From contig NZ_JACJKQ010000012.1 of assembly GCF_016901575.1 (NCBI RefSeq), positions 1-60,773 on the forward strand: a stretch of 60,773 bases of DNA, given 5' to 3'. The DNA is from Enorma phocaeensis. Lineage in GTDB: Bacteria > Actinomycetota > Coriobacteriia > Coriobacteriales > Coriobacteriaceae. A model generated the notes under the pieces. That model did not search any database. It worked only from the letters and a program-made list of their open reading frames with translations, and was not told the origin of the DNA. Positions 1 through 60,773 of the stretch are shown here, in pieces. Made by a program: the position numbers and the translations under genes. Numbering within the stretch: position 1 is the first letter of the stretch; the number at the start of each line of letters is the position of its first letter.

Positions 1-19
1 AGATGTGTATAAGAGACAG
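1..19. other. Residual Nextera/Tn5 mosaic-end adaptor
   Basis: The first 19 bases are exactly AGATGTGTATAAGAGACAG, the transposase mosaic end used in Nextera libraries. It sits at the very edge of the window and abuts GC-rich sequence of ordinary composition, so it is a library artefact left on a contig end. Any gene read across this point is unreliable. Confidence 0.97.
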
Positions 20-84
20 AGATTGCAGGGGGCGTGGGCGCCGTTGCGGTCTCGAGGGGGATGCGAAGGGCGGCTGCGGCGTCA

Positions 85-1104
85 CTACGTGCCAGGCGCG
101 TGTAGGTCTTCTTGACGATAGCAGGTGGCGCCCCGCGCGCGGAACGAGCAGCCCGTCCTCAGGCGACAGGCCGCGCAGCCGCGCATGCCTGCCCGCGTCG
201 GCTCCTGGTCAAAGATGCCGATGATGGCAGTGATGCTTTTCGTGGGCATGAGGAGGTTGGCGGGAGTGGTGGTGATGCCGCAGAGGCGCCCGGCGTTGAC
301 GGCGGCGAGCAGGGCTGGCTGCGCGTCGAGCGGAAGGTCCCCATAGCCAGGGCTAAACCTCCAAGTGGTAAAGAGCCCGGCGTCCCGCGCCCGGTCGGAG
401 ACGAGGTTATCCATGGCTTCGGCGGCAGCCTCGGCGTAGGCGGAGCATGCCGCGTCCAAAACGGCGCCCTCGAACGGTCGGCGACTTCCGGCAAGGCGAA
501 GCATCCGCTCGCTCTCGTGTCCCAGGGTGCACGTGATGACGGCCGCCCATCGGGCATCTTTGAGATGGCGGAAGATATCGCGGCCTGAAAGGACGACCGT
601 CGTTCCTCCGAGCCTGATGTGCGGCATGCCTTCCGGTGCGCTGTCGGCACCAGCCGCCACGGATGCATGGGGAGCTCCCGCGCCTTCTCGCTCGGGTGGG
701 ACGGGTCGCGGATTGGCGGCGCCGGCATCGCTGGGGGATACCTCCCCGGATCCGGTGGAGGCGATGACGGGGAAGACGCCCCAGGCCCCGCGCGGGGCCA
801 GATCGCTCTCGACGCCCGCGGCGATGGCCTCGATGCGCGCTGCCAGTTCCGGCTCAAGATGCTGGCCGGTATGGCCTAGATAGCGGTACATCTCCTCGCG
901 GTCGAGTCGCACGCCTCCATGCTCCGCAGCTCGCCATGGGGTGGGTGCCGCGGGCAGGGTCGCAGGCAGGCTCGCTGCCGGGGATGGGTATTGTCCGCTT
1001 TCTGGCGCGCGGGCGCGCGAGTGGGCGCCCGCGATGGCCGCCTCTCGGGGCAGGGCGTCGGCGTCGGTGCGGCCGTCTTCGCCGGGGCGCGTTATCACAG
1101 GCAT
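85..1104 (-). CDS. Stand-alone methionine synthase reactivation-domain protein
   Basis: The C-terminal half (about residues 220-310) carries the signature of the cobalamin-dependent methionine synthase activation domain: RFSPGYGDLPLD followed by a GITTTPANLLMPTKSITAIIG segment. In MetH this domain binds S-adenosylmethionine and lets the oxidised cofactor be remethylated. Here it is a separate protein of up to 339 aa with a Cys-rich tail (GCAACRLRTGC and a later Cys) that could hold a metal. The first 65 residues are low-complexity Ala/Pro, and the conserved part begins near VRLDREEMYRYLG, so the true start may lie downstream. It overlaps the end of metF by 10 bp, which implies co-translation and a shared role in methionine synthesis. 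A split MetH, with the catalytic part elsewhere, is the likely partner; this is inferred. Confidence 0.8.
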   Translation of the reverse strand: MPVITRPGEDGRTDADALPREAAIAGAHSRARAPESGQYPSPAASLPATLPAAPTPWRAAEHGGVRLDREEMYRYLGHTGQHLEPELAARIEAIAAGVESDLAPRGAWGVFPVIASTGSGEVSPSDAGAANPRPVPPEREGAGAPHASVAAGADSAPEGMPHIRLGGTTVVLSGRDIFRHLKDARWAAVITCTLGHESERMLRLAGSRRPFEGAVLDAACSAYAEAAAEAMDNLVSDRARDAGLFTTWRFSPGYGDLPLDAQPALLAAVNAGRLCGITTTPANLLMPTKSITAIIGIFDQEPTRAGMRGCAACRLRTGCSFRARGATCYRQEDLHAPGT

Positions 1105-1979
1105 CCGCCCCGGAGCGCCTGCACGGCGGCGCGCGCCACCGCGGGCCGGTTCATCGCGTAGACATGCAGTCCGTCCACGCCGTGCTCGGCAAGGTCTTCA
1201 AGCTGGCGGCAGGCATACTCCACACCTGCCTTCCTGAGGCTTTCCGGGTCGTCCTCGAAGCGCGCGAGGATCTTGATTACGGGCGAGGGCAGCGAGGCTC
1301 CGCACATGAACACCATGCGGCTGATCTGCTGCTTGCTCATGAACGGCATGATGCCCGCCGTCACCGGCACGGAGATGCCGGCTGCGTCCGCGAGCTCGCG
1401 GAATCGGTAGAAGTACTCGTTGTCAAAGAAGAGCTGGGTCACGAAGAAGCTCGCGCCGGCGTCTTGCTTCTGCTTGAGATGCTCCACCGAGCGCGCAAGG
1501 TCGTCGCAGTCGATATGCCCTTCGGGGTAGGCGGCCGCTCCCACGCAGAACCCGGCGTCGACGAGCTCGGGAATCAAATCCTTGGCGAAGGGGAAGGCAC
1601 CTGTCGCCGCCTGGGCGGCATCGACGCCGGCGGGCAGGTCGCCGCGCAGGGCGAGCACGTTTTCCACGCCGGCGCGCTTGAGCTCGTTGATTTTCTCGGC
1701 CAGGTCATCATGCGTGAGCGACACACAGGTGAGGTGCGCCACGGAGGGCACGTCCAGCTCGTGCGAGATCATGGAGGCGATACGCGCCGTGGCGCCGGCG
1801 TTGCCCGAGCCGCCCGCGGAGTACGTCACGCTGATGAAGTCGGGGCCAAGCGCCGCGAGCTCGCCCGCGACGTCACGCGCCTGCTCAAGCGTGAGCTCGC
1901 CTTTGGGCGGGAACATCTCGAACGAGATGGGCGCGCGCCCCGTCGAGTCGGCCTGCTTGAAGATATCGTCGATGCGCAT
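1095..1979 (-). CDS. metF: 5,10-methylenetetrahydrofolate reductase
   Basis: A MetF-family TIM barrel of 294 aa that reduces methylene-THF to methyl-THF with a flavin, supplying the methyl group for methionine. Recognisable features are the N-terminal ISFEMFPPKG segment, PDFISVTYSAGG, the VAHLTC strand, LALRGDLPAG and FFVTQLFFDN. The ATG at 1979 is preferred: AGAAGGGG lies 9 nt upstream of it. A GTG at 1988 would leave only 1 nt after that ribosome-binding site. The gene is followed with a 10-bp overlap by the methionine synthase reactivation protein, so the two form a methyl-transfer operon. Confidence 0.95.
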   Translation of the reverse strand: MRIDDIFKQADSTGRAPISFEMFPPKGELTLEQARDVAGELAALGPDFISVTYSAGGSGNAGATARIASMISHELDVPSVAHLTCVSLTHDDLAEKINELKRAGVENVLALRGDLPAGVDAAQAATGAFPFAKDLIPELVDAGFCVGAAAYPEGHIDCDDLARSVEHLKQKQDAGASFFVTQLFFDNEYFYRFRELADAAGISVPVTAGIMPFMSKQQISRMVFMCGASLPSPVIKILARFEDDPESLRKAGVEYACRQLEDLAEHGVDGLHVYAMNRPAVARAAVQALRGGCL

Positions 1980-2226
1980 CGAGGTCACCCCTTCTGCCGT
2001 TGCGGGGCGTATGCCGGTGCGGTTGCGTACCGGGAAATCCCTGCAAGATGAGCGGATTGTCTTTACGCATGATACAGAATGGTCATGGTCCTGTTACACT
2101 TGCTTCTCGAAATGGTATCGAGCCGGCAATCCTCTGTTAATTCGGGTGAAACACGGTGTGACTAACCTGCTTGATATCCAATACGACCCCACCGGCGCCT
2201 CCGGTGTGCAGAGAAGGGAATTCCGC

Positions 2227-4317
2227 ATGGCGAATCTTACCGACCGATTCGGGACCCTGGTGTTCTCCGAAAGCGTGATGAAGGAGTACCTCCCGAAAGA
2301 AGTGTATAAGCGCCTGTTCGCCACCATCGACGAGGGCGAGCCCCTTGACCTCGATGTGGCAAACGCGGTCGCTCATGCCATGAAGACCTGGGCGCTCGAG
2401 CACGGCGCCACGCATTACGCTCACTGGTTCCAGCCGCTCTCCGGCATCACGTCCGAGAAGCATGACAGCTTCCTCGAGCCGGTGGGCAATGGCACCGCCA
2501 TCACCAAGTTCACCGGAAAGGCGCTCATCCAGGGCGAGCCCGACGCCTCGAGCTTCCCCAACGGCGGACTGCGCGCGACCTTCGAGGCCCGCGGCTACAC
2601 CGCCTGGGACCCCACGAGCCCTGCCTTCATCAAGGACGAGGTGCTGTGCATCCCGACCGCCTTCTGCGGCTATAACGGCGAGGCCCTCGACAAGAAGACC
2701 CCGCTGCTGCGCTCCATGAAGGTGCTCGACGTCCAGGCGAAGCGCGTGCTGGCGCTGTTCGGCAAGACCCCGAAGCGCGTGGTGCCCAACGTCGGCCTCG
2801 AGCAGGAGTACTTCCTGATCAAGAAGGACGCCTATCGCCGTCGCCGCGACCTGGTCATCACCGGGCGCACGCTTTTCGGGGCGCCGCCCTGCAAGGGCCA
2901 GGAGCTCGAGGAGCACTACTTCGGCGCCATCCGTCCGTCCGTGTCCAAATACATGAAGGCGCTCGACGATGAGCTGTGGGCGCTCGGCATCCCTGCCAAG
3001 ACCAAGCACAACGAGGTCGCGCCGTGCCAGCATGAGCTTGCGCCCGTGTATACCGAGCTCAACGAGGGCATCGACAACAACATGCTCGTGATGGAGAAGA
3101 TGAAGCTCGTTGCGACGAACTTCGACCTCACCTGCCTGCTGCACGAGAAGCCGTTCGAGGGCATCAACGGTTCGGGCAAGCACAACAACTGGTCGCTCGG
3201 CACCGAGGACGAGAACCTGCTCGACCCGGGCGACACCCCCCTCGAGAACCTGCAGTTCCTGGTCTTCTTGACCGCGGTGATCGAGGCCGTCGACAAGTAT
3301 CAGGACCTGCTGCGCATGTCTGTTGCGAGCTGCGGCAACGACCATCGTCTGGGAGCCAACGAGGCGCCGCCGGCAATCATCTCGATCTTTTTGGGCGACC
3401 AGCTCACCGAGGTCGTTCAAAAGATCATGGACGGCAAGGCGAGCGTGCACGCGCAGCACGGCGTTCTCGACCTGGGTGCCGACGTCCTGCCCAACCTGGA
3501 GCAGGACAACACCGACCGCAACCGTACCTCGCCGTTCGCCTTCACGGGCAACAAGTTCGAGTTCCGTGCGGTGGGCTCTGAGGCTAACCCGAGCGACCCC
3601 AACCTGGTGCTCGACACCGCCGTCGCCGAGACGCTCAAAGAGTTCGCCGACGCGCTCGAGGGCACGCCTGCGGACGAGTTCGCAAGCGCCGCGCTCGAGT
3701 ACTGCAAGAAGACGCTGAACGACCATCGTCGCGTTCTGTTCTCCGGCGACGGTTACTCGGATGAGTGGCAAAACGAGGCGGAGCACCGCGGGCTCGACAA
3801 CCTGCGCACCACCGCCGACGCGTTGCCTGCAATGGTCGCTCCCAAGAACCTGGCCCTCTGGACCAGCATGGGCGTGCTCTCTGAGACCGAGGCGTTCAGC
3901 CGCTACGAGGTGAAGCTCGAGAAGTACAACAAGCTCATGAACATCGAGGCAACGACCATGGTTCGTGAGGCTCGCCGCACCTATCGCCCGGCGATCACCG
4001 CCTACGCGACGAAGGTCGCCAAGGGCCTCGAGATCATCCATGGTGCCGGCGCCGACGCCGCGATGGACTGCGAGAAGAACACGCTCAACAAGCTGTGCCG
4101 CGGCATCACCGACATCAACGAAGGCATCAAGGCCCTCGACGCCGTCCATCAGAAGGCGGAGGGCATCCTCGATGCGCAGGAGCAGGCAAACTGCTATGCA
4201 CATGAGGTGAATCCCGCCATGGAGAATCTCCGTGCAGCAGTCGACGCCATGGAAGAGATCGTCGCCGCCGACTACTGGCCGGTTCCCACCTACGACGACA
4301 TCCTGTTCTACGTGTAA
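2227..4317 (+). CDS. glnN: Glutamine synthetase type III
   Basis: A 696-aa GSIII that joins ammonia to glutamate using ATP. The length and N-terminal region (LVFSESVMKEYLPKEVYK, ATHYAHWFQPLSG) are typical of the GlnN family and much longer than type I enzymes. The catalytic region includes GLEQEYFLI, KHNEVAPCQHELAP, NGSGKHNNWSLG and NRTSPFAFTGNKFEFRAVGS. The start at 2227 has AGAAGGGA 7 nt upstream; the open frame extends much further 5' but is non-homologous there. A strong terminator follows at 4395-4444, so the gene is probably monocistronic. It is likely the main ammonia-assimilating enzyme here. Confidence 0.97.
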   Translation: MANLTDRFGTLVFSESVMKEYLPKEVYKRLFATIDEGEPLDLDVANAVAHAMKTWALEHGATHYAHWFQPLSGITSEKHDSFLEPVGNGTAITKFTGKALIQGEPDASSFPNGGLRATFEARGYTAWDPTSPAFIKDEVLCIPTAFCGYNGEALDKKTPLLRSMKVLDVQAKRVLALFGKTPKRVVPNVGLEQEYFLIKKDAYRRRRDLVITGRTLFGAPPCKGQELEEHYFGAIRPSVSKYMKALDDELWALGIPAKTKHNEVAPCQHELAPVYTELNEGIDNNMLVMEKMKLVATNFDLTCLLHEKPFEGINGSGKHNNWSLGTEDENLLDPGDTPLENLQFLVFLTAVIEAVDKYQDLLRMSVASCGNDHRLGANEAPPAIISIFLGDQLTEVVQKIMDGKASVHAQHGVLDLGADVLPNLEQDNTDRNRTSPFAFTGNKFEFRAVGSEANPSDPNLVLDTAVAETLKEFADALEGTPADEFASAALEYCKKTLNDHRRVLFSGDGYSDEWQNEAEHRGLDNLRTTADALPAMVAPKNLALWTSMGVLSETEAFSRYEVKLEKYNKLMNIEATTMVREARRTYRPAITAYATKVAKGLEIIHGAGADAAMDCEKNTLNKLCRGITDINEGIKALDAVHQKAEGILDAQEQANCYAHEVNPAMENLRAAVDAMEEIVAADYWPVPTYDDILFYV

Positions 4318-4394
4318 GGTTGGCGCCGGCAGCATCAGGAGGGGCTAGCATCAGGAGAGTCCTCCCGCGCTGAGGGCGATAGCTAAGCGAGCCG

Positions 4395-4444
4395 CCTCCC
4401 ATCCCTTGGACTGAAAGCCAGCTTCAAGGGATGGGAGGTTTTGT
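4395..4444 (+). terminator. Rho-independent terminator of glnN
   Basis: A perfect 14-bp stem, CCTCCCATCCCTTG paired with CAAGGGATGGGAGG, encloses a 16-nt loop and is followed by TTTTGT. It lies 78 bp after the glnN stop. Confidence 0.9.
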
Positions 4445-4543
4445 CTCGGCGTTCCGTCCTGGGCCGATGGCGCCTGCTGCGATTTGAGTGCGTGTTGCCT
4501 GCGTTTGCGCAGGCGCTGCCTGCGGCATTCGTGTCCCTTGCAT

Positions 4544-4671
4544 CTTCTGGTGCAAAATGGACGCCTTGTAGAGACTTCTGATGCACAATGGCCGCTAAGC
4601 CCCTCTTTTCTGGCCCTTATCGTCCGTTTTGCAACAGAAGTTTTTCAGGTGAGGCCATTCTGCACCAGAAG
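4544..4671. repeat. Four copies of a ~20-bp motif in two inverted pairs
   Basis: The motif CTTCTGGTGCAAAATGGACG occurs at 4544-4563, with a variant at 4575-4593. Two reverse-complement copies follow at 4621-4640 and 4653-4671. The first and third pair best (ending in GGACG/CGTCC), and the second and fourth pair best (ending in GGCC). The order A-B-A'-B' could give alternative hairpins in a transcript. No gene is credible in the 492 bp between the glnN terminator and tRNA-Glu. Confidence 0.8.
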
Positions 4672-4936
4672 TTCTCCGCTAGAGATGTGGACGCCTCCAG
4701 TGGGCGGCAAGGGGTCCCAGTCGCCGCCGACCCTCTGCTCAAAAGATCGGTCCGGCGTGGACGCCACGGCCTGAGCGAGCGCGGGCGCCGCGTATGGCGA
4801 GATGGCCGGCAGTGGTGTCGGCCACGGTCGGAGCGCAACAGGAAGCTGCCCCGGCGGCGAGCGCGACAGGGCCATTTTCTCGGATGATTATGTTGTCTGT
4901 GAGAATTCCCCGGGGTCTGTTATACTTTTCTGCGCT

Positions 4937-5013
4937 GTCCCCATCGTCTAGCGGTCTAGGACGTCGCCCTTTCAAGGCGAAGATCGCGGGTTCGAACCCC
5001 GCTGGGGGCACCA
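4937..5013 (+). tRNA. tRNA-Glu (anticodon TTC)
   Basis: A full cloverleaf is visible. The acceptor GTCCCCA pairs with TGGGGGC with one G-T pair. The anticodon stem TCGCC/GGCGA encloses the loop CTTTCAA with TTC at 4971-4973. The T arm contains GGTTCGAACCC, and CCA is encoded at 5011-5013. A TATACT box lies 10 nt upstream, and a terminator follows at once. Confidence 0.97.
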
Positions 5014-5024
5014 TCGAAGTTTCG

Positions 5025-5058
5025 GCCCGGTCTCCCTTTGGGAGGCCGGGCATTTTTC
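5025..5058 (+). terminator. Terminator of tRNA-Glu
   Basis: GCCCGGTCTCCC pairs with GGGAGGCCGGGC across a 3-4 nt loop and is followed by ATTTTT. Confidence 0.9.
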
Positions 5059-5065
5059 TGCCGAG

Positions 5066-5280
5066 ACGCCGGGGTTCGAACCGAGAGGTCGCGAGACTGA
5101 GCAAACGCGTTCAAGCGTTTGCCAGCGAGCGTGCGAGGGCGCGAAGCGCCCGGAGCTGCGGCTGCCGCAGGCAGGCGCGAACCCCGCTGGGGGCACCATC
5201 GAAGCTCCAGCCCGGTCTTCCCTTGGGAGGCCGGGCTTTTCTCATGCCGTGCGCCGGGGTTCGAACCGAGAGGTCGCGAG
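5066..5280. repeat. Partial duplication of tRNA-Glu 3' end and its terminator
   Basis: The tRNA-Glu tail CGAACCCCGCTGGGGGCACC recurs at about 5178-5197 without the rest of the tRNA. It is followed by a second copy of the terminator (CCCGGTCTTCCCTTGGGAGGCCGGG, 5211-5235, then TTTTC). A flanking segment GCCGGGGTTCGAACCGAGAGGTCGCGAG also occurs twice, at about 5069-5096 and 5253-5280. So the tRNA tail, terminator and flank form a roughly 185-bp imperfect tandem duplication. The second copy cannot make a tRNA. Confidence 0.8.
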
Positions 5281-5293
5281 TTCCGGGCGCGCT

Positions 5294-5390
5294 TTTCGCC
5301 GAAGCTCGGTTTTTTTACAGAATCGGGGCCCAAAATTGAAAATAACCGAGCAACGGCGAAATCGTTCTTCGTCGTTGCTCGGTTATTTTC
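5294..5390. repeat. Dispersed intergenic palindromic element, copy 1
   Basis: The element is a GAAGCTCGG block and a T-run with ACAGAATCGGGGC, followed by a 22-bp hairpin (5338-5390) built on TAACCGAGCAACGGCGA and its complement with a 7-nt loop. The same arrangement is found inverted at 16666-16765. Positions 5391-5534 beyond it hold nothing I recognise. Confidence 0.85.
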
Positions 5391-5534
5391 GAAGTCTCTA
5401 TTGAGGCGCCCGTGGCGCGACGTGCGATGGGCGCCGCACCACGGATGCAGCATCCAGGGCGAGGCACCTAGAGCGTGACATGCCGCGGGCATCGCGGCGG
5501 ACGCAGCACCCTAGTCAAAACGCCGTCGGGCGCA

Positions 5535-6314
5535 TCAGCAGCGTGCGGCCTCATAGCGGTTGGCGCGGCGCTCCTGGGGGGTCATGCGGGCTCGCGGCGA
5601 GAGAATCACATGCGTGCGGCAGTAGTCCACGCACAGGTCGCATCCCATGCAGGCGTCAGCGTCGATTGCCGCGCTGGGCGGCATGAAAGAGAGCGCGGGA
5701 CAGCCGGTGATTTGGACGCAGCGCTGGCAGCCCACGCAGGAGAGGCGGTCGACCTCGGCGGGCTCTGCGGGGCGCGCGGTCTGCAGCCGCGCGCAGGGAG
5801 AGGCGAACACAAGGGCATGCACGCCGGCGACGTCGAGCATCTCGCGCACGATGTGCTGGCAGCCAAGCGTGTCGAAGGGGTCTGCAACCGTGACATCGGC
5901 TGCACCCGCCGCGCGTGCGGCCTCTCCGAGCTGCTCGATGGCCGAGTCCTCGAGATATGCCTTGCTGGAGGCCAGGATGCAGAGCAGCACGACCTCGCCT
6001 TCTTTGGCGAGATGGTCAAGCGGGCGAGCCACCTCGTTGCCTGCGCAGGCGCGTGCGAGCTGCTCGTCATGTATGAAGTGCGCGCAGACGGAGGCTCCCT
6101 CGCTCTCGGGGATTGCCTGGGCGTAGCGCGGCAGCAGCCGGGACATTCCTCCTGGACATGCCGTTGCCGCGGGATGTACCTCGCCCACAACGGGGCAGCC
6201 GGCGTCTCCGCAGAACACGCGGCCGCGACCACGGCCGATGGCGTCCTTGACCGCGACATAGGCTGCTCGGTGCGGGCATCCTGGGCAGCAGACGCCTTTC
6301 TCGGCCTTATTCAT
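5535..6314 (-). CDS. Iron-sulfur protein resembling parts of indolepyruvate ferredoxin oxidoreductase alpha
   Basis: A 259-aa protein joining two IorA-like pieces. The N-terminus (CCPGCPHRAAY ... RVFCGDAGCPVVGEVHP) matches the start of the thiamine-diphosphate domain of IorA. The C-terminus has two ferredoxin clusters, CVGCQRCVQITGCPAL and CMGCDLCVDYC. The large pyrimidine-binding and catalytic parts of IorA (usually near 600 aa) are absent, so full oxidoreductase activity is unlikely. The middle section is not recognised. The ATG at 6314 has AGGAG 9 nt upstream and overlaps the slyD-like stop by 8 bp, which implies co-translation. Electron carrier or Fe-S scaffold is a guess. Confidence 0.75.
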   Translation of the reverse strand: MNKAEKGVCCPGCPHRAAYVAVKDAIGRGRGRVFCGDAGCPVVGEVHPAATACPGGMSRLLPRYAQAIPESEGASVCAHFIHDEQLARACAGNEVARPLDHLAKEGEVVLLCILASSKAYLEDSAIEQLGEAARAAGAADVTVADPFDTLGCQHIVREMLDVAGVHALVFASPCARLQTARPAEPAEVDRLSCVGCQRCVQITGCPALSFMPPSAAIDADACMGCDLCVDYCRTHVILSPRARMTPQERRANRYEAARC

Positions 6315-6765
6315 GCTGGTCATCTCCTGTATAGGGCTCACGCGAGATGAGCTCGAGCTCAAAGTTGAGCGGACAGCCCGCCATGGGATGGTTGAAGTCG
6401 AAAATCGTCATGCCGTCGTCCTCGACCTTCACGACGCGGGCAAGCTGCTGGTAGCCTTCCTCATTCATGAGATAGATCATCTCGCCTACAACCAGATCGT
6501 CGTAGTTGGGGATGTCGATGGTCGGCATCTGGTAGAGCAGGGCGGGGTTGGGCTCGCCGTACGCATCCTTGGGCTCGAGGCGAACTTTCTTCTTGTCACC
6601 GGGCTCCATGGTGCTCACCGCCGCCTCGAATCCGGGGATGACCTCATGGTTGTTTTCAATATAGGTCAGCGGGGTGCGCCCGATGGTGGTATCGAACACC
6701 TCCCCGTCATCGAAACTGCCCGTATAGTGCACACATACCTTCTGTTTGAGGGAGATGCTTGCCAC
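6307..6765 (-). CDS. slyD: FKBP-type peptidyl-prolyl isomerase, SlyD-like
   Basis: A 152-aa cytoplasmic FKBP that catalyses proline isomerisation and assists folding. YTGSFDDGEVFDTTIGRTPLTY and GFEAAVSTMEPGDKKKVRLEPKDAYGEPNP are the FKBP core. A flap insertion (LLYQMPTID...) replaces the bulge, as in SlyD. The His-rich metal tail of E. coli SlyD is missing. The start is GTG at 6765 with AAGGAG 6 nt before it. It is the first gene of a pair with the downstream Fe-S protein. Confidence 0.9.
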   Translation of the reverse strand: MASISLKQKVCVHYTGSFDDGEVFDTTIGRTPLTYIENNHEVIPGFEAAVSTMEPGDKKKVRLEPKDAYGEPNPALLYQMPTIDIPNYDDLVVGEMIYLMNEEGYQQLARVVKVEDDGMTIFDFNHPMAGCPLNFELELISREPYTGDDQHE

Positions 6766-6903
6766 AGATGCTCCTTGCTAGATGTCGCGTTCGACAGCGG
6801 TTATGCCGCGCGAACGGCGGCAGGGGTTACGTCGCAGTAACTATAGCGCATTGCAGGGTTTCGGCGTATTTTACGGAACCTGGCGCCTGTCGCGATCGAG
6901 TGG

Positions 6904-8025
6904 CTAGAACCCGTGGCGTTCTGCAAACAGCTCGGATGCGTCGAAGATTCCCTCGACCGTTTCTGCCCACGGCACAAAGTCGGGCGTGTCGTACACCGCG
7001 CCCTCTGCCTCCCACACCGCTTGGTGCGTGAGCTCCCATGCCTCCCGCACGGCCGGACGTACGGGCAGATAGGGGTCGATATAGGTTGGATTGAGCAAGA
7101 AGAAGGCGCCGCCGTCGCAGCGTTCTGCGAAGTCGCGCAGGGCGCGCCGCGCCGGACGCTCGCGGCCGCTCTTGAACAGCAGCAGCGTGCGGGCGAGCAA
7201 GAACCAGGGCGAGTCGTCCACAGGCACCCGGTTGACGGCGGCAAGCTCGTCGTCTTCGGGCGCGAAGGCATGCGAGACGCCCTTTGCTTCAGCGCCGGGG
7301 CCTTCTGCGTCTTCGGCCGAGTGCAGCTCGCGGACAAACTCGAAGAACCCGTCCTCGTCCTCGAGCCGGGCGAGGGCGAGCATGACGGTGCCCTCGGCGT
7401 GGCTCGGGTAGCCGGCGGCGCGCATGACGCAGCGGGCATAGGACGATGCGGCCTTATAGCGCGCCGTCGCCAGGCAAAGCTGAGAGATCGCCTCGAGCGC
7501 GTGGAGCCATCCGATCATCATGGGGTCGCTCTGTGTGAGCTGTGCCTCGGTAAGGCCCGACGACTCGAGCGCCTCTCTCGTCCAGAAGTGGGGGGCGTCG
7601 ATATCGAAGCCGCAGCCTGATCCTTCGAGGTATTCGCGCGCACGCGCCTCGATTTTCATGAGGTCGCTGATGCAGTCATCAAGCGGCATGTCGGAAAGCA
7701 TGGCGGCGACGAGATGGGCGTCGACCACCAGGCGGTCCGCCTCGACGATCTTGGCGAGGGCGAGGCGCGTCTCGTCGAAGAGCTGCCCGCGCCTGCGCTC
7801 GAATTCCTCGTCGGGAAGGTCTTCCATGCGGTCGAGCTCTGCCAGCAGATGGGCGTGGGTCCGGGTGTAGGCGACGAGCGCCTGGGCATGCTCGGTGACG
7901 GCATACTTTTCGGGCCGCTGCCACACGTCGTCGTGCACGAGCTCGCGTGCGGCAGGGGTGAGCTCGGGGTGCGCATCGAGGTAGGAACGCTCGAGATAGG
8001 CGGGGACGTAGGCGGACGGGTCCAT
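6904..8025 (-). CDS. Unknown protein with helical repeats, paralogue of its upstream neighbour
   Basis: A 373-aa soluble protein with no signal peptide. It is rich in Ala, Leu and Glu with helical segments, so a TPR-like solenoid is plausible. A segment WLHALEAISQLCLATARYKAA followed by TVMLALARLEDEDGFFEF aligns with a similar stretch of the upstream gene. Its ATG overlaps the upstream stop by 1 bp (TGATG), so translation is coupled. No catalytic motif was seen and no function is proposed. Confidence 0.75.
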   Translation of the reverse strand: MDPSAYVPAYLERSYLDAHPELTPAARELVHDDVWQRPEKYAVTEHAQALVAYTRTHAHLLAELDRMEDLPDEEFERRRGQLFDETRLALAKIVEADRLVVDAHLVAAMLSDMPLDDCISDLMKIEARAREYLEGSGCGFDIDAPHFWTREALESSGLTEAQLTQSDPMMIGWLHALEAISQLCLATARYKAASSYARCVMRAAGYPSHAEGTVMLALARLEDEDGFFEFVRELHSAEDAEGPGAEAKGVSHAFAPEDDELAAVNRVPVDDSPWFLLARTLLLFKSGRERPARRALRDFAERCDGGAFFLLNPTYIDPYLPVRPAVREAWELTHQAVWEAEGAVYDTPDFVPWAETVEGIFDASELFAERHGF

Positions 8026-9104
8026 CAGTTCTCTCCATCCATACGCGGCCTCATGGCGGTTTCTGCGCGAGACGTCTGCTGCTCGAGCGCTTCGCGCACC
8101 AGCTCGTGCGTCGCGACCCAGCTGGCAAAGCTCGCGTTGGTGGGCGATCCCATGCCCTCCTGCAGCAGCGGCGTCGCCTCGCTGATGGCAAGGATGAGCT
8201 CGTCCTCGCTGCCCGGGGTGACGTTTACGCGGGAATAGACCCCGTCGGGAAACTCGGCTTGGAAGTACAGGGCGTTTGCGGCGCGCGGATAGCTGCGCAG
8301 GATGGTCCTGAGCACGCGGGTCGCGCCGGCGAGGTCGAACTCATGATAGGCGACCGAAAGCTCCGCCATGAGCGACCAGGCGTCCGGCGCCTTCTCGGCA
8401 AGATGGTGCCGGCGGCGCAGCTGCACGGGCGGCAAGAACGAGGTGGCATGCTTGCCGCGGAAGCGCTTGAGGTCGTCACGGGTGCACTCGAGCTTTGCCA
8501 GGGCGAGCAGCGCGGTCAGGCGCACGTCGGCGGGGTCGTCGGCGGCAAGGGCGAGGCTCTCCTCGGCGGTTTGGAGCGCCAGGCGATAGCGTCCGGCGAT
8601 AAGGGCGCGCGCCGCGAGCGCCGCAAGCCAGCGCAGATAGGGCCGGCGCGCGAGGTCGCCCGCATACTCGCGGCTATAGGGGTCGGACGCCTCGTTGCAG
8701 GCGCGTTCGAAATCCTGGCGAACCTCGTCGCGGTGGGCGAGAAGGTATTCCACGTAGGCGGTGTTCGACTCGGCCTCCAGCGCGGCGAGCATGCGTTTGG
8801 CGTCCCAGTTGGCGGGATCGAGCCCGCACGCCTCTTCGAGCTCGTGCTCGGCGCGGGCGGTCTCCTCTTCCGCCTGCGCCTCGTCACCGATCAGCGGCAC
8901 GCGGTAGTCGACGATCTCGGTGGCAAGCGCTACCAGGTGAAACGAGCGGTCGCGGTCGGTGAAGACCAGGCTCGAGGGGTTGCTCTGGAAGGTTTCCATG
9001 GCCTTTTCGATGAAGACCGTGTTGTCGAGGGGATACACGCGCTCTCGGCGCATCGCTTCAAGGACGAGCCGGTGGCAGTCCTCTTGGATGGGGTCGAATG
9101 CCAT
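8025..9104 (-). CDS. Unknown protein with TPR-like helical repeats
   Basis: A 359-aa soluble protein. Alternating helices such as YLRWLAALAARALIAGRYRLAL and DAWSLMAELSVAYHEFDLAGA suggest a tetratricopeptide-type scaffold. It shares layout and spaced residues with the downstream gene (W-L-x-A-L, R-Y, LALAKLE), so the two look like an old tandem duplication. It is first in a two-gene minus-strand unit, with GGAGGAG just ahead of the ATG. Function unknown. Confidence 0.75.
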   Translation of the reverse strand: MAFDPIQEDCHRLVLEAMRRERVYPLDNTVFIEKAMETFQSNPSSLVFTDRDRSFHLVALATEIVDYRVPLIGDEAQAEEETARAEHELEEACGLDPANWDAKRMLAALEAESNTAYVEYLLAHRDEVRQDFERACNEASDPYSREYAGDLARRPYLRWLAALAARALIAGRYRLALQTAEESLALAADDPADVRLTALLALAKLECTRDDLKRFRGKHATSFLPPVQLRRRHHLAEKAPDAWSLMAELSVAYHEFDLAGATRVLRTILRSYPRAANALYFQAEFPDGVYSRVNVTPGSEDELILAISEATPLLQEGMGSPTNASFASWVATHELVREALEQQTSRAETAMRPRMDGEN

Positions 9105-9231
9105 GACTCCTCCTCCCTAGTTTCAAAAGATGACCGGCGCGCGCCAGGCGCCACGGGATGCCGCCTTTGCGAGCGAAATACGTTATCACAACAGTGTACC
9201 CCGCCGAGAGCTGCAGAGTCTCGTTGTAGCC

Positions 9232-9621
9232 CTACATCAACGAGGCGGCGTCTTCCTCGTGTGCCACGATTTCCACGACCATGCCATGGGGAAGGCACAC
9301 GATCTGCTCGCCGACATGAGCGATGGGGTCGTGGTCGACGCACACCTGGTTCGAGCAGTCTGCCTCGGTTACATCCACCTGCCCGCCTTGAATGCGCACC
9401 GTATTGCGTCCTTCGGCGTCGCCCTCGCCTGTGACCACGGTGTACGTCGCGTCGGCATCGAGTGCGTCGACACGCCGAAAGCCGTCTTTGGTTTGGCAGA
9501 CCACCACGGGCTCCTCAGGGTCAGGCATAAGGGCCCTTGAGGCGAACCATCCTGCCGCGCAGACGAGTGCGGCTGCTATCACGATGAGGAGTGCGCGGTC
9601 GCCCGTCCTGAGCCGTGCCAT
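9232..9621 (-). CDS. NusG domain II-containing membrane-anchored protein
   Basis: A 129-aa protein with one N-terminal transmembrane segment (about residues 9-30, ALLIVIAAALVCAAGWFASRAL) and an extracytoplasmic NusG-II-like domain. That domain shows NTVRIQGGQVDVTEADCSNQVCVDHDPI and GEQIVCLPHGMVVEI, with the three conserved Cys of this small family. In Firmicutes and Actinobacteria this family often sits near FMN-binding or Rnf genes; none are visible here. The ATG at 9621 follows AAGGAAG by 4 nt; an upstream ATG at 9651 is less likely. Confidence 0.85.
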   Translation of the reverse strand: MARLRTGDRALLIVIAAALVCAAGWFASRALMPDPEEPVVVCQTKDGFRRVDALDADATYTVVTGEGDAEGRNTVRIQGGQVDVTEADCSNQVCVDHDPIAHVGEQIVCLPHGMVVEIVAHEEDAASLM

Positions 9622-9979
9622 CTGGCTTCCTTTCTTGATATGGATGCCCATCTATCTGTCGCCTGCCCCCCGCATAGCGCCCGTGCGCGAGCCTTGTCCG
9701 TGAGACGGGCGGCGTTTGGTGTCAGCATCTTACCGCATGGGGGAACAAGGCGCCTTTGCTCCCCATGGCGCAACCGTTCGTCCGAATCGCATGTATAGCG
9801 ACGGGCGACGGGCGATAAAATAACGTTGATGTGTGGCGAATTTCATGATCGGCTCGTCACATATCGTGCTTCTGACCCGGTCCATGCGGATCGCGGCGTC
9901 AGGGGCAGCCTTTGGTCCATGCGGGGTTCGTACGGGGCCCCGTGAAAGTGCCCGCAAGGGCTCGTGTTTGGAGGCATAC
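9622..9979. other. Divergent intergenic region
   Basis: This 358-bp gap separates the minus-strand NusG-II gene from the plus-strand alcohol dehydrogenase and must hold promoters for both. I see an AT-richer stretch near 9815-9850 but no convincing -35/-10 pair, and no repeat or RNA gene. Confidence 0.5.
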
Positions 9980-11194
9980 ATGGGACGTTTTACCAATCCT
10001 CGCGATCTGTATTTCGGTGAGGGCGCCCGCCATGAGGTCAAGAACCTCAAGGGCGAGCGCGCCATGATCGTCACCGGCGGCGGCTCCATGCGTCGCGGCG
10101 GCTTCCTGCAGGACGTCGAGGCGGACCTCAAGGAGGCCGGCTTCGAGGTTGAAATCTTCGAGGGCGTCGAGTCCGATCCTTCCGTCGAGACCGTCAAGCG
10201 CGGCGCTGAGGCCATGGAGAAGTTCCAGCCCGACTGGATCATCGGCATCGGCGGCGGCTCGCCCATCGACGCTGCCAAGGCCATGTGGCTGTTCTACGAG
10301 TATCCGAACGAGACCTTCGAGGAGGCCATCGTTCCGTTCAGCTTCCCCGAGCTGCGCACCAAGGCTAAGTTCTGCGCCATCGCTTCCACTTCCGGCACCG
10401 CTACCGAGGTCACCGCGTTCTCCGTCATCACCGACTACGAGAAGGGCATCAAGTACCCGCTGGCCGACTTCAACATCACCCCTGACGTCGCCATCGTCGA
10501 CCCCGAGCTCACCTACACCATGCCGCAGAAGCTGTGCGCTCACACCGGTATGGACGCCCTGACCCACGCCATCGAGGCCTACGTGTCCACCGCGGGCTCC
10601 ATGTTCACCGACGCCAACGCGCTGCACGCCATCCGCGAGATCGTCGAGTGGCTGCCCAAGTCCTACCAGGGCGACCATGAGGCCCGCCAGCACATGCACG
10701 AGGCCCAGTGCATCGCCGGCATCGCCTTCTCCTCCGGCCTGCTCGGCATCGTGCACTCCATGGCCCACAAGACCGGCGCCGCCTTCACCGGCGACCACAT
10801 CATCCACGGGTGCGCCAACGCCATGTACCTCGGCAAGGTCATCCAGTTCAACGCCAAGGACGCCCGCGCCAAGAGCCGCTACGCCTACATCGCCAAGGAG
10901 GTCCTGCACCTCGCCGGCGAGACCGAGGACGAGCTCGTCGCCTCGCTGGTCCAGGAGATCCGCGACCTCAACGACAAGCTGGACATCCCGCAGGGCATCA
11001 AGAACTACGGCAAGGGCGGCGTCAAGGCCGACGAGTCCATCATCGACTACGCCGAGTTCGAGGAGAAGAAGTCCCGCATCGCCGTCGACGCCATCGGCGA
11101 CGCCTGCACCGGCTCCAACCCGCGCCAGCCCACGCCCGAGGAGATGGAGCAGCTGCTCGAGTGCGTCTACAACGACACCCCGGTGACGTTCTAG
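9980..11194 (+). CDS. Iron-containing alcohol dehydrogenase
   Basis: A 404-aa group III dehydrogenase of the FucO/BDH type that interconverts alcohols and aldehydes with NAD(P)H, probably to dispose of reductant in fermentation. The nucleotide site is GIGGGSPIDAAKAM. The metal ligands are the Asp and His of GMDALTHAIEAY and the two His of HSMAHKTGAAF and IIHGCANA. Codon use is strongly skewed to GCC, CTC, AAG and GAC, which suggests very high expression. The ATG at 9980 follows GGAGG by 5 nt, and a terminator follows. The substrate (butanol, ethanol, propanediol) cannot be told. Confidence 0.93.
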   Translation: MGRFTNPRDLYFGEGARHEVKNLKGERAMIVTGGGSMRRGGFLQDVEADLKEAGFEVEIFEGVESDPSVETVKRGAEAMEKFQPDWIIGIGGGSPIDAAKAMWLFYEYPNETFEEAIVPFSFPELRTKAKFCAIASTSGTATEVTAFSVITDYEKGIKYPLADFNITPDVAIVDPELTYTMPQKLCAHTGMDALTHAIEAYVSTAGSMFTDANALHAIREIVEWLPKSYQGDHEARQHMHEAQCIAGIAFSSGLLGIVHSMAHKTGAAFTGDHIIHGCANAMYLGKVIQFNAKDARAKSRYAYIAKEVLHLAGETEDELVASLVQEIRDLNDKLDIPQGIKNYGKGGVKADESIIDYAEFEEKKSRIAVDAIGDACTGSNPRQPTPEEMEQLLECVYNDTPVTF

Positions 11195-11236
11195 TCGCCT
11201 TTCGCGCAATCGCGCGGCCTCATCTTTGAGCGCATC

Positions 11237-11276
11237 GCCCGGTTTCCGCGCCATGTGGCGCGGGGCCGGGCTTTTT
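11237..11276 (+). terminator. Terminator of the alcohol dehydrogenase
   Basis: GCCCGG pairs with CCGGGC, and an inner CCGCGC pairs with GCGCGG, giving a two-part stem followed by TTTTT. Confidence 0.9.
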
Positions 11277-11335
11277 GTATCGGCGCGTGGTGGCCGTCCG
11301 TGCCGCGCGTTCCTTCGTTTGTTGTATTACAAGTT

Positions 11336-11353
11336 CATGAATGTGCATGCATA
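11336..11353 (+). promoter_or_regulatory. Candidate arginine-repressor box
   Basis: CATGAATGTGCATGCATA resembles the ArgR/AhrC operator pattern (CATGAAT, four variable bases, AT-K-CA). It lies 154-171 bp before argC, and a second ATGAA half occurs at 11393. The position and the pathway fit arginine-dependent repression, but the match is by eye only. Confidence 0.45.
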
Positions 11354-11506
11354 TGAGTAGATACGTGCTATTCTCTCGACCTGTTACATATTATGAACGC
11401 ATGCATGCAGTTTGCTGCATGGCTGGTTTGGTCTACGAGTGACGAGGCGCCGGAGGGGAGTCCCTGGCTCATCGATGGCGCCTGGCAGGAGAGGGGAGAG
11501 GTCGAG

Positions 11507-12577
11507 ATGGCCATCAAGGTGGGAGTTGTCGGGGCTGCGGGCTATGCGGGAGCAGAGCTCGTGCGTCTCATCATGGCGCATCCGGATTTCGAGCTCGCGG
11601 TCATCACCTCGAATGCCGACGCCGGCCAGTCGCTCGCTTCGGTCTATCCCTCCTTTGCAGGCGTGTCCGACCTTGTGTTCTCCACCCATGACGACCCGGC
11701 GCTCGTCGATCTTGATGCCGTGTTTTTGGCGGTGCCTCATACCGCGGCGCTCGCCGCGGCGCCAGGCCTGTTGGCTGCCGGCGTCACCGTGATCGACCTT
11801 TCGGCCGATTACCGCCTCGCGGATCCTGCGGTCTACAAGACGTGGTATGGCGTGGAGCACACCTCGCCCGAGCTCCTTGCAACGCGTGCCTTCGGTCTGC
11901 CCGAGCTCTTTGGCGACAACCTCGCACAGGTGGCCGCGCGACATGCAGCGGGCGAAGCGGTGCTCGTCGCATGCGCCGGCTGCTATCCGACGGCGACTTC
12001 GCTCGCTGCCGCCCCCGCCGTGCGCATGGGATGGGTCGCGGACGCCGGAGCCGTGGTGGTCGACGCCATCTCGGGCGTCACGGGGGCAGGAAAGTCCTGC
12101 AACGCCCGCACCCATTTCTGCCACGCCGACGAAAGCGTCGAGGCATACAACGTCTGCCGGCATCGGCATACCCCCGAAATCGAGCAGATCCTAGGCCTTC
12201 CGGGACGCGTGGTGTTCACTCCGCACCTGGCCCCCCTCAAGCGCGGCCTGCATTCCACCGTGACGCTTCCTCTCACGCCAGAAGCCGCGGCCTCGCTTAC
12301 CGCGGAGGCGGCTGTCGAGGCGTACCGCGACTTCTATGCGGGGCGCGATTTCGTGCGCGTGCTCGATGCAGGCTCAACGCCCCAGACGGCCTCGGTGGCG
12401 GGTTCCAACGCCTGCCAGATCGGTCTCGCGGTCAACTCCCAGGTGGGCGTGCTGGTGGCTATGGGTGCGATCGACAACCTGTGCAAGGGTGCGGCCGGGC
12501 AGGCGGTCCAGTGCGCCAACGTCGTGTTCGGCATGGACGAGCGACGAGGCCTGCCGGGCGTCGCGCTCCCCGTGTAA
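11507..12577 (+). CDS. argC: N-acetyl-gamma-glutamyl-phosphate reductase
   Basis: A 356-aa enzyme that reduces N-acetylglutamyl phosphate to the semialdehyde with NADPH. The Rossmann motif is VGVVGAAGYAGAELVR. The catalytic Cys159 lies in ACAGCYPTAT, and HLAPLKRGLHSTVTLPL is the conserved substrate loop. The ATG at 11507 follows AGGGGAGAGG. It is first in argC-argJ-argB-argD, the acetyl-cycle part of arginine synthesis. No argF, argG or argH is in the window. Confidence 0.97.
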   Translation: MAIKVGVVGAAGYAGAELVRLIMAHPDFELAVITSNADAGQSLASVYPSFAGVSDLVFSTHDDPALVDLDAVFLAVPHTAALAAAPGLLAAGVTVIDLSADYRLADPAVYKTWYGVEHTSPELLATRAFGLPELFGDNLAQVAARHAAGEAVLVACAGCYPTATSLAAAPAVRMGWVADAGAVVVDAISGVTGAGKSCNARTHFCHADESVEAYNVCRHRHTPEIEQILGLPGRVVFTPHLAPLKRGLHSTVTLPLTPEAAASLTAEAAVEAYRDFYAGRDFVRVLDAGSTPQTASVAGSNACQIGLAVNSQVGVLVAMGAIDNLCKGAAGQAVQCANVVFGMDERRGLPGVALPV

Positions 12578-12673
12578 CGTGGTGGGGGTGCCATTGTAGC
12601 GGCGGGCGATGCCCGGTACACTGAACCCACAAGCATGTTACGGGCGCTATGCCCAAACCATAGGGGGAGCACC

Positions 12674-13942
12674 ATGATTGACATCAACCGATTTGACGCA
12701 ACGGTCCGTGCGGTGCCGGACGGTGGCGTGACGAGCGCCAAGGGTTTCCAGGCCGCAGGCGTCCATGCGGGCTTCCGCAAGAATCCCGATCGCCTGGATC
12801 TGGCCATGCTCGTCGCCGACGAGCCGTGCGCGGGCGCGGGCGTGTTCACCACGAATCGCTTCTGCGCCGCCCCCGTGACCGTGAGCCGTGAGAACTTGGG
12901 ACCCGAGGGCTGCGGGCTTGTTCGCGGCGTGGTGATCAATTCGGGCAATGCGAACGCCGCCACGGGCGAGATGGGCATATCGGTCGCACGCGAAACCTGC
13001 GAGGTCGCCTCGCAGGTGCTGGCATGCGAGCCCAACCAGGTGCTTGTCGCCTCGACGGGCGTCATCGGCGTGCCGCTCGCCATCGACCTGTTTGAGACGG
13101 GCATTCCCGAGGTGTGCGATGTCTTGTCGCGCGCCGGCGGAGCAGATGCTGCGCGCGCCATCATGACCACCGACACCCATCCCAAGGAATATGCCGTCTC
13201 CTATGAGACGGAGACGCTGGAATACGTGGGCAGCACCTTTACGGTCGGCGGCATGTGCAAGGGTTCCGGTATGATCATGCCCAATATGGCGACCATGATC
13301 TGCTGCATCACCACCGATGCGCCGGTGGCGCCGCAAACTCTGCACCGCCTGCTTGTCGGTGCGGTGTCGCAGACCTTCAACAAGGTGACGGTCGATTCCG
13401 ACACCTCGACCAACGATACGTGCATCATGCTCGCCTCAGGTGCCGCCGCGCCCGGCGTGCGTCCCATTGAGGAGAACACCGACGCCTACGACGAGCTCGA
13501 GCGCGCGGTGCGCATCGTGTGCGAGACGCTTGCGCGCGCCATCGCTTCCGACGGCGAGGGCGCATCGCGTCTCGTGACCGTCAACGTGACCGGCGCTCCC
13601 ACCGACGAGGACGCCGACACGGCTGCACGCGCAGTGGCAAACTCCCCGCTTGTCAAGACCGCCATCGCCGGGCGTGACTGCAACTGGGGCCGCATCGCGA
13701 TGGCGCTCGGCAAGTGCGGCGTCACATTTGACCAGCGCGACGTGTCGATTGACATCATGGATATTCCGGTGTGTCGCGACGGCCTCACGGTTCCCTTCGA
13801 CGAGGACGAGGCGCTGCGCCGCTTCGAGGCGCCGGAGATCATCATCACCGCCGATCTGGGTGCGGGAGACGGGTCAGCGACCGTATGGACCTGCGACCTC
13901 ACCCATGAATACGTACATATCAACGGGGACTATCGGTCCTAG
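12674..13942 (+). CDS. argJ: Bifunctional glutamate N-acetyltransferase/ornithine acetyltransferase
   Basis: A 422-aa ArgJ that moves the acetyl group from N-acetylornithine to glutamate, closing the acetyl cycle. The protein self-cleaves before the nucleophile Thr207 in MIMPNMATMI, and KGSGM precedes it as in the family. NSGNANA and RDCNWGRIAMALG are also conserved. The ATG at 12674 has AGGGGGAG 5 nt upstream. The 96-bp gap after argC has no terminator, so one transcript is likely. Confidence 0.97.
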   Translation: MIDINRFDATVRAVPDGGVTSAKGFQAAGVHAGFRKNPDRLDLAMLVADEPCAGAGVFTTNRFCAAPVTVSRENLGPEGCGLVRGVVINSGNANAATGEMGISVARETCEVASQVLACEPNQVLVASTGVIGVPLAIDLFETGIPEVCDVLSRAGGADAARAIMTTDTHPKEYAVSYETETLEYVGSTFTVGGMCKGSGMIMPNMATMICCITTDAPVAPQTLHRLLVGAVSQTFNKVTVDSDTSTNDTCIMLASGAAAPGVRPIEENTDAYDELERAVRIVCETLARAIASDGEGASRLVTVNVTGAPTDEDADTAARAVANSPLVKTAIAGRDCNWGRIAMALGKCGVTFDQRDVSIDIMDIPVCRDGLTVPFDEDEALRRFEAPEIIITADLGAGDGSATVWTCDLTHEYVHINGDYRS

Positions 13943-14046
13943 CCACGCCTGCCGGGCCACGTGGGGCGAGCGCCTGCCCGCCCTGCCGCCTGGCTGCGCG
14001 TGGCGCCGGCGTCCCCTGACCCGCTGAAGGAGCGGAGGCAGGACCT

Positions 14047-15030
14047 ATGAAATACGCACGCGACTCACGTCCATCGCTTTCGAACGAACAGACAGCAAAG
14101 CTGCTCTTCGAGGCGCTTCCCTGGATCAAGAACCTAACCGGCAAGACGGTCGTCATCAAATACGGCGGCTCGGCCATGGTGGACGAGAGGCTCAGGGCGG
14201 ATGTCATGGGGGACATCTTGCTGCTCAAGATCATCGGCGTGAAGCTCGTGCTCGTGCATGGCGGCGGCGCGGCCATCAACGAGGCACTGTCGCACTATGA
14301 CCTGCCGGTCATGTTCAAGGATGGCCAGCGCGTGACCACTCCAGAGATCATGGACATCGCTCGCGAGGTGCTGGGCGGCAAGGTGAACCAGGAGCTTGTC
14401 GCGTCGCTCAACCAGCACGGCAACGTCGCCGTGGGCGTCTCGGGCGGCGATGCGGGCACCATCATGGCCGAGCAGCTCGATCCGGGGTTGGGCCGCGTGG
14501 GCAAGATTACGCGCATCAATGCCGACTACCTCGAAAGCCTCATGGAAAACGAGTACATCCCGGTGGTGGCGACCGTTGCTCAGGGAGAAGACGGGGGCTT
14601 CTACAACATCAACGCCGACGTCGCCGCCGGGCATATCGCTGCGGCGGTGCACGCGCACAAGGTGATGTTCCTAACCGACGTCGACGGTCTCTACGAAGAT
14701 TTCTCCGACAAAGACTCGCTCATCTCAAACCTCACGCTCGAGGAGACCGAAGAGATGCTTGCGGGCGGCGACGTTGCCAAGGGCATGATCCCCAAGCTGC
14801 AATCGTGCATCACTGCCCTGCGCGGAGGGGTGTATCGCGCGCACATCATCAACGGGACGACGCCGCACTCGCTGCTGCTGGAGCTTTTGACCAATGCCGG
14901 CGTGGGCACGGTGATCCATTCGACCACCGAGGCCTACGAGCACGATTGGAGCCCCCATCCGCTGGGCACGTTTGCGTCCCGCCTGTCCGAGAACATCGAC
15001 GGCGCGTCGGAAGACGTCGAGCCGCTGTAG
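14047..15030 (+). CDS. argB: Acetylglutamate kinase
   Basis: A 327-aa amino-acid kinase that phosphorylates N-acetylglutamate. The ATP and substrate sites show VVIKYGGSAM, LVLVHGGGAAIN and FLTDVDGLYED. The N-terminal helix (LSNEQTAKLLFEALPWIKNLTGKT) is the type associated with hexameric, arginine-inhibited enzymes, so feedback control by arginine is plausible. GGAGG lies 9 nt before the ATG. A tail of about 30 residues after the fold is longer than usual. Confidence 0.97.
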   Translation: MKYARDSRPSLSNEQTAKLLFEALPWIKNLTGKTVVIKYGGSAMVDERLRADVMGDILLLKIIGVKLVLVHGGGAAINEALSHYDLPVMFKDGQRVTTPEIMDIAREVLGGKVNQELVASLNQHGNVAVGVSGGDAGTIMAEQLDPGLGRVGKITRINADYLESLMENEYIPVVATVAQGEDGGFYNINADVAAGHIAAAVHAHKVMFLTDVDGLYEDFSDKDSLISNLTLEETEEMLAGGDVAKGMIPKLQSCITALRGGVYRAHIINGTTPHSLLLELLTNAGVGTVIHSTTEAYEHDWSPHPLGTFASRLSENIDGASEDVEPL

Positions 15031-15225
15031 CGTCGGCGCCGTCTCCTCTGGGCGACCGTGCCGTCGGGCGTGGAGTCTTTCGTCGGGCGTCTTCCGGCTG
15101 GGGGCGCGCCACGTTGTTGCATCTGCGTCTATCGATAGCTTTTTCGGCATGCCCGCAGTCGCATCCATCGGTCCTGTCGTTTCTGTTTTCGTATCCATAG
15201 CTTCATATAAGGAAGGCTGGTTCCC

Positions 15226-16506
15226 ATGTCTTTATCTCAGCAAAAGGCTCTCGAAGATACCTATCTCATGCATACCTATGGCCGCTCGCCCGTTGAGTTC
15301 GTGGGGGGAGAGGGCATGGAGCTCATCGGTGACGACGGCAGGACGTATCGCGACTTCTTGGCGGGCATCGGCGTGTGCTGCTTGGGACACGGCGGCCTTG
15401 TCGCCAAGGTGGTCCAGGAGCAGGCGGCAAAGCTCATGCACGTCTCGAACTATTTCTATATCGAGCATCGTGGCCAGGTTGCCGCCCTGCTCTCGAAGCT
15501 TGCCAACGACGACCTCGACGGCGCCCGGGCGGTTGCTGGCGCCATCGTGGCCGGGGATGCCGAGGCCGTCGCGCATGCGGCTGAGCCTGCGGAGGGCGAG
15601 CAGGTCTGGAAGACCTTCTTCTCCAACTCGGGCGCCGAGGCAAACGAGGGGTCTATGAAGCTGGCGCGTCTGTATGCGCACCGTGCGGGCAACGGCGGGA
15701 ACACCATCGTCTGCCTGAGGGGCGGATTCCACGGGCGCACGCTCGAGACCATCGCGGCGACCATGCAGGATCGTCTGCAGGACAGCTTCAAGCCGCTCCC
15801 GGGGGGCTTTGTGGCCTGCACCCCCAACGACGTCGATGAGCTTGGGCGCATATTCGACGAGCTCGGAAGCGAAATCTGTGCGGTCATGCTCGAGCCAATC
15901 CAGGGCGAGAGCGGCGTCCATCCGCTGACGCGTGAGTTCGTCCAGACCGCGTACGACTTGGTGCACGGAGTGGGCGGCGTGCTCATCTCCGACGAGGTGC
16001 AAGCGGGACTGTTCCGTACGGGAAAGCCCTTCGCCGTGCAGCTCTTCGATGTCCATGCCGACATCATGAGCCTGGCGAAAGGCATCGCGGGCGGTGTCCC
16101 GGCGGGCGCTTTCGTGGCGAAGCAGGAGATTGCCGACGTGTTCCGCCCCGGCGACCACGGATCGACGTTTGGCGGCAGCTGCCTTGCCGTCGCGGCGGCC
16201 GAGACGGTGCTCTCGCGCCTCGTCGAGGGCGACTACGCAGCTCATGCCGCGAAGATCGGCGCCTACATGGCCGAGCGGCTTGCCGAGGTGCCGCACGTTG
16301 TCGACGTGCGCGGTGCCGGACTCATGGTGGGGTGCGACCTGGACGAAGCGGCAGGCGACGCCCATGACGTGGTGGCGCGGGCCCTCGAGGCGGGCTTCGT
16401 GATCAACGCGACGGGCGACCACACGCTGCGCTTCTTGCCGCCGCTCATCTGTGAGCGCACCGATGTCGACGACCTGGTCGCCTGCCTCGCCGAGGTGCTG
16501 GGGTAG
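15226..16506 (+). CDS. argD: Acetylornithine aminotransferase
   Basis: A 426-aa PLP enzyme converting N-acetylglutamate semialdehyde to N-acetylornithine. FFSNSGAEANEGSMKLAR, GGFHGRTLETIAAT, LISDEVQAG and the PLP lysine in MSLAKGIAGGVPAGAF are clear. An extra stretch of about 30 residues (DDLDGARAVAGAIVAGDAEAV...) lies between the early helix VAALLSKLAN and the VWKTFFSNSGAE strand and makes the protein longer than the typical 390-400 aa. AAGGAAGG precedes the ATG. It is last in the arg operon here. Confidence 0.95.
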   Translation: MSLSQQKALEDTYLMHTYGRSPVEFVGGEGMELIGDDGRTYRDFLAGIGVCCLGHGGLVAKVVQEQAAKLMHVSNYFYIEHRGQVAALLSKLANDDLDGARAVAGAIVAGDAEAVAHAAEPAEGEQVWKTFFSNSGAEANEGSMKLARLYAHRAGNGGNTIVCLRGGFHGRTLETIAATMQDRLQDSFKPLPGGFVACTPNDVDELGRIFDELGSEICAVMLEPIQGESGVHPLTREFVQTAYDLVHGVGGVLISDEVQAGLFRTGKPFAVQLFDVHADIMSLAKGIAGGVPAGAFVAKQEIADVFRPGDHGSTFGGSCLAVAAAETVLSRLVEGDYAAHAAKIGAYMAERLAEVPHVVDVRGAGLMVGCDLDEAAGDAHDVVARALEAGFVINATGDHTLRFLPPLICERTDVDDLVACLAEVLG

Positions 16507-16665
16507 GGGGCGCGTCTCCGACAAGGCGGACGATCACGCGCTCGGTTCGCGTCGAAGCGGGCGGGCGTCGTCCAGAATCCAGGGCGCCGCCCCATCCCCG
16601 CCGGCGTCGCGCGCCCTTTCGTCTCGAAGCCGCGCTGCGACACATCTTCATCTCGAAGCTACACA

Positions 16666-16765
16666 ATTACCGAGCAACGGCGTTCGCATTTTTCGCCGTT
16701 GCTCGGTAATTTGCACAAAAATGCCCCGATTTTGTAAAAAGACCGAGCTTTGGCGAAATCGTGCA
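16666..16765. repeat. Dispersed intergenic palindromic element, copy 2 (inverted)
   Basis: A perfect 17-bp hairpin, ATTACCGAGCAACGGCG against CGCCGTTGCTCGGTAAT with an 11-nt loop (16666-16710), is followed by GCCCCGATTTTGTAAAAAGACCGAGCTTTGGCGAAA in pieces. This is the reverse complement of the 5294-5390 element with point differences. Positions 16507-16665 before it hold nothing recognisable. Confidence 0.85.
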
Positions 16766-16767
16766 GA

Positions 16768-16899
16768 AGAAACGTGACGACAAGGCGGCAACGAGGCAGA
16801 TGTGACGGCTGGGCGACGAGGTGGCGAGGCAGATGTAACGGCTGGGCGACGAGGCAGCGAGGCCGATGCGGCGGCACGACGATGGGGCAACGAGGCGAC
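16768..16899. repeat. 33-bp tandem repeat, four units
   Basis: Units at about 16768-16800, 16801-16833, 16834-16866 and 16867-16899 share the core ACGGCTGGGCGACGAGG and GCGAGGC. The middle two are nearly identical and the outer two have decayed. The period is a multiple of three, but the open frames across it run antisense into tRNA-Val, so coding is doubtful. Confidence 0.75.
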
Positions 16900-17001
16900 C
16901 ATGGCGACGAGGCGCGCTCGATGTCGGCGGCGGCGCGGCGCCCGTTGTGGTGCGCGTAGAGATGGAGGACCCGGCTCGCGGAACAGAAGTCTCGAGATGA
17001 C

Positions 17002-17030
17002 AAAAAGCCTCCCCGCCAACGGGGGGAGGC
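17002..17030 (-). terminator. Terminator of tRNA-Val
   Basis: On the minus strand GCCTCCCC pairs with GGGGAGGC and is followed by TTTTT, 13 nt after the CCA end of the tRNA. Confidence 0.88.
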
Positions 17031-17042
17031 CTTCGGTGTCGG

Positions 17043-17118
17043 TGGTGGGCGATGAGGGATTCGAACCCCCAGCCTTGTGCGTGTAAAGCACCTGCGCTAA
17101 CCGTTGCGCCAATCGCCC
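17043..17118 (-). tRNA. tRNA-Val (anticodon TAC)
   Basis: The acceptor GGGCGAT pairs with ATCGCCC. The D arm is GCGC/GCGC and the T arm GGGGG/CCCTC around TTCGAAT. The anticodon loop TTTACAC reads TAC. CCA is encoded at 17045-17043. The outermost anticodon-stem pair is G-A, so that stem has four good pairs. Confidence 0.93.
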
Positions 17119-17128
17119 GTGACAGAAC

Positions 17129-17156
17129 AGTATAGCGGAAAACATGATGTTGGGAA
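17129..17156 (-). promoter_or_regulatory. Candidate promoter of tRNA-Val
   Basis: On the minus strand TTCCCA and TATACT are separated by 16 bp. The -10 box ends 10 nt before the tRNA. TATACT boxes also precede tRNA-Glu, luxS, veg and tatA in this window. Confidence 0.55.
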
Positions 17157-17241
17157 GACGGGCCGTCGTCTGCATGGTTTTTCTGGGCTTCGCCGTATAC
17201 TCGGAGCATGATGCGTGCGCGCGGCACGCTCAAAGGGAGGT

Positions 17242-17333
17242 GCTGCCCGCTCACGCGCGCGGGGCAGCTCCACGAGGAACTGCGTGGCCGCCGATATCCG
17301 CTCGGCGCTGCCCGCTCACGCGCGCGGGGCAGC
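17242..17333 (+). repeat. Two identical 27-nt hairpin repeats in the luxS leader
   Basis: GCTGCCCGCTCACGCGCGCG followed by GGGCAGC occurs at 17242-17268 and again at 17307-17333, 65 bp apart. Each copy folds as GCTGCCC against GGGCAGC. They lie between a TATACT box (17196-17201) and luxS, so they would be in its untranslated leader. I could not match them to a known riboswitch. Confidence 0.75.
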
Positions 17334-17366
17334 CCGGAATATGACAAGAGGTAGAAGGGGTTACCT

Positions 17367-17849
17367 ATGGAAAAGATTGCTAGCTTTACCGTCAACCACC
17401 TGGTGCTCAAGCCGGGCGTGTACGTCTCGCGAGTGGACGCGGACCCTATCACCGGCGTGCAGGTGACCACCTTCGACCTGCGCCTCACCGAGCCCAACCA
17501 TGAGCCGGTCATGAACACGGCGGAGTGCCACACCATCGAGCATCTGGGCGCCACCTTCTTGCGGAACCATCCGGCGTGGTCCTCCCGCGTGGTCTATTTT
17601 GGCCCCATGGGCTGCCGCACGGGGTTTTACCTGGTCGTATTCGGCAAGGTGACGTCCGAGGAAATCTTGCCGCTCGTGCGCGAGCTCTTTGAGTTCGTGC
17701 GTGACTTCGAGGGCGAGATCCCCGGCGCCCGGCCTGAAGAGTGCGGCAACTATCTCGACCAGAACCTGCCGATGGCGCGCTGGCTTGCAAGGCGTTATCT
17801 GGAGCGCGACCTTACATGCGCCGACGAGGGCCGCCTGCACTATCAATAG
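17367..17849 (+). CDS. luxS: S-ribosylhomocysteine lyase (autoinducer-2 synthesis)
   Basis: A 160-aa LuxS that splits S-ribosylhomocysteine to homocysteine and DPD, the AI-2 precursor. The metal site is His55 and His59 of HTIEH with Cys126 in ECGNYLDQN. The reactive Cys83 lies in GPMGCRTGFYL. The length matches the family. AGAAGGGG lies 7 nt before the ATG. It links to the methionine cycle genes at the left end of the window, though it is not adjacent to them. The two hairpin repeats upstream may act on its mRNA. Confidence 0.97.
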   Translation: MEKIASFTVNHLVLKPGVYVSRVDADPITGVQVTTFDLRLTEPNHEPVMNTAECHTIEHLGATFLRNHPAWSSRVVYFGPMGCRTGFYLVVFGKVTSEEILPLVRELFEFVRDFEGEIPGARPEECGNYLDQNLPMARWLARRYLERDLTCADEGRLHYQ

Positions 17850-17977
17850 TCCCGTGTCCCCTGTCGACCGAGTCGAGGCTGCCCGGCGCTGCGTCCGGCT
17901 GCGTTTGTTCTGCGAGCGCTCTCGCCAGCGGCTACAATGGGATGCGTTTCAAGGCCTCTTCATAAGGAGCTGCTCTC

Positions 17978-18883
17978 ATGCCCCACACCGTTTTGCCATC
18001 CGTTCCCACCGGCGAGCTGCGTGACCGCCTTCGCCGGGTGCGCTATGTGTTCACCGACCTTGACGGCACCATGCTGGCGCCTGGCTCGTGTGCGCTGGCA
18101 GATGCCAAGGGCAACCCGAGCATTGAGTTCGTGAGCACCCTGCTTGCGCTCAAGCAGGCGGGCATCGAGGTCATTCCCTGCTCTGGCCGCAACCGCTCGA
18201 TGCTGCATGAGGACATTCGCTTGCTGGGCCTCAACTCCTTTATCGGCGAGATGGGCGGCTTGCTCATGATCGATAACAGCGAGAGCCGCTGGGAGTACTA
18301 CACCGCCGACATGCCCTATAACCCCGCCTGGGGCTATTCTCCGCATGAGTGCATCGAGGCCACGGGCATTCTCGACGAGTTCTCGACCCGTTGGCCCGGG
18401 CTGCTCGAGTATCACAACGACATGTCGACGGGCTACAAGCATCGCGAGGTCACGGTCGGCCTGCGCGGCGAGGTTCCCGACGAGGAGGCCCGCGCCATCA
18501 TCGAGGCCTCCGGCGCCGAGCTCGACTGGGGCGATAACGGATTCTTGAACTACATCTCCGCGCCCACCACCCTCAAGCTTCCCGAGGGCGTGAAAGGCCG
18601 TGCGTTCAACATCATGCCGCGCGGACTCAACAAGGGGCGCGGCATCGAGCGCTTCTGCCACCTCCGGGGCATCGACCTCTCGGAGACGCTCGCCATTGGC
18701 GACGCTACGTCAGACTTCCTCATGGCCGACTACTGCGACACGTTCTTCTTGGTGGAAAACGGCCTCAAGAATCCCACCGCCGAGGCGTTCCTCGCCAGCC
18801 ATGACAACGCGTTTGTCACGCAGGGCCGCATCGTGGACGGTTGGGTGAGCAGCATGCGCTGCGTGTTGGCGGCCCAGCAGTAA
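17978..18883 (+). CDS. HAD-family hydrolase (class IIB, Cof/MPGP-like)
   Basis: A 301-aa phosphatase-type protein. Motif I is FTDLDGTM with Asp27 and Asp29. CSGRNRSM is motif II, and GDATSDFLMADYC is motif IV. The cap region of about 100 residues between them is of the IIB type seen in sugar-phosphate and phosphoglycerate phosphatases. The substrate is unknown. AAGGAG lies 9 nt before the ATG. murI follows 15 bp after the stop, so it may lead the murI-rph-rdgB-dtd operon. Confidence 0.88.
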   Translation: MPHTVLPSVPTGELRDRLRRVRYVFTDLDGTMLAPGSCALADAKGNPSIEFVSTLLALKQAGIEVIPCSGRNRSMLHEDIRLLGLNSFIGEMGGLLMIDNSESRWEYYTADMPYNPAWGYSPHECIEATGILDEFSTRWPGLLEYHNDMSTGYKHREVTVGLRGEVPDEEARAIIEASGAELDWGDNGFLNYISAPTTLKLPEGVKGRAFNIMPRGLNKGRGIERFCHLRGIDLSETLAIGDATSDFLMADYCDTFFLVENGLKNPTAEAFLASHDNAFVTQGRIVDGWVSSMRCVLAAQQ

Positions 18884-18898
18884 GGCGGGGCGAGTCGC

Positions 18899-19870
18899 AT
18901 GCAGCACCAGCCCACGTCTCAAGAGCGTATCGAGCAGGGCAGCCTGGTCACGGCCGAGCCTACGGTCACCGACCCGCTGGCGGCGGAGCGGTCGGGCAAC
19001 AGCCGTCCCATCGGCGTCTTCGATTCGGGCCTGGGCGGCCTGACCGTCGCCCGCGCCATGGCGCGCGCGCTTCCGCATGAGTCCATCTATTACCTTGGCG
19101 ATACAAAGCGCTGCCCCTATGGTCCGCGCAGCGAGGACGAGGTCCGCTCGTTTGTCATGCAGGCGGGCAGATGGCTTGAGGCCCATGACGTGAAGATCAT
19201 GGTCATCGCCTGCAACACCGCCACGGCTGCGGGCCTGCACCTGGCCCAGCAGCTGCTGCGCGTCCCCGTGATCGGGGTGATCGCGCCGGGCGCGCGCGCC
19301 GCCATCAACACCACGCGCACGCGCAAGGTCGGCGTGCTTGCAACCGAGCTGACCGTCCGCTCCGGCGCCTATCGGCGCGCCATTCATAGCTTGGATGCGG
19401 GCGTAGACGTGTACGGGTGTCCGGCGCCGAGCTTCGTCGAGATCGTCGAACGCGAGCTGGCTACGGGCGCGCATCTGCAGGAGCGGTGGCTCGAGGACGG
19501 CGACATCTTCGATACGCCCGAGAACCGCGCCGAGGTGCGTCGCACGCTTTCTCCGCTTGCCGACCGCGATGTGGACACGGTGGTGCTGGGGTGCACGCAT
19601 TTCCCGCTGCTCGCAGGGCCTATCGAGGCCGCGTTGGGACCGGGGGTGCGCGTGGTCTCGTCCGCGGAGGAGACCACCCGAGAGCTCACGGACATCCTTG
19701 AGCGGCGCGAGCAGCTCGCGTCGGAAAGCGTTACTCCGCGCCATCGCTTCGCCACCACCTCGGACAACATCGCCGAGTTCGCCGCTGCGGGGAGCTTCAT
19801 CTTTGGCCAGCCGCTCCGCAGCGTCGAGTATGTTGGTCCCGAAGAGCTCGACGCCCTGTATCATCGCTAA
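18899..19870 (+). CDS. murI: Glutamate racemase
   Basis: A 323-aa MurI making D-glutamate for peptidoglycan. GVFDSGLGGLTVARA is the first conserved block. The two catalytic cysteines are Cys105 in VIACNTATA and Cys232 in LGCTHFPLL. An extra 35-40 residues at the N-terminus precede the fold, so a later start is possible, but no in-frame ATG lies close to SRPIGVFDSG. It clusters with rph, rdgB and dtd in a quality-control operon, as in many Gram-positives. Confidence 0.95.
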   Translation: MQHQPTSQERIEQGSLVTAEPTVTDPLAAERSGNSRPIGVFDSGLGGLTVARAMARALPHESIYYLGDTKRCPYGPRSEDEVRSFVMQAGRWLEAHDVKIMVIACNTATAAGLHLAQQLLRVPVIGVIAPGARAAINTTRTRKVGVLATELTVRSGAYRRAIHSLDAGVDVYGCPAPSFVEIVERELATGAHLQERWLEDGDIFDTPENRAEVRRTLSPLADRDVDTVVLGCTHFPLLAGPIEAALGPGVRVVSSAEETTRELTDILERREQLASESVTPRHRFATTSDNIAEFAAAGSFIFGQPLRSVEYVGPEELDALYHR

Positions 19871-19914
19871 GACGCCGCCCTTCTGCCGCGGCGGGACAAT
19901 TTAGGAAAGGTTGA

Positions 19915-20655
19915 ATGCCCATGGTCCTCACTGACCCCGCGCGCTCGTACGGGCGCGCCGCCAACGAGATGCGCCCTGTGAAGCTGACGCGCGATGTCAT
20001 GAAGCACGCGCTGGGCTCCTGCTTGGTGGAGTTCGGCGACACGAAGGTGCTCTGCGCCGCCACGATCGAGGAGGGCGTGCCGGGCTGGCGCAAGGCGAGC
20101 CGTGCGGGATGGGTGACCGCCGAGTATGCCATGCTGCCGGCATCCACCAATCGCCGCACCAAACGCGAGACCGGCCAGCGCAAGGGTCGCTCCATGGAGA
20201 TCGAGCGCCTTATCGGCCGCAGCCTGCGGACGGTCACCAACCTGCGGTCGCTGGGCGAGTTCACCGTCACGGTGGACTGCGACGTGCTGCAGGCCGACGG
20301 AGGCACCCGTACGGCAAGCATCACCGGCGCCTGGGTGGCGCTGCACGACGCGCTTATGGCGTGGGTCGAGGCGGGCAAGATCGCCCGTCTGCCCCTCACC
20401 GATCAGGTGGCGGCGGTTTCCATGGGCGTGGTCGACGGCGAGAACCTGCTCGACCTGGACTACTCCGAGGACTCCAACGCAGAGGTCGACATGAACCTCG
20501 TTGCCACCGGGTCCGGCGAGATCATCGAGATTCAGGGCACCGGGGAGCGCACCCCATTTGATCGCGCGCGTCTCAACACGCTGCTCGACTTGGGCGACGA
20601 GGGCATCCAGCACCTGTTGAAGCTGCAAGACGAGGTCACGGCTTTCAGGGACTGA
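19915..20655 (+). CDS. rph: Ribonuclease PH
   Basis: A 246-aa phosphorolytic 3'-5' exoribonuclease that trims tRNA 3' ends. Recognisable blocks are the N-terminal [23 protein letters not shown] in parts, [12 protein letters not shown]-type sequence (here [16 protein letters not shown]), and [24 protein letters not shown]. The family length is about 240 aa. AGGAAAGG lies 4 nt before ATG 19915. Downstream rdgB follows after 93 bp. Confidence 0.96.
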
Positions 20656-20748
20656 CGATAATCACGAGTGCCGGGCCGCCTTCGCGCAGGCGCGGACCGG
20701 CGTGTTGGCTCGGCGGGCATGGCCCGTGGCAAGAGAGGACGGCGCACC

Positions 20749-21426
20749 ATGGCGCTTGATCATATAGACATCGCAGAGCTTGACCCGGCGCATACCGTGG
20801 TCGTTGCCACCGGTAACGCCCACAAGCTGATCGAGATCGAAGAGATCTTGGGGCGCGCGCTGCCGGGAACGCGTTTTGTCGCCCTGGGGCAGCTGGGTGA
20901 TTTTGAAGATCCCGAAGAGACGGGGTCCACGTTCGCCGAGAACGCCATCATCAAGGCGGAGGCGGCTGTGGCGGAGACGGGCCTTGTTTCAGTTGCAGAC
21001 GATTCCGGTCTGGTCGTCGATGCGCTCGACGGCGAGCCCGGCGTGTATTCTGCGCGCTACGCCGGCGTGCACGGAGACGATGCCGCCAACAATGCGAAGC
21101 TGCTTGCCAATATGCGCGATGTCCCCGATGCCGAGCGGACGGCGCGCTTTATGAGCGTGGTCGCACTGATCGAGCCTTCGGGCGTGGTCCGACTGGGCAA
21201 GGGCGTCTGCGAGGGAGTGGTGGGCCACGAGGGCAGGGGCGACCACGGCTTTGGCTACGACCCTCTGTTTCTGCCCGACGACACGCCGGGCAAGACCATG
21301 GCCGAGCTCCTTCCCGAGGAGAAAAACGCCATCAGTCACCGCTTCCATGCGCTGCAGGACCTTTGCGCCCAGCTTGCCTCCGAAGGTGCCTTGGTTGGGG
21401 ACGACGAGGCTGCCGAGGAGGCGTAA
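20749..21426 (+). CDS. rdgB: Non-canonical purine NTP pyrophosphatase (RdgB/HAM1)
   Basis: A 225-aa Ham1 family enzyme that removes ITP and XTP from the nucleotide pool. The motifs are VVATGNAHKLIEI, ENAIIKAEAA, VADDSGLVVDALDGEPGVYSARYAG and GFGYDPLFLPD, the usual order. AGAGAGGA lies 9 nt before ATG 20749; an in-frame ATG at 20719 (MARGKRGRR) is possible but less supported. dtd starts 6 bp after its stop, so the two are translated from one mRNA. Confidence 0.96.
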   Translation: MALDHIDIAELDPAHTVVVATGNAHKLIEIEEILGRALPGTRFVALGQLGDFEDPEETGSTFAENAIIKAEAAVAETGLVSVADDSGLVVDALDGEPGVYSARYAGVHGDDAANNAKLLANMRDVPDAERTARFMSVVALIEPSGVVRLGKGVCEGVVGHEGRGDHGFGYDPLFLPDDTPGKTMAELLPEEKNAISHRFHALQDLCAQLASEGALVGDDEAAEEA

Positions 21427-21432
21427 GGCGTC

Positions 21433-21879
21433 ATGAGGGCTGTCATCCAGCGCGTGCTGCGCTCAAGCGTCGTCATCGACGGCGAGACGGTGGGCTCGAT
21501 CGGCCAGGGCTACCTCATTCTGCTCGGGGTGGGTCACAACGACGGTCACGCTGAGGCCGAAAAGCTGTGGCATAAGATCTTCGCCCTGCGCATCATGGAG
21601 GACGAGAACGGAAAGACCAACCGCTCGATCGATGACGTGGGCGGCGAGGTGCTCGTGGTGTCGCAGTTCACGCTCTTTGCCGACTGCCGCCGTGGCCGCC
21701 GCCCCTCCTTCACTGCGGCGGGAGCCCCCGATCTTGCCAATGAGCTCTACGAATACTTCGTCTCGCTCGCACGCGCGGATGTGTCGCATGTCGCCACGGG
21801 CTCGTTCGGCGCCGATATGAAGGTCGAGCTGGTAAACGACGGCCCCTTCACCATCGTGCTCGATACCGACGACCTCTAG
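21433..21879 (+). CDS. dtd: D-aminoacyl-tRNA deacylase
   Basis: A 148-aa DTD that removes D-amino acids (and glycine mischarged on tRNA-Ala) from t[21 protein letters not shown] is the canonical N-terminus. The active-site motifs are [17 protein letters not shown] and [11 protein letters not shown], where the family usually has NxGPVT; Phe replaces Val next to the catalytic Thr. It is the last gene of the murI-rph-rdgB-dtd group. The 244 bp after it contain only GC-rich sequence and a TATACT box at 22050. Confidence 0.95.
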
Positions 21880-22123
21880 GCTCGCCGCGCCGCCGCCTGC
21901 GTTTTGCGGGTTCGCGTGGCCGGTTGCCGCCCGGTCGTGCTCGACGGGCTTTCGGCCACGCGCCCCCGGGGGCGGTCTGCGTCGCGCCCCCGGTCCGCCA
22001 CACCCTCAACACATGACGTCAAAAATCAAGCCCACCCTTGCCGAGGCTGCTATACTCTTGTCCGTTTGACTTTAAGTTGGGGATATTCTGCCCTGATTGC
22101 AGAGCATGCAGGAGGCATCGTCC

Positions 22124-22420
22124 ATGGAAGAGTTGGCAGTCAACCACGTCGAGGAGATTCACGAGCATCTGAGCCAGATGGTCGGGCAGCGGGTGAAGGT
22201 GAAGGCCAACATGGGCCGCACGCGCGTCATTGAGCGCATGGGCACCATCAAGACGGTTCATCCTGTGGTTTTTATCGTCGAGGTGAACGAGCGCCGCGGC
22301 CGCACGTCGCGCCAGTCCTACCAATACGTCGACGTGCTCACTGGTTCGGTCGAGCTTTTCGACCCCGAGTCGGGCGAGCATATCTTCACGCCGCTGGGCA
22401 ACCAGTCCGAGGAGCACTAA
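22124..22420 (+). CDS. veg: Veg family protein
   Basis: A 98-aa member of the Veg (DUF1021) family. GQRVKVKANMGRTRVIERMGTIKTVHPVVFIVEV and SYQYVDVLTGSVELF are the family core. In Bacillus subtilis Veg promotes biofilm matrix expression and, as here, is encoded just upstream of ispE. AGGAGG lies 8 nt before ATG 22124, which decides this start over earlier in-frame ATGs at 22097 and 22106. It ends 1 nt before ispE begins. Confidence 0.92.
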   Translation: MEELAVNHVEEIHEHLSQMVGQRVKVKANMGRTRVIERMGTIKTVHPVVFIVEVNERRGRTSRQSYQYVDVLTGSVELFDPESGEHIFTPLGNQSEEH

Positions 22421-22421
22421 C

Positions 22422-23315
22422 ATGCCTGCGCGGTTTATGCTTGTCACCGCTCCGGCAAAGATCAATCTGTACCTGGGCGTACATTCTCAAAAAGATGAGC
22501 GCGGCTATCATCGCGTCGATTCGGTCATGACGTCGATCGACCTGGCAGATACGCTCGCGATCGCCCCTGCCGAAGAGCTTTCGGTGCACACCGTGCCCGA
22601 GGCCGATTTCCCCATGGAGCACAATACGGCCTACCGGGCGGCGGTCGCCATGGGCGAGGCGTTCGGCCGCGATCCGAACTTCACCATCCTGATCGATAAG
22701 CACATCCCGGTTCGTTCGGGCCTGGGCGGTCCGTCGACCGATGCCGCAGCGGTGATCATGGCGTTGTGCCGGGAATGGGGGCTCGATCCCACCGACCCCA
22801 AGATCGATGAGGTCGCACGCTCTATCGGGGCCGACGTCCCGTTCTTCCTGTACGGCCCTCCGGCGTACCTTGCTGGGGCCGGCGACGAGATGCGCGAGCT
22901 CTTCCGTCCGCTCACCGGAACTCCGGTTGCGCTTGTCAAGCCGTTGGCGAGTGGCGTGACCGCCCGCGATGCCTACGTGCGCTTCGACGAGGACCCTGTC
23001 GACGTGCCCGAGCTCGAGCCGATGCTCGAGGCGCTTCGCCAGCATGACGAGACCGCGATCTTCGACGGCGTCGCGAACAACCTCGCGCCTGCCGCCTGCG
23101 CGATCGAGCCCGAGATCGCCGAGATTCTGGATTGGATTCGCGAGCAGCCCGACGTGCGCGCCGCCGACGTTACCGGATCGGGCGCCTGCGTGTTCGCGGT
23201 GTGCAACACCCAGATGGCTGCAGATGCCATCGTGCTCGATGCGATCAAGGAGCACGGCTGGTGGGGCCAGTCGGCAAAAATGGAAAACTCGGGACCATAT
23301 ATCGCCGCGGGCTAG
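22422..23315 (+). CDS. ispE: 4-diphosphocytidyl-2-C-methyl-D-erythritol kinase
   Basis: A 297-aa GHMP kinase, the ATP-dependent step of the MEP isoprenoid pathway. The substrate-binding start is VTAPAKINLYLGV. The ATP loop is PVRSGLGGPSTDAAAVI, with Pro in place of the usual Gly and Thr for Ser. GADVPFFL is also conserved. It is coupled to veg by a 1-nt gap. ispD and ispF lie elsewhere in the window (44.8 and 54.3 kb). Confidence 0.96.
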   Translation: MPARFMLVTAPAKINLYLGVHSQKDERGYHRVDSVMTSIDLADTLAIAPAEELSVHTVPEADFPMEHNTAYRAAVAMGEAFGRDPNFTILIDKHIPVRSGLGGPSTDAAAVIMALCREWGLDPTDPKIDEVARSIGADVPFFLYGPPAYLAGAGDEMRELFRPLTGTPVALVKPLASGVTARDAYVRFDEDPVDVPELEPMLEALRQHDETAIFDGVANNLAPAACAIEPEIAEILDWIREQPDVRAADVTGSGACVFAVCNTQMAADAIVLDAIKEHGWWGQSAKMENSGPYIAAG

Positions 23316-23352
23316 CATCCGGGTTCCCCTTGTGCTAAGATAGCCTCCGCTT

Positions 23353-23429
23353 CGGGTTGTGGCTCAGTTTGGTAGAGCACCGCGTTCGGGACGCGGGGGT
23401 CGCTGGTTCAAATCCAGTCAACCCGACCA
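23353..23429 (+). tRNA. tRNA-Pro (anticodon CGG)
   Basis: CGGGTTG pairs with CAACCCG. The anticodon stem CCGCG/CGCGG encloses TTCGGGA with CGG at 23387-23389. The T arm is CTGGTTCAAATCCAG, and CCA is encoded at 23427-23429. It lies 37 bp after ispE. Confidence 0.97.
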
Positions 23430-23439
23430 TCGCATGCAG

Positions 23440-23475
23440 ACAGGCCAGAGTGGTTTTCCGCTCTGGCCTGTTTTG
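23440..23475 (+). terminator. Terminator of tRNA-Pro
   Basis: ACAGGCCAGAGTGG pairs with CCGCTCTGGCCTGT around a TTTT loop and ends in TTTTGG. Confidence 0.92.
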
Positions 23476-23667
23476 GTATGGAGGCACTTGAGGTTGGCGC
23501 GATATCGTATGGCGTCAGGGGATGGCGAGGTTTCCATTGCGCGGCACGCATCTGGCGGCAGTATGCTTTGTGTGCGAATCAGCGCGGCTGCCGGACAGCA
23601 TGGCGGGCCGAATCCCTGGCGATTCATACCGTCAACACCGGGTTGGGTACAAAGGCAGGTGTTCGAC

Positions 23668-24336
23668 ATGACAGGCGCAAGGCGCGGCTACGCGAAGGTG
23701 AACGAGCGTATAGGCAGGCATGTGACGCGCGACGAGCTGCGCGAGCTGCTTGACGAGCCCGATGGCGAGGTGACGATGACCTCGTTCGACGGCGAGACCT
23801 TCTCAGACGCCGATGTCTCGGGGGCTACGTTCTCGAGCGTCGTGTTTCATGCCTGCACGTTTGAGCGGGCCGATTTGTCGGCGTGCACATTTACCGACGT
23901 GGTGTTTAGGGGCTGCAGATTCATATCGAGCTCGATGGAGCGCTGCTGGCTCAACCGCGTTGATTTCCATTCGTGTTCGGCGCCCGGGCTGGGGCTCGCC
24001 AAGGGCAGGCTCACCGGCGTGCTGTTTGAAGACTGCCAGCTGCGGTATGCAGACTTTTCCGAGACGACGGTGCGCGGCATGACGGCATATAAGACCAGCT
24101 TGAGAGAAAGTGCCTGGAGGGCTACAAAGCTGGGCAAGATCTCGTTGGAGCAGTGCGACCTCTCGCGTGCGGACGTCTTTCAGACCGCGCTTGCCGGCGT
24201 GGACCTTTCGAGCTGCGACATCGGGGGTCTTGTGGTCTCCAACTCATTTCGCGAGCTGCGCGGCTCGATCATTGCCCCCGAGCAGGCGGTCGACCTCATC
24301 GGTCTGCTGGGGGTTCGCATAAAGCAGGAGGAGTGA
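23668..24336 (+). CDS. Pentapeptide-repeat protein
   Basis: A 222-aa protein with pentapeptide repeats of the A(D/N)LXX type from about residue 46 to 190: FSDADVSGATFSSVVFHACTF, ADLSACTFTDVVFRGC, YADFSETTVRG, CDLSRADVFQTALAGVDLSSCDI. These fold as a quadrilateral beta helix. Some relatives (Qnr, MfpA, AlbG) mimic DNA and protect gyrase from quinolones or toxins, but repeats alone do not show that. The N-terminal 45 residues are helical. ATG 23668 follows AAAGGCAGG by 8 nt. It stands alone between tRNA-Pro and tatA, so its role is open. Confidence 0.85.
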   Translation: MTGARRGYAKVNERIGRHVTRDELRELLDEPDGEVTMTSFDGETFSDADVSGATFSSVVFHACTFERADLSACTFTDVVFRGCRFISSSMERCWLNRVDFHSCSAPGLGLAKGRLTGVLFEDCQLRYADFSETTVRGMTAYKTSLRESAWRATKLGKISLEQCDLSRADVFQTALAGVDLSSCDIGGLVVSNSFRELRGSIIAPEQAVDLIGLLGVRIKQEE

Positions 24337-24371
24337 CCGTGCCGGATGCTTCTAGGTTTGTCCCGCATGTA

Positions 24372-24437
24372 AAAGCGTGTCACAACTGACATGAAGGGCC
24401 TAAAACCGGTGCCCTCATGTCAGTTGTGACACGCTTT
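24372..24437. repeat. Long perfect hairpin between the pentapeptide gene and tatA
   Basis: A 23-bp perfect stem runs from AAAGCGTGTCACAACTGACA to its complement. A bulged A and four more GGGC/GCCC pairs extend it toward the loop. There is no T-run beyond the TTT of the stem, so it may terminate poorly; it looks like a mobile or structural intergenic repeat. It lies in a 315-bp gap that also holds the tatA promoter. Confidence 0.85.
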
Positions 24438-24585
24438 GAGGCTTGAGGCGTCGCGCCGCCGAAGGGGAGGCCTCGAGAAACGCCATGGACCGCGGCATGG
24501 CATAGGGGGCGCGCATCGCGACTTCGCCATATTTCCACACGGCTTTACACGCACATTACCTGCTCACGTGTAAAATGTGGCGGAG

Positions 24586-24614
24586 TTGTCCGTGCCACCC
24601 GCGCGCGGTATACT
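24586..24614 (+). promoter_or_regulatory. tatA: Sigma-70-type promoter of tatA
   Basis: TTGTCC and TATACT are separated by exactly 17 bp, placing the start of transcription near 24621, about 30 nt before the tatA ATG. Confidence 0.75.
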
Positions 24615-24651
24615 CGTTCGAGCACGTTTTGGCGTACATCTGGGAGGAAAT

Positions 24652-24909
24652 ATGTTCCCTAAGGGTTTTGAGTGGATTGTCATCCTGATCGTGGTTCTGG
24701 TCATTTTCGGGCCTAAGAACCTTCCAAAGCTCGGCAAGTCCCTCGGTTCCACCGTCAAGAACCTCCGCGAGGGCATGCAGGGCGATGACACCAGCGACCA
24801 GCCCGAGGAGAGCGAGGAGGATAAGGAAATCCGCGAGCTCGAGGAGAAGCTGGCCGAGGCCAAGAAGAAGAAGGAAGCCGATTCCGACGAGGGCCCCATC
24901 TCCGAGTAG
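24652..24909 (+). CDS. tatA: Sec-independent translocase protein TatA
   Basis: An 85-aa TatA/E: a short N-terminal transmembrane helix (EWIVILIVVLVIFGP), then the FGPKNLPKLGKSLGSTVKNLREG amphipathic helix, then an acidic and lysine-rich tail (KEIRELEEKLAEAKKKKEA). It forms the pore of the twin-arginine export system for folded proteins. tatC is not nearby. GGGAGGAAA lies just before ATG 24652. It has its own promoter and terminator. Confidence 0.95.
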   Translation: MFPKGFEWIVILIVVLVIFGPKNLPKLGKSLGSTVKNLREGMQGDDTSDQPEESEEDKEIRELEEKLAEAKKKKEADSDEGPISE

Positions 24910-24932
24910 GAACGCATAACGTCGGGTAAGCG

Positions 24933-24969
24933 GCGGCCGGTTGCCTCTTGGTCTGCCGGTCGCTTTTTT
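24933..24969 (+). terminator. Terminator of tatA
   Basis: GCGGCCGG pairs with CCGGTCGC (one G-T pair) and is followed by TTTTTT. Confidence 0.85.
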
Positions 24970-25016
24970 CTCCCGTGGGATTTAGACGCACATCGCTACA
25001 GCAAGGAGTTTTCTGC

Positions 25017-25490
25017 ATGGATGCAAGCGAGATCGTACTGACAGCCGAAGGCCGCCAGAAGCTGGTCGACGAGCTTGAGTGGCGTGAGGGCGACCTCACG
25101 AAGGAGATTGTCGAGCGCATTCGCACCGCTCGCGACTTCGGCGACCTCTCGGAGAACTCCGAGTACGACGATGCGAAGGAAGAGCAGGCTAAAAACGCCG
25201 CCCGCATCGCAGAGATCCAGTCTATTCTCGCCAACGCCAAGGAGGCCGAGTCCCTCGACCACAACCTGATCGTGTCCATCGGCTGCACCGTTGGCCTGGT
25301 CGACGGCGACGGCGTTGCGACCGAGGTCACCCTGGTGGGCACCACCGAGACCAACTCGCTTGAGCACAAGATCTCCAACGAGTCTCCCGTGGGTCGCGCC
25401 ATCATCGGTCGCGCCGAGGGCGATACCGTCGAGGTCGTGACTCCGTCCGGCAAGTCGCGCATCTACACCATCACGAAGATCACGCGCTAG
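25017..25490 (+). CDS. greA: Transcription elongation factor GreA
   Basis: A 157-aa GreA that rescues backtracked RNA polymerase by stimulating transcript cleavage. The N-terminal coiled coil includes LTAEGRQKLVDELEWREG and carries the acidic tip ARDFGDLSENSEYDDAKEEQ that reaches the active site. The FKBP-like C-terminal domain ends in SGKSRIYTITKI. CAAGGAG lies 8 nt before ATG 25017. It is flanked by terminators. Confidence 0.96.
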   Translation: MDASEIVLTAEGRQKLVDELEWREGDLTKEIVERIRTARDFGDLSENSEYDDAKEEQAKNAARIAEIQSILANAKEAESLDHNLIVSIGCTVGLVDGDGVATEVTLVGTTETNSLEHKISNESPVGRAIIGRAEGDTVEVVTPSGKSRIYTITKITR

Positions 25491-25518
25491 GCCGCGGCCC
25501 GGTGCGAACAGCCTGTAC

Positions 25519-25556
25519 GCTCCCCGGGACCGCAAGGCCCCTGGGGAGCTTTTTTG
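25519..25556 (+). terminator. Terminator of greA
   Basis: GCTCCCCGGG pairs with CCCTGGGGAGC (one base unpaired) and is followed by TTTTTT. Confidence 0.9.
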
Positions 25557-25606
25557 TTGAAGGCGCCCATTGATGAAAGGGCGCGAAGTCGCTGCAAGGA
25601 GCTAGC

Positions 25607-27619
25607 ATGGCACAGAACCAGACCACCCCGTCCGAGGCCGCACAGGCCCCGGATACCCTGAACGACGAGCGCGCGCATCGACTCGCCAAGCGCGAGGCGC
25701 TCTACGCCGCCGGCCGCAATCCCTATCCGGAGCACTCTGACGTTCACGATCACGTTGCCGATATCGAGGCCTCGTACGCCGAGCTTGAGGCGGGAGTGGA
25801 TACCGAGGACGTGGTTCGCATCGGCGGCCGCGTCATGGCGAAGCGCGGCCAGGGCAAGATCGCGTTCGTGGTCGTCCGTGACGCGACCGGCGACATCCAG
25901 CTCTTCTGCCGCATCAACGATATGTCCGAAGAGGACTGGGCGCTCATCCAGGAACTCGACCTGGGCGACATCGTGGGGGTCGAGGGCGTCGTGGTCCGTA
26001 CCCGCCGCGGCCAGCTCTCCGTTGCACCCAAGCACATGAGTCTGCTTTCCAAGGCCGTACGCCCGCTTCCCGAGAAGTTCCACGGCCTCTCCGACAAGGA
26101 GACCCGCTATCGTCAGCGCTATGTCGACCTCATCGTGAACGAGGACGTTCGCTCGACCTTCTCCAAGCGCTCGGCAATCATCTCCGCCTTCCGCCGCTAC
26201 ATGGAGGACAACGGCTACATGGAGGTGGAGACCCCCATCCTGCAAACCATCCAGGGCGGCGCCACGGCAAAGCCCTTTATCACGCACTTCAACGCGCTCA
26301 ACCAGGAGTGCTATCTGCGCATCGCCACCGAGCTCCATTTGAAGCGCCTGCTTGTGGGCGGGTTTGAGCGCGTCTTCGAGATCGGTCGCATCTTCCGCAA
26401 CGAGGGCATGGACCTCACGCACAACCCCGAGTTCACCACGATGGAGGCCTATCGCTCCTTCTCCGATCTCGAGGGCATGAAGCAGCTCGCAGAGGGCGTC
26501 ATCAAGGCTGCTGCAGCGGCGATCGGCGCGGGTGAGAAGATTACCTACCAGGGCACCGAGATCGATCTCTCCGGCACCTGGCCCAGCCGCCCCATGACCG
26601 AGGTCGTGTCCTCCGCGCTGGGCGTCGAGGTCACGCTCGACACGCCGGTGGAGGAGCTGCGCGCCCACGCCGCGAAGGCGGGCATCGAGGTGAAGCCCGA
26701 GTGGACCGCCGGCAAGCTCATCGCAGAGCTCTACGACGAGATCGGCGAGTCCACGCTGGTGAACCCCACGTTCGTGGTCGATTACCCCATCGAGGTGAGC
26801 CCGCTCGCGAAGCGGTTCGAGGACGACCCGCGCCTCACGCATCGCTTCGAGCTCGTGATCGCCGGCCACGAGTATGCCAACGCCTTCTCCGAGCTTAACG
26901 ACCCGGTCGACCAGGCCGAGCGCTTCGCCAAGCAGATGGAGGAGAAGGCCGGCGGCGACGACGAGGCCATGGAGTACGACGAGGACTACGTGCGCGCGCT
27001 CGAGTACGGCATGCCGCCCGCGGGTGGCATCGGTATCGGCATCGACCGCGTGGTCATGCTGCTCACCGATTCGGCGAGCATCCGCGACGTGCTGCTGTTC
27101 CCGCACATGAAGCCCGAGGGCAAGGGCGCCTCTGGCGCCGCGGCAGCCCGAGCCAGGCAGGAGGCCGAGGTCGCCGCCGCAGCCGAGGAGGACGCGACTG
27201 CCCAGGCAGCGGCCTCCATCGCCCCCAACAAGGTGCCTACGATCGACTACGACAAGGTGGCTGTGGAGCCGCTCTTCGAGGACTGCGTCGACTTCGAGAC
27301 CTTCAGCAAGAGCGACTTCCGCGCCGTGAAGGTAAAGGCGTGCGCCGCGGTGCCCAAGAGCAAGAAGCTGCTCCAGTTTACACTCGACGACGGCACGGGC
27401 GAGGACCGCACCATCCTTTCGGGCATCAGCATGTACTATGAGCCCGAGGACCTGGTGGGCAAGACCTGCATCGCCATCGTGAACCTGCCGCCGCGCAAGA
27501 TGATGGGCATTGACTCCTGCGGCATGCTCATCTCTGCCATTCATGAGGAGGAGGGCGAGGAGCGCCTGAACCTGCTCATGGTCGATGACGCGATTCCCGC
27601 CGGCGCCAAGCTCTACTAG
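25607..27619 (+). CDS. lysS: Lysyl-tRNA synthetase fused to a C-terminal Trbp111-type tRNA-binding domain
   Basis: A 670-aa protein. Residues 1-505 are class II LysRS: an OB-fold anticodon domain (about 65-165), motif 2 VFEIGRIFRNEGMDLTHNPEFT, and motif 3 GIGIGIDRVVMLLTDS. An Ala/Glu linker (about 510-555) leads to a complete EMAP-II/Trbp111 domain of about 105 residues: FSKSDFRAVKVKACAAVPKSKKLLQFTLDD, RTILSGISMYYEPEDLVGK, NLPPRKMMGIDSCGML. That domain is normally the tail of MetRS, or part of PheRS beta, and binds the tRNA elbow. Here it should raise affinity for tRNA-Lys (inference). AGGAG precedes the ATG. No T-box leader is visible. Confidence 0.96.
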   Translation: MAQNQTTPSEAAQAPDTLNDERAHRLAKREALYAAGRNPYPEHSDVHDHVADIEASYAELEAGVDTEDVVRIGGRVMAKRGQGKIAFVVVRDATGDIQLFCRINDMSEEDWALIQELDLGDIVGVEGVVVRTRRGQLSVAPKHMSLLSKAVRPLPEKFHGLSDKETRYRQRYVDLIVNEDVRSTFSKRSAIISAFRRYMEDNGYMEVETPILQTIQGGATAKPFITHFNALNQECYLRIATELHLKRLLVGGFERVFEIGRIFRNEGMDLTHNPEFTTMEAYRSFSDLEGMKQLAEGVIKAAAAAIGAGEKITYQGTEIDLSGTWPSRPMTEVVSSALGVEVTLDTPVEELRAHAAKAGIEVKPEWTAGKLIAELYDEIGESTLVNPTFVVDYPIEVSPLAKRFEDDPRLTHRFELVIAGHEYANAFSELNDPVDQAERFAKQMEEKAGGDDEAMEYDEDYVRALEYGMPPAGGIGIGIDRVVMLLTDSASIRDVLLFPHMKPEGKGASGAAAARARQEAEVAAAAEEDATAQAAASIAPNKVPTIDYDKVAVEPLFEDCVDFETFSKSDFRAVKVKACAAVPKSKKLLQFTLDDGTGEDRTILSGISMYYEPEDLVGKTCIAIVNLPPRKMMGIDSCGMLISAIHEEEGEERLNLLMVDDAIPAGAKLY

Positions 27620-27620
27620 T

Positions 27621-27752
27621 GGATGATTGGGGACGGGTCCAAATCATCCAGATTAGGATGATCAGGGACGGATCCAAATCATCCAAATCGTCCAGATGAT
27701 CGGGGGCGGGTCCACGTTTCTCTTACGTTTGCGTTCGAGAAATGCGGACCCG
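27621..27752 (+). repeat. Three ~30-bp direct repeats and a hairpin after lysS
   Basis: GGATGATTGGGGACGGGTCC followed by AAATCATCC (27621-27649) recurs with changes at 27656-27684, and in part at 27694-27713. Each full copy is itself a palindrome (GGATGATT/AATCATCC). The last part begins a 16-bp stem, CGGGTCCACGTTTCTC against GAGAAATGCGGACCCG (27707-27752), followed by CCCTTTTCC, which may terminate lysS. Confidence 0.8.
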
Positions 27753-27776
27753 TTCCCTTTTCCTTGTGGGGGGCAG

Positions 27777-28244
27777 ATGGAGATTCGCAAGGTGGCGGGT
27801 GATCGGCGACGGTACCTGTCGCTGCTTCTTCTGGCGGACGAGCAGGCCGATATGGTCGAGCGCTATCTCGATCGCGGGGACATGTGGGTGCTCGTTGAGA
27901 CTGCTGGGGCGGACAACGCCGACGAAGTCCTTGCCGAGTGCCTCGTGACCGATGGGGGCGCGGGCGTGCTCGAGATCAAGAACCTTGCTGTGGTGCCAGA
28001 GCATCAGGGGCGCGGTCTCGGCAGGGAGCTTATCGAGCATGTGGCACGCACCTATGCGGGGCGCTACCATGCACTTCTCGTGGGCACGGGCGACAGCCCG
28101 CTCACCGTGCCGTTCTACGAGCGCTGTGGCTTCACGCGCTCACACGTTGTTCCCGACTTTTTTACCAGACACTACGATCACCCCATCTTCGAGGGCGGCG
28201 TGCAGCTGAGGGACATGGTGTACCTCAAGCGTCCTCTCGCATAA
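27777..28244 (+). CDS. GNAT-family N-acetyltransferase
   Basis: A 155-aa GNAT protein. The acetyl-CoA loop is VVPEHQGRGLGRELIEHV, preceded by the strand VLEIKNLA and followed by PFYERCGFTRSHVVPDFF, which is motif B. The acceptor is unknown; the small size and FFTRHYDHPIFEGG tail resemble stand-alone acetyltransferases annotated as YhbS- or RimI-like. A G-rich RBS precedes ATG 27777. Confidence 0.9.
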   Translation: MEIRKVAGDRRRYLSLLLLADEQADMVERYLDRGDMWVLVETAGADNADEVLAECLVTDGGAGVLEIKNLAVVPEHQGRGLGRELIEHVARTYAGRYHALLVGTGDSPLTVPFYERCGFTRSHVVPDFFTRHYDHPIFEGGVQLRDMVYLKRPLA

Positions 28245-28347
28245 CAAGGTGTAAAGCGACAGGGCTTTGTGCCGCGCTCGCCTGCCGAGGCATTCGTTTC
28301 TGCCCGACCTATAATGAACGGGAAACAAAAGGGCGGAGGCGGTCGAG

Positions 28348-29625
28348 TTGGCGGGAAAAGACGAGGCGCGGCTTACGCCGGCGCAGCTGCATGTGGTGGT
28401 GACGCTTGGGTTTTGCGGGTTGGTCTCGGCGGCGGACAACTGGTTCGTGTCGCCGGCGCTGCCTTCGATCGCGCACACGCTCGCCGTCGCGCCCACCGCG
28501 GCGGCTGTGGTGCTCACCGCCTACCTTTTGCCTTACGGCGCGCTGCAGCCGGTGTGCGGCAGGCTAGGGGATGGCGTCGGCCGCTTGCGCCTGCTCCGCA
28601 TCATCGTGCTCGGTCTTTGTGTGGGCACCTTTTTGTGCGCGGTGGTGCCGAGCCTCGAGTTTCTGGTTGCCGCCCGTATCGTCACGGGCTGTTTTGCGGC
28701 GGGAATCATTTCGGTCTCGCAGGCGTTTGTAGGAGACGTGGTGGGTCCGCGTTCTCGAGCGGGAGCGGTCGGCATCCTCATGGGGATCACCTTCACCGGA
28801 CAGGGCCTTTCGGCAGGTCTTGGAGGCATTCTGACCGATCTGGTGGGCTGGCGTGCGGCGTTTGCGGCCTTCGGCGTGCTTGCGGCGGTCGCGTGGCTGG
28901 GCCTGTTTACCTTGCGCGAACCGGCGCATCGCGGAGACGAGGCCGCGTCGTCGGACGCGGCGACGTCTGGACCAGAAGGCGCCGCCGCTGCTGGTACGAA
29001 GGCAAATCCCGTTCTTGCGTTCTTTCGTGATGCCCTGCTCATATTCTTCGGCCCGCATCGTGCCGTCTTTTTGCTCGCCTGCAGCACTGGCCTGCTGTTT
29101 TTGGGTGTCTACGGTCTTATGGGGACGTTTCTCGCCGAGGTCTGCGGGCTTACCCCGACGCAGGCCGGCCTCGTCATGATGCTCTATGGCGTTTTCTGCC
29201 TGATTGGCGGATCGGTTTCTGGAAAGCTTGGAGTCGGTCGCGGCCTCGCCGGCGTCATCGCTATCGGAGAGGTCGCCGGTGTTGTGTCGGCAGCGGCGCT
29301 CATCCTCTCGACGATCACCGCCTCATGGGTGCCTTCGCTGGTAGCGGCGGCATGCTTGGGGCTGGGCTATATCTTGGTGCAGCCGACGCTCGTCACGCTC
29401 TCCATGGAGGCGGACCCCTCGCAGGCGGGCCTCTGCACAGGGCTTATAGGATTCGCGGTCTTTGCTTTTGGAGGCGTTGGCTCGGCGCTCGGGGGCGTGC
29501 TCCTCGGGGCGGGTGGCTACCTGTTGCTCTGGGGCGCGGCGGCGTGCGCGCTCTTGCTTCAGCGTATCGCGAGCCCGCGCGCCCTTGCGTCAGAGCCGGC
29601 GGCGCAGGGCGGCAAGAGGCGATAG
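28348..29625 (+). CDS. Major facilitator superfamily transporter
   Basis: A 425-aa MFS protein with about 12 hydrophobic segments and a charged central loop (REPAHRGDEAASSD...) between helices 6 and 7. The loop 2-3 motif CGRLGDGVGRLRLLR fits motif A. SPALPSIAHTLAVAPTAAAVVLTAYLLPYG in parts is typical of the drug:H+ antiporter (DHA) group, so export of small toxic compounds is plausible. The start is TTG at 28348 with GGAGG 9 nt before it. Its last 36 bp overlap the convergent EamA gene. Confidence 0.88.
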   Translation: MAGKDEARLTPAQLHVVVTLGFCGLVSAADNWFVSPALPSIAHTLAVAPTAAAVVLTAYLLPYGALQPVCGRLGDGVGRLRLLRIIVLGLCVGTFLCAVVPSLEFLVAARIVTGCFAAGIISVSQAFVGDVVGPRSRAGAVGILMGITFTGQGLSAGLGGILTDLVGWRAAFAAFGVLAAVAWLGLFTLREPAHRGDEAASSDAATSGPEGAAAAGTKANPVLAFFRDALLIFFGPHRAVFLLACSTGLLFLGVYGLMGTFLAEVCGLTPTQAGLVMMLYGVFCLIGGSVSGKLGVGRGLAGVIAIGEVAGVVSAAALILSTITASWVPSLVAAACLGLGYILVQPTLVTLSMEADPSQAGLCTGLIGFAVFAFGGVGSALGGVLLGAGGYLLLWGAAACALLLQRIASPRALASEPAAQGGKRR

Positions 29626-30606
29626 CCGATCCTTTTGGTTGGGGAGGTTCACGACAACGATCCCTGCTGCCACCAACAGGAGGGCGAGCGCCGTTTGATA
29701 CCAAGGCAGCGAGTTCGCCTCGCCCAGCAGCAGGCTCGACAGCACGACGCCAAAGATCGGCAGGCTAAACTCATAGATCACCACGCGCGACGTCGGGTTG
29801 TGCTTGAGCAGGAGCGACCAAAGGGAATACGCCACGCCGGAGACGCATGCAAGGTAGGCGAGCATACCGATCCCGCGCGGGTCGATTTGTCCAAACTGCC
29901 CGCCCAGAACGAGGCCGATGCAGGTCAGGACCGTGCCTCCCACCACAAACTGCCAGCCGCTGAGCGCCACCGGGTCGTCATCCTGCGCGAAGATGTGGAT
30001 GAGCGCGGCGGAAACGGCGCTTGAGACCGATGCGATGAGAATGAAGCCCTCGCCGGTAAACGTCATGGCGCCGCCCAGGTCTCCGCCCGTGAGGTTGGCA
30101 AGGACCACGCCCGTAAACCCTACGGCACATCCGAACACCTTGCGGGTATCGAGCCGCTCTTGATGGAATACGAGCGCCGCGACGAGAATGGCGAAGAACG
30201 TGCTCGACCCATTGATGATCGAGCCGCGCACGCCGGGCGCGTTCGCCACGCCGATGTAAAAGAAGACATATTGCACGATGGTCTGTGCCAGGGCGAGCTT
30301 TGCGACCTTGTGCCAAGAGCTGCGCGGAACGCAGGGCAGGCGTCGACGCCCGATGCCTGTTGCCGCAAGGGCGATTGCGCCGGCGAGCATGAAGCGCATG
30401 CCGGCGAAAAGCATGACCGAGGGCACATCGGACGTATCGATGGCGAGAAATTCGTACCCGAGCTTGATGCATGGTATGGCGCTGCCCCATAACAGGCAGC
30501 TCACCAGGGCGAGCAGGCATACGCACCAGCCCTGGGAAAGCAGGGACGCCCGTGCGCCCTCGCTCGTCGTTCGTGAAGGCGGTGTCATATGATGCTGCCG
30601 TTTCAT
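29590..30606 (-). CDS. EamA-family (DMT) transporter
   Basis: A 338-aa membrane protein with ten hydrophobic segments in two EamA halves. The first half includes SCLLWGSAIPCIKLGY and GMRFMLAGAIAL. The second half includes ALSGWQFVVGGTVLTCIGLVLGG and FSLPIFGVVLSSLLLGE. Members export or import metabolites and amino acids; the substrate is not predictable. The 3' end overlaps the convergent MFS gene by 36 bp. Confidence 0.9.
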   Translation of the reverse strand: MKRQHHMTPPSRTTSEGARASLLSQGWCVCLLALVSCLLWGSAIPCIKLGYEFLAIDTSDVPSVMLFAGMRFMLAGAIALAATGIGRRRLPCVPRSSWHKVAKLALAQTIVQYVFFYIGVANAPGVRGSIINGSSTFFAILVAALVFHQERLDTRKVFGCAVGFTGVVLANLTGGDLGGAMTFTGEGFILIASVSSAVSAALIHIFAQDDDPVALSGWQFVVGGTVLTCIGLVLGGQFGQIDPRGIGMLAYLACVSGVAYSLWSLLLKHNPTSRVVIYEFSLPIFGVVLSSLLLGEANSLPWYQTALALLLVAAGIVVVNLPNQKDRLSPLAALRRRL

Positions 30607-30777
30607 CCGTATCCTCGCTGACCGTGTGACGTATCTTTAAGCTCTTGTTCTCGCCGTCTCTTGGGTGAACCCATTGTGAGGCATCGACGGGAGCGGCGGC
30701 ATCACAAACCTTTCACTTACATGAAGCCGAAAAACTTGCTAGGCTAGACCGCACAGCAGCACAACCTATCACATATC

Positions 30778-30817
30778 AAGGCTGGCGTTTCCGCGCGAAT
30801 CGGAACGCCGGCCTTTT
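30778..30817. terminator. Hairpin with flanking A and T tracts upstream of the DUF2798 gene
   Basis: AAGGCTGGCGTTTCCG pairs with CGGAACGCCGGCCTT with one mismatch and ends in TTTT. It lies between the divergent EamA gene and the DUF2798 gene (30607-30884), where it would be read in the DUF2798 leader. It could be an attenuator or the end of a short transcript. Confidence 0.65.
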
Positions 30818-30884
30818 CGTGTTGGCTGCATTGTCCGCCCGCTGCAGGAGCAGCGGGACTACGTCGAGAAAGGTGTTCAACTAC

Positions 30885-31409
30885 ATGCCTACCAACAAGC
30901 GAGAAAGCCTCATCTTCACCGTCATCATGTGTTTTTGCATGGTGCTGGGTATGTCTGTCTACAACGTGCTGCGCGTGCACGGCTGGCAGCCGAGCCTCAG
31001 CGTCATCGTTGACGCCTGGGTGGGGTTTCCGCCTGCCTACATCGTTGCCATGCTGCTGGACGTGCTTGTTGCGAGCCGTTTTGCCAAATGGTTCGCCTTT
31101 CGGTTCTTGGTGACGCCCGGCAAGAGCTCGCAGCGGGCTATGACGCTTGCCATCAGCACCATGATGGTGTTTCCCATGGTGTTCTTCATGTCTCTTTATG
31201 GAGCGCTTGAGGCGACCACGCATACCGGCGCACTCGAGATGATCCCCCTCGTCTGGCTCTCAAACATTCCTTTCAACTTTGTGGCGGCCCTGCCCCTCAA
31301 CCTCGTCGTTGCCGGTCCGGTCGCCCGTTGGCTATTCCGTCGAGCATTTCCCGTCGGCACCGTGCTCGAGGAGCCGGCTCCGGCGCAAGCTGCCTTGGAT
31401 GTTCGATAG
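30885..31409 (+). CDS. DUF2798-containing membrane protein
   Basis: A 174-aa protein with four hydrophobic segments in two similar halves, IFTVIMCFCMVLGMSVYN and LAISTMMVFPMVFFMSLYGA, each ending in a helix before a polar turn. This is the DUF2798 layout. The function of the family is unknown. ATG 30885 follows GAGAAAGG at about 12 nt. It has an upstream hairpin and ends before a bidirectional terminator. Confidence 0.85.
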   Translation: MPTNKRESLIFTVIMCFCMVLGMSVYNVLRVHGWQPSLSVIVDAWVGFPPAYIVAMLLDVLVASRFAKWFAFRFLVTPGKSSQRAMTLAISTMMVFPMVFFMSLYGALEATTHTGALEMIPLVWLSNIPFNFVAALPLNLVVAGPVARWLFRRAFPVGTVLEEPAPAQAALDVR

Positions 31410-31509
31410 CGGAACCCCGAATTCATGTCGTCCGCCTTCCGCCCGCCCATCTTCGTGCCGCTGGCCTGTGGGCTGTCGCCTTGTGGCAAGGGGGAGGGTC
31501 TCCCAAGGA

Positions 31510-31543
31510 AAAGCCGCACGTCCGAAAGGGGACGTGCGGCTTT
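31510..31543. terminator. Bidirectional terminator between DUF2798 gene and accC
   Basis: A perfect 14-bp stem, AAAGCCGCACGTCC against GGACGTGCGGCTTT, has a 6-nt loop. A and T tracts are on both sides, so it can serve both convergent genes. Confidence 0.85.
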
Positions 31544-31579
31544 GAAGGCTGGAATCAGGCCCTGGGTGCTCGGCTCACC

Positions 31580-32935
31580 CTATGCGAGGAACTGCGGCAT
31601 ATGGGTGGGGATGAAATCGGTGTACACGATGCCTGCCGCATAGTCGGGCTCGCGCACGACGGCACGGTGGAACGGCAGGGTGGTCTTGATTCCTTCGATC
31701 TGGAATTCGTCGAGGGCGCGCTTGGCGCGGGCGAGCGCCGCCTCACGCGTGGGTCCCCACACGATGAGCTTCGCTACGAGCGAGTCGTATGTGGGCGGAA
31801 TCTTGTAGCCCTCGTACACATGGGTGTCTACGCGGACGCCGGGGCCGCCGGGGAGGCGCAGCTTGGTGATGGTTCCCGGGCATGGACGGAAGTTGTGCTC
31901 GGGGTCTTCGGCATTGATGCGGAACTCAAAGGCGTGGCCGTCGGGCGTATCGATGCCGCCGTCGGGAATGGTCATAGGTTCGCCGGAGGCGATGCGCAGC
32001 TGCTCGCAGACCAGGTCGGTGCGGGTGATCTCCTCTGTCACGGGGTGCTCTACCTGGATACGGGTGTTCATCTCCATGAAGTAGTAGCTGCCGTCCTCGT
32101 CGAGCAGGAACTCGATGGTGCCGGCGTTGGTGTAGCCGGTGGCGCGAACCGCCCTGACCGCCGTCTCGCACATCTCGTGACGAAGCTCCGGGGTGAGCGC
32201 GGGGCTCGGCGCCTCCTCGCAGAGCTTCTGGTGGCGGCGCTGTACGGAGCAGTCGCGCTCGCATACGGCTGCCGCGTGGCCAAAGTTGTCAGCCATGACC
32301 TGCACCTCTACGTGGCGCGGGCGTGTGATGAGCTTCTCGAGGTATACCTCGTCGTTGCCAAAGGCCACGCGCGCCTCGGAGCGGGCGGCGCTGTATTCGT
32401 GCTCGAGGTCGGCGGGGTCGTGCACTTCGCGCATGCCCTTGCCGCCACCGCCGGCGCTTGCCTTGATGAGGACGGGGTAGCCGACCTCCTCGGCAAACTT
32501 TGCTGCCTCCTCGACGGTCTCGACGGCGCCGTCAGAGCCCGGTACGGTGGGCACGCCCGCGGCCTTCATGGTCTGCTTGGCGTTGGACTTCTCTCCCATG
32601 CGGTCGATGACGTCGGGGTCGGGGCCGATGAAGGTGAGGCCGTTCTCAAGGCACTTGCGGGCGAACTCGGCATTCTCGGACAGGAAGCCGTAGCCGGGAT
32701 GCACGGCCTCGCAGCCACGCGAGACGGCGGCGCCCACCAGGCGCGCCATGTCCAGATAGCTCTGGGCGGAAGGGGCGGGCCCGATGCAGACGCGCTCGTC
32801 GGCCTCCTCCACGGCGGCAGTGTTGCGGTCGGCGGTGGAGTAGGCGATGCACGAGGTGACGCCCAGGTCCTTGCAGGCGCGCACGACGCGCAGGGCGATC
32901 TCGCCGCGGTTGGCGATGAGAATCTTCTTGAACAC
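31580..32935 (-). CDS. accC: Biotin carboxylase subunit
   Basis: A 451-aa ATP-grasp enzyme that carboxylates the biotin of a carrier protein with bicarbonate and ATP. FKKILIANRGEIALRV is the usual start. KASAGGGGKGMREV is the ATP loop, and MEMNTRIQVEHPVTEEITRTDLV holds the metal and catalytic residues. The start is GTG 32935 with a GA-rich RBS. It follows the carboxyltransferase-carrier gene by 18 bp. It may serve pyruvate carboxylase, acetyl-CoA carboxylase or both; the pairing favours the first. Confidence 0.95.
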   Translation of the reverse strand: MFKKILIANRGEIALRVVRACKDLGVTSCIAYSTADRNTAAVEEADERVCIGPAPSAQSYLDMARLVGAAVSRGCEAVHPGYGFLSENAEFARKCLENGLTFIGPDPDVIDRMGEKSNAKQTMKAAGVPTVPGSDGAVETVEEAAKFAEEVGYPVLIKASAGGGGKGMREVHDPADLEHEYSAARSEARVAFGNDEVYLEKLITRPRHVEVQVMADNFGHAAAVCERDCSVQRRHQKLCEEAPSPALTPELRHEMCETAVRAVRATGYTNAGTIEFLLDEDGSYYFMEMNTRIQVEHPVTEEITRTDLVCEQLRIASGEPMTIPDGGIDTPDGHAFEFRINAEDPEHNFRPCPGTITKLRLPGGPGVRVDTHVYEGYKIPPTYDSLVAKLIVWGPTREAALARAKRALDEFQIEGIKTTLPFHRAVVREPDYAAGIVYTDFIPTHMPQFLA

Positions 32936-32953
32936 AGCTATCGCCTCGCTCCC

Positions 32954-34849
<1,896 letters not shown>

Positions 34850-35211
34850 AGACCTGCCTCCTCTCATAACCGAATCCTCTCGTTCGTAAGGAGGGTCGGG
34901 GCTCCTATGGTCTGTGGGGTCTCGGCCCAGCCTTCTACCAACTATAGAAACATTGCAACCGTTGGATGCCCATTTATCGGTGAGCGCCCGATGCACTCCG
35001 CGACAGGCTGTTGCGGTAAGGCTGCGAAGAAATAAAACTCAACAGTATGTTGTATTTCGGTTGGTGGTATATATACGCGGGAAGAAGCCGCCGGCCTGCA
35101 GTCTCGGGGGAAGACGGGGCGCCTTCAGGCAACGTGGGCGCCTTGGTTTGCGCTCGGCCGGCGACTCGGGCGCATGCATGCGCGTCCGAGACCGAGCTAG
35201 ATGAGGGATGC
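34850..35211. other. Divergent intergenic region with a small palindrome
   Basis: This 362-bp gap separates the carboxylase operon (minus) from the double-activase gene (plus). It contains CAACAGTATGTTG at 35040-35052 (5-bp arms, 3-bp centre), next to TTGTAT and TATATATA. That is a plausible operator/promoter area, possibly for the TetR gene downstream. A TATAGT on the minus strand at 34946-34941 may serve the carboxylase. Both are tentative. Confidence 0.4.
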
Positions 35212-38200
35212 ATGACGCAGACAACCGACTATGCGGGCCGCACGCTTCATGTGGGGCTTGATATCGGGTCCACCACCACCAAGGCCTTCGTGCTGGACCC
35301 TTCCGACAACACAACGCTGTTCTGGCGCTACAAGCGTCACAACGCCCGCCAGGCTGCGAGCGCGGCGGAGGCGCTCTCCGACGTGGGCGCGCGCTTTCCG
35401 GGCGCGCGCCTGCGCGTCGCGGTCACCGGGTCCGGCGCCCGCGACATCGCCCGTGCGCTCGACGCCGCCTACATTCAGGAGGTGGTGGCGAACTCCATCG
35501 CCATCCGCGAGCTCTATCCGCGGGTCCGCTGCGCGATCGAGCTGGGCGGGCAGGATGCGAAGATGATCTTCTTCCATGCCGACGACTCCGGTGTGCCCGC
35601 GGTGTCAGACATGCGCATGAACGGGTCGTGCGCGGGCGGCACCGGTGCCTTCATCGACGAGATGGCCAAGCTCTTGGGCGTTCCGAGCGAGGGCTTCGAG
35701 GAGCTTGCCGCCCAGGGGACGACGGTCTACGAGATATCCGGACGCTGCGGCGTCTATGCCAAGACCGATGTTCAGCCCCTGCTCAACCAAGGCGTGTCTC
35801 GGGCAGACCTGGCGCTTTCCGCCATGCATGCCGTTGCTCGCCAGACCATCGGCGGCCTTGCGCAGGGCATCGACATCGAGGCGCCGGTCATCTTTGAGGG
35901 CGGCACGCTCGCCTACAACCCCACGTTGGTCAAGGTGTTTCGCGAGCAGCTCGATCTGTCCGACGACGACGTGGTCGTGCCCAGCGACCCGCAAGTGATG
36001 ATCGCCCGCGGGGCGGCCCTTTCGCTCGCGGGCCTCTTTGCCGACGAGCAGGCGGATGTCGACCCTGCCGGCGGCGTGGAGGCGCTCGAGGAGCTGCAGC
36101 GCAACCCCGTGTCCGACGACGACGTTGCCGCTGCCGTCCCCTTCTTTGAGACCGAGGCGGAGCGCGCCGAGTTCGAGCGCCGCCATCCCGCCGAGGCTGC
36201 TGCGCCGGGACCTGCCGGCTATCATCGCGGCGAGGTGGTCCATGCCTACCTCGGCATCGACTCGGGCAGCACGACCACGAAGTTTGCGCTCATAGACGCC
36301 AGCGGCGGGCTTATCGATTCGTTCTATGCATCGAACGAGGGCAAGCCGCTCGATGTGGCGCGTCAGGGCCTGTTGGATTTAAAGAGGCGGTGGGACGACG
36401 CGGGCGTGTCGCTCGCCATCGATGCGGTGGGGACCACGGGCTATGGCGAGCTGCTCTTCGCCCGGGCGCTTCACGCCGACTATCATACAGTCGAGACGGT
36501 GGCGCACGCCCGCGCCGCCGCCATGTGCGTGCCCGACGCCACCTTCGTGCTCGACATCGGCGGCCAGGACATGAAGGCGATATGGCTCGACGGAGGCGTG
36601 CTCACCGACATCGTGGTCAACGAGGCGTGTTCGGCGGGCTGCGGGTCGTTTCTCGAGGGCTTTGCGGCGAACCTGCACATTCCGGTCGACGAGATCGCGA
36701 GCGCGGCCTTTCGTTCGGCGGAGCCTGCGAGCCTCGGCAGCCGCTGCACGGTGTTCATGAACTCCAGCGTGGTGTCCGAGCAGCGTCGCGGCAAGGGGCC
36801 AGACGACATCATGGCGGGACTTTGCCGCTCGATCATCGAAAACGTGTTCACCAAGGTCATTCGCGTCTCCAACCTCGATCGGCTGGGGGAGCGGATCGTC
36901 GTGCAGGGCGGCACGTTCCGCAACGACGCCGTGCTGCGCGCCTTCGAACAGTATCTGGGGCGTCCCGTCACGCGCGCCCCGCACCCTGGCCTCATGGGGG
37001 CGATCGGCGTGGCGCTGCTCGCTGCGGAGAACGCCGCCGGGCAAGAGGAGCGCGGCGGAGAGGCGTGCGCGTCGAGCTTTATCGGCCTCGACGCCATGGA
37101 GGGCTTCGCGCACCAGGAGTATGCGGGCGTGACGTGCCGCCGCTGCGGCAACCATTGCGCGCGCACCGTCATCGCCTTTTCGGACGGCTCGCTATATGTG
37201 ACGGGCAACCGCTGCCCGCGCGGCGAGGAGATCGATTGGGACGAGCTGGTCCGCGAGGTTCCCGAGGCGTCTGCCCCGGTGCAAGATCCCAAGGGTAGCG
37301 ACGAGCCGGCCTCCGGCACCCGCGGCGTGCCTGCCGACGATGCCCCCGCGCGCACGGGCGCCCCTGCGGCGAATCTCTTCGACGAGCGCGAGCGGCTCCT
37401 GTTCCAGAATTGGCCCTGCACGCCCGTCGCCCCTGATAGGGGGCAGACCGTTGGCATCCCCCGGGTGCTGGAGTTTTGGGACACCATGCCCTTCTGGTCC
37501 ACCATGTTCCGCGCGCTGGGCTTTACCGTGCGCATCTCACGGCCCAGTACCCGCCGCACCTTTGAGCGCGGGCTTGCCCACGTGACGTCCGACACCATCT
37601 GCTTTCCGGCAAAGCTCGTGCACGGCCATGTCCGCGAGCTCGTCGACGCCCACGTCGACCGCATCTTCATGCCCATCATCACCACCGTGCCGACGGAAAA
37701 CGTCGCCAAGACCAGCGAGTGGATGTGCGCCGTGGTGAAGGGATATCCCTATGTGATGCGGAATTCCGACAACCCCGAGGAGCGCTACGGCGTGCCCTTC
37801 GACACGCCGCTGTTCCATTGGTACACCGATCGCGACCGCACGCATCAGCTTGTCGGCTGGCTGCATGAGACATTCGGCGTGACCGAGAAGGAGGCTCGAG
37901 CGGCCATCTCGCAGGGCGACGACGCGCAGCGCTCCTTTACCGAGCGCCTGCAGCAGCGCGGTCAAGAGGTGCTCGACCAGGTCCACGATGCGGGCGGCTA
38001 TGCGGTGGTCATGGCGTCGCGCCCCTACCACAACGACCCGCTGGTGAACCACGGGCTGCCCAAGCTCTTCTGCAGCCAGGGCATTCCGGTGCTCACCCCC
38101 GACGCCGTTCCCGGCGTGCGCGAGGTCGACCTCTCGAGAAGTCGCCTCGACATCGTGAACAACTTCCATGCGCGCATGCTCTCTTCGGCGGTAATCGCCG

Positions 38201-39810
38201 CCGGCTCGCCCGACCTGGAATATGTGCAGCTGGTCAGCTTCGGCTGCGGGCATGATGCCTATCTGTCCGACGAGATCGTGCGCCTGATGCGTGAGGTCTC
38301 GGGCAAGGCGCCGCTGATCTTGAAGATTGACGAAAGCGACGCCACCGGCCCCCTGCGCATCCGCGTCCGCTCGTTTATCGAGACGACCGAGCGTCGCCGT
38401 CGCGACGAGGCGGGACGTGCCGCGGCGGCAAGCGCCCCGCGGGAGCTGCCCGACCCCTACGAGGTGAAGTACACGCGCGCCGACCGCAAGCGTCGCGTGG
38501 TCCTTGTTCCCAACACGAGCCATGCCTTCTGCCGGCTCATGACGGCGGCGATGCGTCGCGAGGGCGTGCGGGCGGATCCGCTTCCTGTCGGGCGCGAAGA
38601 GGCCATCCGCCTGGGCAAGCGCTACGTGCACAACGACATCTGCTTCCCCGCGCAAATCACCATCGGAGAGGCGCTCGAGGCGCTTGAGAGCGGCCGGTAT
38701 GCGAGGGACGAGGTCGCCATCGTCACCGGCAAGTACATCGGCGACTGCCGCCTCACGCACTATATGCCCTTGCTGCGCCGCGCGCTCGACGATGCGGGGT
38801 ATGCCGACGTGCCCGTGCTCACCAACGACGACGTAGACGCTCACGGCGCCTATCCGGGCTTCAAGTTGGGTCTGCCGGCATGCCTCGAGATCATGTGGGG
38901 CTTGCCCATGATCGATGCGCTCGAAGCCTTGCTGAGGCGCATGCGTCCCTACGAACTCGAGCCGGGGTCGGCCGAGCGCGCGTTCGACGAGGCGCTCGAC
39001 GAGGTGATTCGCGGCATCGAGGAGCACGGCCTGCGCGGGGCGGAAGAGGGTTTCAAGCGCGCTATCGAGATTATGAAGCGGGTCCCCTACGACCGCTCGC
39101 GCCCGCGTCCCACGGTGCTCATCGTGGGCGAGTACCTGCTCAACTTCCATCCCGGGGCCAATCACGAGATCGAGCGCTATCTCGAAGCAAACGGCCTCGA
39201 GATCATCGAGGCGCGCATGACCGACGTCATCCGCAAGAGCTATTTCTACAAGCACGCGCAGTCGCGCGAGTATCGCGTCGACATCCCGCTTGCTGACAAG
39301 GTCTGGTACGCCACGGCCGACAATCTCTTCGATGTGGCCCACGACCGCTGTGACCGCATCGCGGGCTCCCATCCGCTCTACGAGCCGCCGGTTCGCATGC
39401 CCGAGCTCGTTCAGGCCAGCGACGAGGTGCTTCACCATACCTTCGATGCGGGCGAGGGCGTGCTCATCCCTGCCGAGATCCTGGAGAACGCCGCACGGGG
39501 CTGCCGCGCGTTTGTCATCCTGCAGCCTTTCGGCTGCCTTCCCAACCACGTGGTGGGTCGCGGGCTGGTGCGCGCGCTCAAGGAGCGCTATCCCGACGCG
39601 CAGATCCTGCCGCTGGACTACGATCCGGACGTGAGCTTTGCCAATGTTGAGAACCGTCTGCAGATGCTCATCATGAACGCGCGCGAGCGCGGGGACGCCC
39701 CCGGCGGCGCGGCAGACACCGGAGACGGACCGGCCGGCGTCGGCTGCACCGGGGCGGGGCAGGGAGGCCCGAGGCAAGACGGGGAGGTGGACCGTGGCTC
39801 GACCGCGTAA
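35212..39810 (+). CDS. Double-activase / 2-hydroxyacyl-CoA dehydratase-like fusion protein
   Basis: A 1532-aa cytoplasmic protein. Two BcrA/HgdC-type ASKHA ATPase domains come first (VGLDIGSTTTKAF near residue 15; LGIDSGSTTTKFALID near 345). Each has the two Cys that hold the shared [4Fe-4S] cluster (SCAGGTGAFID with GRCGVYAK; ACSAGCGSFLEG with SRCTVF). A four-Cys spacer CRRCGNHC/RCPRGEE follows. Then comes a DUF2229 domain (VLEFWDTMPFWSTMFRALGF) and an HgdB-like region (HNDICFPAQITIGEALEAL, SFGCGHDAYLSDEI). Activators use ATP to push electrons onto low-potential clusters, and relatives are double-cubane-cluster reductases. The substrate is unknown. A TetR gene overlaps its end. Confidence 0.9.
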   Translation: MTQTTDYAGRTLHVGLDIGSTTTKAFVLDPSDNTTLFWRYKRHNARQAASAAEALSDVGARFPGARLRVAVTGSGARDIARALDAAYIQEVVANSIAIRELYPRVRCAIELGGQDAKMIFFHADDSGVPAVSDMRMNGSCAGGTGAFIDEMAKLLGVPSEGFEELAAQGTTVYEISGRCGVYAKTDVQPLLNQGVSRADLALSAMHAVARQTIGGLAQGIDIEAPVIFEGGTLAYNPTLVKVFREQLDLSDDDVVVPSDPQVMIARGAALSLAGLFADEQADVDPAGGVEALEELQRNPVSDDDVAAAVPFFETEAERAEFERRHPAEAAAPGPAGYHRGEVVHAYLGIDSGSTTTKFALIDASGGLIDSFYASNEGKPLDVARQGLLDLKRRWDDAGVSLAIDAVGTTGYGELLFARALHADYHTVETVAHARAAAMCVPDATFVLDIGGQDMKAIWLDGGVLTDIVVNEACSAGCGSFLEGFAANLHIPVDEIASAAFRSAEPASLGSRCTVFMNSSVVSEQRRGKGPDDIMAGLCRSIIENVFTKVIRVSNLDRLGERIVVQGGTFRNDAVLRAFEQYLGRPVTRAPHPGLMGAIGVALLAAENAAGQEERGGEACASSFIGLDAMEGFAHQEYAGVTCRRCGNHCARTVIAFSDGSLYVTGNRCPRGEEIDWDELVREVPEASAPVQDPKGSDEPASGTRGVPADDAPARTGAPAANLFDERERLLFQNWPCTPVAPDRGQTVGIPRVLEFWDTMPFWSTMFRALGFTVRISRPSTRRTFERGLAHVTSDTICFPAKLVHGHVRELVDAHVDRIFMPIITTVPTENVAKTSEWMCAVVKGYPYVMRNSDNPEERYGVPFDTPLFHWYTDRDRTHQLVGWLHETFGVTEKEARAAISQGDDAQRSFTERLQQRGQEVLDQVHDAGGYAVVMASRPYHNDPLVNHGLPKLFCSQGIPVLTPDAVPGVREVDLSRSRLDIVNNFHARMLSSAVIAAGSPDLEYVQLVSFGCGHDAYLSDEIVRLMREVSGKAPLILKIDESDATGPLRIRVRSFIETTERRRRDEAGRAAAASAPRELPDPYEVKYTRADRKRRVVLVPNTSHAFCRLMTAAMRREGVRADPLPVGREEAIRLGKRYVHNDICFPAQITIGEALEALESGRYARDEVAIVTGKYIGDCRLTHYMPLLRRALDDAGYADVPVLTNDDVDAHGAYPGFKLGLPACLEIMWGLPMIDALEALLRRMRPYELEPGSAERAFDEALDEVIRGIEEHGLRGAEEGFKRAIEIMKRVPYDRSRPRPTVLIVGEYLLNFHPGANHEIERYLEANGLEIIEARMTDVIRKSYFYKHAQSREYRVDIPLADKVWYATADNLFDVAHDRCDRIAGSHPLYEPPVRMPELVQASDEVLHHTFDAGEGVLIPAEILENAARGCRAFVILQPFGCLPNHVVGRGLVRALKERYPDAQILPLDYDPDVSFANVENRLQMLIMNARERGDAPGGAADTGDGPAGVGCTGAGQGGPRQDGEVDRGSTA

Positions 39811-40450
39811 GGATGCCGAGGGCGCGACCGCCCGCCAGCGCATCATCGATGCGTTCTGGCATCTGCTCGAAGACCGGCCCGTGCACGACATCGTGGTGGG
39901 AGCGGTTTCCGACGCCGCCTGCTGCAACCGGGGGACCTTCTACTACTATTTTCCCGATATGAACGCCCTCGTTGCGAGCGCCATCCGCGAAGAGTTCTTC
40001 TCGGACGACGCCCTCGCCCGGGCGGTGTCGGGGATTCTCGCCGGCGGGGACGCGAAGTTCATCATGCGTTCGATCTCTCCGCGCCGTACGCGACGCATCT
40101 CGCTCATCATGCGGGCGGGTGGCGAGCGCATCGTCGAGGTCGCCGTTCGGGATGCCGTCCATGCCCGGTGGCGTGAGCGGCTGTGCGAAGCGGGCTGCGA
40201 CCTCGAGCCGGCGTCGGTCTTCGCCATCCAGTTCATGGTCGGCGGATTGCTCGGCTACTTCTCCTATATGGTGCAGGCAGACGACGCGGCGGTCCCGCTC
40301 GACGCGGATGCCCGCCGCTACCTGAGGCAGGTGGCGCGCGCCACGGTCCAGGCGGTGTCTGATGCGCAGGGCTTGGATCCCCAGGACGTGAAGGCGCGCT
40401 TGCGCTGCGGCGTTCCCAAGGAACCCATGGACGACGCGGCGGCATCCTAG
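39794..40450 (+). CDS. TetR/AcrR-family transcriptional regulator
   Basis: A 218-aa regulator. The N-terminal helix-turn-helix is ARQRIIDAFWHLLEDRPVHDIVVGAVSDAACCNRGTFYYYFPDM in overlapping parts, with the GTFYYYF signature. The C-terminal part is a variable ligand domain. GTG 39794 overlaps the activase gene by 17 bp, with GGGGAGGTGG just upstream, so the two are co-translated. It may control that gene. Confidence 0.92.
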   Translation: MARPRKDAEGATARQRIIDAFWHLLEDRPVHDIVVGAVSDAACCNRGTFYYYFPDMNALVASAIREEFFSDDALARAVSGILAGGDAKFIMRSISPRRTRRISLIMRAGGERIVEVAVRDAVHARWRERLCEAGCDLEPASVFAIQFMVGGLLGYFSYMVQADDAAVPLDADARRYLRQVARATVQAVSDAQGLDPQDVKARLRCGVPKEPMDDAAAS

Positions 40451-40844
40451 GTTTTGCGCTGCGGGGCTGCGCAGCGCCGCGTGTCGGGCGCCAGTTCCGG
40501 CTCGCCCAAGCGCATTCGTTTCGGTTTGATGCAGATTTTTTCCTGCTGGTCGAGTAGACGCGAAAATCCTGCAACAAAATGCCTGGATTTGACCTTGCCA
40601 AATCGGTCTCTACTCGGTGGTTCTGGAATTATCTGCATAAAACCGAAGCGAACTGATTCCGACGGCAAACATGCGCCCTTCACGCCCTGTTGACATTCTC
40701 GCAGAACGGCCATTCGTTCGATTATTATGGTACGTCCTTGGGTACACATCCGGGGAACGAACATCGCTATGAGGGGAATGCGGCGCTGGGGGCGCCGCCG
40801 ATTGGTCATGCCAGGAGAGTCCCCGCACAAAAGAGGTGTAGAGC
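40451..40844. other. Long imperfect inverted repeat and clpC upstream region
   Basis: CATTCGTTTCGGTTTGATGC (40513-40532, then AGAT) is matched by its near complement ending at about 40655. Inner arms contain GAGTAGA (40552-40558) and its complement (40609-40615). The whole is a roughly 144-bp palindrome with an interrupted centre. TTGACA at 40690 and TATTAT at 40733 are too far apart to be one promoter. No HrcA CIRCE, CtsR or HAIR site was recognised before clpC. Confidence 0.7.
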
Positions 40845-43478
40845 ATGCTAGACAGATTTACCGACCGCGCCCGCCGCGTCATGGCCATGGCGAAGGAAGA
40901 GGCGGTCGCGCTTTCGTCCACCAAGGTGGGCACGGAGCACCTGCTGCTGGCCCTCGCCAAGGAGGAGGAGGGTATCGCGGCGGAGGCGCTGCGCTCGCTG
41001 GACATCTCCTACGACGACATCCTTGCGCAGCTCAAAGAGACGCTTACCACGCAGCCGGGCGACGTCGACGAGGACGCCGGGCAGGCGAAGCTCGCCTTCA
41101 CGCCAGCGGTTATCGAGGTCATGGAGCGTTCCTTCCGCCTGGCGCGTGAGAACAACCAGACCTACGTTTCCACGGAGCACCTGCTGCTGGGCGTTGTCGA
41201 CGAGTCGTCCTGCAAGGGCGTCGACCTGCTGACGCGCCTGGGCGTTACCGCCGCATCGGTGCGCTCGGCGGTGGAAAAGCTCACGTCGAAGGACCAAAGC
41301 AGCAAGCGCCCCATGGCGGGCGCCGGGGCGGGCCGCCCGGGCGCCGGGCTTCCGTTCTTTTCTGGAGAGGCGGCACAGGGCAAAGGCGGCGAGACGAGCG
41401 TCTTGAAGCAGTTCGCCACCAACCTCACCCAGGAGGCGCGCGACGGCAAGCTCGATCCGGTCATCGGCCGCGAGCGCGAGATCTCGCGCATGATGGAGAT
41501 TCTCTCCCGCCGCACAAAGAACAACCCGCTCATCTTGGGCGATCCTGGCGTGGGCAAGACCGCCATTGTCGAGGGGCTCGCGCAGGAGATCGCTTCCGGC
41601 AACGTGCCTGAGAACCTCATCGATCAAAACATCTGGTCGCTCGACCTGCCGGGTCTTGTCGCCGGGGCAAAATACCGCGGCGAGTTCGAGGAGCGTCTGA
41701 AGGGCGTCATCCAAGAGGCGACCGAGGCCGACGACGCGATCTTGTTCATCGACGAGATGCACACGCTCATCGGTGCAGGCTCCGCTGAGGGCTCCATCGA
41801 TGCGAGCTCCATGCTCAAGCCGGTGCTTGCGCGCGGCGCCTTCCAGATCATCGGCGCCACCACGGCCGAGGAGTTCCGCAAGTACCTCACCAAGGATCCC
41901 GCCTTCGAGCGCCGCTTCCAGTCCATCGATGTGGAAGAGCCGAGCGTCGAGGACACCATCAAGATCCTGAACGCGCTGCTGCCTCGCTACGAGGAGCATC
42001 ACCACGTCCACTACACCCCCGAGGCGGTAGAGGCCGCGGCTAGGCTCTCGGCTCGCTACATCCAGGACCGCTACCTGCCTGACAAGGCTATCGACCTCAT
42101 CGATGAGTCGGGCGCCCGCGCCCGCATCGCGGCAAATCGCGCGCCCGAGCCGGTGCGCGAGGCCGAGGCTCGCGTGGCCGAGCTCAAGGGAGAGGTCGCC
42201 GAGGCCACGGATCGCGACGACATGAATCGGGCCGCCGAGCTGAAGGAGCAGGAGGGCGCCGCCGAGATCGCCCTCTCCGAGGCCCGCGCCGCCTGGAACG
42301 CCCAGATGGACGCAAGTCCGATCGAGATCGATGTTCCGCAGATCGCAGACATCGTATCGGTCACCTCGGGCGTGCCGGTCTCCTCGCTCACCGAGGACGA
42401 ATCGCGCCGCCTGCTGAAGTGCGAGAGCGTGCTCAAGACGCGCATCATCGGGCAGGACGAGGCGGTCAACGCCGTGGCGAAGGCCATCCGGCGTTCGCGC
42501 TCGCCGCTCAAGGATCCCCGCCGTCCCGGCGGCTCGTTCATCTTCCTGGGTCCCACCGGCACGGGAAAGACCGAGCTCGCCAAGACGCTCGCAGAGTACC
42601 TCTTTGGCAGCAAGGACGCGCTTATCAGCTTCGATATGTCGGAGTTTGCCAGCCAGTACGAGGTCTCGAAGCTCATCGGTAGCCCTCCGGGATACGTTGG
42701 CCATGAAGAGGGGGGCCAGCTTACCAAGGCGGTCCGCCGGCATCCCTATTCGGTGGTGCTCTTCGACGAGATCGAGAAGGCACATCCGGACATCTTCAAC
42801 ATTTTGCTGCAGGTGCTCGACGAGGGACGTCTCACGGACGGCCAGGGCAAGACGGTCGACTTCCGCAACACCGTGGTCATTATGACCTCCAACGTGGGCG
42901 CCCGCGAGATCGCCCAAGACGCGAGCGTCGGCTTCGGCACCACCGGCGAGGCGGGTCTCTCCTCCAAGGAGATCAAGAGTCGAGCCATGGGAGAGCTGAA
43001 GCGCCTGTTCCGTCCGGAGTTCTTGAACCGCGTCGACGACATCGTGGTGTTCCAGAAGCTTTCGGGTGACTCGCTCGTCTCGATTGCCGAGCTGCTGGTG
43101 GACGACCTGCGCCAGCGCCTCATCGCCAACGGCATGAACATCGTGACCACGCCTGCCGCCATCGACAAGATCGTCTCCGAGGGCACCGACCTCACAAACG
43201 GCGCTCGCCCGCTGCGCCGTGCCATCCAGCGCCTCATCGAGGACCCGCTGTCCGAGGAGCTGCTCGCCGGCGAGTGGAGCGAAGGCGATACCGTGCTGTG
43301 CGACGTGGTCGACGGCGAGTTCGTGTTCAGCCATACCACGGGCGAGATTCCTGCGCCGCGTCACACGGGTGCCCTGGGCGGCTCGTTCGAGAGCGCTCCG
43401 CGCTCAGGCGGCGGCTCTCCCGCGCTCACGGGAGGCGGCCCCGGCGGCATCTCCCAGATGGGTGCGGGCGCCTGCTAG
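40845..43478 (+). CDS. clpC: ATP-dependent Clp protease ATP-binding subunit ClpC
   Basis: An 877-aa AAA+ unfoldase that feeds proteins to ClpP. The N-terminal double Clp repeat covers [20 protein letters not shown] to about residue 145. The first AAA module has [20 protein letters not shown]-like middle coiled segment ([16 protein letters not shown]) follows. The second module has [19 protein letters not shown] and the sensor region. The Gly-rich C-terminal tail ends in MGAGAC. The order clpC-disA-ispD follows the Gram-positive clpC-radA-disA-ispD cluster, but radA is absent. Confidence 0.97.
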
Positions 43479-43493
43479 GCGTGCATGAGAACA

Positions 43494-43525
43494 AGGGGCG
43501 GCTCCTCAGGGTCCGCCCCTTTTTC
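43494..43525 (+). terminator. Terminator of clpC
   Basis: AGGGGCGG pairs with CCGCCCCT around an 11-nt loop and is followed by TTTTT. Confidence 0.9.
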
Positions 43526-43710
43526 TGTGCCTCGCTTTGCGCCGTTCTGCGTCGCGGATGTGCCTTTGTAAGGCGAGGGCATGATTTCGTCCAGTTAATT
43601 CTGTTGCATTGCGCAATTGTCGGGTCGGCCGGGAGCATCTCCATGCGAAAATACCTGTATGACTGTGACTGATTGACACGTTATGCGAGCGCATGGGATG
43701 GGAGAGCACA

Positions 43711-44772
43711 TTGGATAAAGAGCAAGTGCAAAAGCGTATGAACGAGGCGATTCGGCTGACCGCGCCGGGGCAGCCCATTCGCGCCGCCCTGGATATGATC
43801 ATCGCGGGGCATCTGGGTGCGCTCATCTGCGTGGGCGACTCCGAGCATGTGCTGGCGGCGGGCAACGACGGCTTCCCGCTGAACATCTCGTTCACCAGCA
43901 ACCGCTTGTTTGAGCTCTCCAAGATGGACGGCGCCATCGTCATCGATGACGACGTCACCCAGATTCTGCGCGCCAACTTCCATCTGAATCCCGACCCTTC
44001 GCTTGCCACGAGCGAGACGGGCATGCGCCACCGCACCGCCGCGCGCATGAGCGTGCTCACCGACGCCATCGTCATCTCGGTGTCGGCGCGTCGCGCCGTG
44101 GTAAACGTGTATGTGCATGGAAAGTCCTACACGATCCAGCCGGTCTCCGACATCATGAGTTCGGTGAACCAGCTGGTCTCGACCTTGCAGACCACGCGCG
44201 CCTCGCTTGACCGCGCGCTGCTGCGCCTGACGGCGTTGGAGCTTGACGACTACGTAACGCTTGCCGACATCACGGACATCTTCTCGAGCTTCGAGATCCT
44301 CCAGCAGGCAAAGGGAGAGCTCGAGTTCTGCATCGTGAAGCTCGGCACGCAGGGCAAGCTCGTGCAGATGCAGCTCGAGCAGCTCGCGGGCACCAGCATC
44401 GACAACGACTACACCCTCATGATTCGCGACTATGCAAGCGATTCCTCCGAGGAGAACGCGCTGCGCATCCGCGAGCAGTTCTCGTCCATGACGCCGCGCG
44501 ACCTCACGAATCCCCAGCGCGTGGCAGAGGTCTTGGGCTATGACGACCTGGACGAGGATTCGGTCATGACGCCGCTCGGCCTGCGCACCCTCTCGCAGGT
44601 TTCCGTGGTGCGCGACGGGGTCGCCGAAAAGATCGTGGATGAGTACGGCTCGCTTCAGGACCTGATGGATGACATCCGCAAGGATCCCGAGCGTCTGGGC
44701 GACTTCGGTGTGAACAATCCCACGATCCTTGCCGATTCGCTCTACCGCATGCAGGGCAAGCGGGGAGCATGA
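43711..44772 (+). CDS. disA: Diadenylate cyclase, DNA integrity scanning protein DisA
   Basis: A 353-aa DisA that makes cyclic di-AMP and scans DNA for branched structures. The DAC domain has the catalytic DGA (73-75, KMDGAIV) and RHR (106-108, TGMRHRTAAR). A helical spine and a C-terminal HhH region follow. I chose TTG 43711 because GGGAG lies 6 nt upstream and the protein then begins MDKEQVQKR; ATG 43693 is in frame but lacks a good RBS. Its stop overlaps the ispD start (ATGA). Confidence 0.94.
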   Translation: MDKEQVQKRMNEAIRLTAPGQPIRAALDMIIAGHLGALICVGDSEHVLAAGNDGFPLNISFTSNRLFELSKMDGAIVIDDDVTQILRANFHLNPDPSLATSETGMRHRTAARMSVLTDAIVISVSARRAVVNVYVHGKSYTIQPVSDIMSSVNQLVSTLQTTRASLDRALLRLTALELDDYVTLADITDIFSSFEILQQAKGELEFCIVKLGTQGKLVQMQLEQLAGTSIDNDYTLMIRDYASDSSEENALRIREQFSSMTPRDLTNPQRVAEVLGYDDLDEDSVMTPLGLRTLSQVSVVRDGVAEKIVDEYGSLQDLMDDIRKDPERLGDFGVNNPTILADSLYRMQGKRGA

Positions 44773-45611
44773 TGGCTCGAGACGAGGTGTCTTCCAGCGT
44801 GTTTGCAGGGTTTGCTGGGCAGCATGCGGCATGCGCTTCTGCGTCCGGAGGCGCGGTCCCGATGCCGCCGGTGTGTGCCGTGATCGTTGCGGGCGGTTGT
44901 GGGTCCCGGTTTGGCAATCCCGGCGGCAAGCAGCTGGTAAACGTGGCGGGACGTCCGCTGGTCGCCTGGTCGATCATGGCGTTTGACCGCTCCTGCCTGG
45001 TCGGCCACATCGTGGTGGTCTGTCCGGCCGAAAAGCGCGCCGAGATGCGCCGTCTCGCCATCGACCCCTTTGATTTCAAGACGCCCATCACCTTTGCCGA
45101 TGCCGGCGAGACCCGTCAAGACTCGACCGCCTCGGGCATCGACGCCGTGCCCATGGGCTTTGAATACGCGGCCATTCACGACGGGGCGCGCCCGCTCATC
45201 ACCACAGGGGCCATCGACAACGCGATACAGGTGTTGCTTGCCGACCGTTCGCTCGACGGCGTGGTGTGCGGACAGCCCGCCATCGATACCCTGAAGATCG
45301 TAGACGGCGAGCGCATCGTGGAGACTCCGCCGCGCAGCATGTACTGGGCGGCGCAGACCCCCCAAATCTTTAGCGTCGAGGTCATGCGGCGCGCCCATGC
45401 CGCCGCCGTCGCCGAAGGGTTTGTGGGCACGGACGACGCCTCGCTTGTGGAGCGCATGGGCGGCGCGGTGCAGTGCGTGGCAAGTCCGCGCGACAATCTG
45501 AAGGTCACGGTGCCTGAGGACCTGCGCCCCGTGACGGCGATCCTTTTGGGTCGCATGAGCGACGCGGAGAGCGCGCAGGACACGGGCGTCATGCCTCGCG
45601 TGCAGCTCTGA
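44769..45611 (+). CDS. ispD: 2-C-methyl-D-erythritol 4-phosphate cytidylyltransferase
   Basis: A 280-aa IspD of the MEP pathway that makes CDP-methylerythritol. The CTP site is AVIVAGGCGSRFGNPGGKQL, and IHDGARPLI and WAAQTPQIFSVEVM are conserved. About 34 residues precede the fold (MMARDEVSSSVFAG...), so translation may start a little later, but the ATG overlapping the disA stop is well placed for coupling. Its usual partner ispF is displaced to 54.3 kb. Confidence 0.95.
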   Translation: MMARDEVSSSVFAGFAGQHAACASASGGAVPMPPVCAVIVAGGCGSRFGNPGGKQLVNVAGRPLVAWSIMAFDRSCLVGHIVVVCPAEKRAEMRRLAIDPFDFKTPITFADAGETRQDSTASGIDAVPMGFEYAAIHDGARPLITTGAIDNAIQVLLADRSLDGVVCGQPAIDTLKIVDGERIVETPPRSMYWAAQTPQIFSVEVMRRAHAAAVAEGFVGTDDASLVERMGGAVQCVASPRDNLKVTVPEDLRPVTAILLGRMSDAESAQDTGVMPRVQL

Positions 45612-45647
45612 CGGACGCCCCGAGACAAAGGAGTTCAACCTACGCCG

Positions 45648-45663
45648 CTGCGCATCGGACATG
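45648..45663 (+). repeat. 16-bp direct repeat of the ispF start, left boundary of the surface locus
   Basis: CTGCGCATCGGACATG is identical to 54315-54330, codons 2-6 of ispF and one base more. Here it follows AAAGGAG (45627-45633) and reads L-R-I-G-H, but no ispF sequence continues. It looks like the truncated original start of ispF directly after ispD, or one arm of an attachment-site duplication. Confidence 0.65.
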
Positions 45664-45811
45664 CGCCGCTAGCACGGGGCGCAGGCGAAGCTGTGGCGGC
45701 GTTCGCCAAACGTATGAACTTATGACGCCGAGGTGCGGGCGCGAGGCCCGTTGCCGCCGAAAAATCCAACCGTAGACCCCATTTTTAGCACACGTTTCCC
45801 CATCTGCCGCG

Positions 45812-45841
45812 TTGACAAAATGAGCGGGGGGGGGGTATGCT
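45812..45841 (+). promoter_or_regulatory. Promoter with a ten-G tract in the spacer (probable phase-variable promoter)
   Basis: The consensus TTGACA (45812-45817) and TATGCT (45836-45841) are 18 bp apart, and the last ten spacer bases (45826-45835) are all G. Gain or loss of a G by slippage would change the spacing to 17 or 19. It directs transcription toward the LRR surface-protein gene at 46080, with a leader of about 230 nt. The gap 45612-46079 contains no other convincing gene, though a 27-codon frame starts at 45880 after GGGGGA. Confidence 0.75.
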
Positions 45842-46079
45842 TTTCAAAGTGTATCTGGACGTGTCACATAGGGGGACGAATGGGAAAGGTGCGTTTGTCG
45901 GCATGGGGAACCCGGCGCCGCGCCGCGTCAGGATGCAGAAACCCGCAGCCGCTGGCTCAATAAGCTCACGGCTGCCGCAGCTCTATCGGGGTTCTCGCCT
46001 TATGGCGGGCAGACCTGGGGAGTCGGATGGAGCATCGGACATAAAACGCAGCAACATCAAACGAAGGACGGGATTTAAC

Positions 46080-49000
46080 ATGGTGCAAGCGATACGGCGG
46101 GTTTTCGCAGCTTTGTGTGTCATCGCATACATGGCGCTCATGCCTGCAAATGCCTGGGCAGAGGAGCGGGAGGTGACCTTCGAAGACGGGGGCGCCTCAT
46201 ATGAGGCAACGATCGACACCGAGGCCCTCACGGCGACGCTCACCGGGCTGAAGCTCACCGAGCAGGTCGCCGAGCTCTCCCTTCCTTCGAGCATCGTCAG
46301 TGATGGCGTCACCTACACGGTCAGCGAGCTTTCTGCCGCGTTAGGTTGGGGCACCCAGTGCGCAGGGGTGACCTCTCTCGTCATCCCCGAGACTGTCACG
46401 AGTGTCGACGGCATGCGCTTTTCAAAGTTTCCCGACCTTACCTCGCTCACCATTCCTGGTTCCGTAAAGAACTTCAACGGCTCGCTACAGAGCATGAGCA
46501 AGCTTCAGACCCTTACGTTTGAAGAGGGTGTTGAAGAGATCTCTTCAAACTTTATGGTGAACAACTGTTCAGCGTTGTCAACCGTTAACCTTCCGAGCAC
46601 GCTCAAGCGCCTGAGCCAACCTGCCACCTTCGAGAATGCCATCTCGCTAACGTCTATTACGTTGCCCGAGGGCATCCAGATAACCGAAGGCAGCACCTTT
46701 AGTGGTTGCACATCGCTGACGAGCATCGTTCTGCCTGCATCGATCGACGAGATTGTATCCAGCATGTTTGCTGACTGCACCGCGCTCACAACGGTCGAGG
46801 CGAAGGGTGTCATCACATCCGTTGGGCAGGGCGCCTTCTCAGGGTGCACAGCGCTCACCACCATACCTTCGCTTTCTTCGGTGACATCTATCGGGCACTC
46901 TGCATTCAAAGAGTGCAGGGCGCTGACGGGGCCGATCGATCTCTCGCAGGTCACCACGCTCGGGTCGTATGCGTTTTATAACTGCAGGAACTTAACGGGA
47001 GACCTTGACTTGGGTAACGTCACGTCTATCCCTACCTACGCGTTCTCGTATGTGACGGCACATGTGACCGCGCTCAACCCTGCCATCACCTCAATCGGCA
47101 CGTGGGGTTTTGTGTGGACCGACCTTTCGGCGGTGGGGTTGCCCGAACGTTTGAAAAGCATCGGATCGTATGGATGCTACGGTGCCGATCTGCCCGACCC
47201 GTTGGAGGTGCCGGATGGCGTTACCTCTCTGGGCGCCGGCGCGTTCGATAATACGGGTCTCACTCAGATTGTGCTCGGCTCAAGTATCGAGACTGTCAAT
47301 GCCAACGTGTTTCCCAGCACACTTAAGAAGCTCACCATCAACAATAGCGAAGACATCGTGAAGATCGAAGGCGCGCTCCCAACGAGCTGCAAGGCGAATT
47401 ACACGGTGCCATCGCTCAAAGATGCGGGCGATACGATAGCTGAGAACGGAAAAGCTCTTCAGGAAGCGGTGAAAGATGCCGCCTCGGGCGAGGTCATTGT
47501 GCTGCGCAAGAACGTGACCCTTAAGGATGGGCTGACCATCCCCGCGGGCAAAGACATCACCATCAAGTCCGATGGCGAGACCCGGTACCTCTTTGCCTCG
47601 AAAGATGGCTCCATCAACGACCTCATTGTCGTTGGAGCAGGTGCGCATGTGACGTTTGCGGGGGAGGGCTCCGGCGAGCTCGTCCTGTTTGGACGGTACA
47701 ACGAGCACAGCGTCGTATCTTCTCAAGGTGTGGTGACGCTCTCCGAGGGAGCCCGTGTTACCCGTGCTTCGATTTCGACTGATAGCACAGGTGTGGTGGA
47801 GGCTTCGGGTGAGGGCGCGAGCATCGAGGTTGCCGGCGGTGTCATCGACTCGTGCAAGGTGCTTGATGATGCCGCTTACAGCGCGCCGGTGCGTGTGAGC
47901 GACGGTGCCTCGTTCATTATGACGGCAGGTTCTATAGAGCAGAACATCGCAACGGATGCAGACCCGCTCAACAGCTCTTCGGGCGTCCTCATGTTGGGGA
48001 ATGCCACGGGCTCCATGTCCGGTGGCGCCATCCGGGGCAACAGCGGCGTGCGCGGGGCGGCCCTTATGCTGTTCGGCAATGAAGATGATGCCAGGACAAC
48101 CTTCACGTTATCCGGCACGGCGCAAATCGGTGGCAACGTGTGCTCCGCTGCTAACAAGGCCAACGTAAGCGCCTCGGGTGCCGTGCATGTCGAGAGCAAT
48201 GCAACATTCACCATGGATGGCGGCGCCATTGACGGGAACCGCGGCGGCAACGGCGCTGGGGTGTGCGTGGTTGACGGAAACCTGCAGAACGATGAGCAGG
48301 AGTACAAGACCGCATTTGTCATGAACGGCGGTTCGATCTCGAACAATCATGGCTTCACGGGTGCTGGCGTGTACTCATATACCAACGGAGTGACGCTCAA
48401 CGCAGGCTCCATCACCGGCAACACCGCCACCAAGATGGGCGGCGGCGTGTATAGCGAGGGAAACTACGATCACTACAGCACGCTTCATATGAGCAATGTC
48501 CTGGTGACCGAGAATACCGCGCCCCAGGGCGGCGGCATGTGGTTCTGCGCGACGGGGATCGCGCGACTGTATGTGTCCGAGGGCGCTGCAGTGTTTGGAA
48601 ACGCTGCCGTGGTGGACGGGTTCTGGCGCGCAGCGGGTGATGACTTCGTATTCTCGGCGTTTGCGAACGACGCTGGCAGATACGATGCAGAGGTCGCTAG
48701 CAGGATGCTCGGCGGAGGTGCCGTGTCGTGGATGGAAGACGGCAGGGTTAGACTTCAGGCTAGTTCTGGCGTCTACCCATCGGTGAATCCAGACGTCCCT
48801 CGCTATGGTGAAGAAGGGGCTAGCACAGAGCCGATCGATACCACGCGCATCACGTCGTGCATGGCGCTCAAGGCCGTTTCCACTACGGATGCTCAGGATC
48901 TTGCCAAGACCCAGGCAAAGCTCATCATCTCGGGTAACACTGCGGGCTGGTACGGAGGCGGCGTGGCTTCGAACGGCGGCATTACCGTCGGCAATGATGA

Positions 49001-49628
49001 GGAAACGCTTTCGGTTGAGGTCTCCAAGGTCTGGTGCGACAACGATGACGCCGCTGGCAAGCGTCCCGAATCGGTGACCGTTCATGTGCTGAATGGCGAG
49101 AAGAGGATAGATACGGCTGTGCTCAGTGCGGCCAACAATTGGAAGGCGACGTTTACCGGCCTTCCCGCCAGGGGCGCCTACAGCGTCGTGGAGGACGTTC
49201 CCGCAGGATACCAAGGGACCGTGACAGGCAATGCGGGCGACGGCTTCGTGCTTACGAACACCTATGTCCCAAGTACGACGCCGGACGACGGCCCCGACAA
49301 TCCGCCGACGTCCCCAGATGAGCCAGATGAGCCGGATACGCCTGACACGCCGGACGAGCCGGATACCCCGGATACGCCTGACACGCCGGACGAGCCGGAT
49401 ACCCCGGATACGCCTGACACGCCGGACGAGCCCGACACTCCCGACACTCCCGACACGCCGCAGAGTCCTAACGAGCCACAAGCTCCGGATGATTCAGGCG
49501 ATGCTGAGGAACCCGGGCTGCCCAAAACGGGCGACTCGTCTGTCGCGCTCGCGCTTGTTGTGGGCTTCGCCGGTGTCGCGGCGATCGTGGTGGCTATCGC
49601 CGTTTGGAGGCGTGCCCGTCGTCGATAA
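46080..49628 (+). CDS. LPxTG surface protein with BspA-type leucine-rich repeats, beta-helix and Cna-B domain
   Basis: A 1182-aa cell-wall protein, likely an adhesin. A signal peptide (VFAALCVIAYMALMPANAWA) is followed by BspA/LRR_5 repeats from about 60 to 430 (TSLVIPETVTSV, LTSITLPEGI, YAFYNCRNLTG). Then come beta-helix repeats rich in GGxIxGN (about 480-960) and one Cna-B domain (VSKVWCDNDDAAGKRPESVT, about 980-1060). A Pro-Asp-Thr stalk leads to LPKTG (1147-1151), a membrane segment and RRARRR. ATG 46080 has AAGGA 11 nt before it. The promoter is probably phase-variable. No sortase gene is in the window. Confidence 0.92.
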   Translation: MVQAIRRVFAALCVIAYMALMPANAWAEEREVTFEDGGASYEATIDTEALTATLTGLKLTEQVAELSLPSSIVSDGVTYTVSELSAALGWGTQCAGVTSLVIPETVTSVDGMRFSKFPDLTSLTIPGSVKNFNGSLQSMSKLQTLTFEEGVEEISSNFMVNNCSALSTVNLPSTLKRLSQPATFENAISLTSITLPEGIQITEGSTFSGCTSLTSIVLPASIDEIVSSMFADCTALTTVEAKGVITSVGQGAFSGCTALTTIPSLSSVTSIGHSAFKECRALTGPIDLSQVTTLGSYAFYNCRNLTGDLDLGNVTSIPTYAFSYVTAHVTALNPAITSIGTWGFVWTDLSAVGLPERLKSIGSYGCYGADLPDPLEVPDGVTSLGAGAFDNTGLTQIVLGSSIETVNANVFPSTLKKLTINNSEDIVKIEGALPTSCKANYTVPSLKDAGDTIAENGKALQEAVKDAASGEVIVLRKNVTLKDGLTIPAGKDITIKSDGETRYLFASKDGSINDLIVVGAGAHVTFAGEGSGELVLFGRYNEHSVVSSQGVVTLSEGARVTRASISTDSTGVVEASGEGASIEVAGGVIDSCKVLDDAAYSAPVRVSDGASFIMTAGSIEQNIATDADPLNSSSGVLMLGNATGSMSGGAIRGNSGVRGAALMLFGNEDDARTTFTLSGTAQIGGNVCSAANKANVSASGAVHVESNATFTMDGGAIDGNRGGNGAGVCVVDGNLQNDEQEYKTAFVMNGGSISNNHGFTGAGVYSYTNGVTLNAGSITGNTATKMGGGVYSEGNYDHYSTLHMSNVLVTENTAPQGGGMWFCATGIARLYVSEGAAVFGNAAVVDGFWRAAGDDFVFSAFANDAGRYDAEVASRMLGGGAVSWMEDGRVRLQASSGVYPSVNPDVPRYGEEGASTEPIDTTRITSCMALKAVSTTDAQDLAKTQAKLIISGNTAGWYGGGVASNGGITVGNDEETLSVEVSKVWCDNDDAAGKRPESVTVHVLNGEKRIDTAVLSAANNWKATFTGLPARGAYSVVEDVPAGYQGTVTGNAGDGFVLTNTYVPSTTPDDGPDNPPTSPDEPDEPDTPDTPDEPDTPDTPDTPDEPDTPDTPDTPDEPDTPDTPDTPQSPNEPQAPDDSGDAEEPGLPKTGDSSVALALVVGFAGVAAIVVAIAVWRRARRR
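49330..49460 (+). repeat. 36-bp tandem repeat encoding the DEPDTPDTPDTP stalk
   Basis: Nearly identical 36-bp units (49351-49386 and 49387-49422) with partial units on both sides encode D-E-P-D-T-P-D-T-P-D-T-P. The count can change by slippage, altering stalk length. A related but less regular stalk is encoded at about 53485-53640 in the second surface gene. Confidence 0.85.
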
Positions 49629-49718
49629 GGTCGATTGCGCTTTGGCCTGCAGGTCAGTGCTGCCGAGTTATGAAAGCGCCTCGGCACCGATGCGTGACTC
49701 TGGGAAGGAGGGTTTCGT

Positions 49719-50084
49719 ATGGCAGGGCGAAAGCTCGCAGATGACGTGCCGCGCATACACGGCAGGCACGCGTTCTCGTACGAACGCGTGCTCGTCCTGA
49801 TTGCGTTTGGTACGGCGGGCAGCAGTGCCCGAGGTCCGGTGCCTGCTGCCGACAACGCAGACGGGCTCGTCATGGCAAAGGCCGATATGGCCAAGATGCT
49901 CGGCGTGTGCGAGCAGTCCATCAACCGATCGATTTCCAAGCTCGTCAAGTTGAAGCATGTCGAACGCGTGCCCCGCGCGGGCGACACGGGTGCCTCGCTT
50001 GCCAACCTGTATCGCGCTACGCCCGATGGCGTTCGGGAGGCGTCGCGCCTGATGGCTGCCATGTTGGGTACGGGCGACTCGTAG
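49719..50084 (+). CDS. Small winged-helix DNA-binding protein
   Basis: A 121-aa protein with a MarR-like winged helix in its C-terminal two thirds: MAKADMAKMLGVCEQSINRS is the helix-turn-helix, SISKLVKLKHVERVPRAGDTG the recognition helix and wing, and LYRATPDGVREASRLM the last helix. AAGGAGGG lies 6 nt before the ATG. It is sandwiched between two surface-protein genes on the same strand, so it probably regulates one or both; this is inferred from position only. Confidence 0.8.
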   Translation: MAGRKLADDVPRIHGRHAFSYERVLVLIAFGTAGSSARGPVPAADNADGLVMAKADMAKMLGVCEQSINRSISKLVKLKHVERVPRAGDTGASLANLYRATPDGVREASRLMAAMLGTGDS

Positions 50085-50304
50085 CTCGGCGCTCGCTACA
50101 TAGCCGGTCGGTTGGCGTCGATATGACGAGGACGACGTATGGGATGGAAGCTGAAAGATCTGGGGAGGAGATTGTGGATACGTTGAGGCTCAAACTGGTA
50201 AGAGACAGCCATGCCAAAAGGGTGTTCCAAGACTAAGATTACGCTCGTTCGGGAGCCTTGTCGCATGCACGCTGACGCTTCTGTGCGCGCTGTGCTTTGT
50301 CGGC

Positions 50305-53300
50305 GTGCCGGCGAGGGCGTATGCGACGGAATCCGTGACCACGTGGGATGACCTTGCTAACGCAGTGGAAAAGGTGTCTTCCGAATCGCCGGTCGATATT
50401 TCCGCGTCTGGTACCTTGACCGCGGACAGCTCCGTTTCGATTCCTGAGAATGCCGACGTCACCATAACCTTCGCAGACGACGCCGCTATCGACCGCGGGC
50501 AGTCGGACGACAAGGATGACAGCCCGACGTTCATCGTTGCCAAGGGTGCGAGGCTCACCATCACCGGCAGCGTTACCGTTAACGGTGACACGGGTATGTT
50601 CGTACAGGTAGCAGAGGGCGGCTCGCTCACCCTCAACGGCAGCATTGCCGCCGACGAGGTCAATGGAGAAGAGAGCTTCATTGACGTGGCGGGCAGTCTT
50701 ACCCTAAACGCCAACGGCTCCGTGAGCGGGTGGAAAGGTGTCGAGGACGGCGCCTCTGCCGTAGAGGCAAGCGGCGAGAATGCGAGCATCACCGTGAACG
50801 GTGGCAGCATTACCGATAACTCGGGCACCTCGCGCGGCGGCGTGCAAGTGCTCAAAGGTGCCACCATGACTATGGAGGGCGGCTCGGTCACCAACAACAG
50901 GCTCACTGGCGGTAACAGCTATAGCTATGGTGCGGGCATCTATCTTTCGGGTGGCAGCACGCTCACTGCAGAAGGCGCTGCCATTACTGACAACTGCGGC
51001 AAATATGAAGGCGACTGGAGTAGACGCCAGCAGGCAGGCGGCGGTATTGCCGTCACGGGGGTTGGCAGCACGGTTACTCTTACCAACTGTAAGGTTGAGA
51101 GGAATCGCGTGGCGAACAACAGCGGCTGGGCTGGCGGCGGCATCTACGCCGCGAACAAAGCCCGCGTCACCGTTACGGGCGGCAGCATCTCGAACAACTC
51201 GGCCTTCACGAGCGATGACCACACGCAGCATGAGAGCGGTGGCGGTGGTGTCTACGCCACGGGCGATGCGGTAGTTTCTCTCACAGACGTTACGATTAAC
51301 GGCAACACCGCTCTGCTGGGGGCTGGTCTATACCTCAACGGCGTTGCGGGTGCGAGGATCGAGGACTGCACCGTTTCGGGTAATATGACGCTGCGAGATA
51401 GCAGCCCGAGCGAGCCCTACAGCAACTCCAGCGTTGGCGGCGGCATCCTCGCCCGGACCTCCGGTGGCGGCCTCACGCCCCCGGGCGGCGGGTCCGATGC
51501 TGAACCCACAGGCATCCAGATCGTCGACACCACGGTGAGCGGCAACACCGCCACGCAGGGCGGCGGTGGCGTCTGCGTGCTGGGCGGCGACGTCGCCATG
51601 CGAAACGTAAAGGTTACGGGCAACGACGCTCCGCAAGGTGGCGGCATGTGGATTCAGGGCAGCTCCGATGTGACGCTCGACAACTGCACCGTGGGCAGCA
51701 ACGAGGCGTCTGCCGCCGGTGGTGGAATCGGTGCTGGCGCAGGCGAGCTTACGCTTACCGAGACCTCGGTAAGCGAGAACACGGCGGGCGAGGCCGGTGG
51801 CATTTATAACGGTGGCGCCGACATTACCCTCGTGAGCGGCTCCATCGCCAACAACATCGCTCTCAGGGCGGGCGGCGTAGAGAACGTTGGGGCCTTCACC
51901 CAGGAGGGAGGGGATATCACCGGCAACCAGGCGACAGCGGAAGAGGGCCAATCTGAGGATCAGGCCCTCGCCGGCGGCGTGGCTAACATCACGGGCACCT
52001 ATACCATGGAAGGCGGCCGCATCTTTGGTAACACGGCTGCGTATGGTGCGAACGACTTCTATAACTACGCCGAGCCCACCGAGGAAGGCGGCGACGAAGG
52101 CCAGGGCGGAGGCATCGACGTCGACGACAGCTGGGAAGGCGACCACGACATGGGTCTCGACTCGGTAGGGGGAGAGACGCGGCCTGGTCTCGCCGCCGCG
52201 CCGGCGCCTCGAGCCAACGAGCACGGCACCTTCACCCTTATCGACCCCTCCGGCTTTATCCTGGGCGTGGACGGCTGGTACGAGGACAAGCCGGACGCTC
52301 GCTATAAAGACACCGATGAGGCTGACCGCGTTAAATACGAGATTGTCGAGAACGACACTTCCGAGCAGTACCTCACGCTCGGCGAACCCGTAATTGCCGG
52401 CACCCTTACCTTGGAGCCTCGGGACATGGTTGCCTATACGGGTGGCGACTCTATGGACAACGACAACTTCCCCGAGGTCCGCTATCGCGTGAGCGCTGAT
52501 GACGATCTTTCTAAAGCGCTTGATGAGGGGGACGTTGGGCTTGCGCTGCTGGTTGACGGCGATTCCGTGTCACTCGATGCCGAGGATGCGACCGTAGGTG
52601 ATGGAACCATCGTCATCCCCGAGTTGGACGCCGCTTTCTCGCTTGAGGAGGGCTCTGCTGCCGATGATGACGAGGTGGCGGGCGTCTACGATGTGGTCAT
52701 CTCGGATGACGACGTTGCGGCAACGCTTTCCGACGGCCGTCTTGTGAATGTCAAGGTCGCCACATCCGATGAGGAGCCTGCCACGCTTACGGTACGCACC
52801 GTCTCAAACGCCAGCGAGGCTGCGGGCGAGGAAGGCACCGCTGATGTGGTGGCCGCCAATCCCGTTATTGTGGGCGAGACGGCGACCGGCGAGCAGGATA
52901 GCGCGCTTGCCACCGCTACGGTTGCTGCTGGCGCCACGTTCTTCACCAACGGCGACGACTCGATGGGCCTGCTCGGCATCGATGGCGCCGACCCCGATAG
53001 CGGCGCACAGGTGTCGCTGCTCTTCGATGACTTGCTTCCTGTTGAGAACGGTACGACCGCCGACACCGAGGCGCTGCTTGCCAAACATGCCGGCATCGAC
53101 GCATCATCGACCGAGTTCAAGTACCTCGACTTGGTGAATGAACACGACGGCAATGTTTGGGTGAGCACGGACTCTGACATCACGATCTCTTGGCCTGTTC
53201 CCGAAGGCGTGGACCCCAGCAATGTCACGTTTGCCGTGCATCACTTCAAGGGCCTGCATCGCGAGTACGGTGGGGCCGGATCTCCTGACGCCGCCGATCA

Positions 53301-53781
53301 GATTGCCAAGAGCGAGGTGGAGGTTATTCCATGCAGTGTCGTAGACGGACGTGTGGTCTTCACGCTTGACGGCGATGTCGAGGACGGCAGCTTCAGCCCG
53401 TTTGCACTCACGTGGACGAAGGCGTCTGATCCGGGTGGCGACACGCCGGATCGTCCTCCGGTGAATCCCGGTGGCGATGACGATCCCGATACGCCAGATA
53501 CCCCCGACACTCCGGTGGATCCTGAAGATCCTGACACCCCGGATACCCCTGATGAGCCGGATAGCCCCGAAGATCCGGATACGCCTGACGCCCCAGTTAC
53601 CCCGGAGACTCCCGAGGAGCCCCAGGATCCAAACGTGCCCGAAGATCCGCAAGACTCCTCAGGCTCAACGGATCACATTCTGCCCTCCACCGGCGACGTG
53701 GCCCCCATAGTCGTGCTTATAGCCGCCGTCGGAGGAGCTGCCGCCCTTGTCGGCTCTGCCCGGATGCGTCGTAAGAGATAG
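50305..53781 (+). CDS. LPxTG surface protein with beta-helix repeats; signal peptide out of frame with the ATG
   Basis: From GTG 50305 this is 1158 aa. Polymorphic beta-helix repeats (GGSITDNSG, GGGIYA, GNTATQGGGG) fill about residues 60-580. Less repetitive beta-rich domains, a PDTPDEP stalk, LPSTG (1126-1130), a membrane helix and RMRRKR follow. The signal peptide core FGSLVACTLTLLCALCFVGV is read in the same frame upstream of 50305, but no ATG, GTG or TTG occurs in that frame back to the stop at 50152. ATG 50211 is one base out; deleting one base in CCAAAAGGG would give MPKGVPRLRLRSFGS and a complete signal peptide. The gene is frameshifted, phase-off, or miscalled there. Confidence 0.85.
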   Translation: MPARAYATESVTTWDDLANAVEKVSSESPVDISASGTLTADSSVSIPENADVTITFADDAAIDRGQSDDKDDSPTFIVAKGARLTITGSVTVNGDTGMFVQVAEGGSLTLNGSIAADEVNGEESFIDVAGSLTLNANGSVSGWKGVEDGASAVEASGENASITVNGGSITDNSGTSRGGVQVLKGATMTMEGGSVTNNRLTGGNSYSYGAGIYLSGGSTLTAEGAAITDNCGKYEGDWSRRQQAGGGIAVTGVGSTVTLTNCKVERNRVANNSGWAGGGIYAANKARVTVTGGSISNNSAFTSDDHTQHESGGGGVYATGDAVVSLTDVTINGNTALLGAGLYLNGVAGARIEDCTVSGNMTLRDSSPSEPYSNSSVGGGILARTSGGGLTPPGGGSDAEPTGIQIVDTTVSGNTATQGGGGVCVLGGDVAMRNVKVTGNDAPQGGGMWIQGSSDVTLDNCTVGSNEASAAGGGIGAGAGELTLTETSVSENTAGEAGGIYNGGADITLVSGSIANNIALRAGGVENVGAFTQEGGDITGNQATAEEGQSEDQALAGGVANITGTYTMEGGRIFGNTAAYGANDFYNYAEPTEEGGDEGQGGGIDVDDSWEGDHDMGLDSVGGETRPGLAAAPAPRANEHGTFTLIDPSGFILGVDGWYEDKPDARYKDTDEADRVKYEIVENDTSEQYLTLGEPVIAGTLTLEPRDMVAYTGGDSMDNDNFPEVRYRVSADDDLSKALDEGDVGLALLVDGDSVSLDAEDATVGDGTIVIPELDAAFSLEEGSAADDDEVAGVYDVVISDDDVAATLSDGRLVNVKVATSDEEPATLTVRTVSNASEAAGEEGTADVVAANPVIVGETATGEQDSALATATVAAGATFFTNGDDSMGLLGIDGADPDSGAQVSLLFDDLLPVENGTTADTEALLAKHAGIDASSTEFKYLDLVNEHDGNVWVSTDSDITISWPVPEGVDPSNVTFAVHHFKGLHREYGGAGSPDAADQIAKSEVEVIPCSVVDGRVVFTLDGDVEDGSFSPFALTWTKASDPGGDTPDRPPVNPGGDDDPDTPDTPDTPVDPEDPDTPDTPDEPDSPEDPDTPDAPVTPETPEEPQDPNVPEDPQDSSGSTDHILPSTGDVAPIVVLIAAVGGAAALVGSARMRRKR

Positions 53782-54311
53782 TCATCGCTCGCGTGCCCAC
53801 GCTGTCGTGCGCATAAGCTGACCGGCGCTTCGCTGTGGCCCTGCGCGGTATCCCATGAAGCCTTTGCGGCAATGGGTACCGTGCGGGGCCGTTGCTCATA
53901 TCTGCATAGCTCAGGTAGTCCATCTAGGTACGACGAGGCTCCGAACGTGCCCCCGGCTCTTCCAGGGTGGCTGCGTTCCTCTATACACGCCTCGACGGCG
54001 TGCCTGCTTGCGGGTTCAAGCGCTGCCCGCGGCGGCTTCGCTGGGAGATGCGGGCTATGCTGCCGGATGCGCGGGGGAGGGCATGCCGCCTGCTCAAAGT
54101 GAGACTAGGCTGCCCATAGTCTCGGTCTGAGCCCGTTTCAAGCCCGAAACTGAGACCACATCGCCCAAGGGCTCAAACGCCGCGCCGTTCTCCCGCACAA
54201 TCCGAGCCTAGGGTGCGTCTGGTCTCAGAATCGTCGCCAGCCCGTGGATTCCCCGCGCCGCGCTCCATGCGCTATGATGCCAGTCAAATGCCGACACTGG
54301 GAAGGATTACA
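53782..54311. other. Intergenic region before ispF with inverted repeats
   Basis: 530 bp without a credible gene. Positions 54101-54123 form GAGACTA/TAGTCTC, which overlaps a second imperfect hairpin, GTCTCGGTCT with AAACTGAGAC (54119-54155). CTGGTCTCAG occurs again near 54220. TATGAT at 54271 may be the -10 of ispF. An SRP-like string near 53970 did not fold as a small cytoplasmic RNA. Confidence 0.5.
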
Positions 54312-54791
54312 ATGCTGCGCATCGGACATGGTTATGACGTGCATCGGCTTGTGGAGGGCCGGCGCTGCATCATCGGCGGGGTGGACATCCCCCACGACAA
54401 GGGGCTGCTGGGCCACTCCGACGCCGACGTGCTGGCGCATGCCTTGGCGGATTCGATTCTCGGCGCCTGTCGCGGCGGAGACATCGGCAAGCTCTTTCCC
54501 GACACCGACCCTGCGTACGAGGGGGCGGATTCCCTCAAGCTCCTCGCCGCGGTCATGGAGTATGCCCGCGAGCGCGGCTACGAGTTCGTAGACGCCGATT
54601 GCACCATCGCCTGCCAGGAGCCCAAGATCAGCCCGTTTCGCGAGCAGATGCGAGCGAACCTTTCGCGGGCGCTCGGCGTCGACGTGGAGCAGGTGGGGGT
54701 GAAGGCCACGACCACCGAGCGTCTGGGCTGGGAAGGCAAGGGCGAAGGTGTCGGCGCGTGGGCGGTCTGTTTGCTGGAGAAGCGGGCATAA
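54312..54791 (+). CDS. ispF: 2-C-methyl-D-erythritol 2,4-cyclodiphosphate synthase
   Basis: A 159-aa IspF. The zinc ligands lie in GHGYDVHRL (Asp9, His11) and LLGHSDADVLAHALAD. KATTTERLGWEGKGEGVGA is the CMP-binding C-terminus. AAGGA lies 7 nt before ATG 54312. It follows the surface locus instead of ispD, and its second to sixth codons are duplicated at 45648-45663. cysS begins 242 bp downstream. Confidence 0.97.
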   Translation: MLRIGHGYDVHRLVEGRRCIIGGVDIPHDKGLLGHSDADVLAHALADSILGACRGGDIGKLFPDTDPAYEGADSLKLLAAVMEYARERGYEFVDADCTIACQEPKISPFREQMRANLSRALGVDVEQVGVKATTTERLGWEGKGEGVGAWAVCLLEKRA

Positions 54792-55033
54792 GGGCCGCCG
54801 CTCGAGGTTCGGCTCGAACCCCGCTCCTCTTCACGAAGCCGTTGTGGCGCCTCAGCCGGCTCGATGGGCTGTCAAAGGAGTTCTTCCTGCCCATGCGCCA
54901 GTCGAGTACCATATTCACCATACAAGCAATGTTTGGGCGGTGCGCCCCATCGTTCGCGTGGAGTTTCGCGCCGGGCGCGGCGGGCACCGGTTGAGCAGCG
55001 AATGACGGGGCGAGTTGCCCCTCGGAGGATGTC

Positions 55034-56500
55034 ATGAAGATTTACAACAGCGCCACGCGCAAAAAAGAGGAGTTTGCCCCGATTGAAGAGGGCAAGGTCC
55101 GTATGTATGTGTGCGGCCCTACCGTCTACGACAACATTCATATCGGCAACGCCCGCACGTTCATCTCCTTCGATGTGATTCGTCGCTGGCTCATCGCTTC
55201 GGGCTATGAGGTCACGTTTGCCCAGAACCTGACCGATGTCGACGACAAGATCATCAACCGTGCCAACGAGCAGGGGCGCACCGCTGCCGAGGTGGCAGAG
55301 GAGTTCTCGGAGAAGTTCATCGGCATCATGCGCGCCGCGAACGTCATGGACCCCGACATTCGCCCCCGCGCCACGAAAGAGATCGGTCCCATGATCGGCA
55401 TGATCAAGAGTCTGATCGAGCAGGGGCATGCATACGCGGCGGAGAACGGCGACGTGTACTTCTCCGTGCGAAGCGATCCCAGCTATGGCGAGGTGTCCGG
55501 ACGCAAGATCGACGACCTCATGGTGGGCGCGCGCATCGAGGAGAACGAGGACAAGCGCGATCCGTTGGACTTTGCCTTGTGGAAGGCGGCCAAGCCCGGG
55601 GAGCCCGAGTGGCCGAGCCCGTGGGGCAAGGGCCGTCCCGGCTGGCACACCGAGTGCGCCGCCATGGTCCATCGTTATCTGGGCACGCCGATCGACATCC
55701 ACGGCGGCGGCTCCGACCTCGCCTTCCCGCATCATGAGAACGAGTGCGCCCAGGCAAGCTGCTGCTGGCACGAGGGCTTTGCCAACACATGGATGCATAC
55801 GGGCATGCTGCTTGTCGACGGCGAGAAGATGAGCAAGTCCCTGGGCAATTTCTTTACGCTCGAAGAGGTGCTGGAGAAGCACTCGGCCGCGGCGCTGCGC
55901 CTGCTTATGCTGCAGACGCACTATCGGTCGCCGCTCGATTTTAGCTGGGAGCGCCTTGAGGGCGCGGAGAACTCGCTTGAACGTATCGCGACCTGCGTCG
56001 AGAACCTTGTCTGGGCGGCGAACCACGCAACGGGCGAGGCCGATGCCGAGCGTGCGGCCGCGCTCATCGCTGCCGCCGAGCGGGCGTCAGCCGAGTTCGA
56101 AGAGGCCATGAACGACGACTTCAACACCGCCAGCGCCGTTGCTGCTTATTTCCAGCTGGTGACCGAGGCAAATACATATCTCGATGAGGTTGCGGGCGCT
56201 GCCGATCCCGAGGCGTGCTTCGCTTGCTCTGCCGGCATCGCTGGCGCCTTTGCCATCCTTGGCGTGAAGCTCCGCGAGCCCAAAGAGGAGCTTCCCGTCG
56301 GCCTGCTCGGGGTTGCTGGCGGGCTCTGCGGCTACACGGGCGATAGCGTGGACGATGCCGCCGAGGCGATCCTCGCTGCTCGTGCCGAGGCACGTGCGGC
56401 AAAAAACTGGGAGCTTGCCGACGCCATCCGCGACCAGCTGCGCGACATGGGGCTTGTCATCGAAGACACCGCTGCCGGCTCGCGCCTCAAGCGGGCGTAG
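55034..56500 (+). CDS. cysS: Cysteinyl-tRNA synthetase
   Basis: A 488-aa class I synthetase. The zinc Cys is in YVCGPTVYDNIHIGNARTF, which also holds the HIGN signature. The other ligands are in GWHTECAAM and GGGSDLAFPHHENE, and KMSKSLGN is the ATP loop. The C-terminal helices end in ELADAIRDQLRDMGLVIEDT. CGGAGGAT precedes the ATG. The 242-bp gap after ispF has no T-box that I can see. The order ispF-cysS is common in Gram-positives. Confidence 0.97.
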   Translation: MKIYNSATRKKEEFAPIEEGKVRMYVCGPTVYDNIHIGNARTFISFDVIRRWLIASGYEVTFAQNLTDVDDKIINRANEQGRTAAEVAEEFSEKFIGIMRAANVMDPDIRPRATKEIGPMIGMIKSLIEQGHAYAAENGDVYFSVRSDPSYGEVSGRKIDDLMVGARIEENEDKRDPLDFALWKAAKPGEPEWPSPWGKGRPGWHTECAAMVHRYLGTPIDIHGGGSDLAFPHHENECAQASCCWHEGFANTWMHTGMLLVDGEKMSKSLGNFFTLEEVLEKHSAAALRLLMLQTHYRSPLDFSWERLEGAENSLERIATCVENLVWAANHATGEADAERAAALIAAAERASAEFEEAMNDDFNTASAVAAYFQLVTEANTYLDEVAGAADPEACFACSAGIAGAFAILGVKLREPKEELPVGLLGVAGGLCGYTGDSVDDAAEAILAARAEARAAKNWELADAIRDQLRDMGLVIEDTAAGSRLKRA

Positions 56501-56507
56501 CATGACA

Positions 56508-56543
56508 ACGGCCGCCTAGGTCGAACTCGGCCTGGGCGGCCGT
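56508..56543 (+). terminator. Hairpin after cysS
   Basis: ACGGCCGCCTAGG pairs with CCTGGGCGGCCGT with one G-T-type mismatch around a 10-nt loop. There is no T-run, so termination strength is uncertain. Confidence 0.6.
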
Positions 56544-56642
56544 GCCGCATCGATATCGTTTATAGATGCTTGCGTATGCTGTTGGGCGCCTGCCGTTCGA
56601 TAACATGTAGGATATGGCTCGCGGGGTTTATCTTGAAAGACG

Positions 56643-56675
56643 AGGGCCGCTGGCGTTTACTAACGGTGGCCCTCA
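56643..56675. repeat. Small hairpin in the AT-rich region before the restriction locus
   Basis: GAGGGCC pairs with GGCCCTC around GCTGGCGTTTACTAACGGT. Base composition drops sharply in AT-rich direction from about here to 57371, which suggests acquired DNA. Confidence 0.6.
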
Positions 56676-56693
56676 CTGCTATCTAAGGTAATT

Positions 56694-56796
56694 AGTAATT
56701 TTCAAAAGGCACAAATCTACTTGACCTCTCATGCTAGCCGGTATATTCTTCTTAGTAGGCTAATTGATTTTGTAATTTTTAGGAGGCACAAAATCA
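56694..56796 (+). promoter_or_regulatory. Promoter of the type I R-M locus, flanked by a ~24-bp direct repeat
   Basis: TTGACC (56721-56726) and TATTCT (56744-56749) are 17 bp apart. GTAATTTTCAAAAGGCACAA (56694 on) recurs as GTAATTTTTAGGAGGCACAA (56772 on); the second copy carries the AGGAGG ribosome-binding site of the next gene. Confidence 0.65.
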
Positions 56797-57371
56797 TGGC
56801 GCTGCTAAGAGATGCGGCTCAATTAATTAGCGGAACGCCGCAATTCCGTATCACAGAGGATTGGGGAGACGCTGCGCCGCGTTACGTCATTTACTCCCAG
56901 ATGGATTTGGAAGATGATTCAAGGGGTCTGATTACCCAGCGTGCTGGAGGTAAGCAGGTAAAGACATGGGATGTCGTTGTAACGGCATCGACAGGCGATG
57001 TGATATTCAGCCTTCTGTCCGGGACAGCTGTCATCGCGCAGGCTGAGCATCATGGCTACTTGTTAACGCAAAACTATATCAAGCTCATTCCTGTTGGCGA
57101 GATTGATGCTTTCTATCTCGTATACCTGCTAAACGAAAACCGATTAATTAGGCGGCAGCTTAGGGTTGGCCAGCAGGGGTCTAGCACCATGAAGTACACG
57201 TTAAGGCAGCTGCGCGAACTGGAGCTGCCGCAGCTTCCCAGCCTCAAAAGGCAGGAGCTTATTGGTAGGGCGTACGCATGCCAGCTCAAACTTGACGCTC
57301 TAAGAAAGCGAATGTCCGAGCGCGAAACTATTCTGGTACGAGAAATGATGAGAAGGGCGGACCGGCAATGA
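56796..57371 (+). CDS. hsdS: Single-domain type I restriction specificity subunit (half HsdS)
   Basis: A 191-aa protein with one target-recognition domain (ISGTPQFRI near residue 11, then TQNYIKLIPVGEIDAFYLVYLL) and one C-terminal coiled coil (LPSLKRQELIGRAYACQLKLDALRKRM). Normal HsdS has two of each and about 400 aa. Such half subunits can dimerise to read palindromic sites, or may be remnants. AGGAGG lies 9 nt before ATG 56796. Its stop overlaps the hsdR start (ATGA). Codon use is more AT-rich than that of the core genes. Confidence 0.8.
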   Translation: MALLRDAAQLISGTPQFRITEDWGDAAPRYVIYSQMDLEDDSRGLITQRAGGKQVKTWDVVVTASTGDVIFSLLSGTAVIAQAEHHGYLLTQNYIKLIPVGEIDAFYLVYLLNENRLIRRQLRVGQQGSSTMKYTLRQLRELELPQLPSLKRQELIGRAYACQLKLDALRKRMSERETILVREMMRRADRQ

Positions 57372-60300
57372 ACAACACTATCGACAAGAGCGAGCTGCAG
57401 TTTGAGTCCGACCTGATTCAGTACCTGTGCAGCGGTGCCATCACGCAGCCTTCTTCCGCGACATGGGGCATCGTGCGAGAAAAGCCCGTTGACTACGTGG
57501 TCAAAACCAAGCTATGGACCTACGAGCCCGCCATCAAGACTACCGAGCAGCTCTGGGACAACTTCAAGAAGATTTTGGAGCGCCACAACCAAAGCACACT
57601 CGACCATCCCCTGAGCGCGCTCGAGTTTGCCCAGGTGAAAAAAGCAATCGCTGATCTTCAGACGCCCTATCAGGCGGGTCAGTTCCTCTACGGTCTCAAC
57701 GGAGTGTCGCAAATCGAGGTTGACCTTGACGACGGCCGTCATGCGTTCCTCACGGTCTTTGATCAAAAGCAGATCGGTGCTGGTGACACCATCTACCAGG
57801 TAGTGAACCAGATTGAGCGTCCGGCGAGGGTTCCGGGCAAGCAGAACCGCCGATTTGACACGACGCTTCTCATCAACGGACTGCCCATCATCCAGATAGA
57901 GGAGAAGCGCGACACGCACGACGTGGATGAGGCTCTCAATCAGATGCAGCAATACATTGACGAAGGGCAGTACCGCGACATCTACTCAACCCTGCAGATA
58001 CTTGTTGCCATAACGCCAAATGACGCAAAGTACATGGCAAACACCACCAGCGAGAAGTTCAACAAAGACTTTGCGTTTCGATGGCAGAGAAAGAGCGACA
58101 GCGCCGTCGTGCGCAACTGGAAGGAGTTTGCCGACTCGATGCTCTCCATCCCCATGGCGCATCAGATGTCAACGAATTACATGATCTTGGACGGAACCAA
58201 GAACAAGCAGTGCCTCAAGGTCATGCGCCCGTATCAGGTCTATGCTACCCAGCGAGCAATCGAGGGCGTCAAGCACGTCGACTTTGATCTGGGCGTCAAC
58301 AAGGTGGGCTACATCTGGCACACCACTGGGTCTGGCAAAACCATCACCAGTTTCAAGACTGCGTGGCTCGCAAGTCGCCTGCCAGGGGTTGACAAGGTCG
58401 TGTTTCTGGTGGACCGGATCGCGCTCACCAAACAGACGCTCGAAAACTATCGTGCGTACGACCCTGATGCGGCGGGCGACCTGCTCGGAAGCATCCGCAA
58501 CACCGACAACACGTCCGACCTGAGCCGCAAGCTCAAGTCCAAGGGCAACGACATCATCGTGACCTCGGTCCAGAAGCTGGAGAGGCTCGTCAAGCGCAGG
58601 TCGTTCCAGGCACCCGAGAAGAACATCGTGTTCATCGTAGACGAGGCGCACCGTTCGACCGGAGGGGAGGCGTTCGAGACCATCCAGAAGGCGTTCCGGC
58701 ACGCGGCGTGGCTGGGCTACACTGGCACTCCCATGTTTGACGAGACCACGACCGGCCTGCGTACCGAGGACATCTTCGGCCCGCTCCTGCACGCGTACAC
58801 CATCCGCGAGGCTATTGCCGACCGCAACGTCTTGGGCTTCCAGGTGGACTTTGAAACGACCATATCCGAGCAGGCGATGAAGGAGGATTACCTACCGCAG
58901 TTCTACCGCGACCAGCACCCCGACTGGTCCGAACGGCAGATTGAGCGCAAGATCGCAAACCTCACTCCGGACGACATGGACGATGCGATCGAGCCAAGCT
59001 TCTATGACGAGAACCCCGATCACGTGCGGGAGGTGGTGCGGGACATCTTTGACAACTGGCGCAACCGCTCAGCCAACGGCAGATATAACGCGCTGCTCAC
59101 CACGCACGTGGGTGGAGGCAGGGCGTCTACGCCCATGGCCATGATGTACTACCGCGAGTTCCAGCGCGTGAACGCCGAGCGGCGAGCCGAGGGCAAGCCC
59201 GCGCTCAAGGTTGCCGTCACCTTTAGCCAGAGCACCTCAAACAGCGACTTCATGCTCGAGACAAACAAGGGGCTCTATGAGGCCATCACTGAGTACAACC
59301 AGGAGTTTGGAACGAGTTGGGGCATGGACGACGTCTCCGGCTACACGCAGGATGTTATGGCGAGGCTCAACAAGACGTCGGACGACGGCGTGTTTCTCGA
59401 CCTGGTAATCGTGGTTGACCAGCTCCTGACTGGTTTTGACGCGCCCGAGCTCAATACCTTGTATGTGGACCGCACGCTCAAGGGCGCAGGCCTGATCCAG
59501 GCGTACTCGCGCACGAACCGCATTGCGGACATGCAGGAGAAGCCGTGGGGCCACATCGTCAACTACCGCTGGCCGGCGCAAAACGAGCGGCTCATGAACC
59601 AGGCGCTGGCCATCTATGCAAATCGAGGCTCCGCCAACCTCACCGACGAGCAGCGCGGCAGGCAGAACGTGCTCGACGGCATTACCGCCCCTGAGTTCGA
59701 AGAGGTATTCCACCAAGTCAAGGAGAAAGTTGCCAAGCTAGCTGATCTGACTCAGGACTTTACGCAGCTTCCCCCATCGGAAAAGCAGAAGGAGCTCATG
59801 CTCGACCTGCTACGCGAGTACAACGCTGGCATGGCAAAGATCAAGCAGTTCAAGCCGGATGAGCTTGGCGGCGAGAAGGTCGGCTTTGATTACGACAACC
59901 CTGACGAGCTGTTGCGCGCGTTGGGCATGGAGCCCGATCAGGAGAGGATGCTCACGACATCGCTGGCAAACGAGCTCAAGGAGCATCTTGCCAAGGCGCA
60001 GAACGTGCCAGCCTATCAGATCGAGCTGCGCATGACGCACGTCAAAGAGATCAAGGTGGACTACGACTACCTGACTGAGCTCATCGAGGCGCTGCTCAAC
60101 GCCGTTCACGAGAAGAAGGCGAGGCAAGTCGAGGAGACGAGGGCCAAGATCGAGCAGTTTGCAAGCGGTCTTGCGGACCGCACGTATGCGGGGAAGATTA
60201 TGCGTGCCGTGGGCGCCATCGTACGTGGCGACTATCCTCCGGCCGACTCTGGCGTGACCTACCCGGTGAAGTTGGAAACCCAGGGCGATGGCGAGCGGGT

Positions 60301-60595
60301 CATCCAGGCGGCGAGCAACGCGAGCCTTGACCGATCTCTGCTCGACTTTAGGTTGAAGTGGGGCATAACCGAGGTAGTCAAGAGCGCTCAGATGCGCGAG
60401 CTGTTTAGTCGTCACCGCTTTGGGCAGCAAGACCTTGACGATACGGGCGCAATCACGAGGATAGTTGCCGAAGCATCGGGTGAGTATAAGACGATGGCGA
60501 CGGACGAGGCGGTGCAGTCGCTTTCGCGCATCAAGTATCGAAACGCCCTTCGCGACGCGATCTACGACATGGCCGACGAGTTGACAGAGAGCTAG
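57368..60595 (+). CDS. hsdR: Type I restriction endonuclease subunit R
   Basis: A 1075-aa HsdR motor-nuclease. The PD-(D/E)XK nuclease has Asp164 (RRFDTTLLING) and Glu178-x-Lys180 (IIQIEEKR). The helicase has Walker A TTGSGKT (319-325), the DEAH box (425-428, VDEAHRS), the motif III region LGYTGTPMF, and motif VI QAYSRTNR. The C-terminal helices bind the M/S core. ATG 57368 overlaps the half-HsdS stop by 4 bp. An hsdS follows 9 bp downstream; hsdM is not in the window. Confidence 0.95.
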   Translation: MNNTIDKSELQFESDLIQYLCSGAITQPSSATWGIVREKPVDYVVKTKLWTYEPAIKTTEQLWDNFKKILERHNQSTLDHPLSALEFAQVKKAIADLQTPYQAGQFLYGLNGVSQIEVDLDDGRHAFLTVFDQKQIGAGDTIYQVVNQIERPARVPGKQNRRFDTTLLINGLPIIQIEEKRDTHDVDEALNQMQQYIDEGQYRDIYSTLQILVAITPNDAKYMANTTSEKFNKDFAFRWQRKSDSAVVRNWKEFADSMLSIPMAHQMSTNYMILDGTKNKQCLKVMRPYQVYATQRAIEGVKHVDFDLGVNKVGYIWHTTGSGKTITSFKTAWLASRLPGVDKVVFLVDRIALTKQTLENYRAYDPDAAGDLLGSIRNTDNTSDLSRKLKSKGNDIIVTSVQKLERLVKRRSFQAPEKNIVFIVDEAHRSTGGEAFETIQKAFRHAAWLGYTGTPMFDETTTGLRTEDIFGPLLHAYTIREAIADRNVLGFQVDFETTISEQAMKEDYLPQFYRDQHPDWSERQIERKIANLTPDDMDDAIEPSFYDENPDHVREVVRDIFDNWRNRSANGRYNALLTTHVGGGRASTPMAMMYYREFQRVNAERRAEGKPALKVAVTFSQSTSNSDFMLETNKGLYEAITEYNQEFGTSWGMDDVSGYTQDVMARLNKTSDDGVFLDLVIVVDQLLTGFDAPELNTLYVDRTLKGAGLIQAYSRTNRIADMQEKPWGHIVNYRWPAQNERLMNQALAIYANRGSANLTDEQRGRQNVLDGITAPEFEEVFHQVKEKVAKLADLTQDFTQLPPSEKQKELMLDLLREYNAGMAKIKQFKPDELGGEKVGFDYDNPDELLRALGMEPDQERMLTTSLANELKEHLAKAQNVPAYQIELRMTHVKEIKVDYDYLTELIEALLNAVHEKKARQVEETRAKIEQFASGLADRTYAGKIMRAVGAIVRGDYPPADSGVTYPVKLETQGDGERVIQAASNASLDRSLLDFRLKWGITEVVKSAQMRELFSRHRFGQQDLDDTGAITRIVAEASGEYKTMATDEAVQSLSRIKYRNALRDAIYDMADELTES

Positions 60596-60604
60596 GGGCC
60601 CACC

Positions 60605-60773
60605 ATGAGCGAATCAAAATCGAATGCACCCAAGCTGAGGTTCCCCGGTTTCACTGGTCCTTGGGAACAGCGTAAGCTGGGGGACATCTGCACGTTCTCC
60701 AAGGGTCGCGGATACTCAAAAGATGACCTGCGCGAATCTGGAACCCCCATCATTCTCTATGGTCGCCTCTATA
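60605..60773 (+). CDS. hsdS: Type I restriction specificity subunit HsdS, N-terminal part
   Basis: The first 56 codons of a gene cut by the window edge. KLRFPGFTGPWEQRKLGDIC is the hallmark start of HsdS subunits, followed by the first target-recognition domain (FSKGRGYSKDDL, GTPIILYGRLY). It begins 9 bp after hsdR with ATG 60605, in the same transcript. The second domain and the methylase cannot be seen. Confidence 0.88.
   Translation, partial: MSESKSNAPKLRFPGFTGPWEQRKLGDICTFSKGRGYSKDDLRESGTPIILYGRLY

Follow-up and report, generated by a model that had tools for sequence, protein, structure and literature searches.

The window (the whole stretch of DNA analysed here, 60,773 nucleotides) very probably contains, at positions 45812-45841, a promoter-spacer switch that would make a surface adhesin gene of Enorma phocaeensis phase-variable. 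What we read there is a sigma-70-type promoter with a slippage-prone G10 run in its spacer. Slipped-strand mispairing in replication would cause Gs to be gained or lost, and a changed G number would alter both the distance and the rotational phase of the -35 element relative to the -10 element. Such a change in spacing would modify the transcription rate of the LPXTG LRR adhesin gene, the outcome being reversible high, low or off states between sister cells. The initial annotation had already proposed a phase-variable promoter, and this reading gains from our comparisons: surface genes in several families of the order are preceded by the same layout, for which the control gave zero sites, and orthologous tracts differ in length. 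For Enorma phocaeensis itself, what we infer is that slippage occurs, where the transcript begins and that expression depends on the number of Gs.

Promoter anatomy and the gene presumed to be under its control

The features of the promoter, of the gene that it would control and of the genes downstream are the following:

45812-45817, + strand: -35 hexamer TTGACA, 6/6 (sequence reading, promoter scans)
45818-45825, + strand: AAATGAGC, 8 bp between the -35 hexamer and the G tract (sequence reading)
45826-45835, + strand: G10 tract GGGGGGGGGG, 3' part of the spacer and proposed slippage site (sequence, recurrence)
45836-45841, + strand: -10 hexamer TATGCT, 4/6, directly adjoining the G tract (sequence, promoter scan)
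45848-46079, + strand: presumed 5' leader, ~230 nt, from the inferred transcript start
46080-49628, + strand: gene of a secreted BspA-type LRR / Cna_B protein with an LPKTG sorting signal, 1182 aa, ATG at 46080 (domain search, sequence)
49719-50084, + strand: small winged-helix-like ORF, weak Crp/MarR HTH match (domain search)
50305-53781, + strand: gene of a second large surface protein, right-handed beta-helix, C-terminal LPSTG (domain search, sequence)

The TTGACA and TATGCT hexamers and the 18-bp spacer, of which the last ten bases are G, are present exactly as first annotated, with a -10 score of 4/6. As in phase-variable promoters of the porA/fetA type, a homopolymer lies between recognisable -35 and -10 elements. 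A sigma-70-type scan of positions 45612-46080 returned this site as the sole promoter-like match of at least 9/12; it also has the highest sigma-70-like score between the end of ispD (45611) and the start codon at 46080, and the top promoter score (10/12) within 45500-50400. An ATG at 45820 falls within the spacer. Searched at the nucleotide level, 60 relatives gave only short spurious matches to the promoter region.

The large LPxTG adhesin-like protein claimed downstream was borne out by domain search (LRR_5, 2e-54; Cna_B, 1.5e-17), by a hydrophobic, signal-peptide-like N-terminus at 46080, and by a C-terminal part with a PDTPDEPD-rich region, LPKTGDSS, a hydrophobic segment and a basic tail. 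The LRR_5/Cna_B domains, N-terminus and LPKTG motif are those of a surface-exposed product, and LRR_5 domains together with an LPXTG sorting signal characterise a BspA-type LRR sortase substrate.

At ~230 nt, versus ~45-130 nt from tract to start at most comparable sites, the presumed leader is unusually long, so another promoter for the adhesin gene is possible. The leader carries a 27-aa ORF at 45880, preceded by a good ribosome site (AGGGGGACGA). Positions 45848-46079 gave no Rfam match above the gathering score (weak chance matches only); with no Rfam family and a fold z-score of -1.2, which is not unusual, a structured leader or riboswitch was rejected.

Judging from its spacing, the ORF at 49719-50084 is possibly co-transcribed with the adhesin gene, and the surface-protein gene at 50305-53781 possibly lies on the adhesin transcript too. 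This last gene may have a 5' frameshift or an unusual start. By eye, a signal-peptide-like stretch can be seen upstream of 50305 (50211-50340) in the frame of the ORF; the ATG at 50211 is in a different frame. The ispD and ispF genes, which are commonly adjacent in bacteria, are ~8.6 kb apart in the window (44769-45611 and 54213-54791), and the gap holds the two surface-protein genes and the winged-helix-like ORF. Type I restriction genes, namely HsdR and an S-subunit-like ORF (weak MAD5 match), occupy the window end (56721-60595).

Rarity of G runs and recurrence of the layout

Apart from the G10, the longest G/C run in the window has 6 bases, and the 2.36-Mb assembly has three G10 runs, including the tract at 45826-45835. 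The G10 alone is not improbable by base composition (shuffled sequence would give ~2.8 G8 matches, and 3 overlapping ones were seen). Long G runs are nonetheless strongly depleted in this genome, about 15-fold, with seven G9+ runs seen versus ~105 expected from composition, and three G10+ runs versus ~33. With three G10 runs in the genome, TANNNT would directly follow any one of them, together with an exact TTGACA at one of 7 spacings, with a chance probability of ~1.4e-5. None of the genome's other six G9+ runs, considered as similar switches, has a convincing flanking promoter. Another G10 (L122 1949-1958; G000:C56:33449-33458) is located 3'-terminally in an ORF of 357 aa, where slippage would alter the C-terminus. 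One contig end (C45 start, L008 1-33), near a G9 run, consists of Nextera adapter (AGATGTGTATAAGAGACAG), an assembly contamination which indicates that the assembly is short-read; the G10 length in the assembly may be off by one.

Within the family, 67 genomes were searched for G9+ followed by TANNNT within 6 bp, and all G9+ tracts were counted in 37 genomes (369 tracts). Direct abutment to TANNNT was found for 15 of the 369 tracts, versus 2.3 expected from composition (binomial p~1.6e-8) and a mean of 3.8 tracts at the other six offsets (Poisson 1.2e-5, hand count). Of the 31 directly abutting tracts of the family, 15 are preceded by a hexamer that matches TTGACA in 5/6 positions or more, with a spacer of 15-21. 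The same test gave 0/31 when the windows were shifted by 10 and 20 bp, and 4/91 for other G9+ tracts, which came from the listed places minus loci already fetched and are not strictly a random sample (Fisher 1e-7 versus 15/31, inflated, like the p-values of the other comparative tests, because several compared loci are mutually homologous). Genes behind such tracts in the family encode DltA, DUF6020 membrane proteins, LPXTG proteins and a SipW-like peptidase, where DltA and SipW are presumptive names that we take from AMP-binding and peptidase S26 matches and from general knowledge. DltA acts in the D-alanylation of teichoic acid.

At the level of the order, the pattern TTGACN-N(6-12)-G8+-TANNNT is found at 20 sites in 18 of the 150 genomes (15 genera), while the reversed-pattern control yields 0 sites. 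One example, TTGACAAAATGCGCT-G10-TACGCT, very nearly matches the site at 45812-45841, and in another (TTGACA-G17-TAAACT) the spacer is entirely G. Promoter-type sites in the order mostly precede secreted, membrane or wall genes, the products including choline-binding, CWB2, InlB-like repeat, LRR and subtilase proteins and a surface lipoprotein. A ribosome site and a signal/membrane N-terminus are found downstream of 15 of the 30 promoter-type tracts versus 6 of the 89 other tracts (p=8e-7, which is optimistic since some loci are mutually homologous). Other families of the order also have G16-G20 tracts that separate TTGACA from TANNNT (L242, L247, L249 and L250), and at two of these sites the entire spacer is G.

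The nearest family homologue of the adhesin (43% identity) belongs to another genus and has TTTGAC-G10-TACAGAATATC, a presumed promoter, 49 bp ahead of its ORF. The flanks there and those of the tract at 45826-45835 do not align, suggesting independent origin or rapid divergence, and because the -10 of the homologue is not obvious we count its tract as supporting rather than decisive. No G tract precedes a Firmicute homologue whose upstream region was readable (L018), which gives no sign that the tract came along with the gene from Firmicutes.

Tract length, spacer length and alternative readings

Tract lengths were compared between species, with one genome per species. Two species share the promoter TTGACTTTTCGTGCA-Gn-TACGCT, one with n=9 and the other with n=8; the 80-bp flanks are 97-100% identical, and there is no other indel. 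Similarly, a conserved TTTAATGT-Gn-TAC(G/C)AT promoter of the SipW-like peptidase gene has n=9, 9, 9, 9, 10, 11 and 13 in seven genomes, and the DUF6020 promoter tract is G9 versus G10 between orthologues. A non-promoter tract has 10 versus 12 G, with flanks 99-100% identical. As lengths differ between near-identical orthologous flanks, the tracts change faster than their surroundings. The DltA promoter, TTGCCA-N10-Gn, has n=9, 11 and 11 in three species (L100, L067, L213; L220-L223), and teichoic-acid D-alanylation may be phase-variable via the dltA promoter. Only 3 of the 12 DltA orthologues with an upstream region read carry a G tract, which is thus not a fixed feature of the DltA operon; in the promoter of a fourth species, the tract has decayed. 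Coding G tracts were also observed near start codons in relatives, including in Flp-pilin-like ORFs (L110 2214, L115 1854, L090 1914, L134, L181, L183, L189), and orthologues differ (G9 versus G10), as in a parallel set of translational switches.

These comparisons make it improbable that the promoter is constitutive and the G run harmless, varying slowly with little effect on expression. Such a reading accords with composition, which alone yields G runs of this length, and with the evidence on the tract in Enorma phocaeensis, which is one genome with the single length G10. However, although long G runs are ~15-fold depleted here, surface genes across the order repeatedly have one between the -35 and -10 in front of them (control 0), and orthologous promoters differ in tract length.

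Very unlikely is a translational switch, in which the true start would be the ATG at 45820, followed by AGC-Gn, so that the tract would shift the reading frame. With G8 or G11, the frame from 45820 is indeed that of the adhesin ORF (whose first upstream stop is at 45813), while with G9 or G10 it stops after 16 or 46 codons, and coding-tract switches are present in the family, both in the orthologous ORFs of L110 and L115 (G9 versus G10 in codons 10-13) and in Flp-pilin-like ORFs. Yet the ATG at 45820 has no Shine-Dalgarno sequence before it, a fusion from there would bury the signal peptide (start 46080) behind ~87 residues, the tract is placed precisely between consensus promoter elements, and that of the orthologous adhesin in the other genus is outside the ORF. 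Finally, we give hardly any credence to a tract that would set operator spacing for a regulator or form an odd DNA structure instead of setting sigma-factor spacing, as no conserved operator is seen beside it, unrelated sites share just TTGAC and TANNNT (themselves the search terms), and a single G10 run cannot form an intramolecular quadruplex.

Slippage in the promoter spacer, the reading that we favour, would be promoted by a lack of mismatch repair. MutS domain I (PF01624) is absent from the profile matches in all 15 genomes considered, this one included, and 11 of the 14 control genomes were positive. The 30 promoter-type sites have spacers of 15-21 bp (from searches that admitted only 14-21 bp), 19 bp being the commonest (11 sites) and 18 bp the next (6), with three sites at 17 bp. 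If 17 bp were the best spacing, as the initial annotation assumed, G9 would be the ON state. This optimum is doubtful here and may not hold, because the assemblies mostly show 18-19 bp: either the states caught in most assemblies are weaker ones, or 18-19 bp is the best length for a G-filled spacer.

Known systems and biological meaning

Several known switches resemble the proposed one. In Neisseria meningitidis porA, a poly-G lies between -10 and -35, and one G lost or gained changes transcription (PMC3899988). Both tracts are inside the spacer and both controlled products are surface proteins, but porA encodes a Gram-negative porin, an unrelated gene in an unrelated lineage, and the effect was measured for porA whereas it is predicted for Enorma phocaeensis. 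The fetA/frpB gene of Neisseria gonorrhoeae likewise has a homopolymer in its promoter spacer, a poly-C between -10 and -35 that ranges from C10 to C14 between strains and whose length changes transcription (PMC5320596); it differs in having C on the coding strand, in the gene concerned and in its documented strain variation. As the porA and fetA spacer tracts alter transcription, the promoter in the window should switch likewise. Repeat number also sets the -35/-10 spacing of the Haemophilus influenzae adhesin genes hifA/hifB (PMC3899988), there with a TA dinucleotide repeat in a divergent promoter instead of a G run. Switches of the nadA type reportedly act via the spacing of distal elements (PMC2791445), which speaks for the operator-spacing reading.

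A further such system is that of Bifidobacterium breve UCC2003, a gut actinobacterium with G10-G12 tracts in the genes of a sortase-dependent pilus, for which slippage was measured: in one B. breve culture, a G11 tract was 37% G11, 59% G12 and 3% G10 (PMC9187656). These pilus tracts differ in lying within coding sequences, where they decide the fusion of two ORFs; the same paper briefly names promoter spacers as another place of G-tracts, giving no details (PMC9187656). In the open-licence literature (subscription papers were outside reach), searches under Collinsella and Eggerthella found no report of phase variation by homopolymer slippage for Coriobacteriales, and papers on Collinsella and phase variation were off topic by title.

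We think it somewhat likelier than the contrary that the order, as a lineage without detectable MutS, has a stereotyped switch, TTGAC-N(about 9)-G(9-10)-TANNNT, independently placed before genes for adhesins, wall-binding proteins, DltA and membrane proteins. This switch would diversify surfaces stochastically; its working spacing may be 18-19 rather than 17 bp. The locus itself is of the porA/fetA type, and the possibly new part may be the repeated use of this spacer-tract architecture across the order. In our assessment, the interesting part is this lineage-wide repertoire, the mechanism being that already known from Neisseria porA/fetA. Natural promoters of this kind, ~30 in number and with spacers ranging from 15 to 21 bp, provide material on how RNA polymerase reads G-filled spacers. 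If the proposal is true, intestinal actinobacteria (probably Coriobacteriales) widely vary their surface proteins by promoter-spacer slippage, and probably the charge of their teichoic acids as well, which would help account for strain heterogeneity in adhesion and immune recognition.
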